A stretch of DNA of 64,000 bases from Chitinophaga sp. E66 (lineage in GTDB: Bacteria > Bacteroidota > Bacteroidia > Chitinophagales > Chitinophagaceae): positions 3,038,001 to 3,102,000 of the forward strand of contig CP079103.1 of the NCBI GenBank assembly GCA_019285755.1. The letters run 5' to 3'. Position numbers and translations under genes: made by a program. The notes under the pieces were generated by a model, which did no database searches, had not been told where the DNA came from, and was given only the letters and a program-made list of their open reading frames with translations. This document shows positions 1-64,000 of the stretch, piece after piece. Every line of letters starts with the position of its first letter. Positions within the stretch are counted from its first letter, which is position 1.

Positions 1-596
1 CGGGCATGACCTGCGTCTGGGCGGCACGCTACCTCTCCTCCACCGGCGCCCGCGATCTGCTCGGCTCCTTCAACCACGGCTCCATGGCCAATGCCCTCCC
101 GCAGGCCATCGGCGCGGCGCTTTGTGCGCCCGAACGCACCGTGGTGGCGCTCTGCGGCGACGGCGGGCTATCCATGACCACCGGCGACCTGGCCACGATC
201 GCGCAATATAAGCTCCCGGTGAAGGTCATCGTGTTCAACAACCGTTCACTCGGCATGGTGAAACTGGAAATGGAAGTAGCCGGGCTCCCCGACTGGCAGA
301 CGGACATGCATAACCCGGATTTCGCCATGTTGGCGCAGGCTTATGGCCTCCCCGGGATCACCATTTCCCAGCCGGATAAGGTAAAAGAGTCTATTAGCCA
401 GGCCCTGTCCCAGCCAGGCCCCATCCTGTTGAACATTATGACAGACCCCAATGCGCTGGCTATGCCACCGAAGATCCAGCTCGCGCAGGTCCGCGGGATG
501 GCAGCTTCCATGACAAAACTGATGCTGAACGGCGAGTTCGAAGAAGTATGGGAAACCATCAAGAGCAACATCCGCCACGCAAAGGAATTACTTTGA
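1..596 (+). CDS. PoxB-like thiamine-pyrophosphate enzyme, C-terminal part
   Basis: This is the 3' end of a TPP-dependent enzyme of the acetolactate synthase/pyruvate oxidase superfamily; the gene starts left of the window and about 198 residues are visible. The TPP/Mg signature is clear: CGDGG near the start of the visible part, then about 25 residues later FNN. The stretch GSFNHGSMANALPQAIGAA before it and the ending resemble pyruvate:quinone oxidoreductase (PoxB), which converts pyruvate to acetate and CO2 at the membrane. The family call comes from the C-terminal TPP domain alone, so another member of the superfamily remains possible. This part has no frame break. A strong hairpin follows the stop. 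Confidence 0.75.
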   Translation, partial: GMTCVWAARYLSSTGARDLLGSFNHGSMANALPQAIGAALCAPERTVVALCGDGGLSMTTGDLATIAQYKLPVKVIVFNNRSLGMVKLEMEVAGLPDWQTDMHNPDFAMLAQAYGLPGITISQPDKVKESISQALSQPGPILLNIMTDPNALAMPPKIQLAQVRGMAASMTKLMLNGEFEEVWETIKSNIRHAKELL

Positions 597-628
597 AAAC
601 CCTGAAACCACGCCAGTCACCCCTGGCG

Positions 629-666
629 AAAAAGCCTGTCTGCCGGAACCGCGGCGACAGGCTTTT
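629..666. terminator. Intrinsic terminator after the PoxB-like gene
   Basis: An 11-bp perfect stem (AAAAGCCTGTC at 630-640 with GACAGGCTTTT at 656-666) carries a 15-nt loop. The 3' arm ends in TTTT and the 5' arm begins with A residues, so it can work in both directions. It lies 33 bp after the stop codon, in the convergent gap between this gene and the minus-strand rhamnosidase. Confidence 0.8.
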
Positions 667-690
667 GACTTATTTACCTTTTTCCTTCCC

Positions 691-789
691 TCAACATTCT
701 ATCAACCTTCAGTTAAAATTCGGTCTTCCTTCAGTCTTCCTTCAGTCTTCCTTCAGTCAACGTTCGGTCAACATTCGGTCTGCTTTTAG
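691..789. repeat. Nine-unit 11-bp tandem repeat in a 344-bp intergenic region
   Basis: Nine consecutive 11-mers fit the pattern TC(A/T)(A/T)CnTTC(A/G)G. Three are identical (TCTTCCTTCAG at 724-734, 735-745 and 746-756). The others (691-701, 702-712, 713-723, 757-767, 768-778, 779-789) are diverged copies. An inverted copy, GACTGAAGGAA, lies at 810-820. The array occupies the non-coding gap between two convergent genes (597-940), which otherwise holds only the terminator at 629-666 and AT-rich DNA. The short ORF that can be drawn through it is explained by the repeat. Function unknown. Confidence 0.85.
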
Positions 790-940
790 CCAAACACCGA
801 CAAACCCTTGACTGAAGGAATGTTATTAAATGATTGATAATCAACACTAAATAATCTAATCCACTATCAACAATGTCACAGTACGGTCATGAGGTTAAAG
901 TAATTACGTCCAATGGCATGAATTTGCCGGAGACGGTTCT

Positions 941-3506
941 TTACTTAGCCCTCAATCTCGTATGTGTGTGTTCCCGGGCCGGCGTTAATGGGCGTTTTCC
1001 GGGTAATTCGAGGGTTGCGGAGCTGTTGGGCGGGATGGTCATGGTGTACTGTACTTTTTCCCTTTGCGCTTCCAGGAGGAGGTGATGCGGCCGTAGGGGC
1101 CATCATGATGCGCTTCGAACTGACTGAGGCCTTTTACGAAATTGGGTTTCATACGCACATGTTTGAAGCCGGGATGACGCTCGTCGGGGAAGATGCCGCC
1201 CACCCCTTTGTACAACCAGGCCCCGATCTCTCCGAACATGATGTGATTGAGGGAGATATCGCTTTTGGCATTGATGGGCCAGTTTTCATACAGCGTGGTT
1301 GCCCCGTTTTTGATCCACCAGCCCCAGCTGGGATAATCTTCCTGGCCGGCAATTTTCCAGGCCGCATCGGCATAACCATTTTCGCTGAGCGCGTTCAGGA
1401 TCGCCTTGCTGCCGATGAGGCCAACATCCAGGTGGAAGTTATCGGCTACTACCCTTTATAAAGGTTTTCCGCTACTTTCGCGCGGTAAGCATCCGGCACC
1501 AGGCCCCAATACAGCGCAACGCTTAATTCGGTTTGTACCCCTTGTCCGTAGATTCCTTTATCACGATCGAGGTATTTGTCGTTGAACGCATCTTTAATGC
1601 GGTTGGCAAGGGCGGTATATTGTTCATGGTCCGCCGATTTACCGAGCAGCTTCGCCGCCCTGGCAAGGATCGTAACGTCGGCAAAGTAAAAAGCGGTAGA
1701 TGTGAACGGTACCGGCGTTTTGGATTTGACGGGTATCCAGTCGCCCAGGCCCCAGGTGGTGATGCCGGAAGGCGAGATCTCCGTGATATGGTCTACATAG
1801 CGGCGCAGGGCATCGTAAGAACGGGACAGCAGCGTCGTGTCTCCATAAAAAGGTAAATGTTCCAGGGGATGATGGCGATGGTGCTCGTCCAGTCGGGGCC
1901 GTTCCCCATTCATATCCCCACCCGCCCGTCGGGATGATGGACGGGAACACGCCGTTGGGCTGTTGTTCGTCGAAATGATCGTTGAGCCACTTTTCGTACA
2001 CAGTAATACCGTCGAAGTTATACAGGGCCGTTTCGATAGCCTGGTGAGCGTCGCCGGTCCAGCCGTTCTTTTCCCGCTGCGGGCAATCGGTCGGATAGCC
2101 GAAAAGATTAGAGAGGTAAGAGTTATTGGTGGCTTCCCATATCTTGTTCATCACCGGGTTGGAGGTATGCACATAGCCCTTCGGTTCCACGCGGCTATGC
2201 AGGAAGTATCCGGTCAGGCTTTCCTTTTTCAGTTCCACGGGTTGACTGCTTTCCACTTCCACGTACTGGAAACCTTTGTAGTTGAAGCGCGGCATGAAGG
2301 TTTCCTCCCTTTGCCGGAAAGGATGAAAATGTCTGTCTGGAAAGGGTCCTTATCGTCTGTGGGCCGGTAATGCACGTCGATATTGGATTGATCCGTGTGC
2401 CCGGCTGAATCCAGCCTTTCCGCATGTCGCAGGCGCAACACCGTTCCGGCGGGGCCTTTCAGGGTGATCCGGGAGATACCTGAGATATTCTGACCGAGAT
2501 CATATAAGTAACGGGAATCGCTGAATTTGCGGAAGCGCTTCGCCGGCAGGGTATCACAGGCGGCCACGGGGGCCATCGCCTGGGCGGTAACGTTCATGGA
2601 AGGCGCGGCGCGCAGCAGTACATGTTGCCAATCTTTGTCGTTGAACCCCGGCTTCGCCCAACCTTCTTTTTCGAGGCGGGCATCGTAATGTTCCGCAGTG
2701 TAAATGCTATTGAAGATGACGGGGCCGGTAGCGGTTTTCCAGTCTTTCCCGGTGGTTACCGTTTCCACGCGGCCGTCGTCATAAGTAATGCGAACGTCCA
2801 TACAGAAAGCGGGGCGCGCGCGCCGGGGTATGAAAATCCCATACGGCGGTGGATTGGTGATTGTACCAGCCATTACCGAGCATTACGCCCAGCACGTTTT
2901 CGCCGTTCTGCAATTCCTTCGTGACATCCCAGGTTACATATAGATTCCGGCGGTCAAAGCGGGTATACATGGGATCGAGCCGATGATCGCCGATGCGGGT
3001 ACCGTTGACATACAATTCATATAAACCGGCCGTGGCGATATATGCACGGGCGCTGCGGATCTTCCCATCTGTTTTGAATGCTTTCCGGAACAGGCCGGCC
3101 GGTTTCAGGTCCACGTCGTTGACATCGCTGATCCAGGCGCCTTTCCAGGCGCGCTGTTGCAACATACCGGTTTCGAAGGTTGCGCTGGCCGTAGCCTCTG
3201 CGCCTTCTTTATTCCAAATGGTGACGCTCCACTCATAGCGGGTAAAGGTTGCAACGCAGGCCCGTCATACCGGAGGAAACCTACATCGCTGCGCATGACG
3301 GGAGAAGCCCAGACCTCTCCAATTCCCGAGCGAACGGTTACCTTGCAGGCGGATTGATCGCCGTTCAGGATGCTCCAGGTAAACCGGGGCTGCGCCGCGT
3401 CGATGCCCAGCGGAGCCGCCAGGTGCTCGCAACGAAGTGCGCCGGGCTGCTGAGCGGCGGTTTGCAGTGCGGCAAACAGGCCACAGAGAAGGAAAAAGCG
3501 TTTCAT
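941..3506 (-). CDS. Alpha-L-rhamnosidase, GH78 family (reading frame broken)
   Basis: This secreted glycoside hydrolase probably removes terminal alpha-L-rhamnose. The product has a signal peptide (MKRFFLLCGLFAALQTAAQ). The N-terminal rhamnosidase domain includes YELYVNGTRIGDHRLDP. The catalytic barrel region is marked by SNLFGYPTDCPQREKNGW and GITTWGLGDW, and the C-terminal part by GGIFPDERHPGFKHV. Restored length is about 855 residues, usual for GH78. At least five frame breaks occur. The tail past 1039 is recovered by one extra base after KKYS, giving YTMTIPPNSS and a stop at 941-943. One break near 2825 sits in an alternating GC run and needs a two-base loss or a one-base gain. The gene starts 59 bp after the sulfatase stop on the same strand, so the two are probably co-transcribed. 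Confidence 0.9.
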
Positions 3507-3565
3507 GGCGCCTAATATATAAAAACACCGGGGTTAACTGTCCCGGTGCGTCCTGCTCCGCCGGA

Positions 3566-5067
3566 TTACTTCCCTTCTTTGGGCCATTTCACATCTAGGA
3601 ACTCCCATTCCCGGATGTGTGCGGGCCGGTGTTCCTTTTTGACGATGGCGTCGAAACGCGCCAGCAGATCGGGATACTGTGCAGACAGGTCTTTCTGTTC
3701 AGCCGGGTCGCTTTCCAGGTCGTACAGCTCCCGGGGACGATGCACATCCTGCTTCAACCCGGTTTTAACGGCTTTCCATTTGCCCATGCGGATAGCGAGC
3801 TGACCGCCTTTTTCGGGATACTCGAAATAAAGGTAGTCGCGGGCGGCAGTACGTCCGGGTTTGCCCGTCATTTCCGGGAGCAACGAAATACCGTCGTTTT
3901 CCGGGGCGGGTATGCCGGCCAGGTCGGCGAAGGTTGCCATAAGGTCGTATTGCACGGAAAGCAACTGCGACGTTGAGCCTGCGGCTATTTTACCGGGCCA
4001 GCGCACGAGCAGCGGCTCGCGGATGCCCCTTCATACAGATCCATTTTCAGGCCGCGCAGGCCGGCCACGCTGTTGAAGAATGCGGGCTGCACACCGCCGT
4101 TGAAGGTGGCGCCGTTATCGCTGGAAAAGAGGATGACCGTTTCTTCGTCCAGCCCCGCTTTGCGGATGGCGTCCATCACGATGCCCACCTGCGAATCCAG
4201 GTAGGTGATCATAGCCGCGTAAGTGCTAAGCGGATATTTTGTGGCGGAGTAGCCGTTATTGCCATAATAGGGTTTTTCATTGAACTTGCCTGCATATGCC
4301 TGCACTGCGCTGTCTGGCGCCTGGAGCGATACGTGGGGTAATGTATAAGGCAGGTAAAGGAAGAAAGGCTGATCAGCATTCCGGTGGATAAAATCCAGGG
4401 CCTTGCCGGTCATTTTATCGATGGCATATTCCTTGCCTTTGAACTTGTCAAAGTCTTTATCTGTCGCGGTGGATGGGTTGACCGGTGTATGGACGTATAT
4501 GTAAGGATTATCCAGGCTGTCGTACCGGCCGTTTTCCCAAAGGTGCGAAGGATAGAAGTTATGAGATTGTTTCTGGTCGTAGTATCCGTAGAAATAATCG
4601 AAGCCCTGTTTGTTGGGGTCTCCGGTGGTGAAGTGCATGCCAAGCCCCCATTTGCCGATGGCGCCTGTTTTATATCCTGCCTGCCGGAGCATCCGGGCGA
4701 TGGTCATGGTGTTTTCGGGGAGGGGCATTTGCCCGCCTTCCAGGGAATCGGCGAAGCCGCCCATTTCATAATTACCGCGGATATAGCTGTGACCGCCATG
4801 GCGGCCGGTCATGAGCATGCAGCGCGCGGGAGCGCATACGGGTGTACTGGTATAAAACTTCGTGAATTGCATGCCTTCTTTGGCGAGGCGGTCCAGGTGC
4901 GGGGTGGCGATCTTTTGCTGTCCGTAGGCGCCGACCTCGCCCACGCCAAGATCGTCGGCATAGATCAGGATGATATTGGGCTTTTTGGCGGCGGGCTTGC
5001 GGCGCTGCGCCATGGCCTCCTGCGCCAGGATACCCAGCAGGAGAAAGATGCTTATCATACATTTCAT
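3566..5067 (-). CDS. Secreted sulfatase, S1 type (one frame break)
   Basis: This arylsulfatase-like enzyme hydrolyses sulfate esters, probably on a glycan. It has a signal peptide (MKCMISIFLLLGILAQEAMA), then PNIILIYADDLG with the metal-binding aspartates, and the formylglycine motif CAPAR (C-x-P-x-R), meaning the cysteine must be oxidised by a maturase. Further motifs are GKWGLGMH and SSDNGA. Restored length is about 500 residues. A single G missing from the run at 4026-4029 splits the gene; with it restored the junction reads MDLYEGGIREPLLVRWPGK. I chose the start at 5067 because it begins the signal peptide; the in-frame region upstream looks non-coding. Partner of the GH78 gene downstream and divergent from the AraC regulator. 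Confidence 0.9.
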
Positions 5068-5233
5068 GTCATGAAGATAATAAACCACGATGGCTCGTGT
5101 CATGATATTTCGTGGCGGCACCGGCATTTCGCGGAATCCGCCGGATCCGGCATGCTCTACATTTTGCATCAAATCCCCTCCTACAGGCAATTACAACGAA
5201 TGAACATCCGTCTGGCACAACAATCGCAAATCT

Positions 5234-6058
5234 ATGGGCCTAAAACCCATTCCCATGCAAGCACAGCATACGCAGACATTCCGGCTACAGCCGCTCCCCG
5301 CCCGTACCGGCGGCGCATCCGATGAGATCCAGCTGGTGCACCTGACACAGGGCGCCTGCCTGTTCGACAACCAGATCGTTCCTACAGAGGGGCTTTACTT
5401 CATCCGCAGCGCCGCCTCGGGCGAGGGCGCTTTTTCCCGCGATGCCAAAGGGCATTCCTATACGTTCACCCACGACTTCATCCATTACATCCCGCTCGTG
5501 TACGAGCTTTGCCTGCTTGGCGCCGCGGGCAGGCCCGTGTTGCGCATCGATGCCGGTAACCGCCCGGAAGCCTTCGAGCTCCTGCAGCTGATAAGGGCAG
5601 AATGGGAGTCTGACCGCCCTTACCGCCTCGATATGATCCGCGACTACCTCAAAATCCTCCTGCGCCAGATCGCGCGATGCCTGCCCGCACCGCGTACCGG
5701 TTATGCGGCCGACCGGAAAACGGGGCTCGTCCGCCAGTTCATTTCCCTGCTCGACCAGCAGTTCATCCTGCTGAAGAAAGTGACCGATTACGCTTCGCAC
5801 CTGCACGTTACGGCGAACCATCTCAACACGACGTTAAAGGACCTGACCGGGGTAACGGCCAGTGAGCACATCCGCCGCCGCATCCTGTCTGAGGCCCGCA
5901 TGCTGGCCACCCACAAAGAGAATTATTCCATGAAAGAGATCGCCTATCACCTGGGGTTCGAGGATAAGTCTCATTTCTCGAAATACTTTAAAAACGCTTC
6001 GGGCAGGAATTTTACCAATTACAAAAAGAGCTGTCGATGGAAGCATGATTTCCCTTAA
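5234..6058 (+). CDS. AraC-family transcriptional regulator
   Basis: This 274-residue protein has an N-terminal effector-type domain without a clear family signature and a C-terminal AraC double helix-turn-helix (about residues 170-270). The HTH motifs include LHVTANHLNTTLKDLTG and SMKEIAYHLGFEDKSHFSKY, the latter the hallmark second helix. The frame is intact. It is divergent from the sulfatase, with 166 bp between the starts, so regulation of the sulfatase-rhamnosidase pair is a reasonable guess, not shown. A second methionine at 5255 is an alternative start. Confidence 0.9.
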   Translation: MGLKPIPMQAQHTQTFRLQPLPARTGGASDEIQLVHLTQGACLFDNQIVPTEGLYFIRSAASGEGAFSRDAKGHSYTFTHDFIHYIPLVYELCLLGAAGRPVLRIDAGNRPEAFELLQLIRAEWESDRPYRLDMIRDYLKILLRQIARCLPAPRTGYAADRKTGLVRQFISLLDQQFILLKKVTDYASHLHVTANHLNTTLKDLTGVTASEHIRRRILSEARMLATHKENYSMKEIAYHLGFEDKSHFSKYFKNASGRNFTNYKKSCRWKHDFP

Positions 6059-6067
6059 TTTGGGAAC

Positions 6068-6640
6068 ATGCTTACCATTCAATTGTCGCCCGTCCCCAGA
6101 TCCAGACGCCCAGGTTATTGCTTCGCCCCATCCGTCATGAAGACGTGGAAGACATGTTTTATCTGCGGTCTAACCCAGCGCTCATGCAATTTATACCGCG
6201 GCCGCTGGCCACCAGCCATGAAGATGTGCTGGCATTAATTAACCGCTTTGCGGAGCTGGCGGAGAGCAATACCGCCATAAACTGGGGTATCACGATCGCC
6301 GGAGAAGACAAGGTTATAGGCGTGATCGGTTATGTGAAGATCGATGCGGCGAACCACCGCGCGGAGGTCGGTTATATGCTGCACGACGGGTACCATGGCC
6401 AGGGCATTATCCGTGAAGCGCTCGCCGCCGTGCTCCGGCAGGGTTTCGATACGTACGGGTTCCATTCCGTTGAAGCCATCATTGACCCGGCCAACACGGC
6501 CAGCGAGAAAGTACTGACGGGCGCGGGGTTTGTCAGGAGGGGCATTTCCGCGAGGCGGATATTGGCAAGGCCGCTGGGGAGACATCGTCGTGTTTTCCCT
6601 GCTCACGCCTCACCGCGGCCAACAGGTTAACGGCAAATAG
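6068..6640 (+). CDS. GNAT acetyltransferase, RimJ/RimL-like (frame broken)
   Basis: An N-acetyltransferase of the GNAT fold using acetyl-CoA, about 190 residues when restored. RLLLRPIRHEDVEDMF at the N-terminus is typical of the RimJ/RimL branch. GYMLHDGYHGQGIIREAL holds the acetyl-CoA pyrophosphate loop, and IIDPANTASEKVLTGAGF is the usual C-terminal strand-helix. Restoring one base near 6100 links the start at 6068 to the body. Two more near 6543 and 6560 give a C-terminus reading EADYWQGRWGDIVVFSLL with a stop at 6638-6640. Such enzymes act on ribosomal proteins or on small molecules; the substrate cannot be told. A TAATTTGG box lies 4 bp upstream of the ATG. Confidence 0.85.
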
Positions 6641-6657
6641 CGTAATTTAGCTGCCAC

Positions 6658-7384
6658 ATGAGCAGAACTTTTGCGATCGGAGATATTCACGGTGCATACA
6701 GGGCACTGCAGCAGATAATCGAACGGATCAGGCCCAATACGAACGACAGGCTGATATTTTTAGGCGATTATGTAGACGGCTGGTCCGAATCAGCCGAAAC
6801 CATCGCTTACCTGATGGAACTGGACCGCAGGTTTAACTGCGTTTTCCTGCGCGGCAACCACGATGCCTGGTGCGAGAACTGGCTGGGCGGCGACGCCCTC
6901 GACCTCTGGCTCCAGCACGGCGGCAGGGCCACCGTGGCGAGTTATGAAAAAGTCCTGCCGGAAGCCCGTAAAGAGCACTGGCCTTTTTCCGCCGCATGCG
7001 GCAATTCTATACCGACGAGCACAACCGCCTTTATATCCACGCCGGCTTTGCTTCCATGCACGGCCCCGAGTTCGAGCGGTATCAGTATAACTACATGTGG
7101 GACCGCACCCTTTGGGAAATGGCGCTGGCGCTCAACCCGAAGCTCAAACCCGATGACGTCAGCTATCCAAGGCGGCTGCGCCTCTTTCCGAGATCATAAT
7201 CGGCCATACCCCAACCATCAATTACGGCGAATTCAACCCCATGCATGCCGGCAACGTCTGGAACGTGGATACCGGCGCAGGGTTCAACGGCCGGCTGACC
7301 GCGCTTGACCTTCGCAGCAAGGATTTCATCCAGAGCGACACCGTCATGTACCTCTACCCGGGCGAAAAAGGCCGGAATACCTGA
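6658..7384 (+). CDS. Calcineurin-like metallophosphatase (frame broken)
   Basis: A serine/threonine-phosphatase-like or Ap4A-hydrolase-like metallophosphoesterase of about 242 residues. The metal-site motifs are visible: GDIHG (residues 8-12), GDYVDG (36-41, where most relatives have GDxVDRG) and RGNHD (65-69). Later IGHTPT supplies the C-terminal histidine. Two breaks are homopolymer losses: TTTTT at 6984-6988 should be six T, and CC at 7167-7168 should be three C. With both repaired the reading continues to the TGA at 7382-7384. Whether it acts on phosphoproteins or nucleotides is not visible. It lies 17 bp after the acetyltransferase and 23 bp before dusB on the same strand. Confidence 0.88.
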
Positions 7385-7391
7385 TTTTTCG

Positions 7392-7399
7392 TAATTTTG
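7392..7399 (+). promoter_or_regulatory. TAATTTTG box before dusB
   Basis: A perfect match to the Bacteroidota -7 element TAnnTTTG, ending 8 bp before the dusB ATG. No clear TTTG -33 element at the expected distance. If used, the transcript would start at or within a few bases of the start codon. Confidence 0.45.
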
Positions 7400-7407
7400 C
7401 GGCCGCG

Positions 7408-8442
7408 ATGGTTAAGATTGACAACATAACGCTGCCCGAATTCCCGCTCCTCCTGGCGCCCATGGAAGACGTGAGCGATCCGCCGTTCCGGGTGGTCTGC
7501 AAGGCCAACGGGGCAGATCTGCTGTATACGGAGTTCATTTCCAGCGAAGGACTGGTAGGTGATTCGGCGAAATGCCGCCGCAAGCTCGACATCTTCGACG
7601 AGGAGCGCCCGGCGGGCGTTCAGATCTTCGGCGGAGACGAAGGGCGGATGGCGCAGGCGTCTGCCATCGTGGACCTCACGCAGCCGGATTTCCTGGATAT
7701 CAATTTCGGGTGCCCGGTAAAGGGGATCGTGTCTCAGGGCGCGGGCTCCGGCGTCCTTAAAGACCTGGACCTCATGACCCGCCTCACGGCAGCCTGCGTG
7801 AAAGCCACTTCCCTGCCCGTTACCGTGAAAACGCGGCTCGGCTGGGACGAAGACTCAAAAACATAGAAGAAGTAGCAGAAAGGTTGCAGGACGTGGGCAT
7901 CAAAGCCCTCACCATTCACGGCCGCACCCGCTGCCAGATGTACAAAGGCGAGGCCGACTGGTCGCTCATCGCCAAAGTGAAAAACAATCCCCGCATAAAC
8001 ATCCCCATCTTCGGCAACGGCGATATCGACAGTCCGCAGAAAGCGCTGGAGTACAAGAACCGTTTCGGGATCGATGGCATCATGATCGGGCGCGCCGCTA
8101 TCGGCTACCCTGGATCTTCCGGGAAGTCCGTCATTTCCTCAACACCGGCGAAGAATTGCCGGCTCCCACAGTTGCTGAACGGATATCGGTTTGCAAGCAA
8201 CACTGGCCAAATCGCTCCAATGGCGCGGCGGCCAGGCGGGTATCTATTCCATGCGCCGGCATTACCTCACTTATCTTAAAGCGCTCCCCGGCATTAAAGA
8301 ATTCCGCAACCGCCTCGTAACGCTTGCCGATCCCGACGAGATCAATGCCGTACTGGACGAGATCCTCGTCAAATACGAAGGTTTCGAAATGGAGAAGGCG
8401 CCTATCCAATTAGTTAATTACCACGAAAATTGTCCGGTCTGA
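7408..8442 (+). CDS. dusB: tRNA-dihydrouridine synthase (frame broken)
   Basis: An FMN-dependent enzyme that reduces uridines in the tRNA D-loop; about 345 residues when restored, the normal Dus length. LLAPMEDVSDPPFR is the N-terminal Dus signature, NFGCP carries the catalytic cysteine, VKTRLGWD and TIHGRTRCQMYKG are further family motifs, and GNGDI belongs to the phosphate-binding side of the barrel. The C-terminal helical domain includes GIYSMRRHYLTYLK. Three breaks are clear one-base homopolymer losses (A7857-7861, C8108-8110, one C near 8203). The stop is 3 bp from the convergent lipoprotein stop. DusB rather than DusA/C is inferred from general resemblance and from Bacteroidota usually carrying this type. 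Confidence 0.88.
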
Positions 8443-8445
8443 CCG

Positions 8446-8886
8446 CTATTTGCAGTCGGTTTTGGAGTAAGGAGAAGGATCGAAGCGCAGGCGCGCATCG
8501 TCTGTTGCAAAGACAGGCACGCCATTGGCGTCTGCACTGTCTGCCAGGGCCTCGTACAACTGATCGCCCATCATCTTGAAGATCACCGGCCGGTCGCTGG
8601 TAACGCCCTCGCTGGTGAAATGGTATTTGCCACGGAAGATATTATCTTGTAAAATGCCATCTACCGTACCATTGTTTTTGTCTTTCTCGTGAAAGTTATA
8701 CGCCAGCACACCTTTTACATCTCCGTCATTCACCACCAGTTGCAGCTCGAACGTATCGCGCCCGGTTACCTTGCGATAGCAATGGGCGCTGGCCTCGCCT
8801 TCCGTTGCGGCGGCTTGCTGGCTGGAGGGAGCAGACTGACAGGCGAAGAATATGAACGGGATGGATAGTAATACAACAGTGCGCAT
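8446..8886 (-). CDS. Small lipoprotein of unknown function
   Basis: An intact 146-residue protein. The signal peptide MRTVVLLSIPFIFFAC has a lipobox-like end (FFAC), so it is probably lipid-anchored after cleavage at Cys16. After an Ala/Gln/Ser-rich linker the mature part is a single small domain with alternating hydrophobic strands (ELQLVVNDGDVKGVLAYNF, GKYHFTSEGVTSDRPVIFKM) and a pair of cysteines (HCYRK and the C-terminal TDCK) that could form a disulfide. I do not recognise a named family. Convergent with dusB. Confidence 0.75.
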   Translation of the reverse strand: MRTVVLLSIPFIFFACQSAPSSQQAAATEGEASAHCYRKVTGRDTFELQLVVNDGDVKGVLAYNFHEKDKNNGTVDGILQDNIFRGKYHFTSEGVTSDRPVIFKMMGDQLYEALADSADANGVPVFATDDARLRFDPSPYSKTDCK

Positions 8887-8991
8887 GAAGTGGAATTTTT
8901 TAAATCTACAGAAAAAAATGCGAAAGCTGCTGACATAGGGTTGTCAAACCCCGCCGCCATCTTTGTATCATCAAACCAAAAACCTATTATC

Positions 8992-9491
8992 ATGGCAACT
9001 ATTCCTTCTTTATTACAAGAAATGGCCCGCGAAGCCGTTACCACCCGCAAGATGCTGAGCCGCATCCCGGCCGATAAGCTGGACTGGCGCCCCCATCCCA
9101 AAAGCATGGACATGCGCAACCTGGCGATTCACATTGCGGAGCTCCTTCCTGGGCCAAAATGGCCATTGAGACAGACGGGATCGATTTTGCGGCGATGGAA
9201 TATACGCCCCCGGCGGTCAGCAGTGCAGACGACCTCGTGGCCATTCACGAAAAGGCGTTGAAAGAAGGCGCCGCCAGCCTCGAACAGGCAGATGAATCCA
9301 CCTTCGGCCAGCCCTGGACCCTCCGAACCGGCGACCAGGTGCATGGCATAAATCCGAAATCGGAGATCATCCGTATGGCTTATAATCAGATCGTACATCA
9401 CCGGGCGCAGCTGGGCGTTTACCTCCGTCTGCTGGATGTGCCTATCCCTGGCAGTTACGGTCCCAGTGCCGACGAGCCTGCATTTTCCTGA
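8992..9491 (+). CDS. DinB-family protein (one frame break)
   Basis: A four-helix bundle of the DinB/YfiT superfamily, often a metal-dependent thiol transferase or of unknown role; about 166 residues. Histidines expected at the metal site are visible in NLAIHIAEL and in QIVHHRAQLGVYLRLL, the latter the most diagnostic motif. One C missing near 9150 splits the gene; restoring it gives IAELPSWAKMAIETDG across the junction. The start at 8992 begins MATIPSLLQEM. A strong terminator follows at 9514. Confidence 0.85.
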
Positions 9492-9513
9492 TGTCTCTCA
9501 TCCGCCACAATAG

Positions 9514-9546
9514 AAAAGGGAAGCGAAAACGCTTCCCTTTTTTTTT
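9514..9546 (+). terminator. Intrinsic terminator after the DinB gene
   Basis: Twelve-base arm AAAAGGGAAGCG (9514-9525), AAAA loop, complementary arm from 9530, running into nine T residues. A textbook rho-independent terminator for the plus strand, 22 bp after the stop. The A-rich 5' side may also help end minus-strand transcription. Confidence 0.9.
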
Positions 9547-9585
9547 GCTTGCCTAAATTATCGTAAAGAAAGATAGAGAATACTA

Positions 9586-9896
9586 TTATTTGTGGATCCA
9601 CTTTTCATTGAGGAAGAAAGTTCCGAAAGGCACTACGGACGCGCCGAGCGCTACGGCTGTTTTCTTCATGGACCATTGCAGCACCGTTTTCAGTTCGATG
9701 GCCAGTACCACGTACAGCACGAACAACAGGCCATGTGCCATGCCAAGCTGCTTGTTGAGCCAGGGCTCCCCGAAGAAATATTTCAAGGGCATGGATATGA
9801 AGATGATGGCAGGTAAGACAGGCCCTCCAGCCATGCGATGATACGGAAACGTTTAATGGATCGGGCGTGCTGCTGCCCCGTCTGTTGTTTTTCCAT
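9586..9896 (-). CDS. DUF3817-family small membrane protein (one frame break)
   Basis: About 103 residues. After the break the sequence runs LPAIIFISMPLKYFF, then the loop WLNKQLGMAHG, VLYVVLAIEL and a final hydrophobic segment ending NEKWIHK, matching the short three-helix DUF3817 family of integral membrane proteins. Reading upstream in the other frame gives MEKQQTGQQHARSIKRFRII and a tryptophan-containing first helix, so the natural start is 9896 and one base is lost near 9835. Function of the family is unknown. Confidence 0.75.
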
Positions 9897-9945
9897 GACG
9901 CAAACCTACATCGGAATCCGGTTCCGAAATATGATTATGATCAGT

Positions 9946-11775
9946 TTACCGGTAACCGGCCGCCTGGAGCGTGAACAATTCTTCGTACCGGCCTTTTTTG
10001 GCGATCAGTTCCTCATGGGTTCCTATTTCCAGGAGCTCGCCGCCTTCCAGCACCAGGATGCGGTCTGCCATGCGGACGGTCGAAAAGCGATGGGAGATCA
10101 GTACGGCCGTTTTGCCGCGGGTCAGGTCGGCGAAGCGCTGGAATACTTCATATTCCGCACGGGCGTCGAGCGCGGCGGTAGGTTCATCAAGGATAAGGAG
10201 CTGGGCATTTTTCATATACGCCCTTGCCAGGGCCACCTTTTGCCACTCACCACCGGATAGCTCTACGCCGTTGCTGAACCGGCGGCCCAGCATCTGGTCG
10301 TACCCGGCAGGGAGCCGGCTGAACAACAGGTCTGCCATGCTTTTCTCCGCCGCCTGTTCTATCCGGGCCATGTTATCTACTTCTGCGATATTGCCGACGG
10401 CGATGTTCTGCGAAAAGGTCATCTGGTACCGCTGGAAATCCTGGAAGATAACCCCTACCTGCATCCTCAATTCGTTCAGGTCATATTCCCGGAGATCGTG
10501 GCCATCGAGCAGGATGCGGCCTTCAGTGGGGTCATAAAGCCGCGCCAGTAATTTCACCAGCGTAGTTTTGCCTGCGCCGTTTTCCCTACCAGGGCCAGTT
10601 TCTCGCCGGCATGGAGGGTAAAACTAAGGTGACGGTTGGCCCAGCGCGTGGCGTTCAGGTATTTGAATCCCACATTCTCGAACACGAACCCCTCCCGGAT
10701 GGGATTCGGGAAAGGCCGCGCCTTTTGCGGCTGGGTGATACGGGGCGAAATCTCAAAAACTCGAACAGGTCGCGCAGGTAAATAGCGCCCTGCGTAACGC
10801 TGGTAAAACGCATCAGTACGCTTTCCAGCAAACTGCGCAACTGGCGGAAAGAACCGCCCAGGAATGCCAGGTCGCCAATGGTCAGTTGCCCGCGGACGGT
10901 CTGCAGGATGATGATGACATATGCGGCATAATATCCGGCGCTGCCGATCAATGAAAACACCACTGCCCAGATATTATAGCGGACCGACAACGCTTTCTTG
11001 TCCTTGTAAAACTTATCCGACAACGACCGGAAGCGGTCTACCAGGTATCGGCTGAGGTTGAAGATCTTCACTTCCTTGACGGACTCATCGCTCGCGCCCA
11101 GGAAGCGGATATAATCCAATTCGCGGCGGGCGGACGTTTCGCCCCACGCCAGTGCGTAAAAGCGGTCATTGAAGTGCGTTTCTGAAAAGAAGGAAGGCAA
11201 TACGGCCACCAGCAAAAGCAGGATCAGCCAGGGCTGAAAGTCAGCAATCCTGCGGCCAGGAAGATCATGGTAACTACGTCCTGCACTGGGTGAGCACCTG
11301 GCTGAGGAGCTGGGTGCGGCCGGCGGTCTGCTGGCGGGCCCGTTCCAGTTTGTCGTAAAAGGTAGAATCCTCGAACTGGTCCAGGTCGAGCGTAGCGGCA
11401 TGTTGCATGATACGCACCGAAGTATGGTTGGCGACCTGTTCCCCGAGCAGGCCATCCACCAGTGAGATAGCTCTGCCCAAAGCGCCTGAGACGACCACCA
11501 GCGCAAATTCCGCGGCAACCAGCTGCCAGAGGTGCGTATAGTCTTGCCCGCCCGTAGATTGCGTAAGGCGGACCACTTCATCGATGATCAGTTTGCTGAT
11601 ATAAAGCAGTCCAAGCGGGGTAGCAGACTGTGCCGCCCTCAGGAGGATGTTCGGTGGTCATCCATGGACTGGTCTGCCATACCAGCCGGAAAAATGCTGG
11701 CAAATTCTTCAGCGCCGCCATGCGCTGCCTGAAGCTTACATCGGGCTCTCCGGGTTTTCTGCTGGGTCTTCTCAT
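9946..11775 (-). CDS. ABC exporter, fused membrane and ATPase domains (frame broken)
   Basis: A half-type ABC exporter of about 609 residues: an N-terminal transmembrane domain (roughly residues 1-330) and a C-terminal ATPase. ATPase motifs are the Q-loop IFQDFQRYQM, signature LSGGE, Walker B LLILDEPTAALD and H-loop LISHRFST. The Walker A is interrupted by one missing G near 10590; repaired it reads GENGAGKTT. At least four breaks are present. It begins 60 bp after the upstream histidine kinase stop on the same strand, so the kinases and the exporter may share a transcript. The substrate cannot be told; relatives export lipids, peptides or drugs. Confidence 0.9.
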
Positions 11776-11835
11776 GCAAAACGGAAGTTACGTAAATATC
11801 CGATTACCCGTAACAACAACGGAAGATGCGCCGCT

Positions 11836-13825
11836 TCAAGACGTGGCGAACCTGGTCGGAAATTCCAGCGTTATGAATGTACCCTTTATGGAAGACTGCA
11901 CGTCCATGGCACCCCAAACGCCGCTACGCGGGCCTTCAGGCTGAATATCCCGATACCCGTTCCTTCTTTGGAGCCATCGATCCCCTTGCCATCGTCTTCA
12001 ACGGTAAGCGCAAAGCTTTCTTCGCCGAAGTTCAGCTGTACCAGCACATGAGCAGCCTCCGCATGTTTGATCACGTTGCCCAGCAGCTCCTGCAACATCC
12101 GGTATACCATCAGTTCGAACTGGGGTGAAAGCGCCGGGGAATGCCGTAGGACTGGTATTCCACTTCGAGCGAGTTGTTCCGCCCGAGCTTTTCGCAGTAA
12201 GCGCCGGCCGCGGGCTCAATCCCCTCCTCAAACAAAAGCCTTGGCATCAGGTTATGTGACGTATCGCGTATTTCCGTCACCGCATCACCTAGTAGTGCAA
12301 GGCTATTATGGTAAGAAGATGAGTTGGCCAGTTCAATATGCTGGTTGCCAAGTGAGGAGAGGTACAGTTTCACCCCTGACAAAATCGATCCGGCGCCGTC
12401 GTGCAGATTACGGGCGATGCGGGCGCGTTCCTTCTCCTCTCCTTCCATGGCTGCCTGCGCCATTGCCAGTTCTGACTCCTTTTGCATCAGCTGCATCTGT
12501 TGCGCCTGGAGCTGTTGCTTCTGCCGGAAATGCACGAACAGCCCGGCAGCTATCGCTACCACGAGCAATAGCCCGCCGCCCAGGAGGATCAGCTGCTGGC
12601 TTTTCTTCCGCAGTTCCAGGTCTTTAGTGGTGATAGCCAGCTGCTGATCGGCGAGCGATTTGTCTTTCTCCAGCGATTTATACTTCAGTTCCAGTTCGGT
12701 CACCTTATCCGCCACGTCTTTGCGCTGGAGGCTGTCGCGGTACAGGATGTATTGGTTCAATGATGCCAGTGAGGCAGCCTTGTCGCCCAGTTGCAGCTGG
12801 ATGCGGGTCATCAGCAGATGCGCGTCCATGATGGCGCTTACCTGACCGGATTGCGAGACATATTGCAATGCTTCCCTCATGTACCTTTTTGCCTGGAGGT
12901 AGTTATGCTCCGAGTAATAGACTTTTGCCAGCCCGGTATACAGTGTGGCCCGGTGAAGGGGAACCACCGTAATACCATCTTTCAGCATGATTGCTTCCGC
13001 TTCCTGCAGGGACATCCTGGCAGAATCGGCTTTGCCCGGAATGCCGGAAAGCAGGTCTCCGAGGCTGGTGCGCCCAATGAACCTTCCTATATCGTATCCG
13101 GACAAATCACTGAGCCGGATCACTTCCCGGCATGCGCCGGCCGCATCCACCAGTTGCCCGCTTTCTTCCATCAACCCGGCACGGTTGATGAGTGATTTAA
13201 CGAGATTATCCGTGTCTTTCCGCAAGGCATACAATCGCCCGCATTCCAGGTTATAATAAAGCGCCTTTTCCGGTTGTCCCATATGCGAGAATGCCAGTGA
13301 AAGGCCGTTGTAGGGATGCGCCTTTACCAGCGAGTCCGCCACCGATATGGTTTCTATCGACGAAAGAAAATACCCGACGGCGGAGTCCAGCTTACCGGAT
13401 TCGAGGCAGGCATATCCCATGCCTGTCAGTACCCGCGCCATATTCTCGCTGTCGCTGATCCGCCGGTATGCGTCCAGCGCCCGCAGGCTTGCGCGCTGAC
13501 TGGAATCAAAAAGACCGCTGAACAGCGCCAGTTGCGATATCATCTGGTTAGACCGGCCAATCCCGTAAGTGAAGTTTTTACGTTGACTGAGCGCCAGGGC
13601 TTCATGCGCAACGGCATAAGCCGAATCGGTATTCACTTCAAACAGCGCGATGGCATATTTGACCAACCTATTGGCACGGGCAGTATCGCTGGTAGCTTCG
13701 TTTATATATCGGCGGTGGCCGGCAGACAATTCATTCACCGATTGGGATCGCGCTTTCAAAGCTGGCAAAAGCAGCATCGCCGGCAACCAACGAAGAATAA
13801 AAACAAAACACCTGGTATAATGCAT
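11836..13825 (-). CDS. TPR sensor histidine kinase, NarX/LytS-like (frame broken)
   Basis: A two-component sensor of about 663 residues. After a signal peptide (MHYTRCFVFILRWLPAMLLL) comes a long helical-repeat sensor region (TPR-type, about residues 35-370), one transmembrane helix (LILLGGGLLLVVAIAAGLFV), a coiled coil and a HisKA_3 domain with the phospho-acceptor histidine in IARNLHDGAGS. The HATPase part follows (MLQELLGNVIKHAEA, VEDDGKG). The ORF stops falsely at FHPSSN; one more C near 12118 gives HPQFELMVYRML, and another base near 11910 gives the natural C-terminus and stop at 11836-11838. It closely resembles the kinase encoded just upstream. No response regulator gene lies in the window. 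Confidence 0.9.
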
Positions 13826-13876
13826 GTTCGGAAAGGTTATGACACTTTTAGAGATTTTGTTACTGCCGGGTAACTG

Positions 13877-15847
13877 CTATACCTGGCCAACCGTATGCTC
13901 CAGCGGCACAGGGAACTCCAGTGTAATGGAGGTACCTTGTGGAGAGGATTGTACGTCCATCGTACCACGGAATGCTTCCACCCGGGAATTGACGGCGAAC
14001 ATGCCGATACCCTTACCGGCGCCCTGATCACTCATCCCCTGCCATCGTCTTCCACCGTCATGGTGAAAGTATCCGGGCTGAACGCCAATTGCACCAGGAC
14101 ATGCTTCGCTCCGGCATGCTTCATTACATTTCCCAGCAACTCCTGCAATGTGCGGAACACCATCAGTTCGAAATCGATATCAAAACGCGCAGGCTCTCCA
14201 TAAGACTGAAATTCGACCTCCAGGTTACCGCTCCGGCCGATCTTGTCGCAATAATCATGAATGGCGGTATGGATACCTTCGAGATGGAGCGTTTTGGGCA
14301 TGAGATTGTGGGAAGTTTCACGGATTTCTGTAACGGCTTCATTGAGGAGGCCGATCGTATCGCGGTAGGCGGATGATCCGGCCAGGTCCTGGTATTGGTT
14401 TTCGAGAGAGGAAAGATATAGCTTCACACCTGATAAAATGGAACCGGCCCCGTCGTGAAGGTTCCGGGCGATGCGGGCCCGTTCTTTCTCTTCAGCTTCC
14501 ATTGCGGCCTGCACTTTCGTCAGTTCCGCTTCCCGTTCCAGGGTGATGACTTTCTGGGCAGATAACATCTGTTTCTGCCGTATGTGCAACATATAGGCCC
14601 CGCCGCCTAACAGCAGCAGTAAAATAGCGCCAGACAATGTCAACAGCCCGATATTCCGGGTGCGGATATCCAGCTGCCTGTGCGCAAGATCCAGTTCTTT
14701 GCGGGCCAGTTCGGCGTCTTTCTCCGCCGTACGGTATTTCGTTTCCAGCTCGCTGGCCGTTTTCGCCATCTGGATATCGTTCGCGCTGTCGCGATAATCA
14801 TTGTATAAATTGTAAGTCCGCAGGCTTTCGTCCTTCAACCCTAACAATATATTCACTTTCGTAGCCACGCGGTATTCCTTAACGAGCATGGCGAGGTTCC
14901 TAGTTCTTCGGCCATCTGTGTGGATTTCAGGTGATACTGCCTTGAAAGTTCATATTGCTCTTCCATATAGTAAAGCCGTGCGAATATGGAATACAACGTG
15001 TGGAGATAGGGTTTCTGGATGGTAACTTTCTTTGAGATATCTTCCGCCTGTTTCAGCCATATGAGCGCTGAATCATTTTTCATCACTGACAAATATCGGT
15101 CGGCCATCGCCAATCTTCCGTAAAATCTCCCAACCGTAAAACCCGATTGCTCGCTTAACGCGATCGCCTCCTGGTATATCGGGGTAGATTCAGGATAATA
15201 TACATAGCTGCCGTGGTTGATAATTGCGCGTACGAGGTTGCCGGTGTCCTTATTGATCCGGTATTGCTCCTGTGCCTTCAGGCAATACTCGATCGCCTTA
15301 TCCCTGGGACATCCGGTTGAAAGCGATGCCGATATTATTGTAAGCTACGGCCCTGCCGCTAAGGTCGCCCGACTTCGTGAAAAGTTCTATGGCATACAGG
15401 CAGGCATCCACCGCTGAATCCGAATCACCCGTTTGCAGGAAGCTGCCACCGATGCCGGAAGCCGCCCTGCCCGCGAGATAAAAGCTGTCCATCGACAAAA
15501 ATATTGCAGCGCCTGCCGGTAGAACTCTCTCCCCAGTAAATAGTTCCCGGTATCGATCACCCCATGCCTCTTCCCCAAAGGCTTACCGCAATGCTCGGTA
15601 TCTTTTGCAGCCAGGCCAACCTTATACGTTGAATCGAATATGAACAGAGAGGAATCCGGGTACTTGTCGGCTATGCTTCTTGCCGAGCGGATGAGATTCC
15701 GGAGGAAGCCGTGTCTGCAAGACCGGCTTTAGCGCTGTTCTCTACTTGCGTGGAACCATGTTGCCGGCATGAGCCAGCCAACAAAATAGTGACAGCCGCG
15801 AAGGCCGCTAAGAATACATTGAGAAATGTCAGGCGTTTGCGGAGCAT
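13877..15847 (-). CDS. TPR sensor histidine kinase, paralogue of the next gene (frame broken)
   Basis: Same architecture as the kinase encoded downstream, 51 bp away: an N-terminal signal with a lipobox-like LLAGSC, a TPR-type sensor region, a transmembrane helix (LLTLSGAILLLLLGGGAYML), HisKA_3 with IARNLHDGAGS, and HATPase motifs (LQELLGNVMKHAG, VEDDGRG). Near-identical stretches such as ILSGVKLYLSSL in both kinases show a tandem duplication. At least four breaks are present. The first, near 15700, hides the N-terminus starting at 15847. The last, near 14040, hides the C-terminal KGIGMFAVNSRVEAF and the stop at 13877-13879. Confidence 0.87.
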
Positions 15848-16098
15848 GATGATTGGTTAGTTGTGAATACTTCCATAGACCCGATAGCGCAGCCATGCAA
15901 TTCGAGACAGGCTGAGCAATACAAATCGGCGGCGATTCCAGAATTATTGACAGGAGAGAAATTGGCGTTAAATGCTTGTTGGGCGATACCGGCATTTAAT
16001 GCACGTGTGTCCCGCAAATTGCAGGCGGCCATCGATACGACGGCTGTTACAACGGCTACAGATAGCCGAGGGCTTAATGAAGAGAGGATACGGAACAT
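15829..16098 (-). CDS. Candidate small cysteine-rich lipoprotein
   Basis: An 89-residue reading frame overlapping the start of the downstream kinase by 19 bp. It begins with a convincing signal (MFRILSSLSPRLSVAVVTAV then VSMAAC, a possible lipobox at Cys26). The mature part, about 64 residues, has four more cysteines, with CSAC, HGC and SSC near the end. Codon use looks like its neighbours. I recognise no family. It could be an accessory or input protein for the kinases; it could also be a chance ORF. Confidence 0.4.
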   Translation of the reverse strand: MFRILSSLSPRLSVAVVTAVVSMAACNLRDTRALNAGIAQQAFNANFSPVNNSGIAADLYCSACLELHGCAIGSMEVFTTNQSSCSANA

Positions 16099-16354
16099 AC
16101 CTGGTGTTCTATAAAGGTTGATTTCAAATGATTCCATCGGGATGCACACCAGTTTGCTTTCCCGGACGTATGAAGCTGTATATACACAGCGGTTAGTCGG
16201 AAATTATCCGGAATGCGCCCGACTGCTCTAAAAATCCAGGAATATGCTGCTAATAAAAAGACTGCTTACAAGGGAAACGTAGGTTCACTGCGTAAACTGC
16301 ACGCTGTCTCAAGTCCGTAAATTTACTCAATTTCTGACATTATGGGAGAGAATT

Positions 16355-17118
16355 TCAGGAAGCGAGGATAACTTTCACGCCCCGATCCTGCAGCATTTGT
16401 ACCGTTCCCGCATCAACCTGGTTGTCGGTCACGATATAATCCACCTGTTCCAGGCTACAGATGCGGCCAATACCGCGACGGTCGAACTTGGAGCTGTCGG
16501 CCATCACGACTACCGTTTGCGCCAGTCCGATCATCTTCATGTTGAGGCTGGCTTCGGCCAGGTTGGTAATGGAAAGGCCGAATTCAGGATCGATGCCGTC
16601 AACACCGACGAAAAGGACCCCGCACGAGATATCGTCCAGCAGCCGTTCGGCAAACGAACCCGCGGCGGCGGAAGAGCTTTGATGGATGAGCCCGCCGATC
16701 TGCAGCACATCTACATTCGGGCGGTTGCATAGCTCCAGCGCTACTTTGAGCGCAGGGGTTATGACGGTAATATGTTTGGAGGGATGCAGGACACGGGCCA
16801 GTTCAAATACGGTGGTACCTGACCCGATGATAATGGAGTCGTTATGCCCGATCAGTTCCATGGCCGTGCGCGCGATCTTCTTTTTCTCCTCCATGCGGAT
16901 GAATTCCTTTTCGTTGATCGGGCGCTCGATGGCATAGGGGTTTTGCGTGGAGCCGCCGCCCTTGGTACGGAAAAGGAGCTTCTTTTCCTCCAGCAGTTTG
17001 AGGTCTTTCGAATGGTAACACCCGAAACCTGGAGCATATCGCTCAGTTCCTGGATATCTACTTTTCCCTTTTCCTGTAATTCCTGGAGTATCAACTGATG
17101 CCTTTCCGTGATGTTCAT
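16355..17118 (-). CDS. DeoR-family transcriptional repressor (one frame break)
   Basis: About 254 residues: an N-terminal DeoR helix-turn-helix (residues 5-57, RHQLILQELQEKGKVDIQEL and VSGVTIRKDL after repair) and a C-terminal sugar-phosphate-sensing domain (GSGTTVFELA, ADSSKFDRRGIG). The break is a lost A near 17013; repaired, the junction reads TIRKDLKLLEEKKLLFRTKG. Members of this family usually repress a neighbouring sugar or polyol operon and are released by a phosphorylated intermediate. Here the target is most likely the divergent six-gene operon starting at 17353, across a 234-bp gap. Confidence 0.9.
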
Positions 17119-17246
17119 ATGCGTGGCGGCTTTCTTAATGTTAAATTATCTTTCACCAAATGTACATTCTTTACGACAATATCCCCAATTACTGTTATTA
17201 TTTCCATGTTAACCGTTGATTTGCAAGTAAAACTGCCATCGATGGC

Positions 17247-17283
17247 AAACTTAACTTTATTTTAATTTTGTTTAATTAAGTTT
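17247..17283. promoter_or_regulatory. Inverted repeat around the operon promoter, candidate DeoR operator
   Basis: Perfect 8-bp arms AAACTTAA (17247-17254) and TTAAGTTT (17276-17283) flank a TAATTTTG box. The repeat is centred almost on that box, so a bound repressor would block RNA polymerase. The DNA is AT-rich, so chance occurrence is possible. Confidence 0.45.
17263..17270 (+). promoter_or_regulatory. TAATTTTG -7 box for the six-gene operon
   Basis: Perfect TAnnTTTG match, 82 bp before the transporter ATG, inside the inverted repeat at 17247-17283. No good -33 TTTG is visible at the usual spacing. Confidence 0.5.
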
Positions 17284-17352
17284 ACTTTCTACTTTTAGGA
17301 AGTTTCAAATCAATTCCGATCCCATTTCATTCCACGAAACACTGATACTACC

Positions 17353-18608
17353 ATGAACACTTTAGAAAAAGCAGGCATCCCGCGCCAACTCGTCTGGGGC
17401 TACCTCGGCGTTATGATCTTCATGATGGGCGACGGCATCGAACAGGGATGGCTAAGCCCTTATCTTGTCGATCACGGCATGTCCGTTCAGCAATCCGCAA
17501 CCCTCTTCACGGTATATGGCATCACCATTGCCATTTCCGCCTGGTTCTCCGGCGTACTCGCGGAAGGCTACGGCGTCCGCCGCACCATGGCCCTCGGCTT
17601 ATTATTGTATTGCCTGGGTACGGTCGGCTTCGTCGGCTTCGGCATGCCGCAGCTCAATGTCCCGGTAATGCTCCTCACCTATGCGCTCCGCGGATTCGGA
17701 TATCCCCTGTTCGCCTATTCCTTCCTCGTCTGGATCGCGTACAGTAGTCCGCAGCAGCAGCTCGGCCGCGCCGTGGGCTGGTTCTGGTTCGTGTTTACCG
17801 GAGGCCTCAATGTTCTCGGCGCTTACTATTCCAGCTGGGCCATCACTAAATTCGGGCACCTGAATACGCTATGGACCTCCCTCTTCTGGGCGCTCCTCGG
17901 CGCCGTGTTCGCCCTGCTGCTTAACCGCAGCAAGCCCTCCCGTCAGTCTGCCGGCGGTTCCAGGATGGAAGAGCTGATTAAAGGCCTCACGATCGTCCGG
18001 GAAGAGCCGAAGGTTTTACTGGGAGGGATCGTTCGCATCATCAACACCACCGCGCAGTTCGCTTTTCCCGTTTTTCTCCCCATGTACATGGCGCGGCACG
18101 GATTCGATACCACGGAATGGCTCACCATCTGGGGCACCATCTTTACCTCCAACATCATCTTCAATCTCATTTTCGGCTTCGTGGGCGACCTCTTCGGCTG
18201 GCGCAACACGATCATGTGGTTCGGCGGGGTTGGTTGCGCGCTCAGCACCCTCCTGTTTTCTACGCACCGCAGATCTGGGAAGGCAGTTATTGGGCCGTGA
18301 TGACCGCCGGCGTGCTTTGGGGCGCCCTGCTGGCGGGATACGTTCCCCTCACGGCGCTCGTACCCTCCCTCGTTAAGAAAGATAAAGGCGCAGCCATGGC
18401 TATCCTTAACCTGGGCGCCGGGCTCCCCGTGTTCGTTGGTCCCGCCATCGTAGGGCTCTTCATCGGAATCGTAGGTGAAGAGGGCGTCATTTGGATACTG
18501 GCGGCCTTATATATCGTAAGCGCCGTCATCACCCGCTTCATCACCCTGCCCAACAACGCTAAAACCATTCACCACACGCAACCAACAGCAGCAACTCAAC
18601 CGATATAA
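17353..18608 (+). CDS. MFS transporter, polyol-permease type (one frame break)
   Basis: A 12-helix major-facilitator protein of about 418 residues. MGDGIEQGWLSPYLVDHG, GITIAISAWFSGVLAEGYG and RRTMALGLLL match the RbtT/DalT/CsbX branch, which carries polyols or organic acids; YoaB of Bacillus subtilis looks related. The break is one T lost near 18260; repaired, the junction reads TLLFFYAPQIWEGSYW. First gene of an operon whose next start is 2 bp after its stop. The true substrate is unknown. Confidence 0.88.
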
Positions 18609-18610
18609 AC

Positions 18611-19615
18611 ATGCGCATTTTAATTACAGCTCCTTACCATCAGCAAGGCATCCAGGAAATAGACCAGCTTTTCGGAGAATCGGTATACCGGCCGTGGAAG
18701 CCCAACGGCCGCGCCTGGAACGAAGCAGAACTGATACAACTGCTGACGGATTCCCGGGCAGACGCGCTCATCACCGAACATGACCATGTAACCGCCGATG
18801 TGATCAAAGCGTTCCCCAGCTGAAGTTCATCGGGGTGTGCCGAGGCACTCCCAGCAATGTGGCCGTTGCACAGGCCTCCGCACTCGGCATCCCGGTATTT
18901 TTCACGCCGGCCCGCAATGCGCAGGCCGTAGCGGAAATGTTCATCTCCAACGTCATCATGCTCCTGCGCAATACCATCCCGGGCATCGACTGGCTGAAAG
19001 GCCGCAACTGGCAGGCCGGGGCGCACGACTCCTACCTTCATTTCAAAGGCAACGAACTGGCCGGGAGAACCGTGGGCATGGTGGGGTTCGGCGCTATCGG
19101 GCAACTGATCGCCGGCATGATCCGCAATTATCCCTGTGATATCCGGTTCTTCGATCCATACGTAACGGAATATGATCCGGTATACACGAAATGTTCGCTG
19201 GAAGAGCTTTTCTCCACATCCGACGTAGTATCCGTTCACCTGCCCGTAACGGAAGAAACGAAAGACATGATCGATGCCCGCGTATTGACATTGATGAAAA
19301 AGACGCCATTTTTGTGAATACGGCCCGTGCCGCCGTGGTAAAACGCGAAGACCTGCTTGCCGCCCTGGAATCAACGCTATCCGTGGAGCGGTATTAGACG
19401 TGTTCGACAACGAGCCGCCCGACGAAACAGATTACCGCATCATCGACCATCCGAACGTAATCGCCACGCCGCATATCGCCGGCGCTACGTTCGAAGTGGA
19501 AGACCACCACGTCGCCATCATGAATAAAGCCCTTATACAATGGTTCGCCAACGGCAGCCGGAACATCCGGGAGCTGGCCAATCGTCAAATACTTCCAACT
19601 CCCGTCAATGGATAA
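18611..19615 (+). CDS. D-2-hydroxyacid dehydrogenase, PGDH-like (frame broken)
   Basis: An NAD-dependent dehydrogenase of about 335 residues. The NAD-binding loop is GMVGFGAIGQ. The catalytic set is Arg in VNTARAAVV, Glu in DVFDNEPPD and His in TPHIAGAT. The substrate-loop region GVCRGTPSNVAVAQA resembles 3-phosphoglycerate dehydrogenases and the uncharacterised YoaD. Three breaks occur (near 18823, 19310, 19375), each restored by one base. It overlaps the next gene by 8 bp (19608-19615), which implies translational coupling. The substrate is probably a product of the kinases encoded next to it; it is not likely to be the biosynthetic SerA, given the context. Confidence 0.87.
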
Positions 19616-21051
19616 ACAACCCGCATACATCATTGCAGACATCGGCACAGGCAACGTTCGCGTAGCCGTTGCCACGCCCGGCGGACAGGTGCTCGGCGTG
19701 TCCCGCGAAGACATCCGTTATGAAAAGGACCCGCTATACCCGGACGCGCTCCACTTCGACCCGGAAGCGCTCTGGCAACAGATCCTGCGGCTGGCCCGCC
19801 TGTCTCTTGCATCGGCGCCTGGTGCAGACATCCGCGCCATAACGGCTACCAGCCAGCGCGAAGGCATCGTGCTACTGGGAGACGACGGCACATCACTCAC
19901 CGGGCTACCCAACATCGACCACCGCGGTCGTGAATGGGAAAGCACGCTTAACGACAAAAGCCGCGTCTATCAACTCACCGGCCGCTATCCGACCTCGCTG
20001 TTCTCCGCGTTTAAGCTGGTAGGCATCCGAGAGCGCAAGCCTGAGATATGGTCTAAAACCAGGTCATTCCTCAGCATTTCCGACTGGGTGGAATACAAAT
20101 TTTCCGGCGTCGCGAAATACGAGCACTCCAGGCATCGGAGACCCTGCTCTTCGATGTAAAACAAATGCAATGGAGCGATGCGCTTTGCTCGGCATTCGAT
20201 TTGCAGCCTTCTCTCCTGCCGCCGCTTCGCCGGTCCTCGTCTGTATTAGGGCCCGTGCTGCAGGAAGTAGCGAATACATTGAATATTCCCTCATCCGCGC
20301 TCGTCATCGCAGGCGGTGGCGACACGCAGCTTGCCATCAAGAGCACCCGTCCCGCCGTAGACGATATGGTCATCGTTTCCGGCACTACCACTCCCATCGT
20401 AAAGCTCACAGGCGATTATACCCTCGATGCCGGTGAACGCACTGGACCAGCCGCGACATCGTTGCCGGCCGCTTTGTCTTCGAAGCCAACGCCGGCGTCA
20501 CCGGTCTCAACTACCAGCGCCTGAAAGAAATCTTCTATCCCAACGAAGGCTATGATGTCATCGAAAAGGAACTAGCCGAAAACCGCCACACCTTCTGCAT
20601 GGCGAGCCTCGGCTCGTTGCTGGCAGACGAAGAAGTATCTCTCACCCGGGGCGGCTTCATCTTCCCAGCGCCGGTCTCTCACCTCCTCACCCGTGGCAGT
20701 TTCGTATGGGCCACGATGGTCGACATCGCATGCTCCATCGTTAAGAACTATAAAATTCTTGCCGAAGTAGCCGGCCACCAGCCCGATTACATCTGGGGAT
20801 GCGGCGGCGGACTGCAAAGCCTGACGCTGCGCCAGCTCATCGCCAACCTCACCGGCAAGAAAGTGCAGATGCGCGCCGGATTCCAGCAGTCGTCCGCCGT
20901 TGGCGGAGCGCTTATCTGTAACGAAGCATTGGGGATCGACGGGCAAATGGACGGCTCCGTTGAAACGGTGCACCCGCAGGAAGAGGCGCATTACGCCGCC
21001 ATCTATGCGGAATGGGAAAAAACACGGGATTATTTCAGGAATATGAACTGA
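19608..21051 (+). CDS. FGGY-family carbohydrate kinase, LsrK/YgcE-like (frame broken)
   Basis: A sugar or polyol kinase of about 480 residues with the hexokinase-like fold. ADIGTGNVRVAVATPGG is the phosphate-1 loop, ATSQREGIVLL and NIDHRGREWE lie in the substrate domain, ISDWVEYKFSG and IAGGGDTQLAI follow, and GCGGGLQSLTLRQLI is the adenosine-site glycine loop. The SQREGIVL stretch is shared with autoinducer-2 kinase LsrK and E. coli YgcE, so a linear C5/C6 substrate is conceivable. Two breaks (near 20125 and 20440). Distinct from the second FGGY kinase that follows; the pair may act on two intermediates. Confidence 0.87.
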
Positions 21052-21077
21052 TCCCGCCCTTTAACAGTAAAACACTC

Positions 21078-22491
21078 ATGGAACATACTTTTATCGGGCT
21101 AGACATTGGCACACAGGGCGTCAGGGCCATTCTCACCGATGCGGATGGCGGGGTACTGGCTTCACACAGCGAAACCTTCCCTTTAAGCGCCGCATCACGG
21201 GAAGAACAGCAACCGCAAGCCTGGTGGACCGCCTGCGAACGCCTGCTGGCACAACTGGCATTGCATCCGGCCGCAGCAAACCTCCGCGCCATCGGGGTTA
21301 CCAGCACCTCCGGCACCGTGATCCCTATCGATGCAAACGGCTCTCCCCTGCATGCTGCCATCATGTACAGCGACGCCCGCCAGTCGGCCGAAGGCCTGCG
21401 CTGCAAGACGCTGGCGGAACAATACCACCCGGAAGGCTACACGGCGTTCAACACCACCAGCGGTTTGCCTAAAATGGTCTGGTTCGCGGAACAATTTCCG
21501 GAAAAGGCCCGCCAGATCTACAAATTCATTCACGCCGCCGACTTCATCACCGGTAAACTCACCGGAAATTTCGGCGTCACTGATTTTACCAATGTGTTAA
21601 AATCGGGGTACGACGTAGCAAACGAACGCTGGCCGGAATATATTTGGAACCAGTTGCCGGTACGCAGGGATTGGCTCCAGGATGTAGTGCCCTCCGGCGC
21701 GCCGGTCGGTGAGTTATCTGTCCGCATTCCGGGCTTACCTGCAAATGTATTGGTGACGGCCGGCATGACAGACGGATGCGCATCTCAGATCGCTTCCGGA
21801 GCGGTAACGCCCGGCGCCTGGAATACCACCATCGGCACCACGCTTGTGATAAAGGTGTAACCGAAAACCGGTCCATGACCCACTGGGCAGATTATATAAC
21901 CACCGCCATCCGCAAGGTTTATGGATGCCGGGAGGCGCCAGCAATACCGGGGCCGACTGGATATCGAAGCATTTCTCCGGCAACCTTGACGCCCTCAATG
22001 AAGCCGCCGCCGGGTTTATCCCTACCGGCAAGCTCTATTGGCCACTGGAACAGCAGGGCGAGCGCTTTCCCTTCGTAGCGCCTCAGGCGCGGGCTTTTCT
22101 GTCCACCGGACTGGAAGGCGCGGAAAAATTTGCGGCGGGCATGGAAGGCGTGGCCTATATCGAAAAGATGGCTTATGAAATGATAGGATCGCTTTCAGGT
22201 GAATCGGTAAAAGCCGTTTACACCGCCGGCGGCGCCAGTAACAGCACGTTATGGCTGCGCATCAGGGCGTCCGTACTGGGCGTTCCGGTCCATAAGATGC
22301 AGGAAGTGAGCGGCGCGGCGGGCGCGGCCATGCTATCCGCGTCACAGACGTATTATGGTAGTATCGCGGAAGCCGCGGCAGCCATGGCACACATCGAAAA
22401 GACCCTGTTACCCGAACCGGAATTGGCGGAAGCGTACGGAGAGGGATACCAGGCATTCAGGGAAAAATTGAAAGAAAAAGGATATGCTTAA
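21078..22491 (+). CDS. FGGY-family carbohydrate kinase, YoaC/xylulokinase-like (frame broken)
   Basis: A second FGGY kinase of about 471 residues, 26 bp after the first. GLDIGTQGVRAILTDADG is the phosphate-1 loop, TSTSGTVIPID and ADFITGKLTG follow, and YTAGGASNSTLWLRI is the C-terminal adenosine motif. GGASNTGADWI after the break near 21930 recalls YoaC of B. subtilis. I chose the ATG at 21078 over the upstream in-frame start at 21012 because MEHTFIGLDIG starts the domain and the extra part overlaps the previous gene. Two breaks (near 21860 and 21925). Confidence 0.87.
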
Positions 22492-23081
22492 AGTTTACCT
22501 GCTCCGGCATGGCCAGACCGCCTGGAACGCTGATAACAACCGGTATTGCGGCCGGACCGACATTCCGTTGACCGCCAAAGGCATCGCGCAGGCCGAAGCT
22601 GTGCGCGAACAGTTGCAGGGCATCGCATTCGACGGCGTGTACTCTTCACCCTGGAACGCGCCTTCATGACAGCCAACATTGCCACCGGCGCCTATGTAAA
22701 GAAAGATGACAGGTTGATAGAAGCAGATTTCGGGGATGGGAACGCAAAACAAAGGAAGAATTCATCGCGGAAGCGCCGGAGCACTGGCAGCGCTGGATGG
22801 AAGACCCCTACCTCCACCGGGCCGGCGGCACCGGCGAAAGCGGCCGCGAGATCGTGGAACGCGTGGATGCCTTCTTCACGGACATTCACCGCAAACATCC
22901 TTCCGGCAATATCCTGGTAGCCGCGCACAATGGCGTGAACCGCCTGTTCCTTGCCTACAAGCTCGGCATGCCATTGCGCAATTACCGCATGCTTGTCCAG
23001 GAAAACGCATCCATCACCATGTTTACACTAGACGCCAGCGGCGCATTCACCTTAGAACATCTAAATGCCAAATTCAGATAA
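22484..23081 (+). CDS. Histidine phosphatase, phosphoglycerate-mutase-like (frame broken)
   Basis: About 198 residues. YLLRHGQTAWN carries the phospho-accepting histidine (RHG); GVYSSPLERAFMTA, seen after repair near 22655, and LVAAHNGVNR hold the other catalytic residues. Small enzymes of this branch are mostly phosphatases acting on small phosphate esters, not mutases. The start overlaps the preceding kinase stop by 8 bp (22484-22491), so translation is coupled. In an operon with two kinases it could remove phosphate from a product or limit sugar-phosphate stress; this is inference. Confidence 0.88.
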
Positions 23082-23082
23082 C

Positions 23083-24004
23083 ATGAAAAGAATCCTCCTC
23101 AGCAGCGCACTGCTTTGCGGCGCCATCGGAAGCTTCGCGCAGTCGGGCCTGCATGTGCTGAAAATAAAGAACGCCAAGGAGCTACGCTCCTTCTTTCATT
23201 ATACCGGGAACGATATCCCCTTCGTCAGCGGCCACCGCGGAGGCGTCAATAAAGGCTTCCTGAAAACAGCATCGAAGCCTTTGAAAATACCCTCCGCCAC
23301 ACTCCCGCCACCTTCGAGATCGATCCCCGCCTCACCAAAGACAGCGTGATCGTGCTCATGCACGACGCCACGCTGAACCGGACCACCACCGGCACCGGTA
23401 AAGTAGGCGACTATACCCTGGCAGAACTGAAGCAGCTGCGCCTCAAAGATGTGGAAGGCAACGTCACCGATTTTCGCATCCCCACGCTCGAAGAAGCCAT
23501 CAAATGGGCAAAAGGCAAAACCGTCCTCATCCTCGATAAGAAAGACGTGCCCTTTGAAATGACGGCCGCAATCATCAAAAAGAACAAAGCGGAAGGCCAT
23601 GTGATGGTGACCGTTCATACCGCCAAAGAAGCCAAATGGTACCACGAACGCAATCCCGAGATCGTGTTCGAGGCATTCGTGAAAACGCAAAAGGCGCTGG
23701 AAGAATATGAAAAGGAAAGCATTCCCTGGACGCACATCATGGCATATGTTGGCCCAGACAACAAGCCAGAGCTCAAGCCGCTGTACGACAACCTGAATAA
23801 ACGGGGGTGATGTGCATGATTTCCACGGCGCCCACGTACGACAAGCTTCCTGATGCAGGAGAGCGCAGCAAAGCTTACCAGGCCATTATTAAAGACGGCG
23901 CCAGCCTCATCGAGGCAGACCGTTCACTGGAAGCAGGCGAAGCCATCCTGCCGCTGATTCCCGCCAGGAGCCCGAAAAAGAAATTCTTCTCCATTACGAA
24001 ATAA
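23083..24004 (+). CDS. Secreted glycerophosphodiester phosphodiesterase (frame broken)
   Basis: About 306 residues with a signal peptide (MKRILLSSALLCGAIGSFAQ), so it acts in the periplasm or outside. GDPD signatures: SGHRGGVNKG (first catalytic His), ATFEIDPRLTKD (metal Glu/Asp) and LMHDATLNRTTTGTG (second catalytic His). Two breaks: near 23272, where repair gives PENSIEAFENT, and near 23805. The enzyme would cut glycerophosphodiesters to glycerol 3-phosphate and an alcohol. As last gene of the transporter-kinase operon, 1 bp after the phosphatase stop, it suggests the imported compound is released from a phosphodiester. Confidence 0.88.
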
Positions 24005-24042
24005 TGAAGCCCTATTCATTTAACCTGTAACGTGTATCGATC

Positions 24043-24072
24043 GCCGGTCCTTTTCTGGGGACCGGCATTTTT
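24043..24072 (+). terminator. Intrinsic terminator ending the six-gene operon
   Basis: Perfect 8-bp stem GCCGGTCC (24043-24050) / GGACCGGC (24059-24066) followed by ATTTTTTG. It is 39 bp after the glycerophosphodiesterase stop. Confidence 0.85.
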
Positions 24073-24123
24073 TGAACAAAACGGCATTAAATTGGGTAAA
24101 TTGACAGGAAAGACCGTACGCCT

Positions 24124-24484
24124 ATGGCTATCATCATCCTGATTTTCATTACGCTTATCGCGATAGAACATTTGTACATCCTGTGGCTGGAAATGTTCGC
24201 GTGGACCACCCGCGCCCCAAAGTGTTCCGTCAGATCCCCAAAGAGATGTTCGAACCCACCAAAGCGCTGGCCGCCAACCAGGGACTATACAACGGTTTTC
24301 TGGCGGCGGGTTTGATCTGGAGTATCTGGATCGAGATCCGGCCTGGCAACAGCACGTAGCCGTATTTTTCCTGCTCTGTGTAGCCGTGGCCGGCATCTAT
24401 GGCGCGCTTACCGCCACGAAGCGTATCTTCTTCGTGCAGGCGCTTCCCGCGCTGATCACGCTCTTATTGATCTGGTTGCTGTAA
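24124..24484 (+). CDS. DUF1304-family membrane protein (frame broken)
   Basis: About 120 residues with four predicted membrane helices. The first helix leads into AIEHLYILWLEMFAW, characteristic of DUF1304, and NQGLYNGFLAAGLIW matches its second conserved block. Two breaks (near 24215 and 24310) are each repaired by one base, after which the frame runs to TAA at 24482-24484. Function unknown. The 3' end overlaps the convergent DUF5690 gene by 21 bp. Confidence 0.82.
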
Positions 24485-25738
24485 GCCTGCAACGCTTTCA
24501 CGGTATTTCCTGCGGAACCAGAGCATCGCCAATACGGTTCCCGCGATCCCCGTGATTCCTGCAATCTTTACGAGGCCGGTGTAGAAGTCCAGCCAGTTCA
24601 GCTCCAGCCGGAAGACCGACTTCGCCAGCATGACGCCTACACTACCCAGGTAACCGAATGAATCGGCGATGTATATGAGGAAGCCCACGTTCCCGGTGAA
24701 CCGGAACGCGGCAATGAAGCGGTCGAACAACAAGCTGTTGAAAGGAATATACACCATGTAGAGCCCCAGACCCGCGAGGAGCATCCAGGCATACATTCCC
24801 AGCTGCCCGGCGGAGAAAAGCATGGCGCCGGCCAGCGTTACCACAAACCCCGCCAGCATGATCCATTGCGTGACGAGGAAAGCCCTGAAATTATGCTGCA
24901 GCCAGCTCATGGCGGCGATCATTACGAGGATGATCAGCGAGATCAGGCTCTCCGTACCCGCGAAAACACCTGGCTGAAAAGCTTCGCCGGAAGCCCGCCA
25001 CATATCGGCCATGAAACTGTCGCGCACTTCGCGCAGGATGGTTACAAGGATATAGATCACTACCAATAAGGCAATCCCCGGCCAGAAGCGCATCAGCAGG
25101 GCGCGGCGTTCCGGCGCTGACATCGGCAGCCTTTCCATGCGCTGCGCCTTGTCTGCAGGCCCCGGCGGAGGGATCTTTTCCAACATCCATACAAAAACGA
25201 TCAATACCGGCATAAACACACACCCTACCACAAACGGCATGGCGTATTCACTCACCCCCATCCTTCCATCACCCATTGCGCTACGCTTTTGGCCAGTCCG
25301 GATGCGAAAATAAAGCTCACGGCCAACGCGGCGCTGATCATATCGGTGGTGCGCCGGCCTTCGATATATGAAAACACCACCCCCACAACATCCCCAGCGG
25401 AAAGCCGTTCAGGAACAGGCACCACCAGTTATAAGGCGGCGGCACGATGGCAAAAAGCCCCAGGCCAGCCAGGCCACGCCCGTCAGCCCGAAGATCAGCC
25501 AATGCCGGTTGCTGCGCTGCATGCCCGCGATAAAACGGATACCATAAAATTTACTGAACATATAGCCGAACACCTGCGTTACCACCAGCACGGTCTTGTA
25601 ATCCATGCCCCAAAGCGCATATCCTCCGAAAGCGCCCACATTGAAGGCTTTACGGAAAGAGAAAATGGCGGTATAAGCGCAGAAGGCGGTAACGGCGGCA
25701 AAGGCCGCCACGCCCAGTTCCCGGCGGGTAAATTGCAT
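24464..25738 (-). CDS. DUF5690-family MFS-like membrane protein (frame broken)
   Basis: About 425 residues, roughly twelve hydrophobic segments. It starts MQFTRRELGVAAFAAVTAFC; FSFRKAFNVGAFGGY and FGYMFSKFYGIRFI form the conserved N-terminal part and YMVYIPFNSLLFDRFIAAFR a conserved C-terminal block, matching the DUF5690 family found mainly in Bacteroidota. Two breaks between about 25270 and 25440. Organised like a transporter, but no substrate is known. Confidence 0.82.
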
Positions 25739-25770
25739 GTACGGAATATACGCTGAATTCCCGGAAATGA

Positions 25771-25801
25771 AAACAGGACCGTCGGTCAGACGGCCCTGTT
25801 T
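25771..25801 (-). terminator. Terminator for the minus-strand GHL10 gene
   Basis: A 13-bp stem with one mismatch (25771-25783 with 25789-25801); on the minus strand the 3' arm ends in TTTTC. It lies 31 bp beyond the GHL10 stop. Confidence 0.7.
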
Positions 25802-25831
25802 CGCTCATGTATGGTTCTGGATGGATCTGCC

Positions 25832-28165
25832 TTAATGCCCCAGTTTGATCACTTTCAATACCTGGCGCACATTGCTTTGTATGATTTCGATATAGTAAAT
25901 GCCCGGCTGGTAATTACCGCCCAGCGATACCGTGCTGTTAGCCGCGAGGCCCTGCCGTGCCTCCACGAGCGCGCCCGCGTTATTGTATACGCGGATGCCT
26001 ACCGGTTGCTGCACCTTGCTGGCCAATACCAATACGAACTGATGGAACGAAGGATTCGGTAAAACCGTAGCCGCAAGCCCGTCGCCATGGGTCCAGGGCT
26101 TATTGCCCGGTACCAGCACATGCGTTGTCTGAACGCTCTGTTTACCCGCGGTATCGGTGGCGGTTACCGTGATCGTATATACCCGTCCATTGCCCAGGGA
26201 TTACGCTGCGCGCGGAGCTTTACCGTATTATCGTTTATGATTTCGATATCGGGGCTGCCATATGCGGGCTCATTGCTGGTCACCGTAACGGTGCGCTGCA
26301 CAGGACTGCAATCTGTCACGGAATAATCCAGCGATACCGTCACCATCTTGTTATTCGGCGTGCTCAACAGCGCCGGTGATGCCGCGATCTCCGAAACGAC
26401 CGGCGGCAAGGTGTCGCTGATATGGATGGCGAATGAAGCCGTATCCGATTTACCACCGGCATTGGTGGCGAATAAATGCACCATATCATTTTGCCGCACC
26501 CGGCTTCCCGGCACAGGATATTGCGTGATGACCACTCCTTCCGGATTATCTACCGTGGCTGAGTCGCGGTAATCGGGTAAAGAAGCGCCGCAATCCGCGT
26601 CACCTGTCAGCAATTGATCGCCCGGCCCCTGAAGCGTAGGCGCGAGATTCGCGGCCAGTCCGGAGCGGGCGCTTTCGTTATGGTAGCGGTCTAACGCAGT
26701 GACAGCGTAGTAATAGGTAACACCCGGCTGCGCCGAAGTATCTACATAACTGATGGAATCCACCGGTGTAATGGCCAGCAGCTGATCTACGGAATTGGTA
26801 TCAATGGAAGGCGTGGCGGACCTGTAAACCGCGAACTGGCGTGCCCGGTTCAGCTGGTCTGCCGGATCGCCGTTGTGCCACCAGATCAGGCGTACATCGT
26901 CGCCGGCCTGTTCCGCGTAAAGTCCGAACGGGGCCGCCGGCGCGATGCTGTCGCGCCATTTCATGGCCGGGAGCAATGCCGGCTTCGCGTACATGAATAA
27001 ACGCAGCGAATCCCGGAATCCTTTGCGGGTGTTCACCCGCATACTGGTGGTGTTATAAACCGACTGACCGTATACGTTGGCATGACTGCGGTTCATCCTG
27101 ATCTGCCGGGGTATCTGGGTGGAGTCCGTCCAGCCCGCTCCTGCCGCCGCATCGCCCATCTTATAACCGGCGATGCCGATATAGATATGACGGCCCGCGG
27201 CCTGGTTGTTCCACCAGGGCACAATGACGCCGTAATTGGCGCCCGGCTGCCCGATCCACCAATACACCTGCGGCATGATATAATCCACCCACCCTTCCTG
27301 CAGCCAGCGTTTCGTATCGGCATACAGGGTAGTGTAGTGTTCCAGTCCTGCGGTGGGTGAACCGATGTCGGGATTGGTGCTGTTGCGGTAAATACCCGAT
27401 GGACTGACGCCGAATTTCACCCAGGGCTTAAGCGTTTTGACGCTATCGTACACCCTTTGGATCAGGAGGTTCACGTTATCTCTCCGCCAGTCGTTCTTTA
27501 CGGTAAACCCGCGCGGATAATCGGCGAAAGTCGCCGAATCGTTGTAGGGCGCCGTGCCGGCCGGAGCATTAGGGGATAGAAGTAGTCGTCGAAATGGATG
27601 CCATCTACGTCATAACGCCGTATGATATCGCCGATTACCGCGGAGATATGATCCCTTACCGCAGGCAATCCCGGGTCCAGGACGCGGAGGGAGCCCTGGC
27701 TCAGGAGCCATTCGGGATGGGCCCTGGCCACGTGGTTGGCGGCGAAACCGGGCAGGTTGTTGGAGTTGCCTGCCGCGCGGTAGGGATTGATCCACGCATG
27801 GAATTCCATTCCCCGCTTATGGCACTCCTCGATGGCAAAAGCCATGGGATCCCAGAACGTGGAGGGGGCGTTGCCCTGCGTGCCCGTGAGGTCGGCCGAC
27901 CAGGGCTCCAGTTCGCTGTAATACATCGCATCGCACTGGCTGCGCACCTGGATGTAAAGGGCGTTCAGGCCGGTGGCCTTGTGATGGTCGGCGATGGCAA
28001 TAAAAGCGGCCCTTTGCTGGGCGGGTGTCTGCGACCGGTTTGGCCAGTCGATGTTCAGGTAAGTGGCTACCCAGGCGCCGCGAAGTTCACGTTTCGGGGC
28101 GACTGCGCGAGGGTGATGGCCGGGAAAAGGCTGCAAAGCAGCAGGTTGCGTAAAATTCCTGGCAT
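25832..28165 (-). CDS. Secreted GHL10 (DUF187) glycosidase-like protein with type IX secretion tail (frame broken)
   Basis: About 777 residues. Signal peptide MPGILRNLLLCSLFPAITLA (start 28165, hidden by a break near 28090). The GHL10 barrel runs from about residue 25 to 330: KRELRGAWVATYLNIDWPN, LYIQVRSQCDAMY, FHAWINPYRAAGN, GIHFDDYFYP, WVKFGVSPSGIYRN and WVDYIMPQVYW, all typical of the YngK-like family (YngK of B. subtilis). A fibronectin-III-like segment and HYR/Ig-like repeats follow, then a type A sorting domain (about the last 80 residues: PNPSFHQFVLVLAS, GNYQPGIYYIEI). Export would be by the type IX system to the cell surface or medium. Substrate is likely a peptidoglycan-related or other polysaccharide; this is not resolved. 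Confidence 0.9.
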
Positions 28166-28278
28166 ATCGGGGTGTTTGGTTGATGTGATGAAACAGTTTT
28201 TCTGTATGATAAGAGCGATTGACCACTCTTAACCGTTATGCCTTCTTAAAAATAATTGCGGCTTTTACAACAAAAAAA

Positions 28279-28308
28279 GGGGCCGTCTCATACTTTGAAG
28301 ACGGCCCC
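28279..28308 (-). terminator. Terminator for the minus-strand gene at 28365-29026
   Basis: Perfect 10-bp stem GGGGCCGTCT (28279-28288) / AGACGGCCCC (28299-28308). On the minus strand it is followed by seven T residues (28272-28278). It is 56 bp beyond the stop. The gap 28166-28364 holds nothing else evident. Confidence 0.88.
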
Positions 28309-28364
28309 GCTGCGACACAATGCCCGCAGTGGATGTGCTCAGTGTAGATGGTTCTTCTGGCGGT

Positions 28365-29026
28365 TCAGGGCAGCCGAGCGATCTTTTCTGCCAGGGCCGC
28401 ACTCAGGATATGTCCATTTGTAACCTCCCATATAGCGTCCTGGGCAACGGCAAGGCTATGCACATCTTCCAGGGATTTATCTCCCAGCGTCAGCAATAAC
28501 GCCTGAAGATCATAGTTGTCTGCCACGGGGCCGAAGTGGTATGCGCCCCGGGCCCGGGCTGACGAATGGATTCGTTCAACGCGAACAGGTCCAGGTGATA
28601 ATGCCCTACGGTACCCGCAGGTACGGTCAGCGTCACCGGGCGTGCCAGCAATGCATCGCTGGCGCGCTCGGAAGCGTTTCTGAAAACCAGTCCACCAGGC
28701 AGCACCACCTGTACAGCTGCCGCGGTATGATTACGCAGGCGGAAGCGCAACCTGACCATGCAGCCATCGCCATACCGCTGCACCTGGTGCGCAGCGTCAC
28801 AGGAGCATTCAATGGCATGATGCCCTTTCATGGAACCCGCGGCGAGACTGATCCCCGCGGGCAGGCGGAACGTGTTGCCGGATATTTGGATGGGCCGGGA
28901 TACCGGCGCGGAAACGGGCGGAGTTGATGCCGGTTGCTGCTTCAGCCGGCTGGACCGCTTGCCTGCGGCCGTTGCCAGCAAGATCAGCGGAATAATCGTA
29001 AGGAATAGCAGGGTTAACTTTTTCAT
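28365..29026 (-). CDS. Secreted protein of unknown function (one frame break)
   Basis: About 220 residues. It starts MKKLTLLFLTIIPLILLATA, a signal peptide or anchor, then a basic linker (KRSSRLKQQ) and a beta-rich domain (RYGDGCMVRLRFRLRNH, VQVVLPGGLVFRNAS, LTVPAGTVGHYHLDLFAL). The visible ORF ends falsely near 28490. One more base near 28540 gives a C-terminus reading YDLQALLLTLGDKSLEDVH, then AIWEVTNGHILSAAL and a stop at 28365-28367. The AIWEVTNG stretch recalls the alpha-helical end of some surface thioester or adhesion domains, but I cannot name a family. The start could be off by one or two bases. Confidence 0.65.
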
Positions 29027-29172
29027 GTTGTCGTTTTTGTCGCCGCAAAGATAGACCACCCTCCCTTCCCTGCTGCTACGCAAAACGGAGCAAAACCTAC
29101 GGCAAACGGATTTCCTCCGGCCTGCGCCAGACGCCGCCCGCGCCTTAACCGTTCCTTTCATCCCTATACCCG

Positions 29173-29206
29173 GCCGGAATCCCGCCTACAGCGGATTCCG
29201 GCTTCT
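29173..29206. promoter_or_regulatory. Hairpin upstream of the DEAD-box helicase gene
   Basis: Perfect 10-bp stem GCCGGAATCC (29173-29182) / GGATTCCGGC (29193-29202), followed by TTCTTT. It resembles a terminator, but no plus-strand gene precedes it. It could lie in the helicase leader (attenuator or cold-shock structure) or be a relic. The gap 29027-29315 has no gene. Confidence 0.45.
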
Positions 29207-29315
29207 TTATGCTCCCAAAAGCATGGCGCTGGCCGATTTAATGATGAATCGTGCCCGCAGTGCCGGATTTATCCTTATCTTTACATATTACCTATATTAA
29301 AAAAGCATATATACA

Positions 29316-30620
29316 TTGTATTTTCACGAATTTGATTTTGACGATGATCTGTTGGATGGTATAGATGCGATGGGCTACAAAACCGCTACGCCGGTTCAGG
29401 AACAAGTTATCCCCGTCATTTTATCCGGCCGGGACCTGATCGCCTCGGCGCAGACAGGAACCGGAAAAACGGCAGCCTTCCTGCTTCCCACCATTCAGAA
29501 TATCCTCTCCCATACAAAAGACGACCACCAGATCAATTCCATGATCATCGTTCCCACACGGGAACTGGCCGTTCAGATCGCCCAGGCTTTAGAAGGCATG
29601 TCTTACTTCACCAACATCAGCTCCATTGCGGTGTATGGCGGGGCGACGGCGCCTCGTTCGCCATTGAGAAGAAAGCGCTGTCTAACGGTGCGGACGTTGT
29701 CATCTGCACGCCCGGCCGCATGATCGCGCACCTCAATATGGGATATGTAAAACTGCAGAACCTGAAGTACCTGATCCTCGACGAGGCAGACCGTATGCTC
29801 GACATGGGCTTCCACGACGATATCGAGAAGATCATCTCCTTCCTCCCGAAAGATCGCCAGACCCTCCTCTTCTCCGCTACCATGCCGGAAAAGATGCGCA
29901 AACTGGCCCTTAAGATCCTGCAGGATCCCATCCAGGTGAACATCGCGATCTCCAAGCCGCCAGAGCGCATCAAACAGGAAGCATTCGTCGTTTTCGACGA
30001 ACAGAAAGTGCCCTGGTCAAGCATATCCTCACCAGCCGCAAAAAGGAAAGCGTGATCGTATTCTGCTCCCGGAAGCAGAACGTTAAAACGCTCGCCGCCG
30101 TGCTGCACAGGGCCAAATTTGCCGTGGAAGAGATCCACTCTGACCTGGAGCAGGATAAACGCGAACAGGCCCTCCTGAACTTTAAAAACGGTAAATCCAA
30201 TATCCTCGTGGCCACAGACATCCTCAGCCGCGGGATCGATATCGAAGACATCGACCTGGTGATTAATTACGACGTCCCGAACGACGGGGAGGATTACATC
30301 CACCGCATCGGCCGTACCGCGCGCGCCGCCACAGACGGCACCGCCTATACGTTCATCAGCCCGAAAGAACAAGGCCGTTTCGCCCGTATCGAAGAGCTAC
30401 TTGGCAATCCCGTCGTAAAAGCCACCGTTCCCCGGAACTGGGCCCCGTTCCCGAATATGCCCCTAAATCCCGCAAATCCGGCGGTGGAGGTGGCGGGCAC
30501 CGCGGAGGCGGCGGAGGCGGTCATCGCGGCGGCGGAGGCAAAGGAAAGCCCCGTAACGGCAGCGGAGGCGGCAACAACAAACGCAGAAACAACAAGCCCG
30601 CACAACAGAAAAAGCCATAA
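29316..30620 (+). CDS. DEAD-box RNA helicase, RhlE type (frame broken)
   Basis: About 434 residues, an ATP-dependent RNA-unwinding enzyme. Motifs in order: Q-motif GYKTATPVQEQVIP, motif I AQTGTGKT, Ia PTRELAVQ, Ib TPGR, II DEAD (LILDEADRMLDMGF), III SAT, then IVFCSRKQ, IV-V LVATDILSRGIDIED and VI HRIGRTAR. The C-terminal tail, hidden by a break near 30440, is a Gly-His-Arg and Lys/Asn-rich RNA-binding tail (GGGGGGHRGGGG twice). No ATG precedes the domain in frame; the start shown is TTG at 29316, giving MYFHEFDFDDDLLDG. Three breaks in all (near 29640, 30010, 30440). Confidence 0.92.
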
Positions 30621-30642
30621 GATCAAATCTTATGGCTTTTTT
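30609..30642. terminator. Bidirectional terminator overlapping the helicase stop codon
   Basis: A 15-bp perfect stem AAAAAGCCATAAGAT (30609-30623) / ATCTTATGGCTTTTT (30627-30641) with a 3-nt loop. The helicase TAA (30618-30620) lies inside the 5' arm. A- and T-runs on both sides let it serve the helicase and the convergent SusCD locus ending at 30665. Confidence 0.88.
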
Positions 30643-30664
30643 CTTATTGTCCTTTTCGAAAACC

Positions 30665-32282
30665 CTACTGGAACTTCAGCTTCACGATGCGGTTGGCCGC
30701 CCGGCCATCAAAATAATCGAAGTTGCCGACCATGATCACCGCATTTTCTCCTTTTACGTTGATGATCTCCATCACCGTACCGTCGTCAGACGCCGTGGCG
30801 TAACGCAGGCCGCCGATGGCGTTATAGGTGGGATGGAGCGTTCCGTCGCTGTTCAGCACAATGAAGTTATTGCGTGCGTAATTACCCCATTTACGCCAGG
30901 TGCCCGTCAGAATTATGGCCCCGTTGGGCAGCAGCCCGATCTGGTCCACCTTATACCCGTCTGGCCCCACGCCCACGTTAAACGCAGGATCTACCGCGCC
31001 GTTGGCATCCAGCCGCACGACACGGTTGGCCGCAACGCCGTTGAACCGGTTGAAACTCCCCGCCAGGATGATCTTCCCGTCTGGTTGTACCAACAAATCA
31101 TAAATAAGCAGGTCTGCGCCCGACCCGGGATTAAACGAATTATCGAGGGTGCCGTCTGCGTTTAGCCGCGCAATACGCGCCGCCGGCTGACCATTGTAGG
31201 TCGTGAAGTTGCCGGCAATGAGCAGCTTCCCGTCTGGCAACAGGTGCGATTTGTAAATACGCCCGTTCACCGTTGGCAACCCGCGGTGTTCCGTAAGGTC
31301 GTAGTTCCAGGAAGTATCCAGCACACCGTCCGGATGCAGCTTGATGATGTGCTGCACGAAAGTGGAATCGAGATGCATGGAATCCACGCCGCCGGTAGAC
31401 ACGAGGTTGAAATTCGGTTTCACGTAGTACCGGAAATCCCCACTGCCAGCACTTTACCGTCGGGCAGCAAATGCAGGTTGTATATGGTGCCACGGACGCC
31501 GCCGGCCAGTGATGAAGCAATGGCGGTGTTCTGGGAAGGCAGCTCGATGATCGTTGAATCGATCTTGCCGTCGAAGCCCAGGCGCGCGATGCTGAACACG
31601 TTTTGCGTGCGGGCATACCGGTTAAAGCTCCCCGCTACCAGGAATTTTTGTTCGCTTTCCAGGTAAACGGCCGAGTAAACGTCGCCCTGCGGCCCGGTCT
31701 GATAGCCATATTCCAGGCATTGTCGATGGCCCCGGTAGCCAGGATGCGCGCGGCACGATTGGTACCGCCAACCTTATTGGCATTGTCGTAGTTATTGAAC
31801 CTTCCGGCAATGAAGTATTTGTCGTCATTAGCAGGAATGATGGCGGTGACGAGCGCGTTGGCGCCGGGTTGACTGCGGAAGAAGGTATCCATCTGCAGCC
31901 CGCCGAAAACCTGGAAGAAGGGGCCGTAGTAAAACTCATCGCCCACCCTCACGTTGATGGCACCGGAACTGCCCATGGCCGGTATCTTCACTTTCACCGA
32001 AGTATCCGTAGCCTCGATGATCTCAGCTTTTTCGCTGTTGAACATTACCTCCAGCTTGTCTTTGTGCTTGAGGAAACCCGTTCCGCGGATCAGCACTTCA
32101 TCATTTACGTACCCTTTGGCCGGGTTCACGGAATTCTCCGCAAAAATGATGGAAGGCAACACGGGATCGCCATAGGGATTCTTCCCGTTACTTTCGACCA
32201 CTTCCCTTGTACAGGCTGCCGACATTGCGATCATCGCAAATGCCAGCCATTTTATTTGTATGTTGATTTTCATGGATTGCAT
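30665..32282 (-). CDS. Surface lipoprotein with IPT/TIG domain and delta-60 repeats, DUF5008-like (frame broken)
   Basis: About 539 residues. N-terminal lipoprotein signal (MKINIQIKWLAFAMIAMSAAC); an IPT/TIG-like domain (PSIIFAENSVNPAKGYVNDE, VLIRGTGFLKHKDKLEVMF) at about residues 45-125; then five or more delta-60-type repeats, each built on LLPDGK..AG.F..YNG..A.RIARLNADGTLD, which fold as a beta-propeller. The ATG at 32282 overlaps the previous gene stop as TAATG. An internal start four codons later is also possible. Breaks near 31690 and 31430. Last gene of the SusCD locus; probably a surface glycan- or ligand-binding protein. Confidence 0.82.
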
Positions 32283-32981
32283 TATTCTTTGGTCCGTAAA
32301 TAGTCTAACGCCAAACGCCTGAATTCTGCAGGACGGAAGCCCATGGTATGCTGGTAATGCAAGGCATGGATCACCCCGTTCCGCGGCTGGATGTCTGTAG
32401 AGGCCACGCGCACGTAGTTATTCTTCCGGAAATCCGTAGGGTCGAAGGTGACGTCGTTCAGGTAAAGCAACCGCGGGCCTACGGCTTCCACGCCGCGGTA
32501 GTCGGTGTACTCCAGGCCGATGTTCAGGATGTAACCGTTCAGCATCACGTAGTTGATGCCCGGGAAGGCGCGGATATTATCGCGGTCAACCCTGGGGAAC
32601 GATCCTGCCAGTCTTTTGCCGCGGAGGATGTACATGCTGATGAACTGGCGCCAGATTTCCGGGCCGATATCCCTGATGCCAACCGAGTCTTCGCGGTTGG
32701 AGAAACGCTGGTAATTGAGGTCGTCCATCGCTTCTTTGATGGCATCGTCCGTAAAAGCGAAAAAGGTGATCGTGTCTTTGACGAACATGTCCTTCATGCC
32801 GGCCAGGTCGATGATCAGTTTAACGCTATCGAAATACAGGGTCTTTTCAGTGAGATAGTCGTACATGGTGCCATCGTAGACCGGGTTGGCGAGCCCCCGT
32901 CCTTGAAGTATTCCTTTTTGCAGGAGGTGAACAGCATGCAGCCGGCTACCAGGAGCAACATGCAGGCAATTATTTTTTCAT
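32282..32981 (-). CDS. Fasciclin-domain lipoprotein (frame broken)
   Basis: About 232 residues. The start at 32981 is masked by an A lost in a run of A residues (minus strand); repaired it reads MKKIIACMLLLVAGCMLFTSC, a lipoprotein signal ending at TSC. A fasciclin-like domain follows: TMYDYLTEKTLYFDSVKLII, DTITFFAFTDDAIKEAM and INYVMLNGYILNI, with NGVIHALHYQH as the H2-like end motif. A second break is near 32900. Such domains are frequent partners of SusCD transporters in Bacteroidota and probably aid surface binding. It sits between SusD and the DUF5008-like gene, with translational overlap to the latter. Confidence 0.82.
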
Positions 32982-32999
32982 ACGCTTCTGTTTACATGT

Positions 33000-34500
33000 T
33001 TAGTTAGCCCAGTAGGCGGTTTGGGTGATTTTGGGGTTCTTGCGCATGGCTACAACCGGGATGGGCCATGTCCAGGCGCCACGGTCGAACTCATCCTGCG
33101 ACAATGCGTTTTCGCACTGCGAGATGTCGGTAACGCGGCCGGTGCGCACCAGGTCGTTCCACCGATGGCCTTCGCCCCAGAGCTCTCTTACTCTTTCGAG
33201 GAAGATGGCGTCTTTGAGCGCAGGGCCTTCCACGCCCAGTACTTCCAGCGCCTGTGCCCTGCGGCGGATCTCGTTGAGCAGCTCGCGGGCGCCGTCGTCG
33301 TCTCCCAGGTTGGCGAGGGCTTCTGCACGGAGCAGGATAAGGCCGGCGTAGCGGAAGATGATCATATTGGCGTCGAAACGGCGTGCCGCCGGGTCGGATA
33401 CGCTGGCGTATTTCTTGTACATCTGCGATTGGGGGTTCACGGAATTGTACGGGTCGTCGAACCACAGGTCGAAGCGCTTGTCGGATTCGCCCGGCGGGTA
33501 CAGGATGTCCGGTACTCGCGCTTGATGGTGATCTCGCTGCCCAGGCCGCCGTAAACGTTGGTGGCGGAGTTGATGATGGGCTGATGCAGCACCCATTGCG
33601 AGATGAAGTTACCCGTGATGTTACCATAGTTCACGTCCATGGATATTTCCCAGATACCTTCTTCAGAACGCCCTTTGAATATTTCCTGGACGAGCTCTTC
33701 CTCATACGGGAGCAGTTTGTAGATGTTCAGGTCCATCACTGCCTTGCAGGCGTCTGCGGCATTCCTGTTCAGCTCGTCTGCCCGCGTTTTGTCGAACCCT
33801 GCCTGCCACATGTACATGTGGGCGATGAGCGTCAGCGCGGCGCCTTTGGTAGCGCGCACGGCCCGGTAGGTAGGATCGTTATAGGCCACGGGCAGCACAT
33901 CCGCCGCCCTGCGCAGATCGGCGATGCAGGAGTCGAGAATGCGCACCTGGTCCATTTTAGGCTTCAGGTCGATCTCATACGGAGAAAACTGGAAGGGCAC
34001 ATTGCCATAGGTCTGGATGAGGCAGTAGTAATCGTAGGAGCGTACGAAGCGGGCCTCACCGATCAGCTGCGCCTTCTCCTGTGGATTGATCTGCTCGTCA
34101 TTCATCGCGCCGATACGGGCGATGGCGAGGTTGGCCGCAGCGATGGACTTGTACCACTGATCCCACCCTTCGCGGGGATGTTGGCCCCGTCGGTACCGTT
34201 GACGAACGGGCTGCGCAGATCGTTCTGGGCAATTGCGCGGAAGTTGGTCTTGTTCCAGAAATCGTAGTTACCCGGACGGAAATCCGCAAAATTATACTGA
34301 ATGCAACGGGTATACTGGTCGCGCAGCAGGGAATACGCCGCGTTCACGCCCATCTGTGCGTCGCCCGCGTTCTTCCAGTAATCCGCGCCCGTGAAACTGT
34401 CGTTGGGCTTTACGTCCAGGAAGTCCTTGCAGGAACTTAACCCGGCGCCGGCTATCAAACCGGACAAGCAACATATAGTGATCCACCTTTTCATGTTCAT
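33000..34500 (-). CDS. SusD/RagB outer-membrane lipoprotein, second pair (frame broken)
   Basis: About 500 residues. Signal and lipobox MKRWITICCLSGLIAGAGLSSC, then CKDFLDVKPNDSFTGADYW, the typical SusD N-terminus. TPR-like helical scaffold segments include AQLIGEARFVRSYDYYCLIQ and TRADELNRNAADACKAVMDL. The C-terminal signature is NLGDDDGARELLNEIRRRAQ and LWGEGHRWNDLVRTG. SusD caps the partner SusC and recruits oligosaccharides or peptides at the surface. Two breaks (near 34150 and 33510). It starts 10 bp after its SusC partner. Confidence 0.93.
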
Positions 34501-34510
34501 TTTTTCTTCG

Positions 34511-37500
34511 TTAAAACTCAGCAGTTACACCCAGCGTATAGCTGCGCGGGGTAGGATAGCCATTGATATTGTCGCGGCCCAGCTGGCTCACGTTTTCCGG
34601 GTTGGGGCCGGAATACTTAGAGAAGATGGCCACGTTGAACGCCGTTGCATATGCGCGCAGCGAACGCAGTTTCACCCGCTTCATGAACGCGAAATCACGG
34701 AAAGCATACGCCAGCGTGATCTGGTTGATCTTGAAGTAGGAGCCGTCTTCTTCCCAGAGCGACTGGTCGGCGCGGAACGGACGGATCTGCCCGTTTCTCC
34801 AGACGTAGTAGATGTTGGGATATTTGGCATCATCGCCCGGGCCTTTCCAGTAATCCAGGAGGTCGAGGTCGTAGATGTTGATGGAACCTCCCCGGGACCG
34901 GAATATTCGAGGGCCGCGGGCTGTGTCAGCTTACCAAGGCGTGATACCATGGCGGTATTGACGAGCGTACGGTCTAGCAGGTATGAGGCAAAAACGTTCA
35001 GCGTGAAGTTTTTGTAGGTCCAGGAAGAGTTGATACCGCCGGTCATTTTAGGCTCGGGATCGCCGGACACCATGTTATCGTCGCGGTCGTCCAGGAAATA
35101 GTCGCCGTTGACATCCCTCCAGCGCGGATCACCGGCCTGGAAGTAGGTCATGCCGTTGCCGCGGTTGGTTTTGTAACGCACACCGCGCACGGGATCTACC
35201 GGTACATCGTTATCATTCTGGTAAATGCCTTCTGTCTGGAAAACATAGTTGCTCCAGGGGTTGCGGCCGATCTTACGCGCCAGGTCGATGGAAATGGCCG
35301 CGTCGTCGTTGTGCCGGAACATCTGCATATCTCCCGGCAGTTCGGTCAGCACGCTGCGGTTGAGCGCGCCGTTGAGCGTCAGGTTCCATGAAAAGCCCCG
35401 GCTTTGCTGGAGACGAACGGACGGGTCACCAGCACCAGCTCGTGGCCGTAGTTTACCACGGCGCCGCCGTTCACCTGGATCTCTGAATACCCGCCTATGT
35501 CAGACAGCGTCTGGTCGAGCAGGATGTTGTAAGTCTGTTTGAAATACGTATCGTAGTTCACCGAAATCCTGCCTTTGAATATGCTCATATCGAACCCGAA
35601 ATTGTACTGGTAAGCCTTTTCGGATTGCAGGAACGGGTTCGGCATTTTGGTCCATGCCGGCCCGATGGCGGGCATGTTGTTATAATCGGAGTAAATGTTG
35701 TAAAACCCGAGCGAGTTCACGCGGCTGGCCGACGGCCGGCTGTTTACGCCGTACGAAGCGCGGAGCGAACCGAAGTCGATGAAATTGAGATCGCTGAAGA
35801 TCGACTCCTTGGTAAAGTTATACCGGATGCCGGCGCTCGGGTTGATGGCATAACGGTTTTGCGTACCGGAAGCGGAGTTCCCGTCTGCCCGGTACGACAG
35901 GTCGAGGTTATACTTGGTACGGAAGTTATACGACACGCCCGCGGCAAACGATGTGGCGTGGTAAGTAGCGCTGGCGTGCGTACCGTTGACGTTCCTGCCG
36001 TCCACATCGTTCCAGGGGTTGCCGGGATAGAAACGGGGCTGTAGCCACGGGGGCCCCAATAGTAATCGCTGGGGCCGTTGCGCATGTCGCGGATGTGGTC
36101 TTCCCGCTCCTTGATGGCCGTTTCGTTGAACGCGGTCACCAGCAGGTTATGCCCCTTCTCGCTGTTCTCCTTGTTGGTGGAGAATGTGTAGGCGAGGCCA
36201 TTCCGCGTGTTCAGCTCGCCGCGGCGGGAAATGAACCCATAAACGATCGTCTGGTTGTTATTGCTGAACGCCTGGTTGAAGCGGTCGCGGGTATCGGTGT
36301 AATAATCATATGAAGTGGCCGAGGTAAGGCGGAGCCCTTTGAATATCTCATAGTCCGCACTGAGGAAAGAACGGATGTTGATGGTATTGTTATCGTCCAC
36401 GTTCTCGATATAGGCCCTCAGCTCGGGAAGTCCAGGAAGTGGGAAGGACCGGGCAGCAGGGAGCTGGAGAAAGCGTCTCCCGCGCCGTTGCCCGTCAGGC
36501 CGCCGCCATTGCCGCGCTGCTTCTGACCGAGGCCGGCGTACAACTGGCCGCTGATCCGCAGGCGCTCATTAGGCTGGAGGTTCAGCTGGAGGTTGGCCGT
36601 ATAGCGGTTAAAACCGGTGTTCTTGATAATACCTTGTGCCATCTGGTAACCCAGGTTAGCCTTATAGTTCATCTTCGGGTTGCCGCCGCTGATCTGGAGG
36701 TTGTGGTTGGAATTGACGGTGTTCTGGTAAAACAGCCCCTGCCAGTCAGTGCTGTTGTTGAAAAAACCGTTCAGGCTGTCTGTCAGGAATATGGCACCGC
36801 CAAACTGCCCCTTCGCCAGGAAGTCGTACTCACTGTGATTGAGGATGGTATATTTACGGAACTCCCGCTCCAGGTTACCGCCCCATACCGGCCGCAGTTG
36901 CGGCGGCGTGTTGAGGAACACGGCATTGTTCAGGTTGATGATGGGAACGGCGGAATTACCGCGGCGCGTAGTGATCACGATCACCCCGTTTGCCCCGCGG
37001 GAACCGTACAGCGATGCCGCCTGCGCGTCTTTGAACACCTCGATGGATTCGATGTCTTCCGGAGGCAACATGGAAAGCGGACCGGTAGCGGCGCCGGGTT
37101 GGAGCATGGACTGATCAAGACCGCCGTCATAGTCGATCGGTACGTTATCGATCACCAGCAGCGGGTTGGAGCTGGAAAGAAACGCTTCGTCGCCCGAGCC
37201 GGAAACCGTCAGCTGCGAGATGCCGCGGATGGCAATACTGCCGCCGAAGCCGGGTGCGCCGGTGAGGTTCTGGATGTTCATCCCGGCCACTTTACCCTGC
37301 AGCAGTTGTTCCAGGTTGGTCACCGGTACGTCCTGGATGTCTTTCTTGTCGATGATAGACACTGCGCCGGTCACCGTTTCCTTCTTACGGGTCTGGTAAC
37401 CGATCACCACCGATTCTTTCAGGAATTTCTCGGCCGTGGCCATCTGGAGATTGAGTTCTGCCTTGGTCACTTTCACGGATTTATCGTCGTATCCGATAAA

Positions 37501-37739
37501 CCTGAACAGCAACGTTTTATTCATTTCGATGGTAACGGAGTAATTACCGTTAGGATCTGTTACGGCGATGGCTTTTTTAAGGTCGGCGTCCACGATGCTC
37601 ACACCGGGAATTCCCGCGTGCGACTGTGCATCGGTGACCCTTCCTTTACCGTGATCTTCTGCTGCGCCATGGCGGCTCCGCCGGCAAAGAACAACAGGAT
37701 CATACAGAGCGCTACCGTTTTCAGGTATATATTTCGCAT
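34511..37739 (-). CDS. SusC/RagA TonB-dependent transporter, second pair (frame broken)
   Basis: An outer-membrane TonB-dependent receptor of about 1,076 residues. Start 37739 (MRNIYLKTVALCMILLFFAG), then, after one repaired base near 37630, the carboxypeptidase-regulatory-like domain (GIPGVSIVDADLKKAIAVTD), a TonB-box-like ESVVIGYQT, the plug domain (LEQLLQGKVAGMNIQ, SNPLLVIDNVP, VFKDAQAASLYGSRGANGVI, VITTRRG) and the beta-barrel. The C-terminus restores to PRSYTLGVTAEF with TAA at 34511-34513, a typical aromatic barrel end. At least five breaks. It imports SusD-bound substrate with energy from TonB. Confidence 0.93.
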
Positions 37740-37771
37740 TTCAGTTTCTTTTTGATTGGGTGTTTACGATA

Positions 37772-38832
37772 TCAGTCGTCCTCGAACTTCGGCCATTGCC
37801 TGAATTTGACGGCTACGGTCCAGTTGCCCGGTTCCTGGATGGAAAACCTTACGCCCACGTTGCCTGCTTCCTGCCGGCCGAAATTCACGCGTTTGAACCG
37901 GAAGTACATCTCCGCCATGTCCAGCCCGCCAGACACGTCCGTCAGCACGGGAAAGGGATTGGGCACATCGTAGGTGACGATGGTACTGTCCGTATCGAAT
38001 TGCCGGTTGAAGCCGAACTTCACCTGTGTGGCGGCCTGCGGGCTATAGTAATAGAGGCTGTCCCAGTGTTGCATGTCGAACACGGTAAGCGGGATGATGC
38101 TGGAATCGGGATTGAAGAACCGGAACGATACCGTATTACTTGCAGTACCGGTCTTCACGAAGAACACGTCGATGCTGTCTCTCGGCATGATCCGCTGCAG
38201 GTAATCCCTTACGTTGCTGGCGCTGCTGGCTTTCACTACGCCGCCGCTGGTCAGCGGTTTTGTATGCCGGTGATATCGTCGTGCGTGTAAGGCTCAAACG
38301 GGTGCGGCCGCCGCACATCCAGTTGCAGGCCGGTAAACACGCGTTCCCCGCCGTTGTTCTTCACCCGCACGTCGAAATAATAAATTCCGGTGGGCACCTT
38401 GAAGGAATCCACGTTCCAGAAGATGAGCTCTCCAGAGTTTTCGCGGATGTCGAAGATGGGGCGTTTGGTGATATAGGTTTTAGACATGATCTCGTCGACC
38501 GTCTTTTCATGCCCGCTATACCAGGTTTTCCACTGCCGCGTGTCTACCAGGTCGAGGAGGAAAGGTGCGGCCGACTTATCGCCACGGCGCACATTCTCTA
38601 TCTTGAAGGTCATTGGCTGGGTGGAATAGTCTGCGTTGAACACGTTGATGAAAGCGTTCGTTTCGCCCAGTACGGCCACGAAAGATTCCGTCGTATAGTT
38701 CATGTTATTGCTGAAGTGATCCTTTTCTTCGGGAAGAAAATCCTTATAACAGCCGGAAATACCCGTCAGCACAGCCAGCAGCGACACGGCGGCGATGATG
38801 TGCTTCCAGTTCCCTGTATATTTCTTTTGCAT
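37772..38832 (-). CDS. DUF5007-like surface lipoprotein (one frame break)
   Basis: About 353 residues. Lipoprotein signal MQKKYTGNWKHIIAAVSLLA with lipobox LTGISGC, then YKDFLPEEKDHFSNNMNYT, which matches the start of the DUF5007 family found next to SusCD genes. The body is beta-rich (PTGIYYFDVRVKNNGGERVF). One base lost near 38255 hides the second half, which begins with an SNVRDYLQRIMPRDSIDVF segment and ends WPKFEDD. Role unknown; likely exposed at the surface and part of the same uptake complex. It lies 12 bp after the fasciclin-CBM6 gene and 32 bp before SusC. Confidence 0.75.
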
Positions 38833-38843
38833 GGTTGCTGTTT

Positions 38844-40465
38844 TTACTGGGGAATGAATTTGAATTTGTACACATTGAAACCGGCAACGTCTACCGAGAA
38901 CTTCAGGATATGCCGGCCTGCGGTCAGGGGCACCACAGGACCTTCCAGGTCTTTGTAAACCCCGTATCCGGTAGTATTTGGTGTGGCAATGGTACCGGTC
39001 ACGTTCGTCCCGTCGATCTCCATGTGAACCCTGCCATTGGCGTTGTTTCCGCTATGATTAAGCACGATCTTATAGTTCCCGGTCTGCTTCACGTCTACCG
39101 TGTACGTGGTCCATTCGCCATTGGCGGTGTGGCTCAGCGCATACGTTCCGGGGACAGACGCCATTCTTTCGCAATCCGGGCCTTCAAACACACGGTATTC
39201 CGCCTTGCTGTTCGATTTGTTGCCGGCGTCTACATCGTAATACGATTCATTGGGCAGGCCGAAGTCGAACTCCGAAGCCAGTATTTCGCCGGGGATGCTG
39301 TGCGGCTGGATATTGTAAGGCACCCTTTCTTCCGGGATGAATGCGAAACGGCCCGCATTGTACCCCCTGTTTCGAGGAAATGGTAAATGGTCTGAACGCC
39401 TTCCGTCAGCTGAATACCAGGAACAGTCAACGTTCTCCAGGTCTGGTAGCCGCCGGTTTTCGGTACGCCCAGGCTGCCGGACACGTTCACGTCGTTCACC
39501 TCGATGCGCAGCCTTCCATGATCGTTGGGCGACGCCACCATGCAATACAGGCGGTACCTGCCCGTCCAATTGATCTTCACCGTAAAGCGCAGCCACTCGT
39601 TGATATTGGTATAGCCGGTATTGTAGAGCCCTTCTGTACAATTGTCCAGATCCACGCCTTCGTCTTTACGGAAGTTGGCCGTTCCCCGCTGCGCGATCTC
39701 GTTGTCGTGATAGGCCAGTCCTTCCCCGCCGATGTCATAATACCCCAGCTCAATGTGCCCGGGGATGTTCATCGGTTGCGAAAGGTACGGGCGGCGGACC
39801 GCAGGGTATGCCAGGCGGGAGAATGAGGAAAACCCGAAAATGTGTTTGGGTTCCAGCATATGCACTACGCCGGTGGTCGTTTTGAGATTTGCCGCTTCCG
39901 TAGTGGTCATCACCCAGTTCTTCATGATACGGCTCTCGTTCTTGTCGGAATATTGGATCACCATCGACCCGCCGTTCTCAATGCCGGAAGCGGTGGTAAT
40001 AACGGCCTTGCCGTTCATTTCATAACCGTAAGGCGTAACCAGGTTCATACCGTCCGCATAACGCAGCGTATCGAGGTCGTAATTGCCTTCCAGCATGTAG
40101 CGGGAAAGCAGGGTGTCCCAAAGGCCCAGACGAACGCTGTCTACGGTCCAGTTGCCGGGATCGCCACGCTTTTCACGGGAGAAGTTGAGATCGTACATTG
40201 CTGAAGCGATGGAAAAGTCTTGCGGGACGAAGAAGGTCACATGGCCCGACTTCAGCTTTTCCGCCAGGCCGGTTTTGTCCAGCAGGTAAATCAGCGTATC
40301 GTATAATCCGCCTTTATTGGCGGTTTTCAGAAAGTCGTAGGTAGACATTTTCACTTCCCTGACGGGTTGCATATCACGGAATTCCACGTTCTTCTTTTCA
40401 CAGGAGAACGTTGCTGCCATCAAAGCGGCGGCAAGAACGGGTATGCAGAATGAATACTTGTTCAT
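38844..40465 (-). CDS. Fasciclin lipoprotein with two CBM6-like domains (one frame break)
   Basis: About 540 residues. Lipoprotein signal MNKYSFCIPVLAAALMAATFSC. A fasciclin-like domain spans about residues 40-210 (YDTLIYLLDKTGLAEKL, GHVTFFVPQDFSIASAM, GVVHMLEPKHIFG). Two carbohydrate-binding modules of CBM6 type follow: the first around IPGHIELGYYDIGGEGLAYH and NEWLRFTVKINWTGRYRLYC, the second around IPGEILASEFDFG, GEWTTYTVDVKQTGNYKIVL and AGRHILKFSVDVAGFNVYKF. A single base lost near 39360 hides the junction of the two. Probably a surface glycan-binding component. Confidence 0.85.
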
Positions 40466-40477
40466 ATAATCCTGTTT

Positions 40478-41979
40478 TTACTTCCAGTAATTGGTTTGTA
40501 CGAGTTTGGGATTGAGGCTGAGCGCTGCGCGCGATATCGGCCAGTAGATGGCGCCGTTATCGATATCTGCCTGGCTTAACCCGGTATATTCGGATACTTT
40601 GCCGAAGGTCACCAGGTCGTACCATAACCACCCCTCCCCGATCAGCTCGCGGCGGCGTTCCCAGAATATCTCGTCCAGCAGCTGCGCTTCCGTTACGGAA
40701 TTGACTACCGGCGAGATGTTGCGGTTAGCGCGCGATTCGTTCAGCAGGCCGAGCGCTCCGTTGAAATCCCCGTTCTCAGCATGCATTCCGCCTGCAGGAG
40801 CAGGAATTCCTCATACCGGAAAACCGAAATGGCCGAGTTAAAGAACCGCAGCGTAGGGTTCTTCACGGCGTTGTTCAGCATCTTGATCTTGTAAAACATC
40901 GGCTGCATGGCGCCAAGGTCGGAGAAGAAAGTATTGATACGGGTATCGCTGGCATTGGGGAATATGTTAAGAATGCTGTCTTTCGACACATACAGGTCCG
41001 CTTCTTTCTTGGATACTTCGGGATACCGCAGCACCCAGTTTTCGATCTGGCCGGTCGTAGAGATCTCGGCATGGTCGAAGTTCATATCCAGCTGGAAGAT
41101 ATTCTCATTCCTACGGCCACGGAAAGTGCCGCCGTTGCTCGTCAGGTCGGTGACGGAAACTCTTCCGTAAGCCGTTTTGCCACTGTTGGTCCGTACGATT
41201 TTCAGGGCCTCCAACGCTCCTTCGTAATCCTTTTGCCAGGCGCGGATGTGCGCCTGCAGCGTGAATCCAGCGCCTTTGGTAGCCAGGATACCACGCCAGT
41301 GGCTGATGCCCTGTCCGCGGTAGTTGCCGGGCTGCTCCGGGTTGGTTCCGTCGAACTGCCAGGGTAATTTGAGGATGGCGTCGCGCGCTTCGTTGAACGC
41401 GAAGTTCAGCACTTCGTTCTGGTCCGTGCGGGGATGCGCCGTAAAATCACCATTGCCCACTGTTGTGATCAGCGGCACATCGCCCCAGATACGCACCATA
41501 TAGAAGTAGGTGAATGCGCGGATAAAGCGTACCTGCGCCAGGTCCAGCTCCATTTCAGTGGAAGAATAACGATCATCCTGCGCCGGGATCCCCGGTAGCT
41601 TCGCGATGGCGAGGTTGCACTGGGCGATGGTCGCATAAAACTTGCGCCAGTCGCGCCAGGTATCCATGGTGGCAAAGTTGGCGGTTAGCCGGTTATCGCG
41701 CACGGCCTGGAGGTCGCCGCGTTGGGTAACGGTGAATTGTCCTGCGCGGAGATCCCCATGTGCCCAATAAGCGTTTTCGTTGCAGAGGGCGGCGCGGAGC
41801 AGCCCGTAACAGGCAAAGCTGCCGGCCCACGCATCGTTCTTGGTGGCCCACATATTCTCCTCTGTAACCGCACGGGTGCTTTCAATGTCGAGCATGTCCT
41901 TACACGACTGCCCGCCGGCGGCCAACAGCAGGAAGAGGCCGCCTATGAATATATTTCGCATGAGATTGCTTTTTTGCAT
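40478..41979 (-). CDS. SusD/RagB outer-membrane lipoprotein, first pair (one frame break)
   Basis: About 500 residues. N-terminus with lipobox GGQSC then KDMLDIESTRAVTEENMWAT, the normal SusD opening. The helical scaffold includes QCNLAIAKLPGIPAQDDRYS and LAQVRFIRAFTYFYMVRIWG. The C-terminal signature is FRYEEFLLLQAECMLRNGDF and WERRRELIGEGWLWYDLVTF. One base lost near 40780 joins the two halves (CMLRNGDFNGALGLLNESR). Its ATG overlaps the SusC stop as TAATG (41979-41981), so the pair is translationally coupled. Confidence 0.93.
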
Positions 41980-44950
41980 TAGAACTGTAAGTTGAAGCCA
42001 AGCGTGAAGCTTTTCGGTTGCGCCCAGTTATAGCCGCCCTGGTCGTACCCCAGGTAGCTGAAAGCTTCGGGATCGCCGCCGCTGTAACGCGTCCAGGTCA
42101 GCAGGTTGTTACCCGTCGCATACACGCGCAGCAAGCTCAGGCCCCGTTTGGCCAGCCAGGGCCGCGGAAGTTGTAGGTAAGGGTTACGGAACGCAGCCGC
42201 ACGAAGGAACCGTCTTCCAGGAACAGCGTCTGGTTCACCTGGTACGGGCGCACCGCGCTCCAGGGGTTGTAACGCGGAATCCTGTCCATATCGCCTTCCG
42301 GCTCCGACCAGTAGAATACTTCTTTTACGGCGCCGATATCGTCAGCTCCCTCGCGGTTCGCGAAATCGAAGCGCGCGGCCATGTTCTCGTTGATCAGCTT
42401 GCGGCCGAATGCGTAGCTGAGCAGGAAGTTCAGCTCAAAATCGCGGTAACGGATAGTATTAGCCCATCCGCCCTGCACTTTGGGATTGTGCGAGCCTTCC
42501 ATGATACGGTCGTTATCGTCAATGGTATTATCTCCGTTACGATCGATCCAGACGGGATCCCCTCCTTTCATGGCAATACCTGGTAGGTCATGCCCGCGGG
42601 CACATCCGCATCGGAAGCATAGATGCCTTCATTCTGCAAAAGCCAGAAGCGGTCTACCGGCATGCCCACTTCAAAACGGCGGTTACCCAGCACTACGGCC
42701 GTCTGACCGCCCGGTAGGGCCAGCAGTTTATTCTGGTTGAAGGAAGCATTAAGCGCGGAAGACCAGGAGAGCGTTTTATGCTGGATGATGGCCGCTTCCA
42801 GCGTCAGTTCAACGCCTGAGTTGCGGATATCCATACCATTCTGCCACATCCCCGAGTAACCGTATTCCTGCGTTACGGGTGTTTTCAGCAACAGGTCGCG
42901 GTCGGTACGGGCATACACGTCAACGGACGCCTTGATACGGTCTTTAGCGAAACCGAAATCCAGGCCGCCGTTGATCTGGTCGGTATAGGCCCATCCGATG
43001 CCGGGGCCACATAACCGAGTTCATACGCGGCGTTAAGTACGGGAAGGCGTTGTAGGTAGACAGGTTGGGCGTTCCCTCCCATCCTATTTCAACGTTGTAA
43101 ACGGGACCGTCTTTGTAGTAGTCGAGCGAGAAGACCTTACCGATCCTCCCGGCGCTGCCCCGGAGGCGGAGCGTGCTGAAGGTCCTGGATGTTTTAAGGA
43201 AGTTCTCGTTCTTAACATTCCATGATGCCGCAACCGTGGGGAACAGCTTCCAGCGGTTATCTTCCTGTACGTTGGAGCTGCCGTCTTGCCGCAGGTATAC
43301 CATTACGCTATACTTGCCATCATAGTCATAGGCGAAGTTGCCGTAGAAACTGGCCAGCGCCGCGCGGATGCGGTCTTTGAAGTTGGCCGTGAGACGGAGG
43401 TTGTGCGATCCGTTGTCGGGATTGCCCGCTTCGCTGGGATCGTATATTTTGATATAATCGCTCTTCCCGCGGTAGCCTTTGCCGTACATGTAGCGCCAGC
43501 GGTCCCATTGGTTGAACTGGCCGGCCGTTATTGTCAGCTGGTGCTTCTTTCCGAAGTAACGCGAAAACTCGAGCGAGTTGTCGAACGTCATGCGCGTTTG
43601 CAACCCGTCAAAGTTAGATGCGAAGTTGTTGCCATCGCTAACGGTGCTGGGCACAAACAGGTCACGGAAATTCTGGCTGTAGTCGATGGAAAAGCGCGAG
43701 TTGAATTTCAGGTACGGCGTAAAGGTATACGTGAGGTTGTTGAGCGCCCGTACGTTGTTGTTACGGTTGCGGTCGATGCCGTTTTCCAGGTACCCGTAAT
43801 AAGCTTCGAGCAACGACTTGTTGGGAGACGGCGGCCGGTCGAGGTTAAGGATATAATCCTGGTCGCCCATACGGTCGCGCAGCGATTGATTACGCTCGCG
43901 GTTGACCATGGCGGCGGAGAGGTAAGTGCTCCAGTCGAGCCGCTTTACAGGAGATATATTAATCCCGAAGTGAACGTTATACCGGCGGGCCATGGTATTA
44001 TCCTGCGCCTTTTGCGAGGCCTGTCCAACGCCGAAGCGAAAGCTGGCCAGTCGGGAGCCGCCGCTGACGCCGGCGTGGAGGCCCGTCATCCAGCCGTTAC
44101 GGTAATAGGCTTCGTCCCAGTCTGCCGCGCCATAGTATTGCGCGTTGGTGGAGTCTGCCAGGTAAGCGGGGAAGCTGCGGTATTGTTCCGCGGTGGCATA
44201 TTTGTCATAGAAGGGCAGCCGGAAATCGCGTTCCCAGCGGCCGTTGATTACTTTCAGAGAGGGTTTGAGAGACATGCCGGCGTAGCCGTCTACTTCCACG
44301 CGGAGCTCGCCGGTGCGGGGGCCTTTGGTGGAGATCTGGATAACGCCGGCAGAGGCGGCCGGGCCGTATTTGGCGGTGGCGGCCGCATCTTTCAGCACTT
44401 CTATGCTGCGGATGTCGTTAGGATCGATGTAGGAAAGGGGGTCGATTTCGGAGCCGATGCGGTTGAAGTCGAACCGTTGGATGTCATACGCGAAGGCATG
44501 ATCGTATTGAATGGGCATGCCGTCTATCACGTAGAGCGGTTGTGCGGCGAAGATATCGCCGTTTTTGAGCAGGAGGCCGGAAGCGCCCCTGATGAAGAGT
44601 GCGTTCCGCTTGCCGGGTTCTGCGGTGGGCGTGCGTACATCTACGCCGGCAACGCGGCCGGAAAGGAGGGCATTGACCCCGAAGTAGGGTAATTTGCGCG
44701 CCTGGTCGAGATCCGGCGAGGAAATGGCGCCCCTGTTGCGGAGCATCATATCCGTATTTCGGATATAACCGGCAGTGTCTAGTACGGAAACCGGGAGTTG
44801 TTTGAGCCGCTCAGTGGCATCACTGGAGGCAGATTTGGAGCTGTCTGCCTTATTGAAGACCTTTTTCTGCGCGGCGGCGCCGGTTCCCATCATCAACAGC
44901 GCCAGCAGGAATACCTGCTTTTTGCGGGTGGATGGGTAGAAATATGTCAT
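41979..44950 (-). CDS. SusC/RagA TonB-dependent transporter, first pair (frame broken)
   Basis: About 990 residues. Start 44950 (MTYFYPSTRKKQVFLLALLM, signal peptide ending GAAA). Unlike the second SusC it lacks an obvious carboxypeptidase-regulatory-like N-terminal domain and goes almost directly to the plug (VNALLSGRVAGVDVRTPTAE, AQPLYVIDGMPIQYDHA, VLKDAAATAKYGPAASAGVI, QISTKGPRTG). A long barrel follows, ending, after repairs near 43010, 42570 and 42160, in LGFNLQF with TAA at 41979-41981. It is the first gene of the eight-gene locus, so the promoter must lie upstream of 44950, where the palindromic region is found. Confidence 0.92.
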
Positions 44951-45396
44951 ATGGAGCAATTGGTTGTTATACGAAATAGGATCCCCTGCCCGCAATTGCC
45001 GGTGCAATGGCAGGAATTGGCACGACGAGACCGGGCGCCCTTTGGGAGGCCGTCTGCATGTATGCCTTTGAATGGTGGTACTATAAAAAAAAGTGAACCC
45101 TCGATGAGAACCGGAAATCCCCTTTGGCAATTCGTGTTCGCGCGACAGTACCGGTATTACGTGTATTCGTATTGGTTACTGTCTTTTCATAGTCTGTGTC
45201 GGGGCCGGGGTAAAACCGGGAAATCAGGGTTATCCGAATCTGCGGTATATCGTTGCCGCTGGTGGTAAATGGTACATGTTATAAACGTGGTTTGTTATTA
45301 TGAAGGGATATTATCCATTCTCTTCAGTTATACGATCTGCGATACAAGTTGGATTGAAAGATACATCGGCAGATCAATCCCGTCAAGCATGGAAGG

Positions 45397-45414
45397 TATT
45401 TTGCATGCAAAATA
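45397..45414. promoter_or_regulatory. 18-bp perfect palindrome, candidate operator
   Basis: TATTTTGCATGCAAAATA is its own reverse complement. About 450 bp upstream of the SusC start. The symmetry fits a dimeric DNA-binding protein; no such regulator gene adjoins it. Confidence 0.5.
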
Positions 45415-45448
45415 AACGTTAAATGTTAAAGTTTATCTAAAGCCCGGC

Positions 45449-45464
45449 AATATCATATGATATT
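45449..45464. promoter_or_regulatory. 16-bp perfect palindrome, candidate operator
   Basis: AATATCATATGATATT is a perfect palindrome whose centre lies 51 bp from the centre of the one at 45397-45414. AT-rich composition raises the chance rate somewhat. Confidence 0.4.
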
Positions 45465-45598
45465 AGATCATCATGGTAGTTTAAATGTATTAAATAAGAT
45501 TTAATCACCGTTTAATAGTACCATTAAATCCATGTTATCTATAAGGTTTTTTAAAAGAGTGAAAGCATCCATAAATCCCCTCATTGTTCCCCGTTTTG

Positions 45599-45631
45599 CA
45601 CAATCGATTTTTGTAAAAACACAATCGATTT
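45599..45631. repeat. Direct repeat CACAATCGATTT, two copies 21 bp apart
   Basis: CACAATCGATTT occurs at 45599-45610 and 45620-45631; each contains the palindrome AATCGATT. Spacing of 21 bp is two helical turns, so two bound proteins would lie on the same face. Confidence 0.55.
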
Positions 45632-46015
45632 CAATTTGCAAAGTTAATTGGCCCACGGAATCTACGATCCATGAATCACTGAATAGACAAGGTTTCCAAG
45701 AAATGAAGCATCAAAAAGCAAAATGAAAGCTGCACTTGCACGCTGAAAGCGGCAGCTGGTGTGTATTCCGGACGCTTATTCATAAGGAAACCGCTCATCT
45801 CTCCTGCCGGGAGTTCCTGGCGGGCATTTCCGCCCACTACAAATACAATACAAAACGCTACAAAATAAGTGAATACGGCGTTTTCTTTTTCCGGACTACT
45901 GGTTTCCCGACATTTGGATTGTTGGGCTAACAGCGCTTTGACTACTGAAAAAAATATTCCGAAGTTGTCCGGATTTCATCGCAGTCCGGCACTATATTGA
46001 AAAACAATGCAACCC

Positions 46016-46359
46016 ATGAAAAAATTTATGTTCCTCATCCGGGAAGACTTGTCCAAACTGGCGGCCATGTCTGAAACCGAGCTACAGGAAGACATTGCGG
46101 CCATGACCGCCTGGGCCGAAGAACTTGCCGCCGGGGCCACCTCCTCTCCGGCGAGCCCCTTGAGCCGGATACCCGCTACCTGCGCAAAAACCACATTGCG
46201 ACAGACGGCCCCTTCGCCGAAGCAAGGGAATCCGTCAGCGGGTATTTCCTCATCGAAGCGGAAGACCTCGACCATGCCGTGAAACTGGCGGGTGGCTGTC
46301 CTTCCCTGCAGGCAGACAAAATCGCCATAGAAGTCCGACCTTTGATGACTTATGCCTGA
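46016..46359 (+). CDS. YCII-related (YciI-like) protein (one frame break)
   Basis: About 114 residues, a ferredoxin-like YCII domain. KKFMFLIREDLSKLAAMSET opens the domain, then GPFAEARESVSGYFLIEAED, the most typical stretch, and a C-terminal VRPLM. One G lost near 46137 hides GGHLLSGEPLEPDTRYLR. The start at 46016 is preferred; 46007 is in frame too. Overlaps the sigma factor start by 8 bp. YCII proteins linked to ECF sigma factors are common, and their role is not known. Confidence 0.85.
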
Positions 46360-47578
46360 TGCGCGCGATATGCAATTGACGCCCCTCCTGCAGCAGCTTT
46401 ACCGCCAATGCTTCGGTAAGATGACCGGTCATTTGCTGTTCATGGACCGTTCCTGAGCCTGGCAGACGCGGAGGACATGGTGCAGGAGGCATTTACTGCC
46501 GCCGCGGCTACCTGGCCGCGGGCATCCCCGGCCAGCCGGAAGCCTGGCTGTACGCCACCGTGCGCAATATGAGCCGTCGCCGGCAGTCGCGCAACCCGGT
46601 TATCATCCCGCTTACGCATATCCCGGCCGGCCCGGCGCCGGAGGGCCCTCCGGCCGATGGCGACCTGGAGCTGCTACGGCTCCTCTTTGCCTGCATGCAT
46701 GCGAAGTTCCCACCCAAGGTGCAGCTCATTACGGCGTTGCGGTATGTATTCAGCCTGCAGGTGCAGCAGATCGGGGAGCTCCTGGGCATGGAAGCCGACA
46801 GCGTTTCCAAAGTGCTGTACCGGCAGCGGCAGCAGTTAAGGGCCGGGACGTCGCATTCCGGTCGGGGTTCGTGTGGTGGAGCAGCGATAAAGTGCAGCTG
46901 GCGCTGAAAGTATTGTATATGGTGTTTACGGAAGGCTGGAAGATAATGGACGAAACCCTCTGCGAAGACGCCCTCAGCCTTACGCGGAGACCATCCGCCG
47001 GGCGCGCGTCCGCGTCACGGACGCCAAAGCCTTGTATGCGCTCATGCTTTTCCAGTTATCCAGATGGGAAGCGCGTACGGGCCAGGCGGGGAACTGTTGG
47101 AATTGGAGCAACAAGACCGCCGCGCCTGGAACCGCGATATGATCCGGGTGGCGGCTGATTACCTGAAGCAGGCGGCGGCATCGCCGGGAGAAAGCCCTTA
47201 TCACTTTGAAGCCTCGATCGCTTACTTTCATGCCACCGCAAACTCATTTGCTGAAACGCCCTGGTTGCAGATAGCGGGACTGTATAAACAACTCGCAGCG
47301 CTGGCGCCCTCTCCTTTCATAACGCTCAATCATGCCATTGCGCTGCATTTCGCGGGGCAGACGCGGGCGGCGATGGCGATGTTGGCCGGCTTGTCTGAGG
47401 ACGCTTACCTCCGGCATCATCATTTATTACACGCAGCCCTGGGCCGGATCTATGCCGACCAGGAGACATACCGGCGTCGTTGAAGCATTACCGCAAGGCA
47501 TTGCAAGGGAAACCCACGGCTGCGGAGGCGGCTTTCCTGCGGAAAAGGATCCAGTCGTTCCTCCAGGGCGGCAATTAA
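46352..47578 (+). CDS. ECF RNA polymerase sigma factor, YCII-associated long type (frame broken)
   Basis: About 408 residues, much longer than a usual ECF factor, as expected for the group paired with YCII proteins. Sigma-2 part: SLADAEDMVQEAFTAAAATW (after a repair near 46445). Sigma-4 part: PPKVQLITALRYVFSLQVQQ, then IGELLGMEADSVSKVLYRQR. A C-terminal helical domain (about residues 190-400; FTEGWKIMDETLCEDALSL, SPFITLNHAIALHFAGQTRA, LLHAALGRIYAD) takes the place of an anti-sigma partner. At least four breaks. No anti-sigma gene is adjacent. Target promoters are unknown. Confidence 0.85.
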
Positions 47579-47879
47579 ATCGATAAACAGGAAAAAATTT
47601 TCAGGCCCCGTTAACTCCGGCCCGCACCTCCAATTTAATTGCGGCACACCACCTGCGCGCTGAGAATCGTTTATACGCATTTTTATCCGGACAGGCACAC
47701 GAATATGACGCTCAAAAGCGCCATGCGCTTGCTTCAAGTTAAAGTTGAAGTGGTGATACCCGCTGCTGGTCAGCGTTTTATACTAAATAATCGGGAAAAC
47801 CAATACCGGTGCGGATTTTTATTTATTCACTGTGTCTAACATTTTTTTCTGTTGTGGCCTGGCCTCTTATTTTTGCACC
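47579..47879. other. Intergenic, promoter region of the SDR gene
   Basis: About 300 bp without a gene. A T-rich stretch near its end precedes a TATTTTTG box at 47868-47875. I see no repeat or clear terminator for the sigma factor gene. Confidence 0.5.
47868..47875 (+). promoter_or_regulatory. TATTTTTG box 4 bp before the SDR start
   Basis: Perfect TAnnTTTG match. If it is the -7 element, transcription would begin at or just inside the ATG at 47880, giving a leaderless transcript, or the real start codon is further in. Confidence 0.4.
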
Positions 47880-48683
47880 ATGCAAAGCTTCCAGCACAAA
47901 TCTGTCGTTATCACAGGCGCTACCTCCGGTATCGGGAAGGCGCTCGCACTTGCATTTCTCCGTGCAGGCGCCCACGTTTCCGTGTGCGGCCGTAAAGAGG
48001 AAACACTCCGTGCCCTGCAGGCCGAAACGCCTGCCCTGCACGTGTTCCGGGCGGATGTGAGCAACGAGTCGGATTGCCAGGCGTTTATCGCCAGCGTGCT
48101 GGAAAAGTTCGGGAAGATAGACGTGCTCGTCAACAACGCAGGCATCAGCATGCGCGCCCTGTTCCGGGACGCAACGCCCGATGTGCTGAAGACCTTGATG
48201 GACATCAACTTCTGGGGCACGGTGTATTGTACCAAATACGCCCTCCCCTCTATCCTGGAGCAGAAAGGGACCGTAGTGGGCGTGAGCAGTATCGCGGGGT
48301 ACCGCGGGCTGCCGGGGCGGACAGGCTACTCAGCCTCGAAGTTCGCCATGCAGGGGTTCCTGGAAGCGCTGCGGACCGAAAATCTGCATACAGGCGTAAA
48401 CGTGATGTGGGTATGCCCCGGCTTTACCGCCTCCAATATCCGCAACACCGCGCTCGATAAGAGCGGCCATTCCCAGAAAGAGACCCCGCTGGACGAAGGC
48501 AGCCTCATGAGCGCGGAAACCGTTGCCGCACACACGCTTAACGCCATCGCAAAACGAAAACGAACGCTGGTACTGACCTCGCAGGGAAAGCTGACCGTGT
48601 TGCTGAGTAAACTGCTACCGGGACTAACGGATAAACTGGTCTTCAACCACTTCCGCAAAGAACCCGGTTCACCGCTATCCTGA
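47880..48683 (+). CDS. Short-chain dehydrogenase/reductase
   Basis: An intact 267-residue SDR. Nucleotide-binding TGATSGIG (residues 12-19), NNAG in the middle, catalytic Ser region VVGVSSIAGYRG and the active-site YSASK; the CPGF motif follows. These are the classical-SDR residues (Ser, Tyr, Lys). It resembles membrane- or lipid-associated SDRs such as the DHRS7 group, but the substrate cannot be told. I chose 47880 because it begins MQSFQHKSVVITGATSG; the in-frame upstream ORF start at 47832 adds an implausible cysteine-rich leader that overlaps the promoter box. Confidence 0.9.
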   Translation: MQSFQHKSVVITGATSGIGKALALAFLRAGAHVSVCGRKEETLRALQAETPALHVFRADVSNESDCQAFIASVLEKFGKIDVLVNNAGISMRALFRDATPDVLKTLMDINFWGTVYCTKYALPSILEQKGTVVGVSSIAGYRGLPGRTGYSASKFAMQGFLEALRTENLHTGVNVMWVCPGFTASNIRNTALDKSGHSQKETPLDEGSLMSAETVAAHTLNAIAKRKRTLVLTSQGKLTVLLSKLLPGLTDKLVFNHFRKEPGSPLS

Positions 48684-48809
48684 TAGCGTCTGGCCCCGCT
48701 TTTGCACTACTTAGATTTAATTCCTTTTTTTTTCATCATTGCAGGGAAATAATGCCTTTCTTTGCAGGGATTCTAAACCCCTGTGGAAAGCGCTTCCGTT
48801 GAACTCATT

Positions 48810-49632
48810 ATGCCCATCGTTACGCTGACATCAGACATTGGATTGCAGGATTACCTGACAGGCGCTATAAAAGGCCTGCTGCTGCAGCATTGTCCGAATG
48901 CCCAGGTCGTAGATATTTCGCACCACATCTCCCCATTCAACCTCCCGCAGGCCACCTACATCTGCCGCAGCGCTTTCCGCTACTACCCGGCAGATACCGT
49001 CCACCTCGTGCTCAACAACCTGTTCGACCGCAAGACGGACTTTATCCTCCTCGCACGCCACCAGGGCAATACATCTGCTGCGCAGACAACGGCCTCCTTA
49101 CCATGATCGCCGGCGGCATGCCTGAAGAAGTGTACCGCATCTCTTTGCAGTCCGCCGAAACGCGCAATACCCTCGGCATCGTCACCATCATGGCCGCACC
49201 CTCGCCCGCCTCTTCGGCGGCGAATCACCGGAACAGGTCGGCGAACGCGTCAGCGAGATCCTCGTGAGGAACAACCTGCAGCCGTTAACCGGGGAGGATT
49301 ATATAGAAGGACAAATCATCCATATCGATAACTTCGAGAACGTAGTGGTGAACATCACCCGCGAGCAGTTCCATGCCCAGCGCAACGGCCGCCGTTTCGC
49401 CATCTTCTTCCGCCGCGACGAGATGATCACCCAGATCTCCGAAACCTACGCAGACGTGGCCGAAGGCCAGAAACTGGCGCTCTTCAACGCCGCCGGTTAC
49501 CTGGAGATCGCCGTGAACAAAGGCAACGCCGCCGGGCTGTTCGGCCTGCAGGGCTTCCGCAGGGACCAGCTGCAGCAGGGCGCCTACCAGCAACTGTCAT
49601 TCTACCAGACCGTCAGAATCCTTTTCGAATGA
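48810..49632 (+). CDS. SAM hydroxide adenosyltransferase (DUF62 family, frame broken)
   Basis: About 274 residues. Enzymes of this family use water (hydroxide) to cleave S-adenosylmethionine to adenosine and methionine; a few halogenate instead. LTSDIGLQDYLTGAIKG at residues 5-21 is the N-terminal signature, then VDISHHISPFNLPQATYI; the C-terminal barrel half starts GQIIHIDNFENVVVNITREQ. Breaks near 49068 and 49195. It overlaps the start of the ABM gene (49629-49632, TGATG type). Confidence 0.87.
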
Positions 49633-49926
49633 TGATCCGTATCGTACAACTGACCTTCGCAGCCCCCATTGCGCCGCCTTCGAATCGCTCTTCGAAACCC
49701 TCCGCAACGATATCCGCCACTTCCCCGGCTGCAGCCACCGGAACTGTGGAAAGACCGCTCGCGCCCCGGCGTCTATTGTACCTACAGCACCTGGTCTGGC
49801 CCCGAAGCGCTGGACGAATACCGCCACTCCGACCTGTTTGCCAAAACATGGTCTACCATAAAACCGTGGTTTTCAGGGAAACCCGAAGCCTGGAGCCTCG
49901 ACAGGATTGCATCCGCAAACTTGTGA
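49629..49926 (+). CDS. ABM-type (antibiotic biosynthesis monooxygenase-like) protein (frame broken)
   Basis: About 98 residues, a dimeric alpha-beta barrel. Repaired, it reads MMIRIVQLTFAAPHCAAFES then LFETLRNDIRHFPGCSHLEL, YCTYSTWSGPEALDEYRHSD and FAKTWSTIKPWF. The name covers many small haem-binding or redox proteins; most have no known role in antibiotic synthesis. It overlaps the previous stop codon, so it is co-translated with the SAM enzyme. Two breaks close together near 49670 and 49735. Confidence 0.8.
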
Positions 49927-49991
49927 ATCTGTTAAAATATTTATAAAAAGTTAAAACTGTACCGGCGATTAGCTTAATTGCTTAGTTTTTC

Positions 49992-49999
49992 TATTTTTG
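49992..49999 (+). promoter_or_regulatory. TATTTTTG box before the DUF2723 gene
   Basis: Perfect TAnnTTTG match, 23 bp before the ATG at 50023, with AT-rich DNA upstream. No -33 element at the right spacing. Confidence 0.45.
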
Positions 50000-50022
50000 T
50001 CGGAATTATCTAAAATCGACTT

Positions 50023-53000
50023 ATGAATTTCAACAGGATTAATAACATTACAGGCTGGATCGTATGCATAATAGCCTGTGCTGTTTATCTGATGACCATG
50101 GAAGCCACGGGAAGCCTGTGGGATTGCGGGGAATTCATTTCCGCGGCCTATAAAGTACAGGTGCCCCACCCTCCCGGCGCCCCGCTGTTCGTCCTGATCG
50201 GCCGGATATTCACCCTGCCCTTCAGCCCCGGCTCCGCCGCATTGGGCATCAACATCATGAGCGCGCTCTCCAGTGGCTTCACTATCCTGTTCCTTTTCTG
50301 GACCATCACCCACTTCGCCCGCCGCATCTATACCCAGCATGGCGGCGAGCTCACCCGTAACCAACTCATCGTGGTAATGGGCGCCGGCGCCGTTGGCGCG
50401 CTGGCCTACACCTTCTCCGATTCTTTCTGGTTCTCCGCCGTGGAAGGCGAAGTATACGCCATGTCTTCCCTCTTCACCGCCGTGGTTTTCTGGGCCATGC
50501 TGAAATGGGAACATGCGGCAGACACCCCGCGGGCGACCGTTGGATCGTGCTCATCGCTTACCTCATGGGCCTTTCTATCGGCGTCCACCTGCTCAACCTG
50601 CTGACCATCCCGGCCATGGTACTGATCTGGTACTTCAGGAAAAGCAAGAAGACCACCGGCTGGGGCGCTTTCTGGGCCTTCGTGATCGGCTGCCTTATCA
50701 CCGGCGCCGTACAGAAGTTCGTTATCCAGGATACCATAAAGGTAGCCGGCATGATGGACGTTTACTTCGTGAACTCCCTCAGCCTGCCTTTCTTCTCCGG
50801 GTTCATCTTCTACTTCGTTGGCATCCTCGTCCTGCTCATCATCGGCTTCTTCAAACCGAAACTGGGCATGTACGCGCCGCTGATCCTCGTCGCCTCCGTA
50901 GTGCTCATCCCCGCGTTCCCCGAAGGAGCAAGCGGCATGGCGCGCGCCGGCCGCATCATCTTCGCCATCGCCGTGCTGGCCATTCCGTATATCGTGAAGT
51001 CCGCCGGCGTAAAGATCGATTACACCAAACTCAAATATCCCGTTCAGCTGGTAAACTCCTGCATTTTCTTCCTGCTGATGGGTTATTCCACCTACATCAC
51101 CACCATGATCCGCTCCTCGGCCAACCCGACGGTGGACATGTACAACGTGGACAACCCCGTATCGCTCGTAGGCTACCTCGGCCGTGAGCAGTACGGCGAC
51201 TTCCCGCTCATCTACGGCCAGGTGTTCACCGCCCGTCCGGAATCCTACAAAGAAACCGGCAACATCTACGCCCGCGCCGGCAACCAGTACATCGTGGCCG
51301 GTAAAAAGCAGGTGCCTGTGTACGCGCCCGCCGATATGATGCTGTTCCCCGCGTTTGGGACGCTTCCAACGACCAGGGCACGCTGACTACTACAAGGCGT
51401 TCCTGGGGCTGGGAGACGGCGAAAAGCCCACTTTCGGCGATAACATCAAGTTCTTCCTCGGGTACCAGGTATGGCATATGTACATCCGTTACTTCGGATG
51501 GAACTTCATCGGCCGCCAGAACGACACCCAGGGCTTCGGGAACCCGCGCGACGGGAACATGCTCTCCGGCATCACCCCGCTCGACAACGTCTTCCTCGGC
51601 GACCAGAGCGAAATGCCCGACAGCCTGAAAAACAACAAAGCCCATAACACCTTCTTCTTCCTTCCCTTCCTGCTCGGCGTGCTCGGATTCATCTTCCAGT
51701 ACAGCCGCCATCAGAAAGACACCCTGGTAGTAGGGCTCCTCTTCTTCTTTACCGGTATGGCCATCGTGCTGTACCTCAACCAGGCCGGCAACCAGCCGCG
51801 TGAACGTGACTACGCATACGTAGGCTCTTTCTACGCCTTTGCCATCTGGATAGGGCTCGGCGTCATGAGCATTTACTCCTTCTTCGAGAAGCGTAAACTA
51901 CCCGCCGCCGCCGTGCTCGCTACCGTGATCAGCCTCCTCGCCGCCCCCGTGCTCATGGCGCAACAGGGTTGGGACGATCACGACCGCTCCAAAAAGTGAT
52001 CGCCCGCGACGTGGCCAAAGATTACCTCGAATCCTGCGCGCCTAACGCCATCCTGTTTACCGTGGGGATAACGACACTTACCCGCTCTGGTATGCCCAGG
52101 AAGTGGAAGGCATTCGGCCGGATATCCGGGTGATCAACCTCTCCCTCCTCGGGGTAGACTGGTACATCGAGCAGGCCCGCGCCGCTACCAACGCCAGCGC
52201 CGCCATTCCCATGACGCTGACAACGGAACAATACCGCGGCGAAAACCGCAACTACGTGATGTTCTTCGATAACGGCAAAGTTCCGCAAGACCGCTTCTAC
52301 AACCTGAAAGAAGTGATCGCGTTCCTGGGCGATGACAGTCCAAATGCCAAAGTGCCCTGCAATCCGGCGAGAGCGTGAACTTCCTGCCCACGCAGAAGCT
52401 GTTCATCCCCGTAGATAAGGCAGCTGTGATCGCAAATGGTACGGTAGATCCGGAAGACAGCATGCGCATCGAATCGCAGGTACCGTTCGTCATCAATAAA
52501 CAGATGATCTTCAAGAACGACCTGGCCGTGTATGACATCATCGCCACCAACGAATGGAAGCGCCCGATCTACTTCACTTCCCCGATCGACCTCGGCTTCA
52601 ATGACTTCCTGTCTGTTGAAGGCATGACCTACCGCCTGTCGCCCACCCGCCGCAACACGCCCGACCAGATGTTGCCCGGCCTGAACGACCAGGTAAATAC
52701 CCGCCGCTCTTTCCAGACCATCATGGAGAAATTCAAATATGGTAGTGTAAACGTGCCCGGCGTATATTTCGACGAGCCTAACCGCCGCATGCTGCAGACC
52801 ATCCGTAACGCGCATACCAAAGTGGCCGTTGCCCTGGTAAATGAAGGCAAGAAAGATAAAGCGCTCACCATCCTCAACCGCCAGGACACTATGTTCCTGC
52901 CCGGCAACATGCCTTACGCCATGACATCTCCGGGCAACATGCATAACCTGTGGGGCATGGAGATCGTGTATGCATATTACATCGCCGGCGACGCCAAGAA

Positions 53001-53244
53001 AGCGCAGGACATCTCCGCCCAGATTATCAAGGACCTCGACCAGCAGATGCGCTACTACCGCGCCCTGCCGGCTTCCAAGTTCACCAACGATCTGCAGGAC
53101 GACGCCCGCCGCGCCGAACAGTTCAAAGGCATGCTCCAGCAATGGCAGCAGCAGTTCACCGGAGACAGCGCCAAAATGCTGGAAGGCGGTCAGCCTTTCG
53201 GCAACGCCCCGCAAGCTCCGCAAGACTCTCCGAAAGGAAATTAA
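50023..53244 (+). CDS. Very large DUF2723 membrane protein (frame broken)
   Basis: About 1,073 residues. The N-terminal half has roughly twelve hydrophobic helices with the family motif [16 protein letters not shown] (residues 29-44) followed by PHPPGAP. The C-terminal half is soluble and ends in a Gln/Pro-rich tail. DUF2723 belongs to the GT-C-like glycosyltransferase group; the animal relative TMEM260 is an O-mannosyltransferase, so a lipid-linked sugar transferase acting in the periplasm is plausible. [20 protein letters not shown] is another conserved block. At least four breaks (near 50522, 51350, 51995, 52065, 52360). A terminator follows. Confidence 0.88.
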
Positions 53245-53266
53245 GGTTCCATACCCAGATAAAGAG

Positions 53267-53299
53267 AAAGCCGGTTGATGTTTGTCAACCGGCTTTTTT
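53267..53299 (+). terminator. Intrinsic terminator after the DUF2723 gene
   Basis: Twelve-bp perfect stem AAAGCCGGTTGA (53267-53278) / TCAACCGGCTTT (53285-53296) continuing in T residues. Confidence 0.9.
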
Positions 53300-53344
53300 A
53301 TGGTAGGATTTGAGACGTAGGCGAGACATACTTACGGTTGCTCA

Positions 53345-53898
53345 TCAATCCGAAAACCTTTCGTCCGCAGGCGTATTCCGATCCGCTTTAAACTCTTCCA
53401 TCAACGCCTTGGTTACCCGCCGCTGCGAACGGAACTTCGCCAGCCAGGCGATGCCGCCGCCGAATACGATCACCATCATGAGCAATACCGGCCAATACAG
53501 GTCGTCCTGGCGGAACTGCGCAGACCAGAAGTCAGAAGTCACTATCGGCGAAAGCCCTGCGAACGCAAGGATAGCCGCTCCCCAGGCCTGCCGGTGCCAT
53601 TTCAACAGCAAAAGGCCAGCGGCAAAACGAACAGTGGCAGGATATGTCCCCATAGCATTTCTCTTACGTAGCCTACCATATACTCGTCGTTCCAAACAGG
53701 AGGCGTGATGTTACCGACCCAGGCTGTCATCAGTATTGTGCCGGCACCTAATACGAACCAAAGGGCCGTATCGAAGAAGAGCTGTCCGTAATCGCCCGGC
53801 GCTTTCTCCCTGAGCGCGGTGTAAACAGGAATAAAAATCAGGATAATGATGCCATATACCATAGGCAACTTGTAGAGCAGTTCAAAAATGTAGATCAT
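53345..53898 (-). CDS. Membrane protein of unknown function (one frame break)
   Basis: About 184 residues, four or five hydrophobic helices: MIYIFELLYKLPMVYGIIIL, LFFDTALWFVLGAGTILMTA, GHILPLFVLPLAF and YWPVLLMMVIVFGGGIAWLA, ending in a charged tail (RVTKALMEEFKADRN). An ORF start at 53991 would overlap the preceding gene by 64 bp; 53898 leaves a 29-bp gap and begins a clean helix, so I prefer it. One base lost near 53612. No family recognised. Last of four membrane genes in this operon. Confidence 0.7.
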
Positions 53899-53927
53899 AG
53901 GATAGGTATAGTTAAAAAATGGGAAGA

Positions 53928-54473
53928 TCAGCCTTGCGCCTTCCGGCTGTAAAAATAGGTAGTCAGCAGCAAAAATCCAGTAAGCAGGCAAAACGTACCG
54001 GTTGGGAACTCCATGTAATAAGACCAGCTACTGCTACTGATGGCACCCTCTACCCACATGTTCAGGATAACGATGATCACATCAAAATACATCAATAGGA
54101 ATAAAATGGCGGACAATGCCAGCATCGCTATTGGTTTACGTTGTTTCGCCCCTATTGTCAAGGCTGCGATAGCCGTCAGGCAAACCGTCAGATACAGCAC
54201 TTGCCAGATGACCCATCCTAATCGCTGCGGCTCCCAATACCTGACGAGTGCCGGTATGGCAAATAATCCCGCCGCAATCAGGGCTAACCACGATAATAGA
54301 TCCAGACCGCTCTTTCTGAGCGAACGTAAACGGGCCATCCCTGCGGTAAGCAACAACCACGACAGGATTGCCCAGGCGACAGCAGGAGTAAGGGCTAAGT
54401 ATAAGGAGGATAAGTGGAGCAAAATTGCAATAACAAAGGTGAATCCCAACATAGGACTGAAGTTTTGAAGCAT
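53928..54473 (-). CDS. Membrane protein of unknown function
   Basis: An intact 181-residue protein with six hydrophobic segments: LGFTFVIAILLHLSSLYLAL, AVAWAILSWLLLTAGMA, LLSWLALIAAGLFAI, VLYLTVCLTAIAALTIGA, ALSAILFLLMYFDVIIVIL and the C-terminal FCLLTGFLLLTTYFYS. The start codon overlaps the stop of the 38-residue gene upstream as TAATG. No family recognised. Confidence 0.75.
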   Translation of the reverse strand: MLQNFSPMLGFTFVIAILLHLSSLYLALTPAVAWAILSWLLLTAGMARLRSLRKSGLDLLSWLALIAAGLFAIPALVRYWEPQRLGWVIWQVLYLTVCLTAIAALTIGAKQRKPIAMLALSAILFLLMYFDVIIVILNMWVEGAISSSSWSYYMEFPTGTFCLLTGFLLLTTYFYSRKAQG

Positions 54474-54589
54474 TATTTAATCCTGTAAGAATTCCACATC
54501 CACGCCATCGCACAGCAGACGCCTGCTACCACCACCACCGTAACGAGCAAAACTTCCCAAGGGCAAACTATCATCCGCCACCCGGACAT
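54473..54589 (-). CDS. 38-residue single-helix membrane microprotein
   Basis: An intact short ORF: MSGWRMIVCPWEVLLVTVVV then VAGVCCAMAWMWNSYRIK and stop. It is one hydrophobic helix with a basic C-terminus (YRIK). Its TAA overlaps the next ATG (54473-54475, TAATG), the same coupling used elsewhere in this window, and supports it being translated. Length and single helix resemble small subunits of membrane complexes; which one is unknown. Confidence 0.65.
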   Translation of the reverse strand: MSGWRMIVCPWEVLLVTVVVVAGVCCAMAWMWNSYRIK

Positions 54590-54634
54590 TGCCAATCCGT
54601 TTGCATCCACACGATATATGAAGGGCCCTCCACC

Positions 54635-54962
54635 CTATAGCACCACGATCAGGAGCAGCAGGAATGCCGCGCTCCCCAGACGGAGCGGTGCTTTCCTGAA
54701 ATCAACAGCCAAACCAGGCACAGCACGCCTCCCGGGGCGTCAATAGTTTCAGGTAACCAAAATAAAACAGCTTGACAAAATGTTGCATGACAGGCACGAT
54801 CGCACTAATCAAAGCTAGAATGGCGAAAAGGGTCTGAACCTTTACCGTATACTGCCTTCGGGCTGTAAATGCCGCGAGTACCGGCCACCAGAGCAAAAGA
54901 CAGATAATCATTACAGGTAACATCATTAACAAAATGCCCTGTATGTAGGCTTGCATTTCCAT
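54635..54962 (-). CDS. Small membrane protein, first of a four-gene operon (frame break near the end)
   Basis: The clear part is 86 residues (54702-54962): MEMQAYIQGILLMMLPVMII, LLLWWPVLAAFTARRQYTVK and a third helix LFAILALISAIVPVMQHFV. It seems to break near 54702. In another frame the sequence continues VDFRKAPLRLGSAAFLLLLI and a stop at 54635-54637, a fourth helix that leaves 45 bp before the microprotein gene. The exact junction (one base lost or two) is uncertain. Function unknown. Confidence 0.6.
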
Positions 54963-54978
54963 AGGTTGGGGATTAAAA

Positions 54979-55003
54979 AACGCCGGACAACATGCCCGGC
55001 GTT
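54979..55003 (-). terminator. Terminator for the isomerase/epimerase gene
   Basis: Perfect 8-bp stem AACGCCGG (54979-54986) / CCGGCGTT (54996-55003); on the minus strand the 3' arm is followed by TTTTTAATC. It is 20 bp beyond the stop at 55023. Confidence 0.8.
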
Positions 55004-55022
55004 CCTAAATTAACCTTTTTCC

Positions 55023-55864
55023 TTATAACTTCGAGATCATCTCCCGCACGTTCTTCACGCCTTCGGCGATCTCGGGCCAGTTGCGCTCCCAGTGGTATTC
55101 ATATTCCGCGCTGAATACGCCCTTGAAGTTCTGCTTCTTCAGCTCCGCCAGCACGCCCGGAATGTTGCACACGCCGGTGCCCCAGGGCACGTCGTGGCCT
55201 TTGGGGCTTTTCTCGTGCAGATCCTTGATATGCAGGCTAAACACATGGCCGTTAAGCTTCTGGAGGCATTCCACCGGGTCCAGGCCCGAACGTACCCAGT
55301 GACCAATATCGGCACAGGCGCCAAGGTACTGGCTGCGGCCTTTGATGTTCACCAGCACGCTGTCCGGATGCCAGTAATGGCTCGGCTTGGGGTGATCGTG
55401 GAACGCTACCTTGATCTTGTACTCGTCGGCCAGGCGGCTCAACGCGTCCAGGTCGGCCAGGCGCGGCTCGGAAGTAATGATCTGGATACCCATCGCTTTG
55501 GCGAACTCGAACATCTGCTTCCAGTCTTCCTCACCATTGGGCGATACCACGCCAAAGGCCACGAGGGTCTTCTTTTTCTTCTTGAAGAGGTCTTTCACCT
55601 GCTCCCGCTTGGCCGCATCCATTTTGTAATCCATCTTCCTTCGATACCGCCTCCGATGGTCTGGCCGTTGTAGCATTCCACGTATTGCAGGTTGCAGGAG
55701 TCCAGCCGGTCGAGGGCTTCGGAAAGGGTGAATAGCCTGAATGAATAGGCCTGGGCGCCGAGCTTCCATCCCAGTTTGGCTTCCTTCTTCTGTGCCAACG
55801 CCGGTTGGGCGAACACGATTGCCGCCGTTCCCAACATCAGCAGCGATTTTTTCAGTGAGATCAT
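55023..55864 (-). CDS. Sugar phosphate isomerase/epimerase-like TIM-barrel protein (one frame break)
   Basis: About 280 residues. Signal peptide MISLKKSLLMLGTAAIVFAQ (start 55864; the ORF start at 55921 adds an unlikely leader), so it is exported. The AP-endonuclease-2/xylose-isomerase-like barrel follows: LGAQAYSFRLFTLSEALDRL, KIKVAFHDHPKPSHYWHPDS, ACADIGHWVRSGLDPVECL and FSLHIKDLHEKSPKGHDVP, ending in GVFSAEYEYHW. The HDHPKP and DIGHW residues bind the metal in relatives. One break near 55640. Exported members often sit beside Gfo/Idh and DUF1080 genes, which lie a few kb away here. Confidence 0.85.
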
Positions 55865-56017
55865 AGACGTGTATTTTAAAATAACCGTTGTATAGTGTAC
55901 AAAGTACACGGTACCGTCCACATTTACAAGTGTTTGCGGACAAATGGTCCTTTTTCAGGGGATGATACGCCCATGACAAAAGATTGCGTGTCTTGTTTTT
56001 CCGTAATTTAGTTGGCT

Positions 56018-57111
56018 ATGAGAGGGTTTATATTCACCCGTTTCAACCCATCAGACGACGGCCGGTCTAATTTCGAGAAGCTGCTGGATCTCTTCACCCA
56101 GCTATTGACATACACGAGCGGCGATGTATCGGAAGCCCTGCATTGGCTCACCGAACTGGACAAGGAATTTCAGTTGACCAGTGAGGATTATGGCATCGGG
56201 GATTTCATGCAGGAACTGAAAGACAAGGGTTACATCCGGGACAACGAAGAAGAAGGGACAATTTCCATAACTGCCAAAACGGAGCAATCCATCCGCAAGC
56301 GGGCGCTGGAAGAAATATTCGGGAAACTGAAGAAATCCCGCATCGGGGACCATAATATCCGCAAATCCGGGCAGGGCGACGAGCAGAACGCAGAAACCCG
56401 TCCATACGCCTTTGGCGACGCGCTGGAGCAGATCGACATGACCGCCTCCATCCGCAACGCGCAGATCAATCACGGTATCGAGACTTTTTCCATGCAGCAG
56501 GACGATCTGGAGATCCGGGAAACGGATTTCAAGACCCAGACCTCCACCGTGCTCATGATCGACATCTCGCATTCCATGATCCTGTACGGCGAAGACCGCA
56601 TCACGCCGGCCAAAAAGGTGGCCATGGCCCTTAGCGAGCTCATCACCACGCGCTACCCGAAAGACACGCTGGACATTATCGTTTTCGGCAACGATGCCTG
56701 GCAGATAGAGATCAAGGACCTCCCTATTTACAGGTAGGCCCTTATCACACCAATACAGTAGCGGGGCTGGAACTGGCGATGGACATCCTGCGGCGGCGGC
56801 GCAATCCCAACAAACAGATCTTCATGATCACCGACGGGAAGCCCACCTGCCTCAAACAGGGGAAACAGTACTACAAAAACAGCTTCGGTCTCGACCGCAA
56901 GATCCTCAACAGGACCCTCAACCTCGCTGCCCAGTGCAAAAAGCTGAAGATCCCCATCACCACGTTCATGGTGGCCACCGATCCCTGGCTGCAGCAGTTT
57001 GTCAACGAATTCACGGAAACCAATAACGGTAAAGCATTTTTCTCCGGCACCGACAACCTGGGACAGTTCCTGTTCCACGATTTCGAGAACGGGAAACGGA
57101 AAAAGTTATAA
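56018..57111 (+). CDS. VWA-domain protein, partner of the following AAA ATPase (one frame break)
   Basis: About 364 residues. The N-terminal half is a helical region of unknown type ([20 protein letters not shown]). The von Willebrand factor A domain spans about residues 175-330: [20 protein letters not shown] carries the metal-ion site DxSxS, and MITDGKPTC is the second metal-site strand. One base lost near 56735 joins the two ORFs ([20 protein letters not shown]). I use the ATG at 56018, since the TTG at 56012 would add only two residues. Five bp separate it from the AAA gene, forming a MoxR-VWA-like pair. Confidence 0.87.
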
Positions 57112-57116
57112 AGCAA

Positions 57117-58617
57117 TGGAACATATTAAAACGCTCGGAGAGCTGAAGAAAAGCGGACATACACTCAAATCCGTTAAAGAAGAAATCAGACAGAACCTTA
57201 TCGCCAGGCTGAAAAGAAAGGAAAGCACCTTCCCCGGGATCATCGGGTACGACGAGACCGTTATACCCGACACCGAAAGAGCCCTGCTTTCCCGCCACAA
57301 TATCTTATTCTGGGCCTGCGCGGCCAGGCCAAAACCCGCATGGCGCGGCAGATGATCGATCTGCTGGACGAGTTCGTGCCCATCGTGGCCGGCTCCGAGG
57401 TCAACGACCACCCATTCCAGCCCCTCTCCCGTTACGCGCGCGACCTGGTAGCCAAAATGGGCGACGACACCCCATCGAATGGCTCCCCGCGAAGCGCGGT
57501 ATGGAGAAAACTCGCCACGCCAGACGTGTCTGTAGCCGACCTCATCGGCGACGTAGACCCCATTAAAGCGGCCAACGAGAAGCTTAGCTATGCCGACGAG
57601 CGCGTGATCCACTTCGGCATCATCCCCGATCCAACCGCGGCATATTCGTCATCAATGAACTACCTGACCTCCAGGCGCGCATCCAGGTGGCTTTGTTCAA
57701 CATCCTGCAGGAAGGAGATATCCAGATCAGGGGTTCAAGGTGCGCATGCCGCTCGATATGCTGTTCGTCTTCACGGCTAACCCGGAAGATTATACCAACC
57801 GCGGCTCCATCGTGACGCCGCTCAAAGACCGTATCGAAAGCCAGATCATCACCCACTACCCGAAAACCATAGAAAACAGCCTCCTCATCACCGAGCAGGA
57901 AGCTGCCGTGCATGCGGAACAGCAGGATAAAGTCACCATGCCCGATATCATCAAGCGCATTATCGAACAGGTGGCGTTCGAGGCAAGGGGCAGCGAGTAT
58001 GTAGACAAGAAAAGCGGCGTTTCGGCCCGCCTGACCATCGCCGCATTCGAGAACGCGGTGAGCGCGGCGGAACGGCGGACCTTCCTCCACAACGAACCTT
58101 CCACTTACGTGCGCATCGGCGACCTGCAGGGCATCGTTCCCGCCATCACCGGCAAGATCGAACTGGTGTATGAAGGCGAACAGGAAGGCCCCCTCCAGGT
58201 GGCGCTCAACCTCCTGGATAAAAGCCTGCGCACCATATTCGGACAATACCTCCCGAACCCGGAGTCCTTCAAGAAACGTAAAGCCGGCGGCGCGCCGGAT
58301 GGCAACCCTTACCGTCCCGTCATCCAGTGGTTCGACGCGGGCAATGCGCTCCAGCTGCCGCAGGACGCATCAGACAAGGAATACGCAAAAGCGCTCACCA
58401 GCGTCAAAGGCCTGCCCGATCTGGTGGAACAGCTCTTCCCCGCGCCAACCGGCAGGAGCAGCTGCTCATGATGGAAATGGTGCTCCATGGGCTTTCCGCC
58501 CACTCGCTCCTCAGCAAGAAATCGCTGGAGAATGCCACCCGGTTTTCCGATCTGCTGGGAACGATGATGAATTTCAGCACAACGGACGAAGAACTGGAAG
58601 ACGACGAAGAACTATAA
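57117..58617 (+). CDS. AAA ATPase of the MoxR/Mg-chelatase type (frame broken)
   Basis: About 500 residues. The P-loop reads [14 protein letters not shown] after repair near 57320; it has Ala where most Walker A loops have Gly before Lys-Thr. Later [20 protein letters not shown] holds the Walker B/sensor region with Glu, then [20 protein letters not shown] (sensor 1) and LKDRIESQI (arginine finger). The C-terminal lid continues with [20 protein letters not shown], ending in an acidic tail [10 protein letters not shown]. Four breaks (near 57320, 57480, 57635, 57720 and again near 58445). With the VWA partner it probably remodels a target protein or inserts a metal or cofactor; the target is unknown. 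Confidence 0.87.
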
Positions 58618-58679
58618 AGGGAATTTTTTATCTTGTCTGCATAAATCGATTTTTCTTTTCCACGTCAAAACATGAAAAC

Positions 58680-59966
58680 ATGCACAGAAGGAACTTTTTG
58701 TTCAACACTTCCGCGTTCCTGGCTGGTTCTGCCCTGTTGCCTTCCTCCCTGCGCGCCATCGCCCCGAGCGACCGCGTAAACATCGCCGTCATCGGCGTTA
58801 ACGGGATGGGCTGGAGCAACCTGAACGCCCTCCTTAAACACCCCGAAACCAACTGCGTGGCGCTCTGCGATGTAGACGAGAACGTCCTCAGCAAACGCGC
58901 CGGCGAACTGGCGCAGAAGACCGGCAAAAAGCCGGCCCTGTACGGCGACTATCGCAAGCTGCTGGAAAGCAAGGATATCGACGCCGTGGTGATCGGCACG
59001 CCCGACCACTGGCATTGCCTGCAAATGATAGATGCCGTAAATGCCGGAAAGGACGTCTATGTCGAAAAGCCCTGCGGCAACTCCATCGCCGAGATCCGCG
59101 CCATGGTGAACGCACAGGAGCGTACGGGGCGCGTGGTACAGGTGGGCCAGTGGCAGCGAAGCATGAACCACTTTAACGAGGCCATCGCCTACGTTCACTC
59201 CGGGAAACTGGGTAAGGTGCGGCTGGTGAAGGTCTGGGCGTACATGGGATGGATGAAGCCCGTAGCCGTGGCCTCCAATGCCGCGCCGCCGGCTGGTGTG
59301 GATTACAAAACCTGGCTGGGCCCGGCGCAGATGCGCGACTTCAACGCCAACCGCTTTCACTTTAACTTCCGCTGGTTCTGGGATTACGCCGGCGGCCTCA
59401 TGACAGACTGGGGCGTACACCTGATCGATTATGCGCTCTACGGCATGAAAGCCACCAACGCCAAAAGCATCGTAGCCGCAGGCGGCAAATTCGCCTACCC
59501 GGACGATGCCGCCGAAACGCCTGACACCCTCACCGCCCTTTATGAGTTCGATGACTTCAATATGCAGTGGGAACACGCTACCGGCATCAACGGTGGCCCT
59601 TACGGCCGCGACCATGGCATCGCCTTCATCGGCAACAATGGTACCCTGGTGCTCGACCGCGGCGGATGGGAAGTGATCGCCGAAAAGGATAAAATGGAAA
59701 GTATCGCCCGCCAGAAAGCCAGCGACAACGGGTTGGACAAACACACGAAGAACTGGCTGGAAGTGATCAAATCCCGCAAGCTGGACGACCTCCACTGCGA
59801 TATCAAGACCGGCGCCAACGTGGCTGTCAACGCGCAAATGGGCAACATCGCCTTCCGTACGGGAGAGCGGATTTACTACCGCCCCTACGAAGGCAAGTTC
59901 GACAACAAGAAAGCCAACGCCTTCATCACACCCGAGTATCATAACAATTACAAACTTCCCAAATAA
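58680..59966 (+). CDS. Secreted Gfo/Idh/MocA-family oxidoreductase
   Basis: An intact 428-residue enzyme. The N-terminus (MHRRNFLFNTSAFLAGSALL) has a twin-arginine-like HRRNF, so export via Tat with a bound NAD(P) cofactor is likely. Rossmann loop VIGVNGMGWSN, then DVDENVLSKR; VVIGTPDHWH and DVYVEKPCGN hold the Gfo/Idh EKP lysine; TDWGVHLIDYALYG follows. Exported members oxidise sugars at C3 or act on keto-glycosides. It is followed 5 bp later by a DUF1080 protein that would fit the next step. The ORF extends upstream in frame to 58170, but the upstream part is the 3' end of the AAA ATPase in another frame; 58680 starts the signal. Confidence 0.92.
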   Translation: MHRRNFLFNTSAFLAGSALLPSSLRAIAPSDRVNIAVIGVNGMGWSNLNALLKHPETNCVALCDVDENVLSKRAGELAQKTGKKPALYGDYRKLLESKDIDAVVIGTPDHWHCLQMIDAVNAGKDVYVEKPCGNSIAEIRAMVNAQERTGRVVQVGQWQRSMNHFNEAIAYVHSGKLGKVRLVKVWAYMGWMKPVAVASNAAPPAGVDYKTWLGPAQMRDFNANRFHFNFRWFWDYAGGLMTDWGVHLIDYALYGMKATNAKSIVAAGGKFAYPDDAAETPDTLTALYEFDDFNMQWEHATGINGGPYGRDHGIAFIGNNGTLVLDRGGWEVIAEKDKMESIARQKASDNGLDKHTKNWLEVIKSRKLDDLHCDIKTGANVAVNAQMGNIAFRTGERIYYRPYEGKFDNKKANAFITPEYHNNYKLPK

Positions 59967-59971
59967 CCGAC

Positions 59972-60708
59972 ATGCAACGGATCACGAAACTCTTCCTCTG
60001 CGCAGCCTTCGCCGCGCCAGCCCTGCACGCATCCGCGCAGGACGCCAAACCGCAAGACACCGAAGTATGGGAGCCCGTGCCCCGAAAGTAACGCCCGGAG
60101 CCACCAGTTCCAGCGCACCTTCAGACGCCATCGTTCTGTTCGACGGCACCAACCTGAATAACTGGGTATCCGATAAGGATGGCAGCACCGCCCCTGGACC
60201 ATCAAAGACGGCGTGCTCACCGTAGCGCCCGGTAAAGGCGGCATCAAAACCAAAGCCTCCTTCGGCGACTTCCAGCTGCATATCGAATGGCGCGCGCCCT
60301 CCGTCGTAAAAGGCGAAGGACAGGGCCGCGGCAACAGCGGCATCTTCCTGCAGGAACAATACGAACTGCAGGTATTAGACAACTATAACAACAAGACTTA
60401 TTCAAACGGTCAGGCTGGCAGCCTTTACAAGCAGGCCATCCCCTGGCAAATGCCTGTCGCCCCGGAGAATGGCAGACATATGATGTGATATACACTGCCC
60501 CCGCTTTAAGGACGACGGCACCGTGGCTTCTCCCGCCCGCGTGACCGTGATCCACAACGGCGTGCTGGTACAGAACAACTATGAACTGCTCGGCAAAACG
60601 CTCTACATCGGCAAACCGTTCTACGAAAAACACGGCGATCTTCCCCTTGCATTACAAGACCATGGCGACCTCGTGAGCTACCGCAACATCTGGTTGCGTA
60701 AGCTCTGA
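59972..60708 (+). CDS. DUF1080 (3-keto-disaccharide hydrolase-like) secreted protein (frame broken)
   Basis: About 245 residues with a signal peptide ([20 protein letters not shown]). A concanavalin-like domain follows: [12 protein letters not shown], then [53 protein letters not shown] and [17 protein letters not shown], all hallmarks of the 3-keto-disaccharide hydrolase family. The start at 59972 is 5 bp after the Gfo/Idh stop. Three breaks (near 60080, 60190, 60465). Likely it cleaves a 3-keto-sugar made by the neighbouring dehydrogenase; this is inference from the pair. Confidence 0.9.
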
Positions 60709-60731
60709 TCTTCCTGGCGTAAATAACAAAG

Positions 60732-60758
60732 GCTCCCCGGATAACCGGGGAGCTTTTC
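60732..60758. terminator. Intrinsic terminator after the DUF1080 gene
   Basis: Perfect 9-bp stem GCTCCCCGG (60732-60740) / CCGGGGAGC (60745-60753) followed by TTTTCG. It is 23 bp after the stop and lies between convergent genes. Confidence 0.82.
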
Positions 60759-60786
60759 GTATCTGGTAAAAAAAAGAGGAAAAAAC

Positions 60787-61286
60787 TTATTTGCCGCCGC
60801 AATTGGCATACTCGATGGGCAGTTCGTAATACTCGCTCACTTCGGAGCATCGCTTACCGTCACCGTAGCGATAACGCTGTAGAATCCAACGGGCAATGAA
60901 GCCGGCAGATACACCGCGTTCGTCTCCATAAAATTGTACACGTTCCCCTGCGAAACGATGTTGCCGAAGCCATCCCACACTTCATAATGCAGGGTGATGT
61001 CGCCCACATTGAACGGCAGGTTCAGCGTAGCCTGAAAGGTGTTCGCATAATCATCGAAATCATACGGATGGTTGCAGAGCGTGGAGCCGCCGCCCAGTCC
61101 GTTGGAACTGGATTCCATGTAAGTGATCACATAGTTGTTGCAGGGATCTGCTGCGTTCTTTGCGATTGCTCATACGCCCGGGATGCTTTCACGACTTCTG
61201 CGACGTTGCTGCTTTGGGCTTTTAGGAGTGCGGGCATGCACAACAGGGAAATGGAGGCAAGGGCCAGGTTCAGGACTGATTTCATG
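60787..61286 (-). CDS. Small secreted protein of unknown function (frame broken)
   Basis: About 165 residues. Signal peptide MKSVLNLALASISLLCMPAL (start 61286). After the repair near 61150 it continues NYVITYMESSSNGLGGGSTL, then a beta-rich middle (LNLPFNVGDITLHYEVWDGF) and, after a second repair near 60840, a C-terminus ending CGGK. Two cysteines are likely to pair. I recognise no family. It has no close neighbour on the same strand. Confidence 0.65.
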
Positions 61287-61734
61287 GGAGTTTGTATTGA
61301 GGGTTCAAAAATGCGGTTTTTCCAGGTTACAATACAGATCGGTCAACGCAACGGGCAACAATCTACACCCATCCGGGCGCACATCAACCCTAAATCCCAT
61401 TAAGAAATTGAAAAGTTTAACAAAACGTAAGGCACAACGCGGATATCAATACAATTTAATCAATTTTTAATACATTTTTAGTTAACCTAAAACTTTTCAT
61501 AATAATTGATAAGGGTACGCAATAGCTATCAAAAGATAAAACAACCATAGGAATACAGCCAGCCTCCGGGAGGCTTATTTCATCCGGAAACAGGACGCAA
61601 GTCACCTACCAGCTGTGCGAATAAAGGCAATACTAGCATCAGTATTCCGGCATGGAAATAGTTTAAGACAACTGCGGCGGTGTTACATTGCAACCAATTT
61701 GAAGGAATTGCGTTGTTGAATTGGGAGAAAAACA
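61287..61734. other. Intergenic, no gene evident
   Basis: About 450 bp, AT-rich from 61430 to 61560. It probably carries the promoter of the minus-strand gene at 61286. I see no repeat, RNA gene or convincing ORF; an ORF crossing into the tRNA at 61680-61880 is a chance frame. Confidence 0.5.
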
Positions 61735-61757
61735 AAACCCGCCACGAGGGCGGGTTT
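61735..61757 (-). terminator. Terminator for tRNA-Cys
   Basis: Perfect 9-bp stem AAACCCGCC (61735-61743) / GGCGGGTTT (61749-61757). On the minus strand the T-rich stretch TTTTGTTTTT follows. It is 12 bp downstream of the tRNA 3' end. Confidence 0.85.
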
Positions 61758-61769
61758 GCGAAGTTGCTG

Positions 61770-61840
61770 AGGTACCGAGCGGATTCGAACCGCTGTACGA
61801 GGTTTTGCAGACCTCTGCCTAGCCACTCGGCCACGGTACC
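61770..61840 (-). tRNA. tRNA-Cys (anticodon GCA)
   Basis: 71 nt on the minus strand. The acceptor stem is GGTACCG/CGGTACC (7 bp). The anticodon arm is GAGGT-CTGCAAA-ACCTC with anticodon GCA, and the T arm is AGCGG-TTCGAAT-CCGCT. The D arm region GCCGAGTGGCTAGGC is typical. The 3' CCA is not encoded; the discriminator base is T. Confidence 0.96.
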
Positions 61841-61944
61841 TTATTTTGTGCCCTTCATTTTTGATGGACTGCAAAAGTAGTAAATTTTAGATATTTGCCA
61901 AATCTGATTACAAGATATTTCTTTACGGATAAAAAAATCGAGGT

Positions 61945-62817
61945 ATGTCTACAGGAATCGCCGCATCAGAACTGATTCTCAACGCCCGCGGGGCCGTATA
62001 TCATCTGGACGTAAGACCGGAAGAGATCGCACACACCATTATCACCGTGGGCGACCCCGACCGCGTAAAAAACGTCTCCAAGCACTTCGACCGGATAGAG
62101 GGGCAATACCAGCACCGGGAGTTCGTCACCCACACGGGATACCCGGGCAATACCCGCATTTCCGTGGTCTCCACAGGCATCGGGACAGACAATATCGACA
62201 TCGTACTCAACGAACTGGATGCCCTGGTCAATATTGATTTTGAAACACGGCAGATCAAAGAAGAACTGACGTCTCTCCGCATTGTACGGCTGGGCACTTC
62301 CGGCTCGCTGCAGGAAAGTATTCCCGTGGATAGCTTCGTGGCTTCCACGCATGCTATCGGACTCGATAATTTGCTGCCCTATTATACCTGGCACAATTCT
62401 CCCGAAGAGCTCCAGCTCCTGGAAGCCTTCCGTGGCGGTACGCGTTCAGCCCCATGCTGCGCGCCCCTATCTCTTCGAGGCGGCGCCGGAGTTGCTGGAT
62501 CGTTTCCGTGAAGGGTTTCATGCCGGTATCACCGTTACCTGTCCGGGTTTCTACGCCCCCAGGGCCGGCAGCTCCGGGGCGCGCTCTCTCACCCCGAACT
62601 GATCGATCAGCTCGGCACCTTCAGCTTCGAAAACCAGCGCATCTCCAACTTCGAGATGGAAACATCGGGGATCTACGGGCTCGGGCGCGTTTTCGGGCAC
62701 CGCTGCCTTTCGCTCAGCGCCATCGTGGCCAACCGCGTACGGGGAGAGTTCAGTGCAGACGGTAACGCCGCCGTGGAAAAACTCATCACCACCGCATTGC
62801 CGATTATCGCCGCTTGA
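61945..62817 (+). CDS. Nucleoside phosphorylase, uridine-phosphorylase-like (frame broken)
   Basis: About 291 residues. The enzyme splits a nucleoside with phosphate to base and ribose 1-phosphate. HTIITVGDPDRVKNVSKHFD near residues 33-52 carries the phosphate loop (GDPDR) and VVSTGIGTDNIDI follows; RIVRLGTSGSLQ is the next motif, and FEMETSGIYGLGRVFGHRCL (after repair near 62440 and 62565) holds the purine/uridine-site MET motif. Uridine phosphorylase is favoured, but purine or MTA phosphorylase cannot be excluded from what I see. No TAnnTTTG box adjoins its start. Confidence 0.85.
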
Positions 62818-62851
62818 ATCCGACGATAACAATACGTAACTTTACACCATC

Positions 62852-63631
62852 ATGCAGATCCATTTCTATAAATACCAGGGAACAGGGAACGATTTCGTCA
62901 TCCTCGACAACCGCTCCGGCGAATACGCCGGCCTCACCACCGAACAGATAGAACATCTGTGCGACCGCCGTTTCGGTATCGGGGCAGACGGGTTGATGAT
63001 GCTGGAAAATGAAGAAGGGTACGACTTCAAGATGAAATACTACAACTCCGACGGCCGCGAGGGTAGCATGTGCGGCAACGGCGGCCGTTGCCTGACCGCA
63101 TTCGCCCGCCACATGGGCGTTGCCGGAGACACCCTGCGCTTCATCGCTACAGACGGCGAGCATGACGCCAAATTCCGCGACAACGGATGGGTGGAACTAA
63201 AGATGAAGGACGTGGACCAGGTCGAGAACGGCAATACTTACTTTTACCTCAATACCGGCTCCCCGCACTTCGTGCGCTTCGTGACCGACATCCAGGAAGT
63301 GGACGTTTACGAAGAAGGAAGGGCCATCCGCTACAACGAGCGCTTCGCCGCCGTGGGCACCAACGTCAACTTCGTCCAGGAAATCGATAAAGGCATCTTC
63401 GTACGCACCTATGAACGCGGCGTGGAAGACGAAACCTATTCCTGTGGTACCGGCGTAACCGCCGCCGCCCTCACCGCCGCTCCCGGCGAAGCCGGGCAGT
63501 ACGCCATCCCCGTGGAAACACTGGGCGGCCACCTCGAAGTGCGCTTCCTGAGGACGGGCGAACGCAGCTATGAGGACATATGGCTCTGCGGCCCCGCCAC
63601 GCCTGTATTTGAAGGAAATATTAAAATTTAA
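62852..63631 (+). CDS. dapF: Diaminopimelate epimerase
   Basis: An intact 259-residue enzyme converting LL- to meso-diaminopimelate for lysine and peptidoglycan synthesis. FYKYQGTGNDFVILDNR is the N-terminal signature; the two catalytic cysteines sit in SMCGNGGRC and YSCGTGVTAAAL. ADGLMMLENEEGYDFKMKYY and GSPHFVRF are other family motifs. A TAACTTTA box lies 7 bp before the ATG. Cytoplasmic. Confidence 0.96.
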   Translation: MQIHFYKYQGTGNDFVILDNRSGEYAGLTTEQIEHLCDRRFGIGADGLMMLENEEGYDFKMKYYNSDGREGSMCGNGGRCLTAFARHMGVAGDTLRFIATDGEHDAKFRDNGWVELKMKDVDQVENGNTYFYLNTGSPHFVRFVTDIQEVDVYEEGRAIRYNERFAAVGTNVNFVQEIDKGIFVRTYERGVEDETYSCGTGVTAAALTAAPGEAGQYAIPVETLGGHLEVRFLRTGERSYEDIWLCGPATPVFEGNIKI

Positions 63632-63660
63632 GGCCCCGCCATTTGGTAAATTAATTCCGT

Positions 63661-63668
63661 TACCTTTG
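63661..63668 (+). promoter_or_regulatory. TACCTTTG box before corA
   Basis: Perfect TAnnTTTG match ending 8 bp before the ATG at 63677; a TTTGG lies at 63642-63646, closer than the usual spacing. Confidence 0.4.
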
Positions 63669-63676
63669 CGCCCGGA

Positions 63677-64000
63677 ATGATCCAGTACTTTATAAATATC
63701 GATGCCCGTACGGTTGAAATCAAGGAGCCGGACAACGGCGCCTGGTGAACATCACCCCGCCGTTGAAACAATCCGAATTCGAACAGCTGTCGGAAGAACT
63801 CGATATCCCGCTGGACTTCTTAACCGACTCTCTCGACATCGACGAAAAGAGCCGTTTCGAACTGGAAGACAATGTAAAGCTCATCGTAATCAAGACCCCT
63901 ACGGAAAACAACTCCATCAACGAAAGCGATGCCTACTACATTACCATCCCCATCGTGATCATCCTCACCCACAACCAGATCGTTACGGTCAACTCCTTCG
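63677..64000 (+). CDS. CorA-like magnesium/cobalt transporter, N-terminal part (frame broken)
   Basis: The gene runs off the right edge; about 107 residues of the cytoplasmic N-terminal domain are visible, and the two C-terminal membrane helices with the GMN motif lie outside. MIQYFINIDARTVEIKEPDN starts it; one G lost near 63745 (repaired GAWVNITPPLKQSEFEQLSE) continues to LDFLTDSLDIDEKSRFELED and IIILTHNQIVTVNSF, typical of CorA in Bacteroidota. The family call is good; ion specificity is not visible. Confidence 0.82.

Follow-up and report, generated by a model that had tools for sequence, protein, structure and literature searches.

Several described systems contain genes of the kinds considered here. 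In the rbt and dal operons of Klebsiella, each pentitol has a single kinase and the dehydrogenases are of the ordinary polyol type, unlike in the Chitinophaga operon described below; their transporters RbtT and DalT belong to family TIGR00897. The erythritol/adonitol/L-arabitol locus of Sinorhizobium meliloti comprises mptABCDE, eryABCD, rbtABC, lalA and eryR-tpiB-rpiB; we take one of our comparison loci (L155) to be this locus, its gene names having been matched by content and order. The yoaDCB genes of Bacillus subtilis encode a dehydrogenase, a kinase and a carrier that, according to the initial annotation, resemble the corresponding proteins of our operon. Both yoaD and yoaB are reported to be S-box genes (PMC517825), and a function of YoaDC and YoaE in cysteine degradation has been guessed (PMC2885750). 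Our search of the open-access literature found no description of the present operon, which does not prove that there is none, and no single paper that brings together an FGGY kinase, a class II aldolase and a hydroxyacid dehydrogenase.

The window, i.e., the whole stretch of DNA analysed here, covers 64,000 nucleotides of the Chitinophaga sp. E66 genome. It includes a six-gene operon (17353-24004) encoding a transporter, a 2-hydroxyacid dehydrogenase (DH), two FGGY kinases (K1 and K2), a histidine phosphatase (HP) and a secreted glycerophosphodiester phosphodiesterase (GDPD). We tentatively read it, with a little less than even confidence, as an inducible operon that breaks down a short sugar alcohol through two modules, with a phosphate being moved from one end of the molecule to the other. 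The most likely substrate would be a pentitol (ribitol/adonitol or an arabitol), with a tetritol as the second choice.

Operon layout and conservation

The features of the locus are as follows.

16361..17118, minus strand: gene for a regulator of the DeoR family, oriented divergently to the operon; a single frame break, near 17005
17266..17297, plus strand: candidate Bacteroidota-type promoter, TTTTG-N19-TACTTTTA, in an AT-rich block between regulator and operon
17353..18608, plus strand: MFS transporter of the RbtT/DalT/CsbX polyol-permease family; one frame break, near 18258
18611..19615, plus strand: DH, 2-hydroxyacid-dehydrogenase family (PF02826); three frame breaks
19608..21051, plus strand: FGGY kinase K1, groups with LsrK (PF00370/PF02782); two frame breaks
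21078..22491, plus strand: FGGY kinase K2, SePSK/AtXK-1-like; one frame break near 21855
22484..23081, plus strand: HP, histidine phosphatase branch 1 (PF00300); two frame breaks
23083..24004 (start 23083 or 23065), plus strand: GDPD, probably secreted (PF03009); two frame breaks

The initial annotation gave gaps of 2, -8, 26, -8 and 1 bp between the six genes, and these agree both with the sequence and with the tblastn ends of the proteins of a close relative (L028). All six genes have a broken frame in this assembly. The total of 11 breaks was counted from tblastn pieces, and the third break in DH depends on one short piece (19296-19370). The genome is a single contig of 6.29 Mb with a completeness score of 65%; therefore, we regard the breaks as assembly error. 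The same six genes are intact in relatives. Strains with intact K1, DH, HP and K2 include Chitinophaga japonensis DSM 13484 and Dyadobacter fermentans.

Pieces of the regulator are 95% and 97% identical to the L028 protein and those of the transporter 94% and 86%; the C-terminal ORF of the regulator matches DeoRC (PF00455) with 151 bits. The promoter is a weak candidate, judged by the consensus of Bacteroidota promoters. The 10-mer ATTTTGTTTA (either strand) occurs in 24 of 59 intergenic regions, compared with a maximum of five for the 10-mers of one mononucleotide-shuffled set. No riboswitch reached the gathering score within the window.

Conservation of the gene set extends over many genera, with many soil bacteria among its carriers. 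Of the 80 named Bacteroidota loci compared, all contain K2 and HP (adjacent in 79), 79 contain K1, 78 DH, 75 the transporter, 69 GDPD and 61 the DeoR gene; transporter, DH, K1, K2 and HP are contiguous in 69. These counts come from a greedy ORF caller: K1 of L033 and DH of L035 are masked by a longer ORF on the opposite strand, L030 is truncated at a contig end, and the HP of L052, split in two pieces, is scored as present. Within Chitinophaga, K1, K2, HP and DH all occur in the same 17 of 60 genomes, and at the thresholds used their presence or absence agrees in 60 of 60. The grouping thus exceeds chance, and the view of the locus as one co-inherited operon is borne out. GDPD is more loosely linked; it was found in 21 of the 60 Chitinophaga genomes, four of them without the operon. 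Clusters of GH106 rhamnosidases lie close to 11 of the 80 Bacteroidota loci.

Enzyme families and conserved residues

The two kinases had been described as different, and they do fall in different clades of our two kinase trees, both of which are rooted for drawing only and warn of long branches, including that of an Enterococcus kinase. The second tree omits four rows of the first (K2 of L077 and L079, K1 of L054 and one LsrK) and adds eight. K1 groups with LsrK (support 97/91), outside the clade that contains the presumed EryA of L155, and residues D11 and D239 are kept in all 79 homologues. The suggested resemblance to LsrK stands as far as this grouping goes, but the score of K1 on the LsrK model NF008187 (152.7 bits) is far under the cut-off of 528. 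This score and the neighbours, among which no genes of lsr type were noticed, rule out an AI-2 operon. Kinases of Paracoccus and Streptomyces atratus were rejected as relatives of K1, since scores of 14-51 bits and the tree place them in another clade.

The closest relatives of K2 with a solved structure are SePSK and AtXK-1 (PDB 5htn, 5htr; E 2.4e-55 against SePSK in a profile search), and K2 shares a clade with the kinase of the Sinorhizobium polyol locus (support 100/100). Its residues D9, T12, K175 and D232, which correspond to the catalytic D8, T11, K163 and D221 of SePSK, are kept in 80 of 80 sequences, and in all 80 the ligating Ser222 of SePSK is replaced by Gly. HP of an intact relative scores 193.6 bits on PF00300, and R8, H9, R59, E80 and H149 are invariant in 79 homologues. 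It shows no sign of a signal peptide: one of the 79 has a hydrophobic N-terminal window.

DH carries the full catalytic triad of 2-hydroxyacid dehydrogenases. R240, E269 and H289, together with R78, R102 and N103 of the subfamily motifs R-x-x-P-(x)-N and TP[AG]RNA, are kept in all 78 homologues. It resembles phosphoglycerate dehydrogenase, glyoxylate reductase and, weakly, PdxB (99 bits, cut-off 434), and it stays below the PGDH/SerA cut-offs (185 vs 454 and 170 vs 404 bits). The initial annotation had considered whether DH might be the only PGDH of the genome. It is not: a fuller SerA match lies at C1:2527655-2528875 (four pieces of 86, 354, 57 and 61 bits, none alone above 404), which rules out a role of DH in serine biosynthesis. 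The operon is thus neither a serine-pathway nor an AI-2 operon.

GDPD of an intact relative scores 81.8 bits on PF03009, above the cut-off of 23.6, and matches PDB 3mz2 (E 1.2e-113). The expected catalytic residues H57, E85, D87 and H100 are kept in 69 of 69 sequences, 60 of which have a hydrophobic N-terminal window.

A proposed polyol route and its rivals

In the route that we favour, DeoR would repress the operon and the RbtT/DalT-type carrier would import the polyol. In the first module K1 would phosphorylate one end and the NAD-dependent DH would oxidise the neighbouring carbon, or the reverse, yielding a ketose phosphate whose phosphate and keto groups are neighbours. In the second module HP would strip that phosphate and K2, resembling a D-ribulose kinase, would phosphorylate the opposite end, so that the product is a pentose phosphate pathway intermediate. 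Outside the cell, the polyol may be released from a phosphodiester by the secreted GDPD or, in sister loci, by a different phosphoesterase.

The carrier argues for a polyol: an intact relative (L020) scores 566.1 bits on TIGR00897 (RbtT/DalT/CsbX), above the cut-off of 375. Two of the four plasmid-borne carrier relatives whose neighbours were read (68.7% and 55% identity) adjoin genes for an alcohol dehydrogenase, DhaK/DhaL and an RpiB-type isomerase; DhaK/RpiB genes are absent beside the other two (Peribacillus, 59.7%; Priestia, 52.7%), which counts against the reading. Also in its favour are the co-inheritance of the genes, the recurrence of the set in Actinobacteria, the catalytic residues that K2 shares with SePSK and the pairing of K2 with a phosphatase in Bacteroidota, Actinobacteria and alphaproteobacteria. 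In the last group, the K2-type kinase adjoins a HAD-type phosphatase, of another fold, in all four records read of 44 found, so one kinase-phosphatase pairing has been assembled with two unrelated phosphatases. Against the polyol reading stand the absence of a classical polyol dehydrogenase from the operon, the 2-hydroxyacid-type triad of DH, the position of K1 with LsrK rather than in the L155 EryA clade, Gly at Ser222 in K2, the GH106 clusters, which point to deoxysugars, the separability of GDPD, and three alphaproteobacterial K2-phosphatase pairs (Aminobacter, Phyllobacterium and Shinella) for which the 15 kb read contain no annotated 2-hydroxyacid dehydrogenase. Two of these three, Aminobacter and Shinella, have a class II aldolase, and rhamnose genes lie beside the Aminobacter pair.

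The initial annotation suggested that the substrate is freed from a phosphodiester. In this reading the phosphodiester would be the true substrate: GDPD would cleave glycerophospho-alcohols and the other proteins would use the freed alcohol. This can be combined with a polyol route, and it draws on the position of GDPD directly 3' of HP in 69 of the 80 loci, on another phosphoesterase cluster in five of the 11 loci without GDPD (in the stretch examined), and on the phosphoesterase clusters across the 80 loci: Exo_endo_phos in 23, Metallophos in 13 and Phosphodiest-type in 5, as labelled from a Pfam scan of one member per main cluster and by reading for two small clusters. We nevertheless consider it unlikely, and cleavage by a secreted GDPD as an obligatory first step is weakened, given the 11 loci that lack the gene and the four Chitinophaga genomes that have it without the operon. 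Six of the 80 loci have none of these phosphoesterases, although one of the six (L078) stops just behind HP, and in actinobacterial relatives tblastn found a GDPD in one of four stretches, about 6 kb from K2. The pairing of HP and K2 allows yet another interpretation, confined to the second module and able to coexist with the others, namely that the two dispose of a misphosphorylated ketose and return free D-ribulose to metabolism, the catabolism itself being left to K1 and DH. The nearness of K2 to SePSK/AtXK-1 and the three alphaproteobacterial pairs without DH fit such a clean-up, to which we give a slight chance, as HP and K2 accompany DH and K1 in 80 of 80 Bacteroidota loci and, in Chitinophaga, are present or absent jointly with them.

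Two further readings concern the nature of the substrate. Known 2-hydroxyacid dehydrogenases use hydroxy or keto acids, and FGGY gluconokinases exist. The carrier could thus import an aldonate of C4-C5 length (a tetronate or pentonate) or the corresponding 2-keto acid, with DH interconverting 2-hydroxy and 2-keto acids, K1 and K2 phosphorylating and HP adjusting the phosphate. The invariant triad, the family likenesses of DH and an NhaC-like carrier (74 bits, cut-off 370) that adjoins DH in Enterococcus agree with this route. It appears quite unlikely in view of the polyol-permease family of the carrier, the DhaK/RpiB loci of two of its four relatives and the tie of the Sinorhizobium homologues to polyols; furthermore, aldonate dehydratase, keto-acid aldolase and DUF1537 kinase are not among the annotated recurring neighbour clusters. 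Alternatively, K1 and DH might act on a 5-deoxypentose-type or AI-2-like compound, as in salvage of deoxypentoses or SAM by-products. Here the kinship of K1 and the Enterococcus kinase with LsrK, the MtnK, MtnA-type protein and class II aldolase beside the Enterococcus DH-K1 pair, the MtnB beside a Klebsiella DH relative and the reported S-box genes yoaD and yoaB (PMC517825) all point the same way. The chance of such a salvage route is small, however: lsr-type neighbours were not noticed, the carrier is of a polyol family, and the 80 Bacteroidota loci gave no phmmer hit at 1e-5 to MtnK, MtnA, MtnB or class II aldolase (aldolase queries from Enterococcus and Paracoccus, MtnB from Klebsiella).

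The polyol route may be part of a wider, modular one, a generalisation that we hold to be somewhat unlikely. A DH of the RxxP(x)N/TP[AG]RNA subfamily and a kinase of K1 type or from the EryA side would act on polyols or polyol phosphates to form a ketose phosphate. Its phosphate would then be shifted to the other end by a phosphatase (histidine or HAD) and a D-ribulokinase-like kinase or, in other bacteria, the ketose phosphate would be split by a class II aldolase. If true, this would provide substrates for several FGGY and dehydrogenase groups without an assigned function, from no fewer than four phyla (Bacteroidota, Actinomycetota, Pseudomonadota and Bacillota). The operon itself joins kinases annotated only as "FGGY", "xylulokinase" or "autoinducer-2 kinase", a PGDH-like dehydrogenase and a histidine phosphatase into one pathway prediction spanning many Bacteroidota genera and Streptomyces. 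The predicted substrate of K2 is D-ribulose or a similar ketose, that of HP the same ketose with its other phosphate, and that of DH a polyol or polyol phosphate.

Comparison with known systems

S-box regulation of yoaD and yoaB in B. subtilis has no counterpart here, as judged from the riboswitch search of the window. In Klebsiella, the relative of DH adjoins a true match to MtnB, an aldolase-fold dehydratase (333 vs 226 bits); the Klebsiella triad used as a query had no match in the E. coli genomes searched. A megaplasmid of Enterococcus raffinosus carries an operon for DH, a kinase, an aldolase, FeADH, MtnK and MtnA, in which DH (40% identity) and a K1-type kinase (33.5%) are adjacent and in the same order as in Chitinophaga, but a class II aldolase and MtnK/MtnA take the place of K2 and HP. 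This MtnK scores 370 against a cut-off of 275, and the MtnA-type protein is above the cut-offs of two of its models and below that of TIGR00512.

Among the stretches read, an aldolase without K2 was seen in Enterococcus, two Streptomyces, Paracoccus and Sagittula. The converse, K2 and a phosphatase with no aldolase, was seen in Phyllobacterium, in four Actinobacteria and, as far as the queries reached, in the Bacteroidota. A strict either/or of class II aldolase and phosphatase with K2 is rejected, because S. meliloti, Aminobacter and Shinella hold both; it is a tendency only.

When plasmids were searched with K2, the top four of 176 records were Streptomyces BHT-5-2, KN37 and NBC_01727 and Nonomuraea. 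All four loci have HP and DH together with a K2-type and a further FGGY kinase, with DeoR in three and a carrier in two of the stretches read; K2 and HP are adjacent in three, DeoR lying between them in NBC_01727. These operons (FGGYb-K2-HP-DH with DeoR and MFS) share five to six families with that of Chitinophaga, at identities of 36-40% for K2, 33-40% for HP, 33-35% for DH and 48-50% for the transporter. They differ in gene order, in the lack of GDPD from the operon and in the first kinase, which belongs to the clade of the L155 kinase.

The S. meliloti locus has a DH-type enzyme, taken as RbtA by elimination, with the same motif and 33% identity, an FGGY kinase beside it and a DeoR regulator, and its K2-clade kinase (37%, RbtB position) adjoins a phosphatase. 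The kinase beside this DH belongs to another FGGY clade than K1, and the RbtC position is held by a HAD phosphatase (TIGR01459), where all 80 Bacteroidota loci have a histidine phosphatase. An ABC transporter, a glycerol-3-phosphate-dehydrogenase-like enzyme, class II aldolases, a HAD phosphatase and three isomerases are found in S. meliloti and not in the Chitinophaga operon. The suggestion of a catabolic route not yet described was therefore too wide, since homologues of DH and K2 lie in the studied pentitol locus of S. meliloti, as matched.

Operon structure and protein identities

ORF calling and Pfam searches place six genes serially on the plus strand, as described in the initial annotation. 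tblastn with the proteins of a close relative, Chitinophaga rhizosphaerae, reproduces their starts and ends and bears out the gaps of 2, -8, 26, -8 and 1 bp reported there. The features are:

16361-17118, DeoR-type regulator, upstream of the operon and divergent
17353-24004, plus strand, operon: MFS carrier, 2-hydroxyacid dehydrogenase (DH), FGGY kinases K1 and K2, histidine phosphatase (HP), glycerophosphodiesterase (GDPD)
12110-15704, minus strand, two paralogous genes just past the regulator

A tandem protein pair of a relative (L020) matches the paralogous genes, which by sequence read like sensor kinases with repeats.

Frame breaks interrupt each of the six operon genes (11 breaks, counted from tblastn pieces), and the HP fragment scores 21.5 versus a Pfam cut-off of 21.7 and 193.6 for an intact relative. 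We take the breaks as assembly errors because the genome, a single 6.29-Mb contig, has a completeness score of 65% and the same six genes are open in relatives. Other genes of the window (1-64000) are also split between frames, resembling an uncorrected long-read assembly.

At 566 bits, the carrier lies above the curated TIGR00897 cut-off of 375 (RbtT/DalT/CsbX family). DH reaches the cut-off of none of the listed NCBIfam models and belongs to a subfamily in which R-x-x-P-(x)-N and TP[AG]RNA replace the usual motifs in the alignment. It is not the sole PGDH-type enzyme of the genome: a fuller SerA match lies elsewhere. In the tree K1 groups with LsrK (support 97/91) and is joined by an Enterococcus kinase at 100/100; its score is far under the LsrK model cut-off. 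The solved structures nearest to K2 are those of SePSK and AtXK-1. K2 has Gly at the position of SePSK Ser222 and forms one clade with Streptomyces and Sinorhizobium kinases (100/100). HP is a branch 1 histidine phosphatase that scores below the cut-off of each listed NCBIfam model, and GDPD matches PDB 3mz2 at 1.2e-113.

The residues expected for activity are invariant in all five enzymes: D11/D239 of K1 (79/79), R240/E269/H289 of DH (78/78), D9/T12/K175/D232 of K2 (80/80), R8/H9/R59/E80/H149 of HP (79/79) and H57/E85/D87/H100 of GDPD (69/69). The catalytic roles in K1, DH, HP and GDPD are those general to the families. Those in K2 were assigned from the SePSK study (PMC4880283). By a crude count, a hydrophobic N-terminal stretch is present in 60/69 GDPD, 1/79 HP and 2/78 DH proteins.

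Conservation and surroundings in Bacteroidota

A scan of named genomes with a K1 alignment gave 126 relatives. The best 80 of these 126 loci, on which the counts rest, are all Bacteroidota by record titles (Chitinophaga, Niastella, Pedobacter, Sphingobacterium, Dyadobacter, Larkinella, Spirosoma, Adhaeribacter, Rufibacter and others). K2 and HP are present in all 80 and adjacent in 79; K1 is found in 79 loci and DH in 78, while 75 have the carrier, 69 have GDPD and 61 have the regulator. The order MFS-DH-K1-K2-HP is uninterrupted in 69. K1 was the selector of these loci, so its count is not independent; the independent test is the set of 60 Chitinophaga genomes.

In that set 17 genomes contain K1, and the identical 17 contain K2, HP and DH, at E limits of our choice (1e-60; 1e-80 for DH); nine of the 17 had contributed rows to the search alignments. 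GDPD occurs in 21 genomes, namely the 17 operon carriers and four without the operon, and in one carrier (G012) it is found only away from the operon. Because the four genes co-occur in 17/60 genomes versus 21/60 for GDPD, DH, K1, K2 and HP are the pathway proper and GDPD is a frequent companion. The operon seen in the initial annotation is confirmed and its interpretation partly borne out; the secreted GDPD is weakened as a required first step. In a phylum-wide sample of 395 genomes, K1 has a strong match in three (the window's own among them) and a weak one (E about 1e-26) in two. The distribution of the operon is rare and patchy.

Neighbour clusters were counted within a stretch of at most about 21 kb per locus. 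Each main cluster was identified by a Pfam scan of one of its members, and two small ones by reading. Near the 80 loci are clusters of Exo_endo_phos (23), Metallophos (13), type I phosphodiesterase-type (5) and GH106 rhamnosidase (11) proteins; one of the first three is present at 5 of the 11 GDPD-less loci, and some loci start with SusC/SusD. These neighbours are compatible with extracellular release of a polyol from phosphodiesters or glycosides, but they do not prove it.

Beside the operon in 23-24 of the 80 loci, in Sphingobacterium, Pedobacter, Chitinophagaceae and others, lies a recurring module (L047:1033-6356 and the like) that encodes an MFS carrier, an FAD_oxidored protein (PF12831) and an Exo_endo_phos protein. 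In two Pedobacter loci (L054, L065) rhamnose-type genes, identified by reading sequences, are directly upstream of the operon.

Related loci in other bacteria

A K2 search gave 176 plasmid records. In each of the best four (Streptomyces BHT-5-2, KN37 and NBC_01727, and Nonomuraea) a K2-type kinase and a second FGGY kinase stand together with HP and DH; DeoR is present in three and the carrier in two. The second kinase is not K1; it belongs to another clade (100/99), that of the kinases beside motif-bearing DH in Klebsiella, Streptomyces, Paracoccus, Sagittula and Sinorhizobium. A DH relative occurs in 87 plasmid records, and in ten of them its neighbourhood was examined. In six, DH has both an aldolase-fold protein and an FGGY kinase next to it; these neighbours were not found in Niallia, Mesorhizobium, A. 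vitis and Halapricum. In the alignment the DH motif is absent from Niallia and A. vitis, and a form of it is present in Mesorhizobium and Halapricum. Two modules recur: kinase with DH (module 1) and phosphatase with K2-type kinase (module 2). Both are joined in Bacteroidota and in the four Actinobacteria.

On an Enterococcus raffinosus megaplasmid (L108:5655-14687) one operon unites DH and a K1-type kinase with MtnK, MtnA, a class II aldolase and an iron alcohol dehydrogenase; it may encode a route for deoxypentoses that has an additional entry point. A Klebsiella plasmid segment (L141:2854-5996) adjoining a ribose-type ABC carrier encodes a true MtnB together with an FGGY kinase and a 2-hydroxyacid dehydrogenase that bears the motif, and has no match in the E. 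coli genomes searched.

The S. meliloti Ak57 stretch (L155) begins with an FGGY kinase, DH, L-fuculose-phosphate-aldolase-like, glycerol-3-phosphate-dehydrogenase-like and class II aldolase genes. These are followed by a K2-clade kinase, a broken HAD phosphatase, an epimerase, DeoR, triose-phosphate isomerase and D-erythrulose-4-phosphate isomerase (253, cut-off 240). The record (CP090106.1), in which the HAD gene is frame-broken, is labelled pSymB but has 3.72 Mb, far more than pSymB, and may be the chromosome under a wrong label. By our own matching, in which the order of the first genes of the S. meliloti locus is assumed, the L155 genes would be, in order, eryA, rbtA, fucA, eryB, lalA, rbtB, rbtC, eryC, eryR, tpiB and rpiB, with rbtA assigned to DH by elimination; gene names and sub-operons are from PMC3599248. 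By this matching both modules would serve pentitols in S. meliloti.

Close relatives of the L155 K2-type kinase occur in 44 plasmid records. In the three more examined (Aminobacter, Phyllobacterium, Shinella) its pairing with a TIGR01459 HAD protein is repeated; two of these stretches have a class II aldolase, and none has an annotated 2-hydroxyacid dehydrogenase. The Aminobacter pair (L158:5926-11428) adjoins rhamnose isomerase and mutarotase genes. The carrier search gave 63 plasmid records, and two of the four relatives examined lie in DhaK/RpiB loci: those of Pseudalkalibacillus and Klebsiella quasipneumoniae are beside alcohol dehydrogenase, DhaK/DhaL and an RpiB-type gene, which are not alongside those of Peribacillus and Priestia.

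A proposed phosphate-moving scheme for polyols

The simplest chemistry for such a gene set would run as follows. A polyol would be phosphorylated at one end, and the carbon adjoining the phosphate oxidised to give a ketose-1-phosphate (the order of kinase and DH could be reversed). The phosphatase of module 2 would then dephosphorylate this product, and re-phosphorylation of the far end would yield a pentose phosphate pathway intermediate. Such a scheme would account for two unlike kinases and a phosphatase in one operon, as well as for the resemblance of the second kinase to D-ribulose kinase. Its weak point is DH: the literature searched gave no proven precedent for polyols or their phosphates as substrates of an enzyme with the 2-hydroxyacid-dehydrogenase fold, and the one support for this role is the genetic link of rbtA. 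The extra DH arginines R78 and R102 suggest phosphate binding.

The DhaK/RpiB genes beside two of the carrier relatives agree with tetritols as much as with pentitols, because known tetritol routes pass via erythrulose and its phosphates (PMC12780249). A pentitol or tetritol is the most likely substrate class. In the S. meliloti locus the K2-clade kinase is paired with a HAD phosphatase, whereas in the Chitinophaga operon K2 is paired with HP. The Chitinophaga operon would thus be a polyol operon of a known sort, made new by its replaced first kinase and phosphatase.
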